Source: an uncultured Clostridium sp. (GTDB lineage: Bacteria > Bacillota > Clostridia > Clostridiales > Clostridiaceae). Taken from it: 42,163 nt of DNA. The notes below the pieces were generated by a model that saw nothing but the letters and a program-made list of their open reading frames with translations, ran no database searches and was not told the origin of the DNA. The DNA lies in NCBI RefSeq assembly GCF_947036855.1, contig NZ_CAMQRY010000007.1, positions 1-42,163 on the forward strand, given 5' to 3'. Both the position numbers and the translations under genes were made by a program. This document shows positions 1 through 42,163 of the stretch, piece by piece; position 1 is the first letter of the stretch, and every line of letters begins with the position of its first letter.

Positions 1-231
1 AGTTTAGTTAGTAGGATAAGTGATGTTTTAGAACTTGATATTTATTCTGTATGTGGAAATAGCTTTTATAATAATAAATACAGTTATAAAGACTATGATA
101 AGTTTTTTGAGAATATATTAGATTTTCTTAAGACTAACAGAACTGATATAAATAGTATTTTTATAGAGAAAGTAGAAGCAGAAATAAAAACTATAAATAG
201 TGTGAAAAAGGTGATTAGTAATAACAACTAA
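1..231 (+). CDS. 3' end of an unrecognised gene
   Basis: An open frame runs from the first base to a TAA at 229-231, giving 76 C-terminal residues; the start lies outside the window. The tail is rich in Asn, Asp, Lys, Ile and Phe, ends in ...VISNNN, and shows no motif I recognise. A strong terminator stem overlaps its last codons, which supports the stop as a real gene end. It lies upstream of two micro-ORFs and a serine recombinase, so it may belong to the same accessory segment. Function unknown. Confidence 0.6.
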   Translation, partial: SLVSRISDVLELDIYSVCGNSFYNNKYSYKDYDKFFENILDFLKTNRTDINSIFIEKVEAEIKTINSVKKVISNNN

Positions 232-246
232 TCATCTTTTTTTGTT
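211..246 (+). terminator. Intrinsic terminator of the first gene
   Basis: An 8-bp stem (TGATTAGT at 212-219 with ACTAATCA at 227-234) is followed by a T-rich tract from 237. The right arm contains the stop codon of the upstream gene. Confidence 0.8.
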
Positions 247-315
247 TTTATTTAATTCAGATGCCCGAAGAGTATATTATTCTGAATAACAATTAAATTA
301 TTGCGCATACTAAAT

Positions 316-343
316 TTGAAATAACTGGGATATAAGATATAAT
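316..343 (+). promoter_or_regulatory. Likely sigma-A promoter for the micro-ORF/recombinase unit
   Basis: TTGAAA at 316-321, a 16-base spacer, then a perfect TATAAT at 338-343. It sits about 45 bases upstream of the first micro-ORF and beyond the preceding terminator. Confidence 0.5.
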
Positions 344-389
344 CTGCAAGGTGGTTTTGAATAAGTTTTGTAAAGGAGGCAATTGACAT

Positions 390-482
390 ATGGAGAGCAA
401 AGAAAAGATAAGTAAAGAAGCTGTTGATGAGTTTATCAAAGAAATAGCAAAGTTATATAGTAAATACATATCTCCAAAATAG
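390..482 (+). CDS. Micro-ORF 1: 30-residue charged peptide
   Basis: ATG at 390 is preceded by a textbook AAGGAGG (373-379) with about 10 bases of spacing, and the frame ends with TAG at 480-482. The peptide is MESKEKISKEAVDEFIKEIA followed by KLYSKYISPK. It is charged and probably one amphipathic helix, with no signal peptide or membrane segment. Its core SKEAVDEFIKEIAKLYSKY aligns without gaps with SKEAIANFTKEILRLFYKY in the next small ORF, so the two are paralogues. The strong ribosome site and the preserved similarity argue that it is translated. Position just before a serine recombinase suggests an accessory role for that element; function unknown. Confidence 0.6.
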   Translation: MESKEKISKEAVDEFIKEIAKLYSKYISPK

Positions 483-494
483 AATAAAACAATC

Positions 495-539
495 CCTTAT
501 TTAATAATTATTATATTAAGTAGTAATTATTAAATAAGG
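495..539 (+). promoter_or_regulatory. Long hairpin masking the ribosome site of micro-ORF 2
   Basis: A perfect 16-bp inverted repeat (left arm 495-510, CCTTATTTAATAATTA; right arm 524-539) has a 13-base loop. The right arm includes most of the AAGGAA ribosome site (536-541) of the next small ORF. There is no T-tract after it, so it does not look like a normal intrinsic terminator. It could control translation of the second micro-ORF and the recombinase, or stabilise mRNA. Confidence 0.6.
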
Positions 540-548
540 AATATTGTT

Positions 549-659
549 ATGAGTGAAAAGAAAGTAAATGAACCTAGTAAAGAGGCAATAGCCAACTTTA
601 CTAAAGAAATTTTAAGACTTTTTTATAAATACAAGTCAATTAAACAAAATGAAGAATGA
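549..659 (+). CDS. Micro-ORF 2: 36-residue paralogue of micro-ORF 1
   Basis: ATG at 549 follows AAGGAA (536-541); the frame ends with TGA at 657-659. The peptide begins MSEKKVNEPSKEAIANFTKE and ends IKQNEE. The shared pattern SKEA-x-x-x-F-x-KEI-x-(K/R)-L with a terminal KY is seen in both micro-ORFs. It ends 9 bases before the recombinase start, so all three are probably co-transcribed and may be translationally coupled. Roles to consider are recombination accessory factor or regulatory peptide; nothing in the sequence decides between them. Confidence 0.55.
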   Translation: MSEKKVNEPSKEAIANFTKEILRLFYKYKSIKQNEE

Positions 660-668
660 TGTGAGTAG

Positions 669-2006
669 GTGTATAAGGTGAAAAAGGTTGCTATTTATTT
701 AAGAAAAAGTAGAGGAACACTAGAAGATTTACAAAAGCATGAAGAACAATTAATATCACTATGCGAAGGTTATGACTACACATATGATATATACAGAGAG
801 ATTGCAAGTTCGGATACAATGGAAAGGGCAGAACTTACAAGGCTTTTAGAGAATATAAAGGATTATAGTGGTATTGTAATTACAGCAATTGATAGACTTT
901 CTAGAAATGAGTATCATCAAGCCTTGATTACTCAAATGTTAAAAGAAAATAATATTGAGATTATAACTCCAAGTAGGAATTATAATTTTTCAAATGAAAC
1001 AGATATTATTACAAGTGATTTTGAAAAACTTCTTGCTAGGCAGGAGTTTAGAATTATAAAAAATCGTCTAAGGGTTGGTAAGTTACATAGCTTTAATCAA
1101 GGTAATTGTATAACAACACCACCTTTTCCGTATAAGTATAACTCTAAAACTAAGAGTTTAGATATAGAGGAGGAGAGTTATGAAAAGTATAGATATATTG
1201 TGAAACTTGCAGTAGAAGGAAATTCACCAGCTTATATAGGTGAGAAAGTTGGTATGAAGACTTTAAGGGTAAGGAGAATGCTTTGTAATAAGGTTCATAG
1301 AGGATATGTAAGATATGCTGATGAATATGTTAAAGGGAAACATAAGCCTGTAATAACAGAGGAAGAGTTTCAGATTATTGAAAAATATAAATATGGAAGG
1401 TTATGTGGAAGACGAAAAAGAAGTAAGCATCTTTTTAGCTTATCAGGTATTGTAAAATGTCATACTTGTGGCTACACAAGAGGTGTTAAAGTTAGAACTG
1501 ATAGAAAAATAGCAGAATCTATTCCAAAATGTCAGTATTGTGGTGATGGTGGTTTTGTAACAACAGGTGTTCATAAAGAAATAAAGGTAAGATTACAGAA
1601 GTATATAGAGAAAATAGAAGTTGGATTAAGTAGCTTTGATTTTGTTTTGAAGAAAGATGAGTTAGAACGGGATTTAAAAGTAAATAATAATGAAATAGTA
1701 CGGTTTGAAAAACAATTAGAAAAACTTAAAGAGATGATATTAAATGATATTATATCTATCGAAGATGGGAAAAAGAAAGATAAAGAAATAAAAGCTATAA
1801 TTGAGCGTAAAGTTGAATATCAAAAAGAATTAGAAACTGATATAAGAAGTTTGGGAAATATAAAAGTTGATAAGGTTTCGCTTGGGAAAACTTTAGAAAT
1901 TTTAGAGTTTAATATAACATCTGAAGAGTTGAATGGATTATATAGAACAATCATAAATAAAATTACTGTTAAAGATAAAGCAGTAATTGATATTGAATGG
2001 AAGTAG
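669..2006 (+). CDS. Large serine recombinase (site-specific integrase/resolvase family)
   Basis: This 445-residue protein has the serine recombinase layout. The N-terminal resolvase domain (about 1-140) has the catalytic Ser in YLRKSRG (S14) and conserved Arg in ITAIDRLSRN. A recombinase domain follows (about 145-240), then a zinc ribbon with CHTCG and CQYCG pairs (about 260-290), and a coiled-coil-rich C-terminus (about 330-400). Large serine integrases are often 450-600 residues, so this is compact. A stop codon lies immediately upstream in frame, so the start is GTG at 669 or GTG at 678; neither has a strong ribosome site. It probably moves or once moved the DNA around it by recombination between short att sites. 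No tyrosine integrase, excisionase or phage structural gene is in view. Confidence 0.9.
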   Translation: MYKVKKVAIYLRKSRGTLEDLQKHEEQLISLCEGYDYTYDIYREIASSDTMERAELTRLLENIKDYSGIVITAIDRLSRNEYHQALITQMLKENNIEIITPSRNYNFSNETDIITSDFEKLLARQEFRIIKNRLRVGKLHSFNQGNCITTPPFPYKYNSKTKSLDIEEESYEKYRYIVKLAVEGNSPAYIGEKVGMKTLRVRRMLCNKVHRGYVRYADEYVKGKHKPVITEEEFQIIEKYKYGRLCGRRKRSKHLFSLSGIVKCHTCGYTRGVKVRTDRKIAESIPKCQYCGDGGFVTTGVHKEIKVRLQKYIEKIEVGLSSFDFVLKKDELERDLKVNNNEIVRFEKQLEKLKEMILNDIISIEDGKKKDKEIKAIIERKVEYQKELETDIRSLGNIKVDKVSLGKTLEILEFNITSEELNGLYRTIINKITVKDKAVIDIEWK

Positions 2007-2032
2007 GCAAAAGAGCTTACTTCTATTTTTTT
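2000..2032 (+). terminator. Terminator of the recombinase
   Basis: A 9-bp stem (GAAGTAGGC at 2000-2008 with GCTTACTTC at 2015-2023, one G-T pair) and a loop of six are followed by TATTTTTTT. The left arm overlaps the stop codon. Confidence 0.8.
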
Positions 2033-2141
2033 GAGGTATTTTTAAAAAACATTAAGTTTATAATTTTTAGATAATAAAAAGGATTATAGATAGTAGTAAA
2101 GAATATAAATAGTAGTAAACATAGGCAAATGGGGGAGTTAT

Positions 2142-2774
2142 ATGATTGATGAAATGATTTTAGAAACAGAACGAGATAGGAAATATATTATGAATAGAGT
2201 TAAGAATATTGCAGCAGGATATGCAACTTTAGAAACAAGTGAGGGAATAACTCAAGGTGGGGATACAATAACATCAAAAATATCAGATGTTGGGAAAGTG
2301 CATTTAATAAAAACTAAGATTCCAAATGAATTTGGAAAGTTAGTTGGTGCTTATACAATACTTTTGCAGGATAAACTTGATAGAGTAGCTTTAGAAAAAT
2401 TAGAGTTATATGGTGAAGATGTTAAAGAAAAGTATTTAAAAGAAAAAAGTCTAAGGGTTTTAGATAAGATAGAGATTAGCTCTACAAATTTTGAGTATTC
2501 AAATAAAGCTAGTACACTAGGCTTTATTTTAGTTATAATATCATTTTTTATACCAACATCTATTAATAAAACTCAGGTAAGTTTTAAGATTATATATATT
2601 GTAATAGCATTTATTATATATAAAATCGTAAAGATGGATGAAGAAGGAAATGCAAATCAAAGTATTAGAGATTATTTTGATAAGTTAGAAAGCGCACTTG
2701 AAAGATATACTGAAGATTATTGCTATACATATGAAAAAAATATGATGAGAATATTAGAACGTATAGAAAATTAG
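2142..2774 (+). CDS. Unknown protein with two membrane helices
   Basis: This 210-residue protein has a strong GGGGGAG ribosome site just before ATG 2142. Residues 1-120 are hydrophilic and mixed helix/strand; about 122-142 and 147-163 are two hydrophobic segments with a very short turn; about 165-210 is a charged, probably coiled tail (ending MMRILERIEN). The hairpin pair of helices would place both ends on the same side, probably cytoplasmic. No conserved enzymatic motif is visible. It lies alone between the recombinase terminator and the EamA promoter and may be cargo of the recombinase-associated segment. No function assigned. Confidence 0.7.
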   Translation: MIDEMILETERDRKYIMNRVKNIAAGYATLETSEGITQGGDTITSKISDVGKVHLIKTKIPNEFGKLVGAYTILLQDKLDRVALEKLELYGEDVKEKYLKEKSLRVLDKIEISSTNFEYSNKASTLGFILVIISFFIPTSINKTQVSFKIIYIVIAFIIYKIVKMDEEGNANQSIRDYFDKLESALERYTEDYCYTYEKNMMRILERIEN

Positions 2775-2964
2775 AATATGAAATATATATTTTAAAAGGT
2801 TAATAGCATATTCTATATGTAAAAAAATGAGCGTTTATATATAAAATTGTATTTATATATGGTATCAAACAATGAAATTTTTATAAGGTATTTTACCAAT
2901 TAAATAAAAATAAACCTAAATAGTTATTTAATATATATATTTAAAAAATATAGTGAAAAAAGTA

Positions 2965-2993
2965 TTGTTTTTACTTAAATATACTAATATAAT
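2965..2993 (+). promoter_or_regulatory. Promoter of the EamA transporter
   Basis: TTGTTT at 2965-2970, a 17-base spacer and a perfect TATAAT at 2988-2993, 44 bases upstream of the transporter start. Confidence 0.6.
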
Positions 2994-3037
2994 CTAGTCG
3001 TTTAAGAAAAAAATAAATAAAGTGAGGGTCAAAACAA

Positions 3038-3925
3038 ATGAAGAATAGTCGAACTAAAGGTATTATACTTATATTATTTATGGCACTTAGTTTCTCTATA
3101 ACGGGAGCATTTATAAAAGGTGTACATGGAGTACCAGAGCAAGAAGAAGTTTTTTATAGAAACTTAGTTATTTTTGCAACATCAATTATTATGATCCTTA
3201 AGAGTAAAGCACCAGCTTTCGGAAATAAGGGAAATAGACTCGCACTTATCGGTAGAGGTGCTTTTGGGACACTTGGAGCATTCGCAAGTTATTATGCAAT
3301 AACACATATGATATTACCAAATGCGGTTATCATAAGTAATCTTTGTCCATTCTTTATAATAATATTCTCAGCAATATTCCTTAAAGAAAAATTAAAATCA
3401 GTACAAGTTATAGCAGTTTTAATAGCACTTAGTGGAATGATATTTATTGTTAATCCAGGTGGAAAACTTGCTCTTATACCAGCAGGAGTAGCACTTCTTG
3501 GAGCTATCTTTAATGGGATTTCATATGTACTTGTTAGACATCTTGGGCATAAAGAAAAACCAGAAACAATTATACTTGTTATGGCAATAACATCACTATT
3601 CTTCACAGTACCAAGTATGGTGGCTCACTATGTACCACTATCTACAAAAGATTTATTATTACTACTTGGAGCTGGAGTAGCTTACTCAGTTGCAGAAGTT
3701 TTAGGAGTCCTTGCATATAAATGTGCACCTGCAAGAGAAATATCAGTATTCAGTTACTCTGATGCAATATTCTCAGCTGGATTATCATTCTTATTATTTG
3801 GACAACTTCCACATCATATTCAATACATTGGATATGTATTAATAATAATCGGAGCAATTATATTATATGGATTTAATACTAAAAAACAGATACCAGTAGA
3901 AGATAATGAAGTGGTAATAAATTAA
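3038..3925 (+). CDS. EamA/DMT-family transporter
   Basis: This 295-residue protein has ten predicted transmembrane segments made of two repeated EamA halves (about 8-137 and 150-280), typical of the drug/metabolite transporter superfamily. Conserved-looking features are the early GAFIKGVHGVPEQEEVFYRN stretch and the first-half AILIFKEKL-type end (here IFLKEKLKSVQ). The family exports or imports small metabolites such as amino acids or nucleosides; the substrate cannot be read from sequence. The start is ATG 3038 behind a GTGAGGG ribosome site. It is a single-gene unit between its own promoter and a strong bidirectional terminator. Confidence 0.88.
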   Translation: MKNSRTKGIILILFMALSFSITGAFIKGVHGVPEQEEVFYRNLVIFATSIIMILKSKAPAFGNKGNRLALIGRGAFGTLGAFASYYAITHMILPNAVIISNLCPFFIIIFSAIFLKEKLKSVQVIAVLIALSGMIFIVNPGGKLALIPAGVALLGAIFNGISYVLVRHLGHKEKPETIILVMAITSLFFTVPSMVAHYVPLSTKDLLLLLGAGVAYSVAEVLGVLAYKCAPAREISVFSYSDAIFSAGLSFLLFGQLPHHIQYIGYVLIIIGAIILYGFNTKKQIPVEDNEVVIN

Positions 3926-3976
3926 TTAGATGTATTCCTATTTAAGGGATAGATAAAATTTTTTTTACCCAAATGC

Positions 3977-4030
3977 AAAAAGGTTGATTATAGGCAGCAC
4001 TTAGAAGTGCTATATATAATCAACCTTTTT
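3977..4030. terminator. Bidirectional terminator between convergent genes
   Basis: A long stem pairs 3977-3992 with 4015-4030, with a second inner stem AGCACT/AGTGCT (3996-4001 and 4006-4011). An A-tract lies on the left and a T-tract on the right, so it can serve both the transporter (+) and the following minus-strand gene. Confidence 0.85.
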
Positions 4031-4034
4031 TTAT

Positions 4035-4439
4035 TTATAAGTAAGAGATATCTCTTGTAGATATAACTTCATTTAAAATTTCTAAGTTAGATTTGAATTT
4101 TTCAAACATACTATCAGACAAATAGTAAAGGTTATACCCAAAAGCAATTCTATTTCCACTTGATATACTAACAATGGAAATGATATTTTTAAGTTCTTTT
4201 GCAAGTTTCATACTACCATCAAAAGCATCTAATATAATTATAGTATCAGCTATAACATTTCCAGTGAAATCAATATTAATTTTTAGAGTTTTTAAATATA
4301 TCATGTCAGATGGTCGATAAATTTTAGGCTTATTTTTATTCAAAGAAATAAATTTATCAATTTTTTCAAATAGTAAATCCATTTTAATAAGCATATCTAT
4401 ATTAGCATTATTTTCAAAAAAATTTATTCTAGTTTTCAT
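4035..4439 (-). CDS. Unknown 134-residue protein
   Basis: The minus-strand gene starts at 4439 with an AAAGGA ribosome site 8-10 bases upstream of ATG. The protein is soluble, with no signal peptide and no cysteine; it appears to have an N-terminal helix (about 11-35) followed by alternating strands (YLKTLKINIDFTGNVIADTI) and a C-terminal helix (about 108-128). I do not recognise a family. It stops at the bidirectional terminator and is divergent from the nucleosidase-like gene, with which it shares a 192-base upstream region. Good ribosome site and gene boundaries make it a credible real gene of unknown role. Confidence 0.6.
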   Translation of the reverse strand: MKTRINFFENNANIDMLIKMDLLFEKIDKFISLNKNKPKIYRPSDMIYLKTLKINIDFTGNVIADTIIILDAFDGSMKLAKELKNIISIVSISSGNRIAFGYNLYYLSDSMFEKFKSNLEILNEVISTRDISYL

Positions 4440-4465
4440 TAGTTTATCCTTTACTCAAGTAATTT

Positions 4466-4504
4466 AAGCGATAAGCGATAATAGTAACTATTAAAGTTAT
4501 TATC
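4466..4504. repeat. Repeats in the divergent upstream region
   Basis: AAGCGAT occurs twice in tandem (4466-4479). An imperfect dyad spans 4477-4504, GATAATA...AACT pairing with AGTT...TATTATC. The region lies between the divergent 4439 and 4632 genes, so it may be an operator, but no regulator is identifiable. Confidence 0.3.
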
Positions 4505-4631
4505 ACACAATAGTTTACTATAAAAGATATAGTAAATAGCAAAGAAAATATGTCATTTAATAAATATTTTAGGGAAATGATAAATTGAATTATAATTAAA
4601 AATAAAAAAATAGAGGGAGGTAATACGGAAA

Positions 4632-5309
4632 ATGAAGAATATAGGAATGATTGTAGCAGTTGAAATAGAGGCAGCATTAAATGAATTTGGAATACCAATT
4701 GAAGAGTTGAAATTTATAGGATATTCAGTATATCAATATAAGCTAGGAGAACATAATTTATTTGTTATTGATAGTGGTGCTGGGGAAATTGCAGCGGCTA
4801 TGACAACTCAGTTTTTAATAACGAAGTTTAATGTAGATTTGATTGTGAATTTTGGTGTTGTAGGTGGATTGACAGATGAAATGAAATTAGCAAAAACATG
4901 TATTGTTGAAAGTGTTGTTCATTATGATTTTGATACTTCTGAGGCTGATGGGTGTGAAGTTGGAAGATATATAAATTATCCAAGTCTTTATATAAATGCA
5001 ACAAAAGAAATTGTGAGTAAAGCTATTGAAATTGAGCCGACATTAAAAAAGGTTATTTGTGCTTCAGGTGATAAATTTATTGCTAAAAAAGATAAAAAAG
5101 AAGAGTTACACAACCTTTATAATGCAGATATTTGTGAAATGGAGGCTGCTGGGATTATACTAACATGCAATAAAAATAATATTCCTTGTTTATTGATAAA
5201 AACTGTATCTGATAGTCTTACTGGTGGCGTAAATGAATTTAAAAAATCTACTAATGAATTAGCGAGGATTTGTATAGAGATAACAAATAAAATCCTTAAT
5301 AATATATAA
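4632..5309 (+). CDS. MTA/SAH nucleosidase-like protein (PNP/UDP phosphorylase superfamily)
   Basis: This 225-residue protein is close to the usual length (about 230) of 5'-methylthioadenosine/S-adenosylhomocysteine nucleosidases, which cleave adenine from MTA and SAH in methyl-cycle salvage. Supporting motifs are the N-terminal MIVAVEIEAA (position of the conserved Glu after MxAM), FGVVGGL, ASGDKFI (family SGDxF), CEMEAAG with the ribose-binding ME, and KTVSDSL carrying the catalytic Asp. The divergence from the canonical AMxxE start leaves room for another nucleosidase or phosphorylase specificity. GAGGGAGG precedes ATG 4632. It is followed by its own terminator. Confidence 0.75.
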   Translation: MKNIGMIVAVEIEAALNEFGIPIEELKFIGYSVYQYKLGEHNLFVIDSGAGEIAAAMTTQFLITKFNVDLIVNFGVVGGLTDEMKLAKTCIVESVVHYDFDTSEADGCEVGRYINYPSLYINATKEIVSKAIEIEPTLKKVICASGDKFIAKKDKKEELHNLYNADICEMEAAGIILTCNKNNIPCLLIKTVSDSLTGGVNEFKKSTNELARICIEITNKILNNI

Positions 5310-5371
5310 AATCAGATAAAGAATATAGAATAAAGGTAAAAAGTTTAAATGTGGAATTTTGTGGAAACAAT

Positions 5372-5403
5372 AAGACTGGAGTAGAAAATACTTTGGTCTT
5401 TTT
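5372..5403 (+). terminator. Terminator of the nucleosidase-like gene
   Basis: A 12-bp stem with G-T pairs (AAGACTGGAGTA at 5372-5383 with TACTTTGGTCTT at 5389-5400) and a GAAAA loop, followed by a short T-run. Confidence 0.7.
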
Positions 5404-5582
5404 AGTGTTTATGTGAGTATAAATATAAACATTCATTAACAAAACAAAATTTTTGCTTAATTTATAAAGCTAAAAGGATTTTATTATAGTAATAAAGAAT
5501 TTAATGCAAGTAAGAGAGTTTTGAAAAATAGAATTTAAGGTGAATAAATATTTTGAAGAGAGTATGTAACAAGGAGGTAGTT

Positions 5583-8500
5583 ATGGAAGGAGATTTAAAA
5601 GCATTATTAAGAGAACAACAAGAACTTACTATGAAAATTAATAAAGAACTGATTAATTCAACAAATTTAAATTTAGAAATTTTAAAGGCATCAACTAGTA
5701 ATACAATATTTAATTCTGAAGCATTAGAAAATAACATAGCTAGAATATATGCACTGTTAACTGACAAATCAAAGTCGTTTAGTAAAGAACAAAGAACAAA
5801 TCTTTTTGATTGTCGAATGGAACTTATTGCACTAAGAGCTAGATTAAATTTGCTTTTATCTAAGAGTCAAGATTTTATAAATAAAGCAGAAAAGTCTAGT
5901 CAAGGGAGTATATCTAAAGTTGAAGATATAAGAGGAATAACTAAAAACTCTCATGTTGAAATGCAGGATATTAGCAAAATAGATAAAAGTAGTGAAATAA
6001 TATCTAATGCTAATGAAATTAAAAAATTATCTGAAATTAAGGATCCAGATAAAATAGTAGTAGATGAAAGAAAGTGTGTTATTAAAGAAAATATCAATCC
6101 TGTTATTGATAATAGGATAAAGAATACTCATAATATTCCACGCCAAAAGCGTGAAAAGAGTGCAATAGTAAAGAAAATAGAAGCTAATCTAGGATTATAT
6201 TTTATGATAGCTATTGGAACTTTGCTTTGTTTATTTGGAATTTCAGTATTTGGAAAGTATGTTTATGTAAATATGCTTGGAGATGCTGGAAAAGGCATAC
6301 TAATGTATATAATATCAGGGATAGTACTATTTATAGGGCAGTTTATACTTAAAAAGGTTAAAGATATTGTTATCGTCAATGAATCAGTTATAGGGCTAGG
6401 ACTTGGATTACTATATCTGAGTACAATAGTGAATTTTATGGTGTTAGATAATCTGAGTTATATTATTACACATTGTTTACTAATTGTTATATCCTTATAT
6501 GCTTTGTATTTAAGCCGTAATAGTGATTTTGATATTATTAGGATAGTTGGGGTGGTTGGAATTTATATTGCATTAATTCCTGTTACTGCACCAACACTTG
6601 GAAGTTCAATATATATTTTATCATTAGGATATCTTTTCACAATTCTAAATATGGTTGTACCACTTAAGAACTCTAAATATTTTGAAGTTTTAAATATAGC
6701 AGCAATTATTATATTTAGTATTTTAGTTAATATATATACTTCTATTTTAATTGTAAATGTATTAAATTCTTTAATTGCAGTTGCTTTAAATTTATATATA
6801 TACCATAAAAGTACTGTTAAATCAGCAGAGTTATATTTATTTTCTTTTGCTGCAAACATTATAATTCTTGCGAGAGTAGTAAGTGATTCTGAAATATTAT
6901 CGATATTAATTGCGGTAGTAGTGATATGTTATATACCACTGTTAAATGATATTAGTGATATGAAAAAACAGATTAGATATAAGATGGTTGCACTTGGAAT
7001 AAGTACATTATTGTTATTTGGAAGTGTAGAAAGTGAAATATTATTGATATTACTGCTAAATGTAATATACTTTTTTAATATTTACTACTCCATATTATCA
7101 AAGAATATTTATGAGCATAAGTTTGAATTTATATCATTAACACTTTTTAATTTTGTTTTAATATTAAGTGATTCATTACCACTAATATACTTAGCATCGG
7201 GATTAATACCAAGTATATATACGCTAGCTAGGTGTAATTATAGAAAAGATATTAATTATATAATAGCTTTTGGTCTTGAGATACTTTCATTTAAAATATT
7301 TTTTAATGCTTTTGATATAGATAGTGTATATATGATAGATATGCTTACGCTTATATATGCTGTATGCATGGCATTATATAATTTAGTTATATTCAAAGAT
7401 AGCAAAACAAGAAAAATTAATATAGCAATATTCTTCTTGTTTTCAATAATATTATTTAAAAGTTTTATATTTATTTCAATAATATTAATATTATTGGTAG
7501 TTATTTTATTCAAGCGAAATATTTCAAGCAATATGACAGTGTATATCACAATGCTCTCTATATTAAAATTGTCCCTTATATTTTATTTTTCAATTGGAAA
7601 TAGCTATGATATAGGACTGTTTATGATAACAGTATTCTTAGCATTTATTTATATATATAAATATTATATTGATTCTCAAGATGTAAATATATTAATAGCT
7701 TTAGTAATGAGTTTTGTAATTGTTAGCTTTGTGATTGAATCACCGATATTGATAGTTATATTAACTATTGCTATTCAAGGAGTATTTTATAAAAGGTCAA
7801 AGTCATTAGTAGATATGCTTATCATATGTATTACAACTGCATTTGTCGTAATTTCTAGTTATGATAATTCATATATGATTTATGTCTTACTAATCACATT
7901 ATTTATAATTATAAGTCTTTTAAAATGGAGTGAGGTAGAAGTATTTAATATTACTTACTATATAGTAGCTATTTGTATCACTGGGATGGCTTTATGGAAC
8001 TCTGAAAAGTGGTTTGTATTTATATTTATAGCCATTAATATATTACTATCACATCCTACGTTAAAGAGTTTAGAAAAATATTTTAAAATAGGAGATTATG
8101 CTTATTTAGTATTTTCAATAATAGGCTTAGCTATATTTGGATTTGTTTTAAAAGATATTTACCTTGTATATGCTTTAACTATATTTTATATAGGGTGTAT
8201 AGTAGCTTGTAGTGAAGAAGATTCAGAACTTATATCTATGGTCTTAATAATTGCATTTATTACACTAGTATTGAATGTATCAGTATATATGATACCAGTA
8301 TTTTTAATAGTTAGTTTAAATTATAAGAAGTTAATTACTTCAAAAAACATAGATTATATTATAGTAGTATTTTTAGCTTTAAGTATAGTAAAGGCTGCTA
8401 TTTACAAAAATCCAGTAGTATTTATTTTAGCTATACTAATTACTTGTACATCAAGATATATTTATAATATAAGTTTTATAAATGAAAATGCTTATAAAGA

Positions 8501-8837
8501 GTATAAATATTTTAAGGTTACAGAGCTTACACTTATTTGTGGGCTAAGTATAATTGTTAGAATGTTTATCTATATTTATTCATTTGATAATCTTATTGGA
8601 ATATTTATATATGCTATAATTTCTAGCTTTGGAATCATTGTAATAGGATTTTATATAAAATCTACTTGGTTTAGAAAAATAGGTCTAGGTACTGCTATGG
8701 CAACTTGTGCTTCTATATTAATTTTTATAAATGGAATGAACACAATTCAAAAAACATTTATTTCTTGTGGTGTAGGTATTACATGTATTGCAATTGCGAT
8801 TGTATATTCTAAACTTGAGAAAAAATATATAAAATAA
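5583..8837 (+). CDS. Very large polytopic membrane protein, DUF2339-like
   Basis: ATG 5583 is chosen because AAGGAGG (5571-5577) sits directly in front; an upstream TTG at 5553 would put that site inside the gene. The product is about 1084 residues. Residues 1-190 are hydrophilic and coiled-coil-like (helical, with repeated Lys/Glu/Asn/Ser); the rest is an almost unbroken series of well over twenty membrane helices. The first membrane part (IGTLLCLFGISVFGKYVY... MYIISGIVLFIGQFILKK) resembles predicted membrane proteins of the DUF2339 type: a cytoplasmic coiled N-terminus followed by many helices. Function is unknown in the family. It is a single gene with its own hairpin at the end. Codon use is as AT-rich as its neighbours. 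Confidence 0.7.
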   Translation: MEGDLKALLREQQELTMKINKELINSTNLNLEILKASTSNTIFNSEALENNIARIYALLTDKSKSFSKEQRTNLFDCRMELIALRARLNLLLSKSQDFINKAEKSSQGSISKVEDIRGITKNSHVEMQDISKIDKSSEIISNANEIKKLSEIKDPDKIVVDERKCVIKENINPVIDNRIKNTHNIPRQKREKSAIVKKIEANLGLYFMIAIGTLLCLFGISVFGKYVYVNMLGDAGKGILMYIISGIVLFIGQFILKKVKDIVIVNESVIGLGLGLLYLSTIVNFMVLDNLSYIITHCLLIVISLYALYLSRNSDFDIIRIVGVVGIYIALIPVTAPTLGSSIYILSLGYLFTILNMVVPLKNSKYFEVLNIAAIIIFSILVNIYTSILIVNVLNSLIAVALNLYIYHKSTVKSAELYLFSFAANIIILARVVSDSEILSILIAVVVICYIPLLNDISDMKKQIRYKMVALGISTLLLFGSVESEILLILLLNVIYFFNIYYSILSKNIYEHKFEFISLTLFNFVLILSDSLPLIYLASGLIPSIYTLARCNYRKDINYIIAFGLEILSFKIFFNAFDIDSVYMIDMLTLIYAVCMALYNLVIFKDSKTRKINIAIFFLFSIILFKSFIFISIILILLVVILFKRNISSNMTVYITMLSILKLSLIFYFSIGNSYDIGLFMITVFLAFIYIYKYYIDSQDVNILIALVMSFVIVSFVIESPILIVILTIAIQGVFYKRSKSLVDMLIICITTAFVVISSYDNSYMIYVLLITLFIIISLLKWSEVEVFNITYYIVAICITGMALWNSEKWFVFIFIAINILLSHPTLKSLEKYFKIGDYAYLVFSIIGLAIFGFVLKDIYLVYALTIFYIGCIVACSEEDSELISMVLIIAFITLVLNVSVYMIPVFLIVSLNYKKLITSKNIDYIIVVFLALSIVKAAIYKNPVVFILAILITCTSRYIYNISFINENAYKEYKYFKVTELTLICGLSIIVRMFIYIYSFDNLIGIFIYAIISSFGIIVIGFYIKSTWFRKIGLGTAMATCASILIFINGMNTIQKTFISCGVGITCIAIAIVYSKLEKKYIK

Positions 8838-8854
8838 AGATAGCAAAATAAAAA

Positions 8855-8902
8855 ATCCTCTATGATATATAGATACTTCTAAAACTATATATCATAGGGG
8901 AT
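8855..8902 (+). terminator. Hairpin terminator after the large membrane protein
   Basis: An 18-bp stem with one G-T pair (8855-8872 with 8885-8902) follows the stop codon by 17 bases. The downstream ATTATTTTCT is a weak T-tract. The rest of the 384-base gap to pta holds the cre-like site and the dyad listed separately; I saw no ORF in it. Confidence 0.7.
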
Positions 8903-9073
8903 ATTATTTTCTATTAAAATATAATATTTTGGCATTAAAAATCTTTATAAAAAAATATATTTACAATAAAAAGAGAGTTATAGAATTATGAACATCAATA
9001 AATAAACATCTTATTAAATAATAAGATAATTTAGATATTTGCAAATGTTTTATTATTATAATATGCTTTTAAT

Positions 9074-9087
9074 TGTAAACGTTTATG
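9074..9087 (+). promoter_or_regulatory. cre-like (CcpA) site upstream of pta
   Basis: TGTAAACGTTTATG matches 12 of 14 positions of the catabolite response element consensus TGWAANCGNTNWCA, around a perfect TAAACGTTTA core palindrome. In Bacillus subtilis pta is activated by CcpA from an upstream cre (established knowledge). Here the site is about 135 bases upstream of the pta start, consistent with activation, but this is inference. Confidence 0.5.
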
Positions 9088-9103
9088 AATTGTTTTCACT
9101 TTG

Positions 9104-9160
9104 CTTTTTTTATCAGTGCACTTTTAGAAGAAATGTATAAGAGTATACTGATAAAAAAAG
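9104..9160. repeat. Perfect 14-bp inverted repeat in the pta upstream region
   Basis: CTTTTTTTATCAGT (9104-9117) is repeated in inverted form at 9147-9160, with 29 bases between. If transcribed it forms a hairpin with a large loop; the right arm ends in an A-tract, not T, so it is not a plus-strand terminator. It may be an operator or an RNA element of the pta leader. No clear -35/-10 pair could be placed. Confidence 0.45.
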
Positions 9161-9221
9161 AAGATGTAGTTAGAAATGTTATGAATAGTTTATATTAAAA
9201 GAAATATAGGAGGAATGAAAA

Positions 9222-10223
9222 ATGCAACTTATGAAACAAATATGGGAAGCAGCAAAAACTAATAATAAAAGAATAGTATTACCAGAAGGTGATGAAGAGA
9301 GAACTTTAGTAGCAGCTGCTAAAATAGTAAAAGAAAAATTAGCTAAGGTAATTTTAGTTGGGGATAAAGATAAAATAGAAAGTAAAGCGAAAAAATTAAA
9401 TGTTAATTTAAATGGAGTTGAAATAGAAGATTCAAATAAATCTGATAAGTTAGCAAGTTATGTAGAAGAATTTTATAATTTAAGAAAAAATAAAGGTATG
9501 ACAATGGAAAAGGCAGATTTGATAGTTAGAGATCCATTGTATTTTGCAACAATGATGGTAAAACTAAATGATGCAGATGGAATGGTATCAGGAGCTGTTC
9601 ATACAACTGGTGATCTTTTAAGACCAGGTCTTCAAATAATAAAGACAGCACCAGGAGTATCTGTTGTTTCAAGTTTCTTTATTATGATGGTACCTAATTC
9701 AAAGTATGGAGAAGAAGGATTACTATTATTTGCAGACTGTGCTGTAAATCCAAACCCTTCAGCTAGTCAATTAGCAGCAATAGCAATAGCTACAGCTGAT
9801 ACAGCTAAGAAATTATGCAAGGTTGAAGCAAAAGTAGCAATGTTATCATTCTCAACAATGGGAAGTGCTAGTCATGAAATGGTTTCAAAAGTTACAGAAG
9901 CAACAGAAATTGCTAAAAATTTAAGACCAGACCTTGATATAGATGGAGAATTACAATTAGATGCGGCTATAGTTCCAAGTGTTGCTAGTCAAAAAGCACC
10001 AAATAGTAAAGTAGCAGGAAAAGCTAATGTTTTAGTTTTCCCAGATTTACAAGCAGGAAATATAGGGTATAAATTAGTTCAAAGATTTGCTAATGCAGAT
10101 GCAATTGGACCTATTTGTCAGGGCTTTGCAAAACCTATAAATGATTTATCAAGAGGATGCAATTCAGATGATATAGTTAATGTTGTGGCATTAACAGCAG
10201 TTCAAGCACAATCTAATGATTAG
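9222..10223 (+). CDS. pta: Phosphate acetyltransferase
   Basis: Pta converts acetyl-CoA plus phosphate to acetyl phosphate and CoA, the first half of the ATP-yielding acetate pathway, in the cytoplasm. The 333-residue length is typical. Family features: N-terminal RIVLPEGDEERTLVAAAKIV, VRDPLYFATMMVKLNDADGMVSGA, TTGDLLRPGLQIIKTAPG, FADCAVNPNPSASQLA, and NVLVFPDLQAGNIGYKLVQR near the C-terminus. AGGAGG precedes ATG 9222. Unusually for a clostridium-like organism, ackA (acetate kinase) is not the next gene; a hairpin terminator follows and then an unrelated PhoH-type ATPase. Regulation by CcpA is suggested by the cre-like site upstream. Confidence 0.97.
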   Translation: MQLMKQIWEAAKTNNKRIVLPEGDEERTLVAAAKIVKEKLAKVILVGDKDKIESKAKKLNVNLNGVEIEDSNKSDKLASYVEEFYNLRKNKGMTMEKADLIVRDPLYFATMMVKLNDADGMVSGAVHTTGDLLRPGLQIIKTAPGVSVVSSFFIMMVPNSKYGEEGLLLFADCAVNPNPSASQLAAIAIATADTAKKLCKVEAKVAMLSFSTMGSASHEMVSKVTEATEIAKNLRPDLDIDGELQLDAAIVPSVASQKAPNSKVAGKANVLVFPDLQAGNIGYKLVQRFANADAIGPICQGFAKPINDLSRGCNSDDIVNVVALTAVQAQSND

Positions 10224-10247
10224 AATTAAATTAAATAGATAGAAACA

Positions 10248-10285
10248 AGAGAACTCATGTGAATTAAGCATGGGTTCTTTGTTTT
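10248..10285 (+). terminator. Terminator after pta
   Basis: A 12-bp stem with wobbles (10248-10259 with 10269-10280), a nine-base loop and TTTGTTTT. It ends only two bases before the first possible start of the next gene. Confidence 0.75.
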
Positions 10286-10287
10286 AG

Positions 10288-11286
10288 GTGTATGATACTT
10301 GGAACAAAATAGTATCATTACACTTTTATGAAGAGGAAGTACCAAAATTTGAAGAGCAGTATACAGCAAGAAGAGATGTTTATACATCAAATGAAAATTT
10401 AGAAAAATTCTTTAAAAATAAGCATTTAGAGTTAAATGATGTATTATATTATGATGAAAGTAAAGAAGAGTATATAATTCCAAATTTAGAAGTTAATGAA
10501 TTTTTGATTATACATTCTAATGATAATAATAAACAGACTGGACTTGGTAGATTTGATGGCAAAAAAGTATGTCCACTTTATTATGGTAAAAGCTATAATG
10601 TTATGGGGATATCACCAAGGAATGTTGGACAGAAATTTATGCTTGAATGTTTAAGTATTGAGGCAAAGAAAGCACCGCTTGTAATTATTAAAGGACCAGC
10701 AGGAACAGCTAAAACTCTATTCTCACTAGCTGTTGGACTTCAAAAAATATTAGAAGAGGATAAGGGGGAGTATAGGAAAATATTGGTATGTAGACCGAAT
10801 GTAACAATGGATGAAGAAATAGGTTTTTTACCAGGAACAGAGCAAGAAAAGATAGCTCCATTTATGCGTCCTATATATGATAATTTAGAAATACTTGTAG
10901 ATTCAGATGAAACTTCAAGATATAATAATGAACTTGAACTTCATGATAAAATCGAGGAATTATTTGAAAGGAAAATTTTGACAACTGAAGCTGTGGCATA
11001 TTTAAGAGGTAGGAGTATTGCAAAGTCTTGGGTTATTATAGATGAAGCTCAAAATTTAACTCCAAAACAAGTAAAATCAATAGTAACAAGAGCAGGTGAA
11101 GGTTCTAAGATAATTTTAATTGGTGACCCAGAGCAGATAGACCATGCTTTTTTAACAGCTAGAAGTAATGGCTTATGCTATGCTTCAGAGAAAATGAAGG
11201 GTAGCTCATTATGCTATCAAGTTACACTTGAGTATTCAGAGTGTGAGAGAAGTGACTTAGCTTACGAAGCAGCTAAAAGATTGTAA
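10288..11286 (+). CDS. PhoH-family P-loop ATPase without the PIN domain
   Basis: This 332-residue protein matches the C-terminal three quarters of PIN-PhoH (YlaK/PhoH2) proteins. It has the linker region ending YNVMGISPRNVGQKFML, a Walker A GPAGTAKT (about 137-144; Ala replaces the usual Gly before Lys), RPNVTMDEEIGFLPGTEQEK, AYLRGRSI, and Walker B SWVIIDEAQNLTP followed by GDPEQID. PhoH2 proteins normally begin with a PIN RNase domain of about 130-150 residues; here the frame opens only at the end of where PIN would be (KFEEQYTARRDVYTS). An in-frame TAG directly precedes GTG 10288, which has no convincing ribosome site. It may be a 5'-truncated gene or a real PIN-less form. Predicted role: ATP-dependent RNA or nucleic acid remodelling. 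Confidence 0.75.
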   Translation: MYDTWNKIVSLHFYEEEVPKFEEQYTARRDVYTSNENLEKFFKNKHLELNDVLYYDESKEEYIIPNLEVNEFLIIHSNDNNKQTGLGRFDGKKVCPLYYGKSYNVMGISPRNVGQKFMLECLSIEAKKAPLVIIKGPAGTAKTLFSLAVGLQKILEEDKGEYRKILVCRPNVTMDEEIGFLPGTEQEKIAPFMRPIYDNLEILVDSDETSRYNNELELHDKIEELFERKILTTEAVAYLRGRSIAKSWVIIDEAQNLTPKQVKSIVTRAGEGSKIILIGDPEQIDHAFLTARSNGLCYASEKMKGSSLCYQVTLEYSECERSDLAYEAAKRL

Positions 11287-11293
11287 ATATTTT

Positions 11294-11323
11294 GATAAAC
11301 CTTGTGAATAAGCAAGGTTTATC
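11294..11323 (+). terminator. Hairpin after the PhoH-type gene
   Basis: A perfect 11-bp stem (GATAAACCTTG at 11294-11304 with its complement at 11313-11323) is followed by ATATTTT, a weak tail. Confidence 0.6.
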
Positions 11324-11343
11324 ATATTTTCCCCATAATTATG

Positions 11344-11352
11344 TGATATAAT
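11344..11352 (+). promoter_or_regulatory. Extended -10 promoter of the M50-like gene
   Basis: TG-A-TATAAT (TG at 11344-11345, TATAAT at 11347-11352) forms an extended -10 element; no good -35 is seen. It lies 31 bases before the preferred start. Confidence 0.45.
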
Positions 11353-11382
11353 AACATTATTAATTTTAGGAGGATGAGATTA

Positions 11383-12051
11383 TTGGGTATAGGTATGGGC
11401 TTCTCAAGTATGGATATATTAGGAATGTTTTTAAGTATTCCAGCAATTCTGATAGTATTTACTGCTAAAGAATATATTAGAGCTAGAATGGCATATAAAC
11501 TGGGGGATAAAGCACAAAAGTTACAAGGTAGAATGACACTTGATCCATTTGCACATATAGATATAATGGGATTTATATTGATAATAGTAACTGGATTTGG
11601 ATGGTCTAAACCTGCATATGTAAATAGAAATGCATTTAAAAAACCTAAAGAAGATAGTGTAAAAGTAACACTTGCAGCATTTTCATCATATTTGATAGTT
11701 GCTATAATGGGTGTAATATTAAAAGTTATATTAATATTTGTAGTTGTAAACTTTGGAGTTACTGGATTGATAATGGAAGCTTTAGGCTTAGTTATAAATT
11801 ATATAATAAGTGTTAGTATAAGTTTATTTGTATTTAATCTTATACCAATGCCAGGTCTTGAGATGCATAATTTACTTAAAGAACTTGCACCAGGATTTGC
11901 ATATAGAGCAGCAGAAATAACAGCTCAGTATAATTTTATAATACTTTTAGCTATAGTTATAGGAGCAAGATTTATAATAAGTCCACCAGTGGGAATGATT
12001 TTACATTGGTTAGATAAGTTAACATTTTTATTAGTTAATATAATTTTATAA
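11383..12051 (+). CDS. M50/site-2-protease-fold membrane protein lacking catalytic residues
   Basis: The fold is recognisable from the family blocks KLGDKAQKLQGRMTLDPFAH, HIDIMGF, FGWSKPAYVNRNAF and FNLIPMPGLE, and from four to six hydrophobic helices, as in bacterial M50B zinc proteases. However HExxH in the first helix is KEYIR (K29-R33 counted from the preferred start), the AGP-x-x-N element is AAFSSY, and the third zinc ligand block LDG is LEM. All zinc ligands therefore appear lost, so proteolysis is unlikely; a scaffold or substrate-binding role is possible. AGGAGG (11368-11373) abuts an ATG at 11374, too close to be used, so TTG 11383 (9-base spacing) is the better start. Confidence 0.75.
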   Translation: MGIGMGFSSMDILGMFLSIPAILIVFTAKEYIRARMAYKLGDKAQKLQGRMTLDPFAHIDIMGFILIIVTGFGWSKPAYVNRNAFKKPKEDSVKVTLAAFSSYLIVAIMGVILKVILIFVVVNFGVTGLIMEALGLVINYIISVSISLFVFNLIPMPGLEMHNLLKELAPGFAYRAAEITAQYNFIILLAIVIGARFIISPPVGMILHWLDKLTFLLVNIIL

Positions 12052-12054
12052 AAT

Positions 12055-12091
12055 AAAAAGGAGTAGAATTTACAAAATTCTACTCCTTTTT
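12055..12091. terminator. Bidirectional terminator between convergent genes
   Basis: A perfect 16-bp stem (AAAAAGGAGTAGAATT at 12055-12070 with its complement at 12076-12091) and a five-base loop, with A-run and T-run flanks, serves the M50-like gene (+) and the Ppx-like gene (-). Confidence 0.9.
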
Positions 12092-12096
12092 TAGTA

Positions 12097-13611
12097 TTAA
12101 TTTATTCTGGTTATAACTAAATTCTTTTTATAGAAAGTCTTAAAGGCATCAGCTGATCTATAAGCTTCTTGAAGTTCAAGATCAATATTTTTATCTGATT
12201 TTAAGACAATTTCTACTGTTTCATCATTTATTCTTACATCAGAAATTGATACTGCACTACATAAACTTCTATCAAGTCCTTCTGCAATTCTAATAATTAC
12301 TCCAATATGCTCAATATGTTTAGCATCTAATGTGTTTATTATAGATGAATATTTAGCAACTGGAATAGAGAATAAATTATTTCTATGCATAGCAGCGGCA
12401 AAGGCACTCATTAATAACTCTTTATGACTAAGTCCATTAATATTAGCATTAAGTATTACGTAAAAAGAATGCAAGTGATGATTATAATGACGAATACTAT
12501 CACCAGAATCATGTAGTAATGCTGCTGTTTTTAAAATTCTTCTAAAGTTTGGAGTATTTATTTTGTGTAAACTCTCTAAACCTTCAAAAAGTTTAAGTGA
12601 TAAATCTAGTACTTGATTTGCATGTTTTTCATCAATATTTAAATTATCCATAACGCCAAGTAAACTTGATGATAAAATATCTTTTTGAGTTTCAAAATGT
12701 GTTTCAAGATAATCAAATAAAACTCCCTCACGAAGTCCATTTCCACATAAATCTATTTCAGCAGTATCTGTAAAATTAGATATAAGCTTTAAGATAGATG
12801 TAGATGCAAGGATAGAAGATACTGATTCTTCAGGTAGTCCTGCAATTTTTTTTCTGTTATCTAGATTTTTACTTTTAAGTAAATTATAAATTTCTTTTAC
12901 ATCCTCAATATAAAATTTATAACCATGTGAAACATGAATAGGATATTTTTTTCTAGATCTATCAATTTTACCAAGTGATAATATAGAATCTCCAATACCT
13001 ATTATAGAATCGAATTTTATATTTTTTAGCCATTCATATTCAGATAATCCTTCTTCAACAAAAATTTTAAGGTTATCAAATGTTTTAAATTCAATATTAT
13101 TATTCAAGTCAAATTGCTTAGAAATATCAGTAAAACCAAATGGTAAGAATGCTTTTTCTTTTAATATATTATTTTCTATAAAGGCAATGTTAGTTGAATA
13201 AGCATTGATTGATACAAGGAGAGATTTTTCTATAAACATAGAATTTTTAGCTCCAAGATAGCTATAGTATAAGTCATCATCACTTGATAAAATTTTATAA
13301 TCAGTATCTAAAACTTGTGTTAATTTATTTCTAAAATTTATTTGGTTTTTAGATTCTCTAATTTCTTCAGAAGCAACAACTATTAAGTCTGTAACTCCAG
13401 CATTTAAGCACATATTTTTAAATGTTTTAAAAATTCGTATTGTTTTATCAATTTTTTCATGTGACATCTCACAACAAGATATAGCATCTGAACCAAAATC
13501 AACAATTTCCTTTAATTCATCTATTATTTTAAAATACCCTTTTTCACTAGTCTGCGCTAATATCATATCGATAGATTCAGCACTAATATCTATAATACCT
13601 ACTTTATTCAT
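12097..13611 (-). CDS. Ppx/GppA-type phosphatase homologue with C-terminal HD domain, probably degenerate
   Basis: This 504-residue protein has the architecture of exopolyphosphatase/pppGpp phosphatase: an actin-like N-terminal part (GIIDISAESIDMILAQ..., VVASEEIRESKN, about residues 1-300) and an HD-type helical C-terminal part (LLHDSGDSI at about 365-373, HYNHHLHSFYVI at about 375-386). The N-terminal active site looks eroded: the SGxEEA block is SSDDDLYY (109-116) and the glycine-rich DIGGGSTE phosphate loop is SINAYSTN (134-141). The HD residues (H367, D368, H378, H379, H381) are kept. It may have lost polyphosphatase activity while keeping nucleotide binding or HD activity. The AAAGGA ribosome site supports ATG 13611. 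Monocistronic. Confidence 0.75.
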   Translation of the reverse strand: MNKVGIIDISAESIDMILAQTSEKGYFKIIDELKEIVDFGSDAISCCEMSHEKIDKTIRIFKTFKNMCLNAGVTDLIVVASEEIRESKNQINFRNKLTQVLDTDYKILSSDDDLYYSYLGAKNSMFIEKSLLVSINAYSTNIAFIENNILKEKAFLPFGFTDISKQFDLNNNIEFKTFDNLKIFVEEGLSEYEWLKNIKFDSIIGIGDSILSLGKIDRSRKKYPIHVSHGYKFYIEDVKEIYNLLKSKNLDNRKKIAGLPEESVSSILASTSILKLISNFTDTAEIDLCGNGLREGVLFDYLETHFETQKDILSSSLLGVMDNLNIDEKHANQVLDLSLKLFEGLESLHKINTPNFRRILKTAALLHDSGDSIRHYNHHLHSFYVILNANINGLSHKELLMSAFAAAMHRNNLFSIPVAKYSSIINTLDAKHIEHIGVIIRIAEGLDRSLCSAVSISDVRINDETVEIVLKSDKNIDLELQEAYRSADAFKTFYKKNLVITRIN

Positions 13612-13702
13612 GTTAAAAATCCTTTCACTTTTAAATAAGATATCTATATATTAAATAAAAAAACAATATTTTTCAATAGCAGTAGCAATTTGTTACAAAG
13701 TG

Positions 13703-13732
13703 TTGACATAAGCAAAGATTATTTGCTATAAT
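13703..13732 (+). promoter_or_regulatory. Promoter of the argS T-box leader
   Basis: Perfect TTGACA (13703-13708) and TATAAT (13727-13732) with an 18-base spacer. Transcription would start about 13739, just before the T-box stem I. Confidence 0.8.
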
Positions 13733-13756
13733 AAGCACAAATCAAATACACAAAAT

Positions 13757-14003
13757 CAGTGATTAGGGAAGTAGTTTAAAAGAGGTCTTAAAGCGAGTAG
13801 GAGTAGAGTGGAAGTCCTAAGGAATATTTTAAATGAAATAGAAACCTATGAGATGCTATAAGCTTATATGATATAAGTTTTTAAATAGCCGTATATATGC
13901 GTTAATTATTAAAGTGGATGTTACATCAATTAGAGTGGTACCGCGGATTATATTCGTCTCTTATTTATTTTTTAAGTAAAATAAAATAAGAAGGCGTTTT
14001 TTT
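13757..14003 (+). ncRNA. T-box riboswitch (arginine specific) controlling argS
   Basis: The T-box sequence AGAGTGGTACCGCGG lies at 13932-13946, including the UGGU bulge that pairs with the tRNA acceptor end. The region 13757-13860 carries stem I features (GGGAAGTAGT, AGCGAGT). The likely specifier is AGA (13840-13842) in the context GAAAT-AGA-AACC, an Arg codon read by tRNA-Arg(UCU). The competing terminator has CGTC plus TCTTATTT (from 13955) pairing with AAATAAGA plus GGCG (to 13996), then seven T. Uncharged tRNA-Arg would promote readthrough into argS. Confidence 0.92.
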
Positions 14004-14036
14004 ATACAAAAAAATAGTTAGGAGGAAGTAGTTTTT

Positions 14037-15728
14037 ATGAATTATAAAGAATTTGTAGCAAAAAGACTAAAAGAGTTAGTAGGTTTAGAGTTAGATAAAA
14101 TAGAGGGATTAGTAGAAGTCCCACCAAAAAGTGATATGGGTGATTTTGCATTCCCATGCTTCCAATTATCAAAGGTTATGAGAAAAGCTCCTAATATGAT
14201 AGCAGCAGATCTTGCTACTGAGATAAATAAAGAAGGATTTGAAAAAGTTGAAGCTTTAGGACCATATATAAACTTCTTCTTAGATAAAACATCATTTAAT
14301 AAAACAATAATAGAAAAAGTTTTAAATGAAGAGGATCAATATGGTTCAGGTACAGAAGGAGCAGGTAAGAAATATATCGTTGAGTATTCATCTCCTAATA
14401 TAGCAAAGCCATTCCATGTAGGACATTTATTTACTACTGCAATTGGTAATTCATTATATAAAACTTTAAAATTTGATGGATATGACCCAACAAGAATAAA
14501 TCACCTTGGTGACTGGGGAACTCAGTTTGGTAAGCTTATAGTAGCTTATAAAATGTGGGGAGATGAAGAAGCTTTAGAGAAAGATCCAATAAGTGAGCTT
14601 TTAAGAATATATGTTAAATTCTATTATGAAGCAAAAGAACATCCAGAACTTGATGATGAAGGAAGAAGATACTTCAAAAGACTTGAAGATGGATATGAAG
14701 AAGAAGTTGCTTTATGGAATAGATTTAAAGATTTATCATTAAAAGAATTTAATAAAATATATGAAATTTTAAATGTTGATTTTGATTCATGGGCAGGAGA
14801 AAGTTTCTATAATGATAAACTTGAAGATGTATCTAAGTTCCTAGAAGAAAGAGGAATATTAGAAGAGAGTAATGGTGCTAAAGTTGTAATGCTTGAGGAT
14901 TATAATATGCCTCCATGTCTTGTTGTAAAATCTGATGGAGCTTCAATTTATGCTACAAGAGATTTAGCAGCAGCTAGATATAGAAAAGAACATTATGACT
15001 TTGATAAATGTATATATGTAGTTGGTAAAGATCAAATACTTCACTTTAAGCAAGTATTTAAAACTTTAGAACTTGCAGGAGAAGAATGGGCTAAGGATTG
15101 TGTTCATATTCCATTTGGAGTTGTTAAGTTTGCTGATAAAAAACTTTCAACAAGAAAAGGTGATGTAGTTCTTTTAGAAGAATTATTAAATAATGCTATT
15201 GAGAATGCTAAAGAACTTATTGAAGAAAAAAATCCTACTTTAGCAAATAAAGAAGACGTAGCTAAGAAAATAGGTATAGGTGCTATAGTATTCACATATC
15301 TTAAAAACTCAAGAGAGAAGGATATAACTTTCAATTGGAAAGAGATGTTAAGCTTTGATGGAGAAACAGCTCCATATGTTCAATATGCTTATGCAAGAGC
15401 TAAAAGTATAGTAAGAAGAGCAGGAGAAGTTTCAGTAGAAGCTGATTTTACAAAGCTTACAACTAAAGAAGAATTTGAACTTTGTAAGACATTAGAAGGA
15501 TTCCATAAAGCAGTACTTGGTGCAATAGATAAACTTGAACCATCAATTATTACTCGATATTCAATTGATGTAGCTAAAGCTTTTAACAAGTTCTATAATG
15601 CACATAGTGTATTAAATGTTGAAGATGAATCATTAAAAGCTGCAAGACTTGCTTTAATTAAAGCAGCAGCACAAGTTATTAAAAATTCACTTTCATTAAT
15701 AGCAGTAGATGTTGTTGAAGAAATGTAA
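14037..15728 (+). CDS. argS: Arginyl-tRNA synthetase
   Basis: ArgRS charges tRNA-Arg with arginine using ATP. The 563-residue length fits class Ia ArgRS. An N-terminal Arg-specific domain (about 1-100) is followed by the class I catalytic core with [13 protein letters not shown] (HIGH-type HVGH at 127-130), [27 protein letters not shown], and [10 protein letters not shown] in place of KMSKS. The C-terminal DALR anticodon-binding domain includes [12 protein letters not shown] and [16 protein letters not shown] precedes ATG 14037. Expression is controlled by the T-box leader, and a bidirectional terminator follows. Confidence 0.98.
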
Positions 15729-15744
15729 TATGAATAGATAATAA

Positions 15745-15781
15745 AAATCCCACTTAGAAAGAAATTTTCTAAGTGGGATTT
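15745..15781. terminator. Bidirectional terminator between argS and the feo locus
   Basis: A perfect 16-bp stem (AAATCCCACTTAGAAA at 15745-15760 with its complement at 15766-15781) has A- and T-rich flanks for both directions. Confidence 0.9.
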
Positions 15782-15784
15782 CTT

Positions 15785-15976
15785 TTATTTATGATTTAAA
15801 TCATTTTTAGGTTTCATCTGAATATTTGAACTACAATTTGAGTTTTCTTTTTTAGGACATTTAGCGGCACATGTACCATTACATGCACAATCTCCTTTAG
15901 CTGATTTTTTTATATTTTTGAATAATATATATATTACAGCTAATGCGATGATGATAGTTACTATAATTTGTATCAT
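15785..15976 (-). CDS. FeoB-associated Cys-rich small membrane protein
   Basis: This 63-residue protein has one N-terminal membrane helix (about 2-20, IQIIVTIIIALAVIYILF) followed by a short cytoplasmic tail with five cysteines (DCACNGTCAAKCPKK and a later NCSS). Small proteins of this form commonly follow feoB in Firmicutes and are thought to assist ferrous iron uptake; the Cys cluster may bind metal. The ribosome site AAAGGAG on the minus strand precedes its ATG, 23 bases downstream of the feoB stop. It is the last gene of the feo unit. Confidence 0.8.
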   Translation of the reverse strand: MIQIIVTIIIALAVIYILFKNIKKSAKGDCACNGTCAAKCPKKENSNCSSNIQMKPKNDLNHK

Positions 15977-15999
15977 TTAAATTACTCCTTTATCTTTAG

Positions 16000-17766
16000 T
16001 TAAAGTATCATTAATCCAATATTATAAATTAAGAAAGCACAAACCCAAGCAAGTACTATTTGGAATACAAATGAGATTAATGTAAATTTAGTTCCAAACT
16101 CTTTTTTCATAACACCTATAACACTTACGCAAGGTGTGTATAAAAGTACGAATATCATAAATGAATACGCTGAAAGTTCTGTAAAGTGGTGAGCTAACAT
16201 TACATGTAGGTCACCTTTATAGATAACTTCCATTGTTGAGATAACTGTTTCTTTAGCCATTATACCAGCAAGTAATGAAACAGAAGCTTGCCAATTTCCG
16301 AAACCAAGTGGTGCAAAGAATGGTGATATAAATGCTCCAATTGATTGAAGGAAGCTATCCCCTACATTTGTAGTTAAACCTGAGAAGTTAAAACTTTGAA
16401 GGAACCATATAAGAACACTCATTGCAAATATGATAGTTCCGGCTTTAACTAAGAAAGATTTACTCTTACTAGAAATTTGTTTATATACATTTTTAGCACT
16501 AGGAATTTTATATTCAGGAAGTTCAACAATGAATGGTTCATCATCTTTTCTAAATACTGTATTTTTAAGGGCTAGTCCACATAGGAAAGCAACAACTATA
16601 CCAATAATGTACATTGATACAACTACAAGACTACTATGTAGTGGAAAATAAACTGATGCAAAGATTACATATACAGGTAATCTTGCGTTACATGACATAA
16701 GTGGCGCAAGTAGTGCAGCTAGTTTTCTATCTTTTTCACTTTCAAGACTTCTAGCAGATGTTATAGCTGGAACAGAACAACCAAATCCCATTGTCATAGT
16801 TATAAAAGCTTTACCTGAAAGTCCCATTTTTCTCATAAGACCATCCATAAGGAAAGCAACTCTTGCCATATATCCACTTTCTTCAAGTAAAAATATACAG
16901 AAGTATAAAGATACTATAAGTGGTAAGAATGCAATGATTCCACCAACACCTGAGATGATACCATCAACAATTAGTGATGTGAACCAACTAGAGCTTCCAG
17001 CAAGCATGTGAGTTACAAATGGCATAATACCACTATCAACCCAATTAGCAAGCATATCAGATAGAGGTTGTCCAACCCATGTAAATGTAAATTGGAATAC
17101 TACATATAATATTAATAAAAATAGTGGATATGCAAAGAATGGATTTAAAACTATAGAATCGATATGTTCTGTAAGTTTAGTAGAACCTTTGCTAGTATCT
17201 CTAATATAACTATTAGAAAGTTTTTTTTCTATGTACTTATATGTATCTTCTTCATCTTTAAAATTATAAGTTTTTGTATCTAGGTAACTAGAAAAATCAG
17301 TATTTTTAAATTCAGTTTTTAGTTCATTAATTCCAATAGTTTTTGTAAGTGACATAGGAATAACTTTAACATTAAAATTCTCTTCTATTTTTTTAAAATC
17401 AATAGAAATCCCTTTTTTTTCAGCTACATCAATCATATTAATAACTAATATAATAGGTTTGTTAAATTGTTTGAGTTGAAGTGTAAGATATAAGTTTCTA
17501 TCAAGATTAGATGCATCAACTATATTAACTAGTACATCTACATTACCTTCTTCAATAAATTTTTTAGATATTTTTTCTTCATTAGAAAATGCATCCATTG
17601 CATAAATACCTGGTAAATCAATTATTTTATTATCCTCAAAGAAACCTTCTTTTTTATCAACTGTTACCCCTGCCCAGTTCCCTACATGTTGGTTTGAACC
17701 AGTAAGTGCATTGAATAAAGTAGTTTTCCCAACATTGGGATTACCTATCAGTGCTATTGTCTTCAT
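16000..17766 (-). CDS. feoB: Ferrous iron transport protein B
   Basis: FeoB imports Fe2+ through the cytoplasmic membrane. The N-terminal G domain carries GNPNVGKTT (8-16), the G3-type DLPGIY and NMIDVAEK (G4). A helical guanine-dissociation-inhibitor-like spacer follows, then the membrane part with two Gate motifs (GFGCSVPAI with the conserved Cys, and SCNARLPVYV) and about eight or more helices. At 588 residues it is shorter than the enterobacterial form (about 770), but similar short forms are common in Clostridia. It lies 32 bases downstream of feoA on the same strand and upstream of the Cys-rich protein, so the three are probably co-transcribed. Confidence 0.97.
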   Translation of the reverse strand: MKTIALIGNPNVGKTTLFNALTGSNQHVGNWAGVTVDKKEGFFEDNKIIDLPGIYAMDAFSNEEKISKKFIEEGNVDVLVNIVDASNLDRNLYLTLQLKQFNKPIILVINMIDVAEKKGISIDFKKIEENFNVKVIPMSLTKTIGINELKTEFKNTDFSSYLDTKTYNFKDEEDTYKYIEKKLSNSYIRDTSKGSTKLTEHIDSIVLNPFFAYPLFLLILYVVFQFTFTWVGQPLSDMLANWVDSGIMPFVTHMLAGSSSWFTSLIVDGIISGVGGIIAFLPLIVSLYFCIFLLEESGYMARVAFLMDGLMRKMGLSGKAFITMTMGFGCSVPAITSARSLESEKDRKLAALLAPLMSCNARLPVYVIFASVYFPLHSSLVVVSMYIIGIVVAFLCGLALKNTVFRKDDEPFIVELPEYKIPSAKNVYKQISSKSKSFLVKAGTIIFAMSVLIWFLQSFNFSGLTTNVGDSFLQSIGAFISPFFAPLGFGNWQASVSLLAGIMAKETVISTMEVIYKGDLHVMLAHHFTELSAYSFMIFVLLYTPCVSVIGVMKKEFGTKFTLISFVFQIVLAWVCAFLIYNIGLMIL

Positions 17767-17798
17767 TTGTTAAATCTCCTTAAATTGAATTATTTAGA

Positions 17799-18020
17799 TT
17801 ATTTTAAAAAAATGCTTTTAGCATCTTGCTTTCTAATGGCGATATCAAATCCTCTTATACTAATTATTATAGGATCACCACTAAATGGAGCTTTTCTTTT
17901 TAGTTTGATGCTTGTCCCATTAACAAACCCCAAAGCTAGTAGTCTTTTTGCAAGTTTTTCATTTCCATTAACATGACTAACTTCCCCAATTTCCCCAATT
18001 TTAAGTTTTGTTACATTCAT
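17799..18020 (-). CDS. feoA: Ferrous iron transport protein A
   Basis: This 73-residue protein has the SH3-like FeoA fold: LKIGEIGEV, LAKRLLALGFVNGTSIKLKRKAPF, DPIIISIRGFDIAIRKQDA. FeoA is a small cytoplasmic partner needed for FeoB function. A strong AAGGAGGGG ribosome site precedes ATG 18020. It is the first gene of the feo unit, directly downstream of a consensus promoter and a Fur-box-like element. Confidence 0.95.
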   Translation of the reverse strand: MNVTKLKIGEIGEVSHVNGNEKLAKRLLALGFVNGTSIKLKRKAPFSGDPIIISIRGFDIAIRKQDAKSIFLK

Positions 18021-18036
18021 AATAACCCCTCCTTAT

Positions 18037-18051
18037 TGAAACTAATTATCA
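18037..18051 (-). promoter_or_regulatory. Fur-box-like operator of feoA
   Basis: On the minus strand TGATAAT-T-AGTTTCA matches 12 of 14 informative positions of the 7-1-7 Fur box TGATAATNATTATCA. It lies just downstream of the -10 element and upstream of the feoA ribosome site, a position suited to repression when iron is plentiful. A second GATAATATTATT dyad lies at about 18113-18124. Confidence 0.5.
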
Positions 18052-18059
18052 GTAAGTAC

Positions 18060-18088
18060 ATAATATCAAATGAAATTAAATATGTCAA
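18060..18088 (-). promoter_or_regulatory. Promoter of feoA-feoB
   Basis: Read on the minus strand: TTGACA (18088-18083), a 17-base spacer and TATTAT (18065-18060), with TG one base before the -10 (extended -10). It is one of the best promoter matches in the window. Confidence 0.75.
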
Positions 18089-18206
18089 TTTGTTTAATAA
18101 AATAAAACAAATGATAATATTATTTTAACAAAATGTATACAAGTTATTGCTAGAAGATTAAAATAAAGCATAGGATTTTATTTATATTGATAATAAATAA
18201 AATTAA

Positions 18207-19046
18207 TTGACGACTATTAAAGAATATAGTGTTATAATATCTTTATTAAGTCCTAAATTTGAATCGGAAAAGAGTGATAAGGTGATTATAAGAGAGAGAG
18301 ATGTAGAAGTAGGAGATTTTAATACTGAGCTTTCATTAAAATTTGGTAAGCATGAAGAAATATATAAGAATGCTATTTATTTTGATTTAGAGCATTATGT
18401 GTATAAAAAGCCAAAATGTGTTGGTGTTTTTGGAGCTTGTTATTATGATGAAAAAACTAATGTTATAAAAGTAACTCAATATATGATAGAAAATAAAAGT
18501 GAAGCTAAAGATGTTTTATATTTAGCTAAAAAGTATTTTATAGATGTATGTGCTAATAAAAAGAAAAAATATATAGTTACGTTTTCTGGTAATAATGACT
18601 TTACTGTCATAAACTTTTTATTTGAAAAATACGGAATAAACTTTAATTTTAGTGATTATTTCACTTCAGTAGATATTCAGAAGGTTTATGAGAGTACATT
18701 TAAGAAGGGTGTTGGATTAAAAGCACTTGAAAAGAAGTTTGGAATTATAAGAGAAGGTGAACTTATATCAGGTTCTAATTTAGCTAAAACATTCCATAAA
18801 GTTTTAAAGGATAAAGAATACTTTAAAAGGATGCCAAAAGAGAAAATTGAAAAAATATTAATATATAATGAGCAAGACGTTGTGAATTTGTTCCATATAT
18901 TAGTAGGGTGGAATGCTATAATTGAAATTGAAAGAAAAGAAGCTTTAAGACTTGCAGAAGAAAAAAGGTTGCTTGAAGAAAAAACATTAGAGCTAAATGA
19001 TATAGAAAAAAATAATAATTTCATTAATAATGAAGATAAGCACTAA
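18207..19046 (+). CDS. RNase H-fold exonuclease-like protein (YprB/RNase_H_2 type)
   Basis: This 279-residue protein contains the DEDD-type exonuclease signature of the YprB family: FDLEH (D60, E62), VTFSGNNDF (D131), SVDIQKVY (D156), LKALEKKFGI, and YNEQDVVNL (D224). The last 40 residues are a charged Lys/Glu helix. The family is predicted to act on nucleic acids; the exact substrate is unknown. The opening codon is uncertain: TTG 18207 has no clear ribosome site, and GTG in KVIIRERD (about 18282) is the main alternative. It ends in a terminator shared with the next, convergent gene. Confidence 0.75.
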   Translation: MTTIKEYSVIISLLSPKFESEKSDKVIIRERDVEVGDFNTELSLKFGKHEEIYKNAIYFDLEHYVYKKPKCVGVFGACYYDEKTNVIKVTQYMIENKSEAKDVLYLAKKYFIDVCANKKKKYIVTFSGNNDFTVINFLFEKYGINFNFSDYFTSVDIQKVYESTFKKGVGLKALEKKFGIIREGELISGSNLAKTFHKVLKDKEYFKRMPKEKIEKILIYNEQDVVNLFHILVGWNAIIEIERKEALRLAEEKRLLEEKTLELNDIEKNNNFINNEDKH

Positions 19047-19070
19047 AAATATATTAGTGCTTATTTTTTT
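19036..19070. terminator. Bidirectional terminator overlapping both gene ends
   Basis: A 10-bp stem (ATAAGCACTA at 19036-19045 with its complement at 19054-19063) is followed by seven T. Each arm contains the last codons of one of the two convergent genes, so both proteins end in Lys-His. Confidence 0.85.
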
Positions 19071-19884
19071 CACTTATTTTTAAGCCATCACTAATTAATA
19101 AGATAGTGCCATCTTCATCAGTTCTATAAATTTTGGAGTTTATATCAGTTAGGCTTTCTAATGTTTGTTTATGTGGATGAGAAAATTGATTTTGTATGCC
19201 ACAGGATATTACTGAAATTTTAGGTGTTGTAGCATTTAAGAACTCTGTTGATGAAGAAGATGAACTTCCATGATGTCCAACTTTTAATACATCAATATCA
19301 ATATCAAGATTCATAACTTCTTGTTCAGCCTCAATTTCTGCATCACCTGTAAATAAAAAAGAGTTATTTTGATGAGTAAGTTTAATCATTGGTGAGAAAT
19401 TATTTGTGTTTTCATAGTTTTCTTTTGAGGGAGATAGTATTTCTATATTAATATTTGAATCTATAATTATTTGATTGCTCCCTTTTCTTAAAATATCTAT
19501 CTTTAAATTATTATTTTTAATTTCTTTTAGCATATTATAAAAATCTTCTGTTTCATAAATAGATTTTGGAGCTAAAAAATTTTCAACTTCAATACTTTTT
19601 AAAATAGCATCCATATTACCTATATGATCTTCATGGGGATGGGTTGCTATTAAGTAATCAATTTTATTTATATTATTTAGTTCAAGGTATTTTAGGAGTT
19701 TTTCTTCAGATGAATTTGGACCAGAATCAATTAATAAATTAATATTATTATATTCTAGTAAGGTTGCATCTCCTTGTCCGATATCTATAAAGTGTACTTG
19801 TAGCAAATTATTAGATTTAGAGCAGGATGTTAAAGATAAAGATATAGATAGAAAAGTAAAAATTAGAATAAAAAATTTTATCAT
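19054..19884 (-). CDS. ComEC/Rec2-like metallo-beta-lactamase-fold lipoprotein
   Basis: This 276-residue protein starts with a lipoprotein signal (hydrophobic stretch then LSLTSC, lipidated Cys21). It continues with an MBL domain: VHFIDIGQGDATLLE, LLIDSGPNS, ATHPHEDHIGN (metal ligands at 82-87), FLFTGDAE, VLKVGHHGSSSSSS and ISCGIQNQFSHPH. This pattern is that of the C-terminal hydrolase domain of ComEC, but with no channel helices, so it is a standalone secreted, membrane-anchored enzyme. Likely substrate is a phosphodiester, possibly extracellular DNA (inference). GAGGTGATAGT precedes ATG 19884. It is divergent from plsC. Confidence 0.82.
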   Translation of the reverse strand: MIKFFILIFTFLSISLSLTSCSKSNNLLQVHFIDIGQGDATLLEYNNINLLIDSGPNSSEEKLLKYLELNNINKIDYLIATHPHEDHIGNMDAILKSIEVENFLAPKSIYETEDFYNMLKEIKNNNLKIDILRKGSNQIIIDSNINIEILSPSKENYENTNNFSPMIKLTHQNNSFLFTGDAEIEAEQEVMNLDIDIDVLKVGHHGSSSSSSTEFLNATTPKISVISCGIQNQFSHPHKQTLESLTDINSKIYRTDEDGTILLISDGLKISEKNKH

Positions 19885-19895
19885 ACTATCACCTC

Positions 19896-19928
19896 ATTTT
19901 ACATTTACAAATATTGTAAATGTAAAAT
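19896..19928. promoter_or_regulatory. Perfect 15-bp inverted repeat between divergent genes
   Basis: ATTTTACATTTACAA (19896-19910), ATA, then the exact complement (19914-19928). It begins 12 bases upstream of the ComEC-like gene start and about 80 bases upstream of plsC. The size and symmetry suggest a dimeric repressor operator, but no matching known box is recognised. As RNA it would form a hairpin in the ComEC-like leader. Confidence 0.5.
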
Positions 19929-20010
19929 AACATTTAGTAAAGTGTGAAATTATGAAAAAAATATAAAATATGAAGTATAATATAGATATATTGATAAAAG
20001 GAGAATGAAA

Positions 20011-20742
20011 ATGAATAAAATTTTTCAAAAATTAAAATATGGTATATTGATAGTAAGATATTTAATCTATATGGTTTGGTTCTTTATAGAAAGTTTAATG
20101 GTTCCTATGGTTACTAAATTTAAAGGTCAAGCAGCGGCAGAAGAGTACAAGCATAAAGCAGTTCAAAATTGGTGTGCATTTACTTTTAAAGTTATTGGAT
20201 CTGAAGTTGAATTTATAGGACAAGAGAACATTCCAGATGAACATTGTTTATTTGTTGGAAATCATCAAGGAATATTAGATATACCAGCATTGATGCTTGG
20301 AGCTAATAGAACAATTGGGTTTATTGCAAAAAAAGAATTATTTAAAGTTCCTATAATGGGAAGATGGATAAAGTTATGCCATAGTGTAGGTATAGATAGG
20401 GAAGATCCAAGAGATGCTGTAAGAGTTATAAAAGAAGGTGTGCAGCATTTAACTAATGGATTTTCACTAGGTATATATCCAGAGGGGACAAGATCTAAAA
20501 ATGGAAAAATACAAGAGTTTAAGTCAGGAAGTTTAAAACTTGCTATAAGAGCTAAGGTTCCTGTTATTCCAGTTACAGTTGATGGTACTTATGCAGCTTA
20601 TGAAGAAAATAAAAAATTTAAGCAAGTAAAAATAAAAGTAATATATGGAAAACCTATATATGTTGAAAATCTCAGCAAGGAAGAGCAAAAAGATTTAGCT
20701 GTAATAATACATGATCAAATAGAGAGAAATTTGAATAATTAG
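20011..20742 (+). CDS. plsC: 1-acyl-sn-glycerol-3-phosphate acyltransferase
   Basis: PlsC transfers an acyl group to lysophosphatidate to make phosphatidate at the membrane, a core step in phospholipid synthesis. Motifs are NHQGILD (HX4D, H85 and D90), GFIAKKELFKVPIMGRW, IYPEGTRSK, and VPVIPVTVDGT. An N-terminal hydrophobic segment (about 10-32) anchors it. ATG 20011 is preferred because AAAAGGAG (19996-20003) is 7 bases upstream; ATG 20005 would be only one base away. The length of 243 residues is typical. It may be regulated through the large palindrome upstream. Confidence 0.93.
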   Translation: MNKIFQKLKYGILIVRYLIYMVWFFIESLMVPMVTKFKGQAAAEEYKHKAVQNWCAFTFKVIGSEVEFIGQENIPDEHCLFVGNHQGILDIPALMLGANRTIGFIAKKELFKVPIMGRWIKLCHSVGIDREDPRDAVRVIKEGVQHLTNGFSLGIYPEGTRSKNGKIQEFKSGSLKLAIRAKVPVIPVTVDGTYAAYEENKKFKQVKIKVIYGKPIYVENLSKEEQKDLAVIIHDQIERNLNN

Positions 20743-20749
20743 CATAAAG

Positions 20750-20783
20750 CGCATACATTTTTAAAATGTATGCGTTTTAATTT
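20750..20783 (+). terminator. Terminator of plsC
   Basis: A 12-bp stem (CGCATACATTTT at 20750-20761 with its complement at 20763-20774) followed by TTTTAATTTT. The following 270 bases are AT-rich with a promoter for the next gene and no ORF I would support. Confidence 0.8.
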
Positions 20784-20946
20784 TAATATAATAAAGACAA
20801 ATATTAAGAAAAAATAAGAAATATAAGGGTGCATGTCAAAAAAACAATATTTGCAATAAGTTAATATAATAAAATCACAAATTTGATAAAAAGTTTGATA
20901 AAAGCCCAATAAGTTTAAAAAATAAAAAGAAAATGAAAAAAATATT

Positions 20947-20975
20947 TTGAAAAATTGCAAAAGTAATGTTATACT
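20947..20975 (+). promoter_or_regulatory. Promoter of the PEPCK/HPrK-like gene
   Basis: TTGAAA (20947-20952), a 17-base spacer, TATACT (20970-20975), 70 bases upstream of the start codon. Confidence 0.6.
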
Positions 20976-21045
20976 TATAAAAACAAAACAAGAATGAATT
21001 TTTAGAAAAAAAATATAATGTTTGGAAAATAGGGGGTAACAGGTT

Positions 21046-22788
21046 ATGAGAAAAGAATTTTCTTTAAGTAATGATAAGGCAACAATTAACTTCACAGCAA
21101 AATATTGTGATAGTTTTGAGTCGATAATGAATAGCCATGGGTTTACAAGAATTGTAGAGGCTTATTTAACAAAGACAAAGGATAAAAATACAAATAACTT
21201 TAAATTTTTAAAGGAAGCATTTAAAACTGAAGACATAAAACTAATTAGAATGGAATTAATAGGGGCATTTAAATTATTAAGTATGATGAAATCAGAAGAA
21301 GTTATATCAGTTAATTCTAAGTATGAGCAGTTATTAGAAGTTGAGACAAAACTTTTAGCTGTTATAGAAGATATATATTCATTTTGGAGAAAATTAGAAA
21401 GATATACTGTTATGCATAATAATAAAGTTAAGGCTGGAATTGCAGCAGTAAGTTTTGCAGAAGCAAATACTTCATTTTCACAACTTATATTAAGATTTTA
21501 TAGAAGAATAACAAAAAATCTTTTAAATGAGAGTCCAAGAGTTTATAGACAGGTTCCAGCTGGTGGAAATGCTTGTATAATGCTTAATGATGTTATATGG
21601 CCAATACCTACAGGATATGAAGTTTTAGAAAAAATAAACTTTATAGATTCTATATCACTTGAAACACCATTTATAACATATCCTAAGAGAAATACAAGAG
21701 ATGGAATGTTTAGTGAAACTTTTGAAAATCCAATAAAAGGTATGAGTATAAATGAAGAGCATTGGTTCTGTTATCCAATAAAAGTTGGAGGACTTCTTGC
21801 ACATGTCTACTTCCATAGAGATCTAATGTCACATGGAATAACTTTATGCAACTTATTTGAAATGGCAAAGCCATCAGAATATAGAGGTAAAAAACCTGAT
21901 ATTATTTATGCTTATGGAGATAAAAATGGTGGAGAAAACAGAAATGTATTCTATAAAGATACAAAAAATGATTTAATGGTTGGATATGTAAATTATAGTG
22001 AAGATGTAGATTACTTTGGATATATGAAAAAGATGATATTAACACTTCATAACCTTATGATGCTGGAAAGAGGTAATTTACCAATACATGGTGCAATGGT
22101 TAAGATACTTCTTAAAACAGGAAAAGAAGCAAATATTATCATAATGGGTGATAGTGGAGCTGGTAAATCAGAAAGTTTAGAGGCGTTTAGAACACTTAGT
22201 GAAGATTATATTAGTGAAATGACAATTGTTTTTGATGATATGGGAAGTATTAAAATTGAAAATAATGAAGTTATAGGATATGGAACTGAAATTGGAGCAT
22301 TTGTTAGACTTGATGATTTAGATCCTGGATATGCTTTTAAAGAAATTGATAGAAGTATATTTATGAATCCTGATAAAATTAATGCAAGACTTGTAATACC
22401 AGTAGCTTCATATGAGGAAATTATGGCAGGGTATAAAGTAGATTTATTCTTATATGCTAATAATTATACTGATATAAGAGATGGTAAAAAGTCTATTAGT
22501 TACTTTAATACAGCAGAAGAGGCTATTGATACATTTAGAAAAGGTGCTAGAGTAGCAAAAGGAACAACTACGGAGCTTGGTCTTGTAGAATCATACTTTG
22601 CAAATCCATTTGGACCAGCACAAAAAAGTAAAGAATGTGATGTTCTTTTAGATAGATACTTCAATAAAATGTTTGAAAATAATATTAAAGTTGGAGAAAT
22701 TAATACATGTCTTGCTATACAGGGACTTGAAAAAGAAGGACCTAGAAAAGCAGCGTTAGAGTTATTTGATATCATAAAAGAATTATAA
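21046..22788 (+). CDS. PEP carboxykinase/HPr kinase-superfamily P-loop protein, role unknown
   Basis: This 580-residue protein has an unrecognised, largely helical N-terminal half (about 1-330). Its C-terminal half has LPIHGAMVKI, a P-loop GDSGAGKSES (368-377), and FDDMGSIKIENNEV (396 on). GDSGxGKSE is the Walker A form of HPr kinase/phosphorylase and the fold is shared with PEP carboxykinases, so homologues may be annotated as PEPCK. However, the standard PEPCK P-loop (GLSGTGKT) is not present, and whether it is a true carboxykinase is doubtful. TGDS-type ATP binding with phosphotransfer to protein or small molecule is the best inference. ATG 21046 follows AGGGGGT. Single gene with its own promoter and terminator. 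Confidence 0.65.
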   Translation: MRKEFSLSNDKATINFTAKYCDSFESIMNSHGFTRIVEAYLTKTKDKNTNNFKFLKEAFKTEDIKLIRMELIGAFKLLSMMKSEEVISVNSKYEQLLEVETKLLAVIEDIYSFWRKLERYTVMHNNKVKAGIAAVSFAEANTSFSQLILRFYRRITKNLLNESPRVYRQVPAGGNACIMLNDVIWPIPTGYEVLEKINFIDSISLETPFITYPKRNTRDGMFSETFENPIKGMSINEEHWFCYPIKVGGLLAHVYFHRDLMSHGITLCNLFEMAKPSEYRGKKPDIIYAYGDKNGGENRNVFYKDTKNDLMVGYVNYSEDVDYFGYMKKMILTLHNLMMLERGNLPIHGAMVKILLKTGKEANIIIMGDSGAGKSESLEAFRTLSEDYISEMTIVFDDMGSIKIENNEVIGYGTEIGAFVRLDDLDPGYAFKEIDRSIFMNPDKINARLVIPVASYEEIMAGYKVDLFLYANNYTDIRDGKKSISYFNTAEEAIDTFRKGARVAKGTTTELGLVESYFANPFGPAQKSKECDVLLDRYFNKMFENNIKVGEINTCLAIQGLEKEGPRKAALELFDIIKEL

Positions 22789-22795
22789 TATGAGT

Positions 22796-22833
22796 TTATG
22801 CTAAGTGTTTTAAATACTTAGCATAATTTTTTT
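22796..22833 (+). terminator. Terminator of the PEPCK/HPrK-like gene
   Basis: An 11-bp stem (TTATGCTAAGT at 22796-22806 with its complement at 22816-22826) followed by seven T. Confidence 0.9.
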
Positions 22834-22867
22834 GAAAATGGATAAACTAAAAAAAGCGAATAAAAAA

Positions 22868-22904
22868 AATAAGCATAGTACAAGTAATTTGTACTATGCT
22901 TATT
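22868..22904 (-). terminator. Terminator of the Lrp-type gene
   Basis: A 16-bp stem (22868-22883 with 22889-22904) and a five-base loop. The A-run on its left (22862-22869) becomes a T-run on the minus strand. Confidence 0.85.
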
Positions 22905-22915
22905 TGGAGATTATA

Positions 22916-23383
22916 TTAAAGTCTAATATTTCTATCGATTGGTTGAGATAATGAGATAAATGTATCAGTTCTGTTGATACCATCTATTATATTAACCTTA
23001 TTTAATAAAATATCTTGTAAATCTGAAATACTTTTGCAAACTAACTTAGCAAAGATAGTGTAAGCACCAGTTATTAAGTGAAGCTCTACAATTTCTTTAA
23101 TTGCTGAAAGTTTATCAAATATTTCGTTGTAAGATGACGTACAGTCAACATATATTCCAACAAAACAAGTAACATCGTAACCTAGTTTTGAAAGATTTAA
23201 AAGGATTCTAGTTCCTTTTATTATGCCAAGATCCTCCATTTTCTTCATTCTAACATGAATTGTACCACCAGAAACGTGGCAGATTCTTGCTATCTCAAGA
23301 TATGGAGTTCTACAATCTTTGATCAGTATATCTAATATTTGTAAGTCTAGTTCATCTAAGTGCATTGAATTTGATAAAGACAT
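22916..23383 (-). CDS. Lrp/AsnC-family transcriptional regulator
   Basis: This 155-residue protein has an N-terminal winged helix-turn-helix (LDLQILDILIKDCRTPYLEI, ICHVSGGTIHVRMKKMEDLGII) and a C-terminal RAM effector-binding domain (VGIYVDCTSSYNEIFDKLS, VELHLITGAYTIFAKLVCKS). These proteins form octamers or dimers and sense amino acids or related ligands. The regulon cannot be read here; autoregulation from the AT-rich 23384-23618 gap is likely. GAGGTGATTTT precedes ATG 23383. It is divergent from the small membrane protein gene. Confidence 0.92.
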   Translation of the reverse strand: MSLSNSMHLDELDLQILDILIKDCRTPYLEIARICHVSGGTIHVRMKKMEDLGIIKGTRILLNLSKLGYDVTCFVGIYVDCTSSYNEIFDKLSAIKEIVELHLITGAYTIFAKLVCKSISDLQDILLNKVNIIDGINRTDTFISLSQPIDRNIRL

Positions 23384-23559
23384 AAAATCACCTCGTATAT
23401 AATATTTTTTGACATTATTATTCTATCAAATATTTATGAATTTTTAAAGACAAAGTTATAAAAAACTCGAAAAAAATTAATAAAATTGATAAAAAATTAA
23501 TAAAATTTAAAAAATAACCTAGATATTGGTAAATATAATGTGGAAAAATAAATTTTTTG

Positions 23560-23588
23560 TTGAAAATAATAGCAAATTCATCTAAAAT
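23560..23588 (+). promoter_or_regulatory. Promoter of the small membrane protein gene
   Basis: TTGAAA (23560-23565), a 17-base spacer, TAAAAT (23583-23588), 30 bases before the start codon. Confidence 0.55.
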
Positions 23589-23618
23589 TAAGATAAGAAT
23601 AATTAAGGAGGGGACAAT

Positions 23619-23960
23619 ATGTTTGAAATGTTAAAAGTTATACTGATAACGGTTGGGTTTGCTATTTTAATTTTTGTAGCGTATATGTTACTTAGTAGAT
23701 ATGTATTTAGTAAAATAAGAGTTAATAAATGGATATTGTTAGCAATAGCAGCAATATTTTTAGCAGCATCATTTTTAGTTCCAGGAACAGGTGGAGTTAT
23801 AGATTTAATTAAGATGCCTTTAATGGGAATAGCAGCAATACTATTCTTCTGGTTCTTTGATGTTCATAAAGATGGTAATCCAAGTATTAAAAAAGCAGAG
23901 AAAAAAGTAGTAATTAAGTCAAAAGCTAAACCTAATAGGGTTAAAAATAATAAAAAATAA
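23619..23960 (+). CDS. Unknown small membrane protein (three helices, basic tail)
   Basis: This 113-residue protein has hydrophobic helices at about 5-27, 39-56 and 65-82, then a strongly basic tail (KKAEKKVVIKSKAKPNRVKN) of about 25 residues, presumably cytoplasmic. No family motif is recognised. AAGGAGGGG in front of ATG 23619, a good promoter and a strong terminator show it is a real, independently expressed gene. The Lys-rich tail could contact nucleic acid or anionic lipid (inference only). Confidence 0.75.
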   Translation: MFEMLKVILITVGFAILIFVAYMLLSRYVFSKIRVNKWILLAIAAIFLAASFLVPGTGGVIDLIKMPLMGIAAILFFWFFDVHKDGNPSIKKAEKKVVIKSKAKPNRVKNNKK

Positions 23961-23963
23961 AAG

Positions 23964-23989
23964 AATAGCCCTTCAGGGGCTATTTTTTA
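23964..23989 (+). terminator. Terminator of the small membrane protein gene
   Basis: An 8-bp stem AATAGCCC/GGGCTATT (23964-23971 and 23977-23984) with a TTCAG loop and a following T-run. Confidence 0.9.
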
Positions 23990-24028
23990 TATTATGAAAT
24001 ATAGTTTCTAGCATAAGAGGAGATAATT

Positions 24029-24838
24029 ATGGAGAGAATTTTAAAATTGCAAGAAGTGTTACAAAAATATCCTAGCACTGAAAAAATTATAGAAGAAAAT
24101 AATATAGATCTAGAAGAACTTGGAGAAATTTATATTAATTATATTAATTCACGAAGCTCATATGAAAATCAAGCTGAATTTATAGCTAATATATTAAGGG
24201 GCAATCCTAATATTCATACGGTTAAATCTAGAATTAAACAAAGTGATAGACTTGTTGAAAAAATAATTAGAAAGACAGTGGATAGGAAAAATAAATATGG
24301 AGATAATTTTAAATTTACAGTAGAAAATTATAAAGAAGAAATAAATGACATAATTGGTGTTAGGGTAATGCATATTTTTAAAGATGAATGGGAACAAATT
24401 CATAACTTTATTAATGATACTTGGAAGGTTATAGAGATTACAGCAAATGTTAGAGCAGGAGATAATACTGAGAAGTTTAATGATTTAGATATTGAAGTAA
24501 GATCTAGACCGTCAGGATATAGGTCAGTTCATTATTTAGTGGAACTTAATTATACTAGAACTAATAAAATTATAGCGGAAATACAAGTTAGAACAATATT
24601 TGAGGAAGGTTATGGAGAGATAGATCATAGGCTTAGATATTCACATGATAATATTCCTGATATATTAAAATCTAATATTTTGCTATTTAATAGAATTATA
24701 GGTAGTGCTGATGAGATGGCATCACTTATAAATAGTTTAAGTAATGAACTTTTGGAAAAAGATAAAAAACATATAGAATTATTAGATGAAAAAGATTTAG
24801 AGATAGAAAGATTGAAAAAAATATTAGAGGGAAAATAA
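24029..24838 (+). CDS. Small alarmone synthetase (RelA/SpoT synthetase domain only)
   Basis: This 269-residue protein contains the (p)ppGpp synthetase core without hydrolase or TGS/ACT domains: VKSRIKQSDRLVEKI (65-79), EINDIIGVRVMHIF (104-117), SRPSGYRSVHYLVEL (159-173) and IAEIQVRTIFEEGYGEIDH (182-200). The conserved Asp/Arg/Glu and the GYRSVH substrate loop look intact, so it is probably active in making (p)ppGpp from ATP and GDP/GTP. The last 40 residues form a charged, probably coiled-coil tail that could mediate oligomerisation. AGGAG precedes ATG 24029. It stands alone and is not paired with an obvious antitoxin, unlike toxSAS loci. Confidence 0.9.
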   Translation: MERILKLQEVLQKYPSTEKIIEENNIDLEELGEIYINYINSRSSYENQAEFIANILRGNPNIHTVKSRIKQSDRLVEKIIRKTVDRKNKYGDNFKFTVENYKEEINDIIGVRVMHIFKDEWEQIHNFINDTWKVIEITANVRAGDNTEKFNDLDIEVRSRPSGYRSVHYLVELNYTRTNKIIAEIQVRTIFEEGYGEIDHRLRYSHDNIPDILKSNILLFNRIIGSADEMASLINSLSNELLEKDKKHIELLDEKDLEIERLKKILEGK

Positions 24839-24986
24839 CTTTTTAATTAAAATATATTTAATGGGTAAACTAGTAAAAGGATTTTTAATATGCTGTAGTT
24901 TTAAAAAATTAAAGATTTTATGAGTAGGAAATATAATGGTATAATATAGACATATAAATATTAAATTAGAAATGGAGGCAATATAG

Positions 24987-25616
24987 ATGGGAATTAATTT
25001 AGGAAGTGGTTTTGGTGGAATGCAACAGCAACAACAATCAATGGGTTCTGCTATGCCGATAGTGAACTTACAAAAAAATGATATATTAGATTTAACAAAA
25101 AGAGAACCAGGACTTACAAACGTTATTCTAGGGGCAGGATGGGATGTATCACAGCATGGTGTAGGTTTTGATGTAGATATATCAGCAGTTATGTTAAATA
25201 GTAATGGTAAGTTACAAAATGGTGGAAGTGATGTAATCTTCTTTAATAATAAATCAGTACAAGGGGTACAACTTGGTAGTGATAACAGAACAGGTGCTGG
25301 TGAGGGTGATGATGAAGAAATTAAAATAGATTTATCACAGGTAAGATCAGACGTACAAAAAATTGTATTTATAGTAAATATTCATGATGCAGCAAATAGA
25401 AGACAAACATTTGGAATGATTAATGATTCATATGTTAGACTTATGAATGGTGCTACTAACTCAGAATTATGTAGATTTGTGTTAAAAGATGATGCTTCAA
25501 CAGCAACTTCAATGATATTTGCTGAGTTATATAGACAAGGGTCAGAATGGCAGTTTAGAGCTATTGGAGAAGGTAAGATGGCTGATCTTAACGGAATACT
25601 TGGTATGTTCATTTAA
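24987..25616 (+). CDS. TerD-family protein
   Basis: This 209-residue protein has the TerD beta-sandwich signature: LTNVILGAGWDVS, VGFDVDISAVML, DVIFFNNKS, GDDEEIKIDLSQV, IVFIVNIHDA, RRQTFGMINDSYVRL and an ending ...EWQFRAIGEGKMADLNGILG. The acidic residues of the GDDEE and FDVDIS blocks are the family's calcium-binding positions. Residues 1-22 are a Gly/Met/Gln-rich leader (MGINLGSGFGGMQQQQQSMG) unlike the core. TerD proteins are tied to tellurite, stress and phage responses, usually in clusters with TerC/TerB/kinases; none is here. GGAGGC precedes ATG 24987. Confidence 0.88.
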   Translation: MGINLGSGFGGMQQQQQSMGSAMPIVNLQKNDILDLTKREPGLTNVILGAGWDVSQHGVGFDVDISAVMLNSNGKLQNGGSDVIFFNNKSVQGVQLGSDNRTGAGEGDDEEIKIDLSQVRSDVQKIVFIVNIHDAANRRQTFGMINDSYVRLMNGATNSELCRFVLKDDASTATSMIFAELYRQGSEWQFRAIGEGKMADLNGILGMFI

Positions 25617-25640
25617 GAGTTGAAACTGAATATAATTATT

Positions 25641-25667
25641 AAAAAGATTAAAAAGATTAAAAAGATT
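25641..25667 (+). repeat. Three tandem copies of a 9-base unit
   Basis: AAAAAGATT is repeated exactly at 25641-25649, 25650-25658 and 25659-25667, running into the following terminator. Probably slippage-prone 3' untranslated sequence. Confidence 0.8.
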
Positions 25668-25671
25668 AAAA

Positions 25672-25711
25672 ACATGATTTTGAGCAAAGTTGCTTAAAAT
25701 CATGTTTTTTT
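25672..25711. terminator. Bidirectional terminator between terD and the PHP gene
   Basis: Arms 25672-25687 and 25690-25705 pair along 16 positions with one G-T, closing on a very small loop (the inner pairs are probably open), followed by seven T. The A-rich repeat on the left supplies a T-tract for the minus strand. Confidence 0.8.
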
Positions 25712-26723
25712 AATTGAAATCTATAAATATTGGAGAAGTTATGCCTTCTCGTTTATCATTTAACACTACTTTAACCACATACCATAATTCTGTTTGTGAA
25801 GCTTTTTTCTCAAACATAAATTTTACAGTGTGAAGGTCAATGTTTAAAAGTTCTTTTACAATGGTATTATTAGAAGTAATAATTTGTAGTTTGGAAATTT
25901 TTCTATTTACATCAAGAGTGTTAATGAAAAAGTTTAAAGTTTCATTTTCAGTTGATTTTAAAGTACTACCCATTATATTCATATTAATTGTAAAAAACAT
26001 TTTGAGTGATTTAGATTCTGTAGAAAATGAAAAATGATTTTTGAGTGAAGATACTATATCTTTATTAGATAGTGAATTTGCTATAACACAAGTTAAATTT
26101 TCTTCTTTACCTATATTAAGTTTATGATTATCTTGACTATTTATAGCAGCAAGTTTCCAACCTCTATCAAGCATTGAGTAGTAGATCTTATCATGTTTAG
26201 TATATTTTTTATTGAAGATACCATTTCCAAGTTCAATTGTTTTAATAAAATTATTATTTGTTTCTGAATATGGAATTGAAAGTGCTGAGTTATTTGGATG
26301 ATTTATAGCAACAATAGTATCGGTATCTTTAGAACACCAAATAATTAAAGATTCTATAGAATCAATAGTACCTAGAAAATAGTTTGGTGAATTTATAATA
26401 TTAAGATGTCCAAATGACTTAGTATGAGTTTCAAAACCTTGTAAAATTAAAAAATTTGAATATTTTTTATTATATTTAGTTATTAACTTATTTAAATTAG
26501 ACCATTTATTAAGTTTTATATTATCAGCAAAATATGAGTTGTGGTCAGTAATTATAACAAAATCTAAATCATTTTTATATGCAAGTTCAATACACTCACT
26601 TGGAGAAGCTTTACCAGTTGATAAAGTGGTATGGCAATGAGGAACTCCATAAAAAAACTTGAGATTTTCTATATTAAAATTATTATTTACATCAGTAGAA
26701 TTTTTTTTGTTCAAATAGTACAC
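25710..26723 (-). CDS. PHP-domain phosphoesterase-like protein
   Basis: This 337-residue protein contains a PHP domain: FYGVPHCHTTLS (H29 and H31), DFVIITDHNSYF (D60, H61), LQGFETHTKSFGHLNIIN (E98, H100), IVAINHPNNS, and AAINSQDNHKLNI. These are the metal ligands of the family, which hydrolyses phosphoesters such as 3'-5' nucleotides or histidinol phosphate. The C-terminal 100 residues (about 235-337) are beta-rich and match nothing I know, possibly a substrate or wall-binding module. No signal peptide. The gene starts at 26723 with an AGGTAGGTG-type ribosome site and is divergent from the CvfB-like gene. Confidence 0.78.
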   Translation of the reverse strand: MYYLNKKNSTDVNNNFNIENLKFFYGVPHCHTTLSTGKASPSECIELAYKNDLDFVIITDHNSYFADNIKLNKWSNLNKLITKYNKKYSNFLILQGFETHTKSFGHLNIINSPNYFLGTIDSIESLIIWCSKDTDTIVAINHPNNSALSIPYSETNNNFIKTIELGNGIFNKKYTKHDKIYYSMLDRGWKLAAINSQDNHKLNIGKEENLTCVIANSLSNKDIVSSLKNHFSFSTESKSLKMFFTINMNIMGSTLKSTENETLNFFINTLDVNRKISKLQIITSNNTIVKELLNIDLHTVKFMFEKKASQTELWYVVKVVLNDKREGITSPIFIDFN

Positions 26724-26909
26724 CTACCTTTGAGGTTATTATTGTTTTAAAACTTTACATTTTAAATAAACAAGGTTAATATTATATGATAGATATTTAA
26801 AAGCACATATGAAAACTTGTTTATTTGGGTAAGTCTTATATATAAGTTTATTCAAATAAAAATTATCTTATAACTTAAGAATAAAAATGTGTTTAAACAG
26901 GAGGATTTT

Positions 26910-27776
26910 ATGATAAAAATCGGAGATTATAATAAATTAGAGGTTGTTAGACAATCTGCATTTGGAATGTTTTTAGGAGCTAAAACATCAAGTACTGATG
27001 ATGATATATTAATACCTAACAATAACATACTAACAAACGATGTTAAAATTGGTGATGAAATAGAAGCATTTATTTATAGAGATTCAGCAGATAGATTAAT
27101 TGCAACAGAGAAGAAACCACTTGCAGTAGTTGGTGATTTAGCTGTACTTACTATAAAAGAATTAAATGAGAAAATAGGAGCTTTTGCAGATTTAGGTTTA
27201 GAGAGAGATATTTTAATTCCATTTAAAGAGCAAAAGTATACTTTAGAAGTAGGGAAATCTTATTTACTATACATATATGTTGATAAAACAGGAAGACTTG
27301 CAGCAACAACTGATGTTGATAGAGATTTAGATTATATGGAAGATGCAGAGCTTAATGCAGAAGCTACAGGAATAATTTATGGGTTCCAAACAAATGGATC
27401 ACTTAGTATTGCTATAGATAATAAGTATAAAGGTGCTGTACTTACTAAAGAGTTCTATGAGAATTTTAAGATTGGTGATACAGTAACAGGAACAATAAGC
27501 AGAATATATGAAGATGGTATTGTAACATTAAGATTAAGAGCTAAAAAGCTTGAAGAAAAAGGGAAACTTGAAACTGAAATTTTAGAGTATTTAAAAAATA
27601 ATGGTGGTCAAATGAAATTATATGATAAAAGTTCACCAGAAGCTATTAAAGATGTATTTAAGTGTTCTAAAAAATACTTTAAAATGTCACTTGGTGGTTT
27701 AATGAGAGCTAAATTAATAACACAAGATGAAACTGGAACTAAATTAATAGTACAAGGTGAAACTGAGTTAGTTTAA
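26910..27776 (+). CDS. CvfB-like S1 RNA-binding protein
   Basis: This 288-residue protein is built like CvfB/YitL: S1-type beta-barrels (IGDYNKLEVVRQSAFGMFL, with a GDEIEAFIYRDS segment; ...KIGAFADLGLERDILIPF...; then YKGAVLTKEFYENFKIGDTV) and a C-terminal winged-helix domain (ILEYLKNNGGQMKLYDKSSP, FKCSKKYFKMSLGGLMRA). CvfB proteins bind RNA and influence virulence and membrane traits in Gram-positive bacteria. ATG 26910 is chosen because AGGAGG (26899-26904) precedes it; a GTG at 26889 would place that site inside the gene. Terminator directly after. Confidence 0.85.
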   Translation: MIKIGDYNKLEVVRQSAFGMFLGAKTSSTDDDILIPNNNILTNDVKIGDEIEAFIYRDSADRLIATEKKPLAVVGDLAVLTIKELNEKIGAFADLGLERDILIPFKEQKYTLEVGKSYLLYIYVDKTGRLAATTDVDRDLDYMEDAELNAEATGIIYGFQTNGSLSIAIDNKYKGAVLTKEFYENFKIGDTVTGTISRIYEDGIVTLRLRAKKLEEKGKLETEILEYLKNNGGQMKLYDKSSPEAIKDVFKCSKKYFKMSLGGLMRAKLITQDETGTKLIVQGETELV

Positions 27777-27802
27777 GATGTCTGAAAAGACATCTTTTTT
27801 TT
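27775..27802 (+). terminator. Terminator of the CvfB-like gene
   Basis: A 9-bp stem AAGATGTCT/AGACATCTT (27775-27783 and 27788-27796) with a GAAA tetraloop, followed by a long T-run. Confidence 0.92.
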
Positions 27803-27864
27803 ATTTGATGAATTTAATTAATTGATGTAATATTATTTATAAGAAATGTATTTGGAGGGGAAAT

Positions 27865-28293
27865 ATGGAGATTAGAGGTACTGAAAGAAATCAAAGAACA
27901 GAGTTTAAAAAAGAAGATTCAAAAATAAATGCAAAAAAGGAGTTTTCACAAAATTTTAATGATGCAAAAGATAGAAAATCAAATGAAGAGTTACAAAAAA
28001 TGATAAAAGATATAAAATCTAAGGGTGATAGATTAATTTTAAATAAATCATATGGAGATGTAAGGGCATACAAAAGGCTCATAAAAGATTATTTAAAAGA
28101 AGTTTTAGCACATATGTATAAGATAAAAAATAATACAAGTTTTTGGCAAACTCAATATTTTATAACTGTTGAGACAATAGATGAAAAACTGGAAAATCTT
28201 ACAGTTGAATTATTAAAAGCAGAAAAAGATAATTTGAAGGTAGCAGGAACTGTAGATGAAATACAGGGAATGATAGTAGATATCTATAAATAG
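27865..28293 (+). CDS. YaaR (DUF327)-family protein
   Basis: This 142-residue soluble protein has a charged, low-complexity first 45 residues and then a helical domain with the YaaR pattern: LQKMIKDIKSKGDRLILNKSYGDVRAYKRLIKDYL and SFWQTQYFITVETIDEKLENLT. Members occur widely in Bacilli and Clostridia, often near DNA metabolism genes; function is not established. GGAGGGG precedes ATG 27865. It is followed closely by the next unknown gene, possibly co-transcribed. Confidence 0.8.
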   Translation: MEIRGTERNQRTEFKKEDSKINAKKEFSQNFNDAKDRKSNEELQKMIKDIKSKGDRLILNKSYGDVRAYKRLIKDYLKEVLAHMYKIKNNTSFWQTQYFITVETIDEKLENLTVELLKAEKDNLKVAGTVDEIQGMIVDIYK

Positions 28294-28352
28294 GTTATCT
28301 TTTGTATACATTGATACATATAATTAATGATATCAATTTAAAGAGGTAGCTT

Positions 28353-28784
28353 ATGAATAATGATGGATGTTTGGTTTTGTGTATAAGCAGTGAAATAGGA
28401 ACTCCAATATATAATGCAAAAATAGAAATAAAAAATGATGATAATTTCTATGTGCTAAGAACAAATTTCTGTGGAATTGGAAGTATTAAAATAAATTATG
28501 GTGAATATATACTTAGAATATCAGCAAATGAATTTAAAAATAGAAAGTTTAAAATAAAATTTAATGAAAAATGTTCATTTTTATCATTAATATTAAAATC
28601 AATAGAAAATATGATATATGGCTATATAATAGAAGAAAATAAAGCAAATATAAATATTAATCTTCTATATGAAATTGTTGATGGGACTTATGTTAAGGTT
28701 AAAGAAACAAAGTCAGATGATACTGGTTTATATAAATTTGAAAATAATCCAAGAGGGAAATATAAAGTTCAAGCAGAAGAATAA
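28353..28784 (+). CDS. Small beta-sandwich (carboxypeptidase-regulatory/Cna-B-like) protein
   Basis: This 143-residue protein appears to hold two short beta-sandwich repeats. The first is LVLCISSEIGTPIYNAKIEI...GIGSIKINYGEYILRISANEF; the second is MIYGYIIEENKANININLLYEI...DTGLYKFENNPRGKYKVQAEE. The pattern 'hydrophobic strand, GTPIxNAxI, GxGxxxxxxPxGxYxxxxxA' is that of carboxypeptidase-regulatory/Cna-B-type folds, which are usually extracellular. No signal peptide or LPXTG is seen, so this version looks cytoplasmic. AGAGGTAG precedes ATG 28353. Role unknown. Confidence 0.65.
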   Translation: MNNDGCLVLCISSEIGTPIYNAKIEIKNDDNFYVLRTNFCGIGSIKINYGEYILRISANEFKNRKFKIKFNEKCSFLSLILKSIENMIYGYIIEENKANININLLYEIVDGTYVKVKETKSDDTGLYKFENNPRGKYKVQAEE

Positions 28785-28789
28785 AGTAT

Positions 28790-28835
28790 AAAAGTATATT
28801 TGTAGTAGAAGTTTCTATTACAAATATACTTTTTT
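28790..28835 (+). terminator. Terminator of the yaaR-like/beta-sandwich unit
   Basis: A 19-bp stem with one G-T pair (28790-28808 with 28815-28833), a six-base loop and a T-run. The 215 bases that follow are AT-rich with only the promoter element listed next. Confidence 0.9.
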
Positions 28836-28994
28836 GAGTTAATATTTAAAGGTGAAAATATTTTAGAGATTTTTAATATATAATAAGTAAAAAGAAATAT
28901 GATTAAAAAAAGTTTAAATGTTAAAAATTAATAAGATGATATAAATTTAGAAAATAATATCAAAATTGAGGATAATGAAATTTTTTTCATGGTA

Positions 28995-29003
28995 TGCTAT
29001 AAT
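28995..29003 (+). promoter_or_regulatory. Extended -10 promoter of the racemase-like gene
   Basis: TG-C-TATAAT (28995-29003), 46 bases upstream of the start codon; no clear -35. Confidence 0.5.
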
Positions 29004-29049
29004 TATATTAAATAATACTAATGAAAAAGAGGTTTGAAAGGATTAAAAT

Positions 29050-30096
29050 ATGAATTTTTGGTGTGAAGTTTATCTAAATAGATTAGAAAAAAATATAGAA
29101 ATTATAAAAAAGATAATTGGAGAAAAAAAGTTAATAGGAGTTGTTAAAGGTGATGCATATGGTCTTGGTTTAACTGAAGTTGCAAAGTTTTTAGCAGATA
29201 AGGTTGACATAATAGCAGTAGCTGATATGGAAGAGGCAAATAAGATTAGCAGTGATACTGAAGTTCTTATATTATCTCCATTATGTCAGGAAAGTTGTTT
29301 TAAGGCTAATAGAAAAAATTTGATTTTAAGTATAGATAATAAAGAAGTTTTAAATTTCATAGAAAAAGATGAGGAATATAGGGTTCATATATATATTGAT
29401 AGTGGTATGAATAGAATGGGAATAAAGCCTACAGAGTTGGATGGCTTTATTAAGGAGTTAAAGGATAATTATAAAAATATTAAAATAGAAGGAATATACA
29501 CACATTTACATAAGACTGCTGATGAAGAATATACATTAAAGCAAATTGAGGTATTTAGAACTTGTTCAGAAAAGTATATAGGAGAAGTTGAATATATTCA
29601 CTGCCTTGCATCTAGTGGGATAATAAGTAATAAATTAAGAGGTGCAGCTAGTTTTACAACTGCAGCTAGGGCTGGAAATATACTATATGGTTATATTGGT
29701 GCAAGTGTTGGCATAAAGAAAGTTTTTGATTATTATGCTAAAGCAGTTTCAATATATCAAGTTAAATCAGGCGATACGGTTGGGTATGGAGCTAAGTATA
29801 AAGCACATAAAGATATGACAGTTGGAATACTTCCAGTTGGAAATGTTCAAGGGCTTGGAGTAACTAGAGAAATTCATAAAAATGTTATATATGATGTAGC
29901 TAGAGCTTTTATTAGGTCTTTTAAGGAAAGACCAATAATATTTAATGAAGCAAGACCGGTAGGAGTAGTTGGAAAACCTAATATGAATGTTACTATTATA
30001 GATTTTGAAAATTATGATAAAGAAGATAAATTTAAATTAGAAATGTCACCAATAATCTCTAATAGTTTGGTAGAAAAGAAATATATAATTGAATAA
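29050..30096 (+). CDS. Alanine racemase-fold PLP enzyme, divergent
   Basis: This 348-residue protein follows the alanine racemase plan: a PLP barrel with the Schiff-base Lys in GVVKGDAYGLG (about K33; family KANAYGHG), VADMEEANKI, IYIDSGMNRMGIKP, IYTHLHKTADE, YIHCLASSGI and AARAGNILYGY, then a beta-domain with VGYGAKYKA, which holds the catalytic Tyr. The later family blocks differ: the usual GYADG is GNVQGL and the MDQ block is absent (VVGKPNMNVTIIDF). It is probably an amino acid racemase, perhaps not for alanine. AAAGGA precedes ATG 29050. Single gene with its own terminator, just upstream of the purine cluster. Confidence 0.8.
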   Translation: MNFWCEVYLNRLEKNIEIIKKIIGEKKLIGVVKGDAYGLGLTEVAKFLADKVDIIAVADMEEANKISSDTEVLILSPLCQESCFKANRKNLILSIDNKEVLNFIEKDEEYRVHIYIDSGMNRMGIKPTELDGFIKELKDNYKNIKIEGIYTHLHKTADEEYTLKQIEVFRTCSEKYIGEVEYIHCLASSGIISNKLRGAASFTTAARAGNILYGYIGASVGIKKVFDYYAKAVSIYQVKSGDTVGYGAKYKAHKDMTVGILPVGNVQGLGVTREIHKNVIYDVARAFIRSFKERPIIFNEARPVGVVGKPNMNVTIIDFENYDKEDKFKLEMSPIISNSLVEKKYIIE

Positions 30097-30113
30097 AAAC
30101 ATATAATTAAATA

Positions 30114-30160
30114 AAAAAGAAAGCATATAATTCAAAACACGAATTATATGCTTTCTTTTT
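30114..30160 (+). terminator. Terminator of the racemase-like gene
   Basis: A perfect 20-bp stem (30114-30133 with 30141-30160), a seven-base loop and a T-run in the right arm. It insulates the purine cluster from upstream transcription. Confidence 0.92.
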
Positions 30161-30171
30161 GCAAAAAACGT

Positions 30172-30200
30172 TTGACCTTAAAGGAAGTAAGTGGTAATAT
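30172..30200 (+). promoter_or_regulatory. Promoter of the purine cluster
   Basis: TTGACC (30172-30177), a 17-base spacer and TAATAT (30195-30200). Predicted start about 30207, 55 bases before purL. Confidence 0.7.
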
Positions 30201-30210
30201 GTATTTATAA

Positions 30211-30248
30211 CACGAACAATAAGTATAAAAAATATTTTAAAATTCGTG
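30211..30248 (+). promoter_or_regulatory. PurR-operator-like inverted CGAA pair
   Basis: CACGAAC (30211-30217) and ATTCGTG (30242-30248) are inverted and separated by 24 AT-rich bases. The Bacillus PurBox pair is two inverted AWWWCGAACWWT elements about 16-17 bases apart, a geometry close to this one. It lies between the predicted transcription start and the purL ribosome site. No purR gene is in the window, so the assignment is by analogy. Confidence 0.5.
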
Positions 30249-30261
30249 AATGGGGGTTGCT

Positions 30262-33200
30262 ATGTTAAGTTTATTTTATGTTGAAAAGAAAAAAGGGTTT
30301 GATATTGAAGCGAAAGGGTTGTTAGAAGATTTTAAAAAGAACCTAGCAATAGATAAACTTTTAGAGGTTAGGCTTTTAAATAAATATATTGTAAATGGTC
30401 AAGATGTTGATAGTATAGAAAGTATTTTATACGAGCCTACGGTAGATACACTAAATAAGGAAAAGATATTTTTAAATGATGATGAAATTGCATTTGCAGT
30501 AGAATATTTACCAGGGCAGTATGATCAAAGAGCTGATGCAGCAAGTGAATGTTTTGCAATTTTAAATAAGGGAAGAAAAATTAAAATTAAAAGTTCAAAA
30601 GTTCTTATACTAAAAGGAAGTTTAACATCAGATGAAGTTGATAAAATAAAAAAATATTATATCAATAATGTAGATTCTAAAGAAGTTGATTATTTAAGTA
30701 GCGAGTTTGAAGAAAATTATTTAGTTCCAAATTCAGTAGAAATACTAAATGATTTTATAACTTTAGATTTAAAAAGTCTTGGAGATTTCCATAAAGAGTT
30801 AGGACTTGCTATGAGTCTTGAAGATATAAAAATGATTCAAGATTATTTTAAATCAGAAAAAAGAAATCCTACTATAACAGAAATAAAGGTTATAGATACT
30901 TATTGGTCGGATCATTGTAGACATACAACATTTGAGACAAGCATAGATAAAGTTGAGATAGAAGAAAGTAAATATACAGAGTCTTTAAAAAAATCGTTTG
31001 AAGATTATAAAGTAAGTAGAAGTTTTGTATATGAAGATAAAAATAGAGATATGACATTTATGGATATGGCAGTTATATCAATGAAAGAAATGAGAAAAAG
31101 AGGAATATTAAATGACTTAGATATTTCAGAAGAGATAAATGCATGTTCAATTAATATAGAGATAGAAACAGATAAAGGGATGGAAGAGTATCTATTAATG
31201 TTTAAAAATGAAACTCATAACCATCCAACAGAAATAGAACCATTTGGTGGAGCAGCTACTTGTCTTGGTGGAGCAATAAGAGATCCACTTTCAGGAAGAA
31301 CGTATGTATATCAAGCAATGAGAATAACTGGATGTGGAGATCCTACTGTTAAGGTTAGTGATACGATTGATGGTAAGTTATCACAAAGAAAGATAACTCT
31401 TGGAGCAGCTAATGGATATAGCTCATATGGAAATCAGATTGGTCTTGCAACAGGTGAGGTTAGAGAAATTTATCATAATGGATATATTGCAAAAAGAATG
31501 GAAGTTGGGGCAGTTCTTGGAGCAGCACCAAAAGAAAATGTTTTAAGAGAAGTTCCAGTTGCTGGAGATGTAATAATACTTCTTGGTGGAAAAACTGGTA
31601 GAGATGGTTGTGGTGGTGCAACAGGTTCATCAAAAGAACATAGTGAACTATCAATAGAACTATGTGGGGCAGAGGTTCAAAAAGGAAATGCACCAACGGA
31701 AAGAAAGATACAAAGGTTATTTAGAAATAAAGAAATAACAAGGCTTATAAAAAGGTGTAATGATTTTGGCGCTGGTGGAGTTTCAGTTGCAATCGGAGAA
31801 CTTTGTGATTCATTAGATATTAATTTAGATTTAGTACCTAAGAAATACGCAGGGCTTGATGGAACTGAACTTGCAATATCAGAGTCACAAGAAAGAATGG
31901 CTGTAGTTGTTAAAAAAGAAGATGCAAAGAGATTTATAGAAATTTCAAATGCAGAAAATTTAGAAGCAACAGAAGTAGCGAAAGTTACCGATACAGGATA
32001 CATGAGAATGTTCTGGAATAATGAAAATATAGTTAATTTGAAAAGAGAGTTTTTAAATACAAATGGCGCAAGACAACATACTGATATATATGTTAAAGCT
32101 CCAAGTGATAATTTTGATTACTTTACTCCAAGCTCTGATTTAGAACTTAGAGAAAGAATAACAAATTCACTTAAAGATTTAAATATATCATTACAAAAGG
32201 GTCTTGTAGAAAGATTTGATAGTACTATAGGAACAGGAACAATACTTATGCCGTTTGGTGGAAAGTATCAGCTTACTCCAGCAGAAGGAATGGCTTGTAA
32301 AATACCATTAATGGATGGATATACGAATGATTGTTCAATTATGACATCAGGACTTAATCCAGAAATAGCTAGTTGGAGTCCATATCATGGAGCGTATTAT
32401 AGCATAATAGAAGCAGTGACAAAGGTTGTTTCTATTGGTGGAAGTTATGAAAAGGTTAGACTAACACTTCAAGAATATTTTGAAAAATTAGGAACTGATA
32501 AGGCTAGATGGGGGAAACCTTTTGCAGCATTAATGGGAGCTTATAAAGTTCAAAAAGAGTTATTAATACCAGCTATTGGTGGTAAAGATTCAATGTCAGG
32601 AAGTTTTGGAAATCTTGATGTACCTCCAACTCTTGTAGCTTTTGCAGTAACTACTGATAAAGCAGAGTTTATAAAATCTCCAGAATTTAAAAATGAAAAT
32701 TCTAAAGTTATAGAATTAAAAGTTAAAAGAGAAGAAGATAGTCTTTTAAATATGGATGAATTTAAGAAAATGCTTATAGTTGTAGAAAGTTTAAATAAAG
32801 CAGGGAAAATATTAGCATTAAATTCAATTAAAAGTGGTGGAATGCTAGAAGCTTTAGTGAAAATGTCTATAGGTAATAAAATTGGATTTGATATAAATGG
32901 TGAGATTACTTCAGATGAGTTATTTGAAAGAAATTATGGATCAATGATTATAGAAGTAAGCAAAGATTTTAATTTAGAGAGTATTAAAGAATTAGAATAT
33001 AAAGTTGTAGCAACAACAAATTCAGAGATGAAAATTAATATTTTATCAGAAGTTTTTGAAATTGATGAACTTATAGGAAGTTTAAGTGAAAAATTAGAAA
33101 CTGTATTTAAATCAGAAACTAAAAAAACTGAAACTTTTGCAGAAAATATAGAATTTGAATCGGTTAAGAAGCTTAAAGCTAAAAATAAAGTTTTAATCCC

Positions 33201-33993
33201 AAGAGTTTTAATTCCGGTATTCCCTGGTACTAACTGTGAATATGATAGCAGAAAAGCTTTTGAAAAAGCAGGAGCTTGTGTAACAGAACTTGTATTTAGG
33301 AATTTAACACCAGAAGCATTAGCAGAGTCACTTGAAAATCTTGAAAAAGAAATAAGAAAATCTCAAATAGTAATGTTACCAGGTGGGTTCTCAGCTGGGG
33401 ATGAGCCAGATGGTTCTGCAAAGTTTATTGCAACTATTTTTAGAAATGAAAATATTAAAGAGGCAGTAACAGATTTACTAGAGAATAGGGATGGATTAAT
33501 GATTGGTATATGCAATGGATTCCAAGCTCTTATAAAACTTGGACTTGTACCATATGGAAAGATAGTTGAGCTTGATGAAACTATGCCAACTTTAACTTAT
33601 AACAATATAGGAAGGCATATGAGTTCTATAGTTAGAACTAAAATATGTTCAAACAAATCACCTTGGCTTTATAATACTGAAGTTTCAGATACTTATAACG
33701 TAGCAATTTCACATGGTGAAGGAAGATTTTTTGCAAGTGAAGATGTAATAGCTAAGCTTATTGAAAATGGACAAGTTGCAACACAATATGTTGATTTAGA
33801 TGGAAAGGCAAGTTTAGATATGCCATTTAATCCTAATGGATCAGTTATGGCTATAGAAGGTATAACAAGTATTGATGGCAGAGTTTTAGGGAAGATGGGA
33901 CACTCAGAGAGAATTGGAGAGAATCTTTATAAGAATGTTATAGGAGATTTCGATTCTAAAATATTTGAAGCTGGTGTAAATTACTTTAAATAA
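30262..33993 (+). CDS. purL: Phosphoribosylformylglycinamidine synthase, single-chain form
   Basis: PurL converts FGAR, ATP and glutamine to FGAM. It is the large one-chain type (1243 residues) with an N-terminal PurS-like part, a linker, two AIR-synthetase-like halves and a C-terminal glutamine amidotransferase. Landmarks are TYWSDHCRHTTFETSI, KNETHNHPTEIEPFGGAATCLGG, the GKDSMSGSFG loop of the second half, PGTNCEYDSRKAF, MLPGGFSAGDE, the nucleophile GICNGFQALIKLG, and SHGEGRF. ATG 30262 has GGGGG five bases before it; ATG 30250 lacks a ribosome site and falls next to the operator-like repeat. It leads the purine cluster. Confidence 0.97.
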   Translation: MLSLFYVEKKKGFDIEAKGLLEDFKKNLAIDKLLEVRLLNKYIVNGQDVDSIESILYEPTVDTLNKEKIFLNDDEIAFAVEYLPGQYDQRADAASECFAILNKGRKIKIKSSKVLILKGSLTSDEVDKIKKYYINNVDSKEVDYLSSEFEENYLVPNSVEILNDFITLDLKSLGDFHKELGLAMSLEDIKMIQDYFKSEKRNPTITEIKVIDTYWSDHCRHTTFETSIDKVEIEESKYTESLKKSFEDYKVSRSFVYEDKNRDMTFMDMAVISMKEMRKRGILNDLDISEEINACSINIEIETDKGMEEYLLMFKNETHNHPTEIEPFGGAATCLGGAIRDPLSGRTYVYQAMRITGCGDPTVKVSDTIDGKLSQRKITLGAANGYSSYGNQIGLATGEVREIYHNGYIAKRMEVGAVLGAAPKENVLREVPVAGDVIILLGGKTGRDGCGGATGSSKEHSELSIELCGAEVQKGNAPTERKIQRLFRNKEITRLIKRCNDFGAGGVSVAIGELCDSLDINLDLVPKKYAGLDGTELAISESQERMAVVVKKEDAKRFIEISNAENLEATEVAKVTDTGYMRMFWNNENIVNLKREFLNTNGARQHTDIYVKAPSDNFDYFTPSSDLELRERITNSLKDLNISLQKGLVERFDSTIGTGTILMPFGGKYQLTPAEGMACKIPLMDGYTNDCSIMTSGLNPEIASWSPYHGAYYSIIEAVTKVVSIGGSYEKVRLTLQEYFEKLGTDKARWGKPFAALMGAYKVQKELLIPAIGGKDSMSGSFGNLDVPPTLVAFAVTTDKAEFIKSPEFKNENSKVIELKVKREEDSLLNMDEFKKMLIVVESLNKAGKILALNSIKSGGMLEALVKMSIGNKIGFDINGEITSDELFERNYGSMIIEVSKDFNLESIKELEYKVVATTNSEMKINILSEVFEIDELIGSLSEKLETVFKSETKKTETFAENIEFESVKKLKAKNKVLIPRVLIPVFPGTNCEYDSRKAFEKAGACVTELVFRNLTPEALAESLENLEKEIRKSQIVMLPGGFSAGDEPDGSAKFIATIFRNENIKEAVTDLLENRDGLMIGICNGFQALIKLGLVPYGKIVELDETMPTLTYNNIGRHMSSIVRTKICSNKSPWLYNTEVSDTYNVAISHGEGRFFASEDVIAKLIENGQVATQYVDLDGKASLDMPFNPNGSVMAIEGITSIDGRVLGKMGHSERIGENLYKNVIGDFDSKIFEAGVNYFK

Positions 33994-34000
33994 ATAATTA

Positions 34001-34039
34001 ATCTACATTTATATTATGTTAAGTAATATAAATGTAGAT
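34001..34039 (+). other. Hairpin between purL and purE
   Basis: A 16-bp stem (34001-34016 with 34024-34039) and a seven-base loop. The downstream tract ATTATATAAATTTTT is not a clean T-run, so it may be a partial terminator or mRNA-processing/stabiliser element within the operon. Confidence 0.6.
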
Positions 34040-34090
34040 ATTATATAAATTTTTCAATTAATCAATTAATTTTATTAGGAGGAATCGTTA

Positions 34091-34570
34091 ATGAAAGTAG
34101 CAATATTTTTTGGAAGTAAATCAGATACTGAAGTTATGAGAGGTGCAGCTAATGCTTTAAAGGAATTTGGGGTAGAATATAAGGCATATATATTATCGGC
34201 ACATAGAGTTCCTGAAAAGCTTGAAGAAACTTTAATAAATGCAGAAAAAGCAGGATGTGAAGTAGTTATAGCTGGAGCAGGGCTTGCAGCACATCTACCG
34301 GGAGTAATTGCATCAAAGACTACTATGCCAGTTATAGGTATTCCAATAAATGGAGCAATTGGTGGACTTGATTCTTTATATTCAATAGTTCAAATGCCAA
34401 AAGCAATACCAGTTGCAACTGTAGGTATAAATAATAGTTATAATGCAGGAATGTTAGCAGTTCAAATGCTTTCTATAAAGTATGAGGATATAAAAGAAAA
34501 GTTGAATTTATATAGAACAAATATGAAAGTTAAATTTATAGAAGAAAACGGTGAAGGAGTAGATTTATAA
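34091..34570 (+). CDS. purE: 5-(carboxyamino)imidazole ribonucleotide mutase
   Basis: PurE moves the carboxylate of N5-CAIR to give CAIR (class I), or carboxylates AIR directly (class II). This 159-residue protein has [56 protein letters not shown] and [18 protein letters not shown]. No purK lies in the cluster. AGGAGGAA precedes ATG 34091. Its stop overlaps the purC start. Confidence 0.96.
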
Positions 34571-35274
34571 TGGTAGCAAGAGAAATGTTATATGAGGGAA
34601 AAGCAAAAAGAATATTTAGTACAGATGACGCAGATAAGGTAATAGTATATTACAAAGATGATGCAACAGCATTTAATGGTGAGAAAAAAGCTGAGATTGA
34701 TGATAAGGGAATTCTTAATAATGCTATAACAACTGTTATTTTTGAAATGCTTAAAGAAAATGGAATTAGAACTCATTTTATAGAAAAATTAAATGAGAGA
34801 GAGCAACTTTGTGAAAGAGTAGAAATTATACCTTTAGAAGTTATAGTAAGAAATGTAGCTGCTGGAAGTATGGCAAAAAGACTTGGTCTTGAAGAGGGCT
34901 TTGCTCTTAAAACAACAGTTTTAGAACTTTCTTATAAAGATGATAGCCTTGGAGATCCTCTTATAAATGACTATCATGCTGTAGGAATTGGTGCTACAAC
35001 TTTTGAAGAACTTGAAGTTATTTATGATATGACAAGAAAAATAAATGATTTATTAAAAGCATTCTTCAAAAAACAAAATATAAACTTAATAGACTTTAAA
35101 ATCGAATTTGGTAGAACTAAAACTGGTGAAGTTGTTTTAGCAGATGAAATTTCTCCTGATACTTGTAGATTTTGGGATGCTACAACTGGTGAAAAGTTAG
35201 ATAAAGATAGATTTAGAAGAGATATGGGAAATGTAAAAGACGCATATGTAGAAATTTTAAATAGAATAAAGTAG
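34570..35274 (+). CDS. purC: SAICAR synthetase
   Basis: PurC condenses CAIR with aspartate using ATP. This 234-residue protein shows [55 protein letters not shown] and [15 protein letters not shown]. The start ATG 34570 overlaps the purE stop (TAATG), suggesting translational coupling; AAGGAG lies 9 bases upstream. Confidence 0.97.
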
Positions 35275-35322
35275 TTTAAAGGGAATTTGGAAAAATATTT
35301 AATTTAAAGGAGTGTTTTATAT

Positions 35323-36738
35323 ATGTACGATGCAGTTAATGATAAATTAAAAGACGAGTGTGGAGTTTTTGGTGTGTATTCAAAGAGTGGAGCTAATGTA
35401 GCGCAGTATGCGTATTATGCATTATATGCTCTTCAACATAGAGGACAACAAAGTGCTGGAATTGCAGTTTCTAATGGTGAGGAAATGAAAATTCATAAAG
35501 GGCTTGGACTTTTAACAGATGCATTTGAACTAAAAGATTTAGATAAATTAAAAGGACATATAGCAATAGGACATGTTAAATATGCAGCTGAGGTTGAAGC
35601 AAGAATAGAAAATGCACAACCACTTCTTGGTTCAAGTAAGCTTGGTGATATTGCAATAGCTAATAATGGTAGTATTGTTAATGCTGATGTTTTAAAAGAA
35701 CTTTTAGAAGATTCAGGATATGTTTTCCACACTGATAGTGATGTAGAAGTTTTAATGAGTATAATTGCAAGAAATGCAAGAAGAGGAATAATTAAAGCTA
35801 TCTACGGAGCAGTACAAGCTATAAGTGGTGGATTTGCTGTAACTATAGCTACAAAAGAGCAATTAATAGGAATAAGAGATCCTCATGGAATAAGACCATT
35901 ATGTATTGGTAAAATTGAGGAAGATTATATATTAGTTTCAGAAAGTTGTGCACTTGATGCAATTGGAGCTGAGTTTATAAGAGATGTAATGCCAGGGGAA
36001 ATTGTAGTTATATCTGAAAGTGGAATAGAAAGTATTTCTTATTCAGAGAGAACTCAATGTGAAACATGTGCATTTGAATATATTTATTTTGCAAGACCAG
36101 ATAGTGTAATGGATGGTATGAGTGTTCATCAATCAAGAGTAAATGCTGGTATTAAGTTATTTGAACAAAATCCAGTTGATGCTGATGTAGTTATTGGAGT
36201 TCCAGATTCAGGACTTTCTTCAGCTATAGGATACGCTAAGGCATCAGGAATTCCTTATGATATAGGATTTATAAAAAATAAATATATTGGAAGAACTTTT
36301 ATAGCACCAGATCAAAAACTTAGAGAAAGAGCTGTATCAGTTAAATTAAATCCATTAAAAATAAATGTTGAGGGTAAAAGAGTTATTTTAATAGATGATT
36401 CAATTGTTAGAGGTACAACTTCAAGACATTTAGTTGAATCTTTAAGAAGAGCTGGAGCTAAAGAAGTTCACTTTAAGATAGCATCTCCAATGGTTAAGTA
36501 TCCTTGCTATTTTGGAATAGATACACCATATAGAAAAGATTTAATAGGTGCAAATAAATCTATTGAAGAGATAAGAGAAACAATCGGAGTTGATTCATTA
36601 GATTATTTAACAATAGATAATTTATTAGATAGTTTATCAACTGGATGTAAAAATAAAGGATTCTGTTTAGGATGTTTAAATGGAGTATATCCAGTATCTA
36701 CACCAGTTGAAAAAGGCAGTAACGAATATTTAGATTAA
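35323..36738 (+). CDS. purF: Amidophosphoribosyltransferase
   Basis: PurF makes 5-phosphoribosylamine from PRPP and glutamine, the first committed step. This 471-residue form has a short 12-residue propeptide before the catalytic Cys13 (DECGVFGVYS). It also has ALQHRGQQSAGIAV, RDPHGIRPLCIG, the PRPP loop VILIDDSIVRGTTS, and cysteines consistent with a 4Fe-4S cluster (CETCAFEYIYFARPDS; STGCKNKGFCLGCLNG), as in the Bacillus enzyme. Odd point: the glutamine-site block GHVRYST is GHVKYAA (K86, corresponding to Arg73 of the E. coli enzyme). GGAG precedes ATG 35323. Confidence 0.96.
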   Translation: MYDAVNDKLKDECGVFGVYSKSGANVAQYAYYALYALQHRGQQSAGIAVSNGEEMKIHKGLGLLTDAFELKDLDKLKGHIAIGHVKYAAEVEARIENAQPLLGSSKLGDIAIANNGSIVNADVLKELLEDSGYVFHTDSDVEVLMSIIARNARRGIIKAIYGAVQAISGGFAVTIATKEQLIGIRDPHGIRPLCIGKIEEDYILVSESCALDAIGAEFIRDVMPGEIVVISESGIESISYSERTQCETCAFEYIYFARPDSVMDGMSVHQSRVNAGIKLFEQNPVDADVVIGVPDSGLSSAIGYAKASGIPYDIGFIKNKYIGRTFIAPDQKLRERAVSVKLNPLKINVEGKRVILIDDSIVRGTTSRHLVESLRRAGAKEVHFKIASPMVKYPCYFGIDTPYRKDLIGANKSIEEIRETIGVDSLDYLTIDNLLDSLSTGCKNKGFCLGCLNGVYPVSTPVEKGSNEYLD

Positions 36739-36757
36739 ATTTTAAGGGGGACTAATA

Positions 36758-37759
36758 ATGATAACATATAAAGATGCCGGAGTTAATATAGAAGAGGGTT
36801 ATAAGTCAGTATCACTTATAAAGGATTATGCAAAGAAAACTTTAAGTGAGTATGTTTTAAGTGGGCTTGGTAGTTTTGGAGCATTTGTAGAACTTCCAGA
36901 AGGATATAAAAAACCAGTTTTAGTTTCAGGAACAGATGGTGTTGGAACTAAGCTTGAGATAGCTTTTAAAACTAAGAAATATGATACTGTAGGAATTGAT
37001 TGTGTTGCTATGTGTGTAAATGATATTTTATGTCATGGAGCAAAGCCATTATTTTTCCTTGATTATATAGCATGTGGAAAACTTGATGCAAATGTTTCTG
37101 CAGAACTTGTAAAAGGTATATCAGATGGGTGCCTTATGAGTGAGTGTTCACTTGTTGGAGGAGAAACAGCAGAAATGCCAGGTTTTTATTCAGAAGGTGA
37201 ATATGATATGGCTGGATTTGCAGTTGGTGTGGTTGATAAAGAAAAAATTGTTGATGGTGGAAAAATTGAAGACGGAAATATTCTTATAGGAATACCTTCT
37301 TCGGGAATACATTCAAATGGCTTTTCACTTGTAAGAAAATTATTTACTGATCTGAATGAAGATTTTAATGGGCAAGAAATTTGGAAAACTTTAATAGAGC
37401 CAACAAGGATATATGTAAAACCTGTTTTAGAACTTTTGGAAACAATTGATGTAAAAGGTATGGCACATATAACAGGTGGTGGATTTATTGAAAATATTCC
37501 AAGAATGTTTAAAGCGGATAATTTAGTTGCAGTGATAAATAAGGATTCTTATGAGCTTCCAGAAATATTTAACCTTATGATAGAAAAAGGTGTAGATAAA
37601 AACCATATGTATAATACATTTAATATGGGAATTGGTTTTGTATTATGTGTAGATAAGAATGATAAAGTAGAAACTATGAAAATATTAAAAGAACTTGGAG
37701 AAAACCCAGTAGAACTTGGATATGTAGCTACTGGAGGTGAAAAGATTTGCTTAAAATAG
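36758..37759 (+). CDS. purM: Phosphoribosylformylglycinamidine cyclo-ligase (AIR synthetase)
   Basis: PurM closes FGAM to AIR with ATP. Motifs: VLVSGTDGVGTKLEIAF, DCVAMCVNDILCHGAKPLFFLDY, CSLVGGETAEMPGFY, IGIPSSGIHSNGFSLVRK, and GMAHITGGGFIENIPRM. 333 residues, typical. It starts 19 bases after purF behind AAGGGGG and its end overlaps purN by 13 bases. Confidence 0.97.
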   Translation: MITYKDAGVNIEEGYKSVSLIKDYAKKTLSEYVLSGLGSFGAFVELPEGYKKPVLVSGTDGVGTKLEIAFKTKKYDTVGIDCVAMCVNDILCHGAKPLFFLDYIACGKLDANVSAELVKGISDGCLMSECSLVGGETAEMPGFYSEGEYDMAGFAVGVVDKEKIVDGGKIEDGNILIGIPSSGIHSNGFSLVRKLFTDLNEDFNGQEIWKTLIEPTRIYVKPVLELLETIDVKGMAHITGGGFIENIPRMFKADNLVAVINKDSYELPEIFNLMIEKGVDKNHMYNTFNMGIGFVLCVDKNDKVETMKILKELGENPVELGYVATGGEKICLK

Positions 37760-38355
37760 CAGTCTTGATTTCAGGTGGTGGGAGTAATCTTGAGTCTATA
37801 ATGAATAGTATAGACTCAGGTTATTTAAATAATATTGAGATAGTAAGTGTTATAGCTGATAGAGATGCAAGTGGGCTTTTAAAAGCTAAAAGCAGAGGAT
37901 ATAAAACTTTATTATTAGATAGAAAAATATATAAAGAAGATTTAAGTAATCAAATACTTAAAACAATAGATGGAAAAGTTGATTATGTAGTTTTAGCAGG
38001 TTTTTTATCTATTATAGGTAAAAATTTAATTAATAAATTTAGAAATAGAATAATAAATATTCACCCATCATTAATACCAAGTTTTTGTGGAGCAGGAATG
38101 TACGGTATGAAAGTACATGAAGCGGCTATAGAAAAAGGTGTTAAATATTCAGGCTGCACAGTTCATTTTGTGAATGAAGAAGTTGATGGGGGAGCTATTA
38201 TAAGTCAACAAATAGTTGAAGTTTCTTTTGAGGATACAGCAAGTATCCTTCAAAAGAAAATTTTAAAAGAAGAACATAGAATTTTACCAAAAGTTTTAAA
38301 AGAACTAAGTGAATTAAATCTAGAAATAATAGATGGTAGAGTTAAATTACAATAA
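37747..38355 (+). CDS. purN: Glycinamide ribonucleotide formyltransferase
   Basis: PurN transfers a formyl group from 10-formyl-THF to GAR. This 202-residue protein has [25 protein letters not shown], the catalytic [12 protein letters not shown] (Asn/His), and [13 protein letters not shown] (Asp). The start is TTG 37747, inside the end of purM, with GGAGGTG (37734-37740) in front; no ATG fits. Confidence 0.95.
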
Positions 38356-38374
38356 AGATACTTTGGAGGGGAAT

Positions 38375-39874
38375 ATGATTAAAAGAGCTTTAATTAGTGT
38401 TTATGATAAAACAGGTATACTTAATCTTGCAAAAAGTCTAGTGAAAAAAAATGTTGAGATAATTTCATCAGGGGGAACTTATAAATATTTAAGTGAAAAT
38501 GGAATTTCTGTAAAAGAAGTTAATGAAGTTACTGGTAGTGATGAAATGCTTGATGGTAGAGTTAAGACATTACATCCTGTGATACATGGTGGAATACTTG
38601 CTATAAGAGATAATAAAGAACATATGGAAACTTTAGAAAAAAGAAATATAGGGATGATAGATTTAGTTATAGTTAATTTATATCCTTTCTTTGAAAAAGT
38701 TAGAGAAGATTTATTATTTGAAGAAAAAGTTGAGTTTATTGATATTGGTGGACCTACAATGCTAAGATCAGCAGCTAAAAACTTTAAAGATGTTGTAGTT
38801 TTAAGTGATGTTTCTGATTATGAAGAGTTTATAAAAGGTTTTGAATCAAATGAAATAGATTTTAAATTTAAGAAGAAAATGGCAGCTAAAGTATTTAATT
38901 TAATGAGTGCTTATGATGGTGCTATATCAAACTTCTTATTTGAGGAAGATGAGTATCCAGAGTATTTATCAGTATCATATAAAAAATTACAAAGTTTAAG
39001 ATATGGAGAAAATCCACATCAAAGTGCAGCATATTATGGTGCAACAGAGTTTGATGGCGCTATGAATAGCTTTGAAATTTTAAATGGAAAAGAGTTATCA
39101 TATAATAATATTAAAGATTTAGATATTGCTTATAAGGTAGTATCAGAATTTGAAGAGATAACATGCTGTGCATTAAAGCATAATACACCTTGTGGAGTTG
39201 CTATAGGAGAAAATCCTTATAAAGCTTATAAAAAAGCACATGATTGTGATCCAATTTCAATATTTGGTGGAATAGTTGCACTAAATACTAAAGTTGATGC
39301 AGATACAGCAACAGAAATGCTTAATACATTTTTAGAAGTTGTAGCAGCACCAGAATTTGATATAGAAGCTTTAGAAATTTTAAAAACTAAAAAGAATCTT
39401 AGAGTAATAAAATGTAACAATAAACCTTGTGCTAAGAAATTATTAGTATCAGTTGATGGTGGAATACTTGTACAAGAAGAAGATAATAAATTAGTAGAAA
39501 AACTTGATGTTGTAACAAATAGACAAGTTAGTGATGATGAAATGAAAAATATGATGTTTGCTATGAAAGTAGTTAAATATGTTAAATCTAATGCAATTGT
39601 AGTAGCTAAAGATATGAAGGCTATTGGAATTGGTGGTGGAGAAGTTAATAGAATATGGGCAGCTTGTCAGGCTTTAGAAAGAGGAACAGGGGCAACAGTT
39701 ATGGCATCTGATGCATTCTTCCCGTTTGATGATACTGTAAAAAAAGCAAGTGAATATGGAATTAAGGCAATTATTCAACCAGGTGGTTCAATGAGAGATA
39801 AGGATTCAATAGAAGCTTGTAATAATAATGATATGAGTATGGTTATAACAGGAATAAGACACTTTAAACATTAG
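38375..39874 (+). CDS. purH: Bifunctional AICAR transformylase/IMP cyclohydrolase
   Basis: PurH carries out the last two steps to IMP. The N-terminal cyclohydrolase ([58 protein letters not shown]) is joined to the transformylase ([71 protein letters not shown]). ATG 38375 is set by GGAGGGG 6-8 bases before; an upstream in-frame start at 38333 would lie inside purN. About 499 residues. Confidence 0.97.
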
Positions 39875-39886
39875 TATTAATAAATT

Positions 39887-39917
39887 TAGAGATGCAAATA
39901 AGCATCTCTATTATTTT
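39887..39917 (+). terminator. Hairpin between purH and purD
   Basis: A 9-bp stem (39887-39895 with 39902-39910) followed by TTATTTT. It could act as a leaky terminator that reduces purD relative to the upstream genes. Confidence 0.6.
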
Positions 39918-39933
39918 AGTAGGGGGATTAGGG

Positions 39934-41178
39934 ATGAAGTTATTATTAATTGGGTCAGGTGGAAGAGAACATGCGATTGCTAGAAAGCTTGGTAAAAATG
40001 AGAGCGTAGAAAAAATATACTGTGCACCAGGTAATGGTGGAACTGCTTTAGAAAATAAGTGTGAAAATATAGATATAATAAAAATTAATGAATTATTAGT
40101 TTTTGCAAAAGAAAATAATATATATATAACAATTGTAGGACCAGAGCAACCACTTATAGAGGGAATTGTAGATTTGTTTAAAGGTGAAGGATTAAAGGTA
40201 TTTGGACCAGCAAAATCTGGAGCTATGCTTGAAGGAAGCAAAGGTTTCTCTAAAGATTTTATGAAAAAGTATGATATAAAAACTGCAAGATACGAAATTT
40301 TCTATGATGATAAAAAAGCTATTGATTATATAAAAAATGAAGAATTTCCTTTAGTTATAAAAGCTGATGGACTTGCAGCTGGAAAAGGGGTTTATATTTG
40401 TGAAACTTTAGAAGATGGAATTAATGCTATAAATGAAATTATGGTTGATGATATATTTAAAGGTGCTGGAAGCAGTATTGTAGTTGAAGAGTTTTTAGAT
40501 GGTGTAGAAGCATCGATATTATCTATTACCGATGGAAATGTAATACTTCCATTTATATCAGCAAAAGATCATAAGCAAATTTTTGATGGTGGAAAAGGTC
40601 CTAATACTGGAGGGATGGGAGTTGTAGCTCCTAACTTATATGTTACTGATGAAGTTAATGAAGAGTTTATATCAAAAATAATGAAGCCAACACTTATTGG
40701 AATACAAAAAGAAAAATTTGATTTTATTGGAATAATATTTTTTGGAATTATGATAACTAAAAAAGGGACATACCTTTTAGAGTACAATGTAAGAATGGGT
40801 GATCCAGAAACTCAATCAGTATTAGAACTTATGGATTCAGATTTATTAGAACTTATAGAAAGTGCTTTAAATAAAGATTTGAAAAATTTTGATTTAAAAT
40901 GGAAAGATGAATTTAGTTGTAATATAGTTTTAGCATCTAAAGGATATCCTGCTAAACCAGAAGTTGGGTATATTATGAATGTGGCAAATGAAGTTAAAGA
41001 AAATTTATATATAGCAGGAGCTAGTATGAAAAATAATAATCTATATACGACTGGTGGTAGAGTTGCATCCGTTGTTGGTAGAGGTAAAACATTAGAAGAA
41101 GCTATTAAGAGTGCATATAATAAAGTTAATTTAGTAGAGTTTAATGGGAAATATAATAGGACAGACATAGGAATGTAA
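39934..41178 (+). CDS. purD: Phosphoribosylamine-glycine ligase
   Basis: PurD joins phosphoribosylamine and glycine with ATP (ATP-grasp). Motifs: LLIGSGGREHAIARKL, YCAPGNGGTA, VGPEQPLIEGIVD, FGPAKSGAMLEGSKGFSKDFM, VIKADGLAAGKGVYI, ISAKDHKQIFDGGKGPNTGGMG, LEYNVRMGDPETQ. ATG 39934 is preferred (GGGGG 7 bases upstream); an in-frame start at 39892 would begin inside the intergenic hairpin. 414 residues. Confidence 0.97.
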   Translation: MKLLLIGSGGREHAIARKLGKNESVEKIYCAPGNGGTALENKCENIDIIKINELLVFAKENNIYITIVGPEQPLIEGIVDLFKGEGLKVFGPAKSGAMLEGSKGFSKDFMKKYDIKTARYEIFYDDKKAIDYIKNEEFPLVIKADGLAAGKGVYICETLEDGINAINEIMVDDIFKGAGSSIVVEEFLDGVEASILSITDGNVILPFISAKDHKQIFDGGKGPNTGGMGVVAPNLYVTDEVNEEFISKIMKPTLIGIQKEKFDFIGIIFFGIMITKKGTYLLEYNVRMGDPETQSVLELMDSDLLELIESALNKDLKNFDLKWKDEFSCNIVLASKGYPAKPEVGYIMNVANEVKENLYIAGASMKNNNLYTTGGRVASVVGRGKTLEEAIKSAYNKVNLVEFNGKYNRTDIGM

Positions 41179-41199
41179 AAAGTAGAATCTGATGAAAGT

Positions 41200-41244
41200 G
41201 CTATATCAGGATGTAGATAACTCATATCTCGATATAGCTTTTTT
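41200..41244 (+). terminator. Terminator of the purine cluster
   Basis: GCTATATC (41200-41207) pairs with GATATAGC (41231-41238), followed by six T; the 23-base loop has further pairing potential. The remaining 150 bases to the next gene are AT-rich with no ORF. Confidence 0.8.
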
Positions 41245-41396
41245 ATAGCATGTAAGCTCTTAAATAATATACTCGTAAATGATTTTTATATATATAAAAA
41301 TTAATTAAAAGATATATTCAATAAAAAGTTACAAAAATATTGGTTATACTGTAAAATAATATTAAAGAAGTATTTATTTTATGGAGGGATATTATT

Positions 41397-42137
41397 ATGT
41401 TAAAAAAAATTACGAACAGAGTTTATTATATGAATTATGATAATCAAAAAAAACATTCATTAATTGGTTTAATTATAGGTGATAAATTTAGTTTAATAGT
41501 TGATGCTGGAAGTTCAAAAGAACAATCATTAGAATTTTTAAACATTATAGAAAAAATGGACATACCATCTTTGAAATATCTTGCATTAACACATTCACAT
41601 GATAATCATGTACTAGGAGCTATTAATTTCGATTTAATAAATATAGTTAATGGTATGACAAGTGATAAATTAAAAAGAAATTCTAAAAATGAATCTTCTT
41701 TGTTCTCACATATCATATATGATGAGTTTTTAAAAGTTGATTTAGGTGGAATAGTTGTAGAACTTGAAAGAATTCCTAGTGATCATTCAAGAGATTGTTC
41801 AATTATTAATATTCCAACTGAAAAAGTTGTTTTTTTAGGTGATATATTATATTCAAATCGAAAAAGTGTTGAACCTTGCTTTAGTAAAGATTTAATGATT
41901 CCTTTATTAAAAGAACTTCAATGTTATGAAGCAGATTTTTATATAGCATCTCATAATGATGTGTATTCAAATGAAAGTTTTATGGAATATTCAAAGTTTT
42001 TAATAAACATTGGAAAAGCAGTTAAAGAAAATAATGACTTTAATGATATTAAAAGCAAAATAACTCAGAATAAAAGTTTTAATGATGATACTCTTGATAT
42101 GTATATTAAAGCATTTATATTAGGTAATAAAGAATAA
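41397..42137 (+). CDS. Metallo-beta-lactamase-fold hydrolase
   Basis: This 246-residue protein has the MBL fold: LIVDAGSS, ALTHSHDNHVLGA (65-75), PSDHSRDCSIINIP, VVFLGDILYSN and IASHNDVY. The family hydrolyses thioesters, lactams, phosphoesters or other bonds with one or two metals; the substrate here is unknown. In the HxHxDH block the Asp is replaced by Asn (HSHDNH), which would weaken the second metal site. GGAGGG precedes ATG 41397. The last 26 bases of the window (from 42138) begin with a likely terminator arm and hold no gene. Confidence 0.85.
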   Translation: MLKKITNRVYYMNYDNQKKHSLIGLIIGDKFSLIVDAGSSKEQSLEFLNIIEKMDIPSLKYLALTHSHDNHVLGAINFDLINIVNGMTSDKLKRNSKNESSLFSHIIYDEFLKVDLGGIVVELERIPSDHSRDCSIINIPTEKVVFLGDILYSNRKSVEPCFSKDLMIPLLKELQCYEADFYIASHNDVYSNESFMEYSKFLINIGKAVKENNDFNDIKSKITQNKSFNDDTLDMYIKAFILGNKE

Positions 42138-42163
42138 AATATAAAAAAGCCATGCGAATTTTG

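Follow-up and report, generated by a model that had tools for sequence, protein, structure and literature searches.

A conserved hairpin block and a family of tiny proteins associated with large serine recombinase genes in Clostridium

Background

Translational attenuators of the ermC-like kind consist of a short leader ORF followed by a hairpin that covers the Shine-Dalgarno sequence (SD) of the next gene. For the majority of large serine recombinases, a class of enzymes also employed in genome engineering, neither the directionality factor nor the means of dose control is known. Triplets of serine integrase genes, with three adjacent genes in one orientation, are known from streptococcal ICEs according to the relevant passages of PMC4701971. 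In the skin element of C. difficile, the recombinase CD1231 is accompanied by the RDF CD1234, a protein of 72 aa with its own sigma-E promoter (PMC5025042).

Here, a locus of an uncultured Clostridium sp. is set beside these systems. The window that was analysed is an entire contig (C7) of 42,163 bases, base 1 being the contig end, and belongs to a 2.6-Mb genome assembled in 217 contigs. The integration module found there is of a known kind; the novelty lies in a family of small proteins and in a hairpin block that is strongly conserved but uncertain in its meaning.

Organization of the locus

From the left end of the contig, the locus is composed of a regulator fragment, a terminator, a promoter-like site, a first small ORF (ORF1), a hairpin, a second small ORF (ORF2) and a recombinase gene (SR3), all on the forward strand, and is contiguous in the assembly from ORF1 through SR3. 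The regulator is of the XRE/HTH type and is represented by its C-terminal 76 codons only (1-230), being cut by the contig end, at which the left end of the element is lost as well; over 72 aa it is 43% identical to the regulator that heads a triple-recombinase module (L033:1123-1512) in another genome of the genus, G006. Its gene is followed by an intrinsic terminator (204-242; fold z = -5.9), which is the sole terminator-like site in 1-3100, and by a small dyad, ATTCAGA-N19-TCTGAAT (255-287), which from its sequence may be an operator. A sigma-70-type promoter, TTGAAA-16-TATAAT (316-343), matches 11/12 consensus positions and is the best of 21 in the region, a total count that is at chance level. 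The SD of ORF1 (AAAGGAGG, 372-379) is strong and unmasked, with an opening cost of 1.5 kcal/mol that was equalled or exceeded in 107/150 shuffles.

SR3 (678-2006) encodes a large serine recombinase of 442 aa if translation starts at GTG 678, or 445 aa if it starts at GTG 669. The former is most likely the start, because both the SD (AGTAGGTG, 664-671) and the distance from it to the start recur in G006, where the start codon is an ATG and the SD overlaps the ORF2 stop. The product has an N-terminal resolvase domain (PF00239, 3.4e-15) whose YLRKSR motif, with the catalytic serine, is invariant across ten homologues, a zinc ribbon with CxxC pairs at 264/267 and 288/291, and a coiled coil formed by helices 322-355 and 361-393 in the AF2 model (pLDDT 79). 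It matches the phrog_95 integrase over residues 3-444 (6.4e-52) and YokA (PDB 9dxh) over 433 residues (E 3e-12), and its score for the Recombinase domain PF07508 is 18.9 bits, the Pfam cut-off being 21.1. Among the six further genomes of the genus, only G006 contains a full-length relative with 74% identity (dN 0.17, dS 0.90); none as close was found in the rest of the 207 family genomes searched. Located 3' of SR3, a 210-aa membrane-protein-like ORF (2142-2774) is unmatched in all six further genomes of the genus and may be cargo of the element. An Rfam search gave no match for the hairpin locus, the sole match in the window being a T-box leader (13750-13964, 101 bits) immediately 5' of an arginyl-tRNA-synthetase-like gene (14037-15728).

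ORF1 and ORF2 define a small-protein family

ORF1 (390-482) encodes 30 aa, MESKEKISKEAVDEFIKEIAKLYSKYISPK, and ends with a TAG located 5 nt 5' of the lower helix of the hairpin; ORF2 (549-659) encodes 36 aa, MSEKKVNEPSKEAIANFTKEILRLFYKYKSIKQNEE, and has a 39-aa orthologue in G006. The original prediction held that these two tiny ORFs are related, which proved correct, as did their coordinates: BLASTP aligns them with 13/23 identities, their Smith-Waterman score of 60 was not reached in any of 20,000 shuffles (highest, 55), and they form the top pair of 55 among the SD-led sORFs of the window, with a runner-up at 30. That prediction had also been made to depend on purifying selection of the peptides, and ORF2 is under such selection as a protein when compared to its G006 orthologue (dN 0.20, dS 0.85; pN 0.18, pS 0.51, Fisher p = 0.019 from one sequence pair).

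A family profile was built from eight small ORFs, picked partly for their position before recombinases, and was searched in 202 genomes. It scores ORF2 at 8.0e-15 and ORF1 at 2.1e-8, both of which are inside the profile, so that these values are high by construction. The best independent match in the whole-genome search (E = 1.4e-5) is a 54-aa ORF of genome G497 (...ITITCNKPSKEALKNLADGILYLYSKN...), which has a PSKEA...LYSK pattern in common with ORF1 and ORF2; its stop codon falls within the beginning of a truncated recombinase gene that resembles SR3, MDKIAIYLRKSKGEIEDLEKHKEQL. Nine family members occur in the fetched loci, all of them preceding a serine recombinase gene, with ORF2 intervening in the case of ORF1, and the next-ranked matches are not so placed; these loci were mostly fetched via recombinases, and the G497 match alone is an independent test of the association.

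The predicted structure of the G497 protein comprises two strands and a helix (pLDDT 78), of which ORF1 and ORF2 retain the helical part only. Searches of Pfam, NCBIfam and PHROGs with the peptides and their relatives returned no family, and a PDB fold search with the small-protein model gave no match. ORF1 and ORF2 belong to one and the same unnamed family, whose tiny and mainly helical members are found alongside large serine recombinases, and the occurrence of this family directly 5' of such genes provides a list of candidate partners.

At the G497 locus (L308:1471-1749) the recombinase breaks off some 37 codons in, and the locus resembles the terminus of an element that has been lost. Short ORFs of several unrelated kinds were also seen 5' of clostridial serine recombinases (L141-L240), namely SHOCT-like ORFs, a 'IDIEIKKVGRKIY' type and helices of 26-42 aa of the 'IIEVISEIILKY' type.

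A hairpin masks the ribosome site of ORF2

The two small ORFs are separated by a palindromic block (481-551) made of a flank (481-487), a lower helix of 6 bp (488-493/543-548) that terminates at the ORF2 start codon, a main stem (495-514/520-539) and a loop (515-519). A perfect 16-bp stem burying the AAGGA of ORF2 had been predicted and is borne out: the 16 perfect pairs (495-510/524-539) extend to 20 bp, and four of the five bases of the SD (536-540) are in the stem, with A540 in an internal loop. The hairpin folds at -23.5 kcal/mol (z = -6.95), and opening the SD of ORF2 costs about 10.6 kcal/mol versus 0.7-6.9 for 19 other genes of the window, a cost that none of 250 shuffles matched. Since eight other perfect inverted repeats of at least 14 bp occur in the window, stem length alone is not rare here; its position over a ribosome site is. 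The SD of ORF1 is open and that of ORF2 closed, and likewise in G006 the SD of the ORF at the module head is open and that of ORF2 closed.

When the block is compared to that of G006, 66 of the 68 nt at 481-548 are identical (97%), as opposed to 66% of SR3 third codon positions (binomial P 2.6e-10) and to no more than 63 identities in the best 68-nt stretch of SR3, which indicates that the block is strongly constrained, loop and flanks included. The A-to-G change at 532 leaves a U-G in place of a U-A pair, and the A-to-T change at 543 breaks an A-U pair of the lower helix; with the block known from two genomes, these two changes are all by which its pairing can be judged. All 16 unpaired positions are kept (P 0.001 against third positions, 0.017 against overall SR3 identity), which is more than masking needs and leaves room for a protein-binding role. 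Left of 481, the window and G006 loci are unrelated.

No other full copy of the block was detected in 202 genomes of the family. A loose-pattern search of one hairpin arm across the class gave matches at about control level, and viral contigs, phages and plasmids contained no close SR3, peptide or hairpin; four viral 18-mer matches formed no such hairpin on folding. The possibility that the stem is an intrinsic terminator was rejected, as it has no T run and is absent from the terminator scan of 1-3100, and so was that of a mobile repeat, with one full copy of the block per genome.

Module architecture in relatives

In G006, three adjacent recombinase genes are found in the order regulator, 41-44-aa ORF, SR1 (579 aa), SR2 (530 aa), hairpin, 39-aa ORF2 and SR3. 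A further genome of the genus, G001, also has three, the first of which is broken, in the order regulator, 43-aa ORF, SR1, SR2, 58-aa ORF and a different third recombinase; the small ORF preceding the latter is unrelated in sequence to ORF2. The window has a single recombinase gene, and by parsimony from these two relatives its locus appears to be an integration module that lost SR1 and SR2. The ancestral order would have been regulator, small ORF A, recombinase 1, recombinase 2, hairpin, small ORF B and recombinase 3, as retained in G006.

This comparison upholds one part of the original prediction of a built unit composed of promoter, peptide 1, hairpin, peptide 2 and recombinase: the stem is conserved and masks the second SD. 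The order is not conserved, however, as in G006 the hairpin, peptide 2 and recombinase follow SR2 and peptide 1 is absent, a different ORF of 41-44 aa heading the module. The loss of both peptides and stem from homologous loci, which had been put forward as speaking against the unit, is not what G006 displays: it keeps the stem and ORF2 and has no ORF1. The local duplication of a micro-gene, also proposed, is not required, and the two small ORFs are better explained by one located at the module head and one before the third recombinase.

A second, decayed copy of SR3 occurs in G006 (L033:11522-12821); it is about 90-94% identical in parts, has no hairpin block and is preceded by a fragment that resembles the C-terminal part of the regulator. 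A feature shared by the window and G006 is that ORF1 in the former and SR2 in the latter both end with TAG, after which the same frame is open (NKTIPYLIIIILSSNY; window 480-533, L033:4996-5091) until a stop codon within the 3' arm is reached, 2 nt 5' of the masked SD; a shared frame is expected by chance in about 1 in 9 cases. A ribosome reading through this TAG would open the stem.

Masking at other small ORFs

In G001, the SD of the ORF at the module head is open and that of the ORF before the third recombinase is closed (12.3 kcal/mol; 2/250 shuffles as high) by a stem in which UUCCUCC is paired with GGGGGAA, and which is unrelated to that of the window. Masking by an unrelated stem is suggestive support, as one additional case read from sequence, for gating before the third recombinase. 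A survey of 49 small ORFs, however, did not indicate that SD masking is general before recombinases, with two clear cases (L193 and L226) and 6 nominal ones versus 3.2 expected. In L226 and L193 (both on the reverse strand), SHOCT-like small ORFs before recombinases have strong SD-burying stems (e.g. ACCTCCTGCC/GGCAGGAGGT in L226); L219 is closely related to L193 but has not retained the masking.

A possible gate on recombinase expression

We consider it an even call that the locus is what remains of a mobile element's integration module, with ORF2 coupled in translation to SR3 and gated by the hairpin, thereby keeping the recombinase dose low. Under such a scheme, transcription would begin near 350 and ORF1 would be freely translated, while ORF2, its ribosome site being covered, would be made rarely unless the stem is opened. 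SR3 translation would follow that of ORF2 by coupling, resulting in a low dose of recombinase. Coupling is likely, since in the window as in G006 the SD of SR3 lies either across the ORF2 stop or shortly 3' of it; reading frames of small ORF and recombinase overlap in G497 and L109. A ribosome terminating on ORF1 would unfold the lower helix and come to rest against the main stem, and may aid the opening of the latter. The calculated opening cost falls from 10.7 to 6.6 and then to 1.7 kcal/mol as ribosome occupancy shifts from 487 to 495 and 498, but a ribosome at the ORF1 stop presumably reaches only about 492-495, short of the 498 needed. A trans-acting binder of the conserved sequence would be an equally possible opener, and we prefer to regard ORF1 translation or a trans-acting factor as a putative modulator of the gate. 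Counted against gating are the restriction of the block to two genomes, a loop and flanks as conserved as the stem, the absence of ORF1 from G006 and the fact that masking is not general. The near-invariant block offers a clean case for studying translational gating of a recombinase.

In a different explanation, the block is primarily a DNA site bound by the recombinase, its small partner or the regulator, which would provide autoregulation or mark a site of recombination, and the hairpin in the RNA is an incidental consequence of the dyad symmetry. The 16 unpaired positions are kept like the arms, the conserved block is centred near the dyad axis at 517, the homology between window and G006 ends at its left edge, and a dyad of 45-61 bp has the size of serine integrase attP sites. 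Both copies are intact, however, when an integrated element should have hybrid attL/attR sites, each genome has a single full copy, and the palindrome takes in exactly the SD of ORF2, the corresponding SD of G001 being masked by a sequence of unrelated origin; we hold a DNA site to be possible but rather unlikely. More speculative still is a combination of both roles, in which ORF1 and ORF2 would be the first known of a class of recombinase partners, encoded in cis as activity or directionality factors and made in fixed ratio with the enzyme by coupling, and the palindrome would act both as RNA gate and as binding site for partner or recombinase in an autoregulatory loop.

Processing or stability of the RNA would also account for a stable stem between cistrons of one transcript in both genomes, the hairpin then setting upstream versus downstream mRNA amounts. 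Such a mechanism is documented in clostridia, the part of PMC4423207 consulted describing intergenic stem-loops that set relative mRNA amounts in Clostridium cellulolyticum, but at the 3' ends of selected genes, whereas here the stem lies over the SD of the next ORF; as it also leaves the sequence-level conservation of the loop unexplained, we think this improbable. A classical attenuator leader peptide of the erm type, at which a stalled ribosome refolds the hairpin, would present a similar picture of a short, strongly SD-led ORF and a hairpin covering the following SD. The geometry led us to reject it as very improbable: the ORF1 stop is at 480-482 and the first pair at 488, so that leader ORF and hairpin do not overlap and a ribosome stalled inside ORF1 does not touch the hairpin; relatives of ORF1 moreover occur far from any such hairpin, and ORF1 is absent in G006. 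Finally, the close match of ORF1 and ORF2 (13/23) would be expected of a local duplication of one micro-gene devoid of regulatory meaning, a view that is hardly credible given that the G006 and G001 modules already hold two different small ORFs and that the conservation of the block far exceeds what would be expected of neutral DNA.

Comparison with known systems

The gated arrangement that we favour differs from ermC-like attenuators in that the hairpin is entirely 3' of ORF1, so that stalling inside ORF1 cannot open it. The triple arrangement of G006 and G001 is the same as that of the ICE triplets, the window keeping the third gene only; small ORFs are not mentioned in the searched passages on these triplets (PMC4701971), and the elements concerned here are not delineated. 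SR3 matches YokA, the SPbeta integrase SprA, for which a small partner is known, the RDF SprB (YotN; PDB 9dxh and 9dxd); family searches gave no link between SprB and ORF1 or ORF2, the likeness being by analogy only. With CD1231 and CD1234 (PMC5025042), the locus shares the association of a large serine recombinase and a small element-encoded protein, which in that case controls CD1231. Unlike CD1234, ORF1 and ORF2 are of 30-36 aa, lie upstream of the recombinase and are probably coupled to it, and are tied to SR3 by genetic linkage alone. Their likeness to directionality factors is one of analogy, not of membership.
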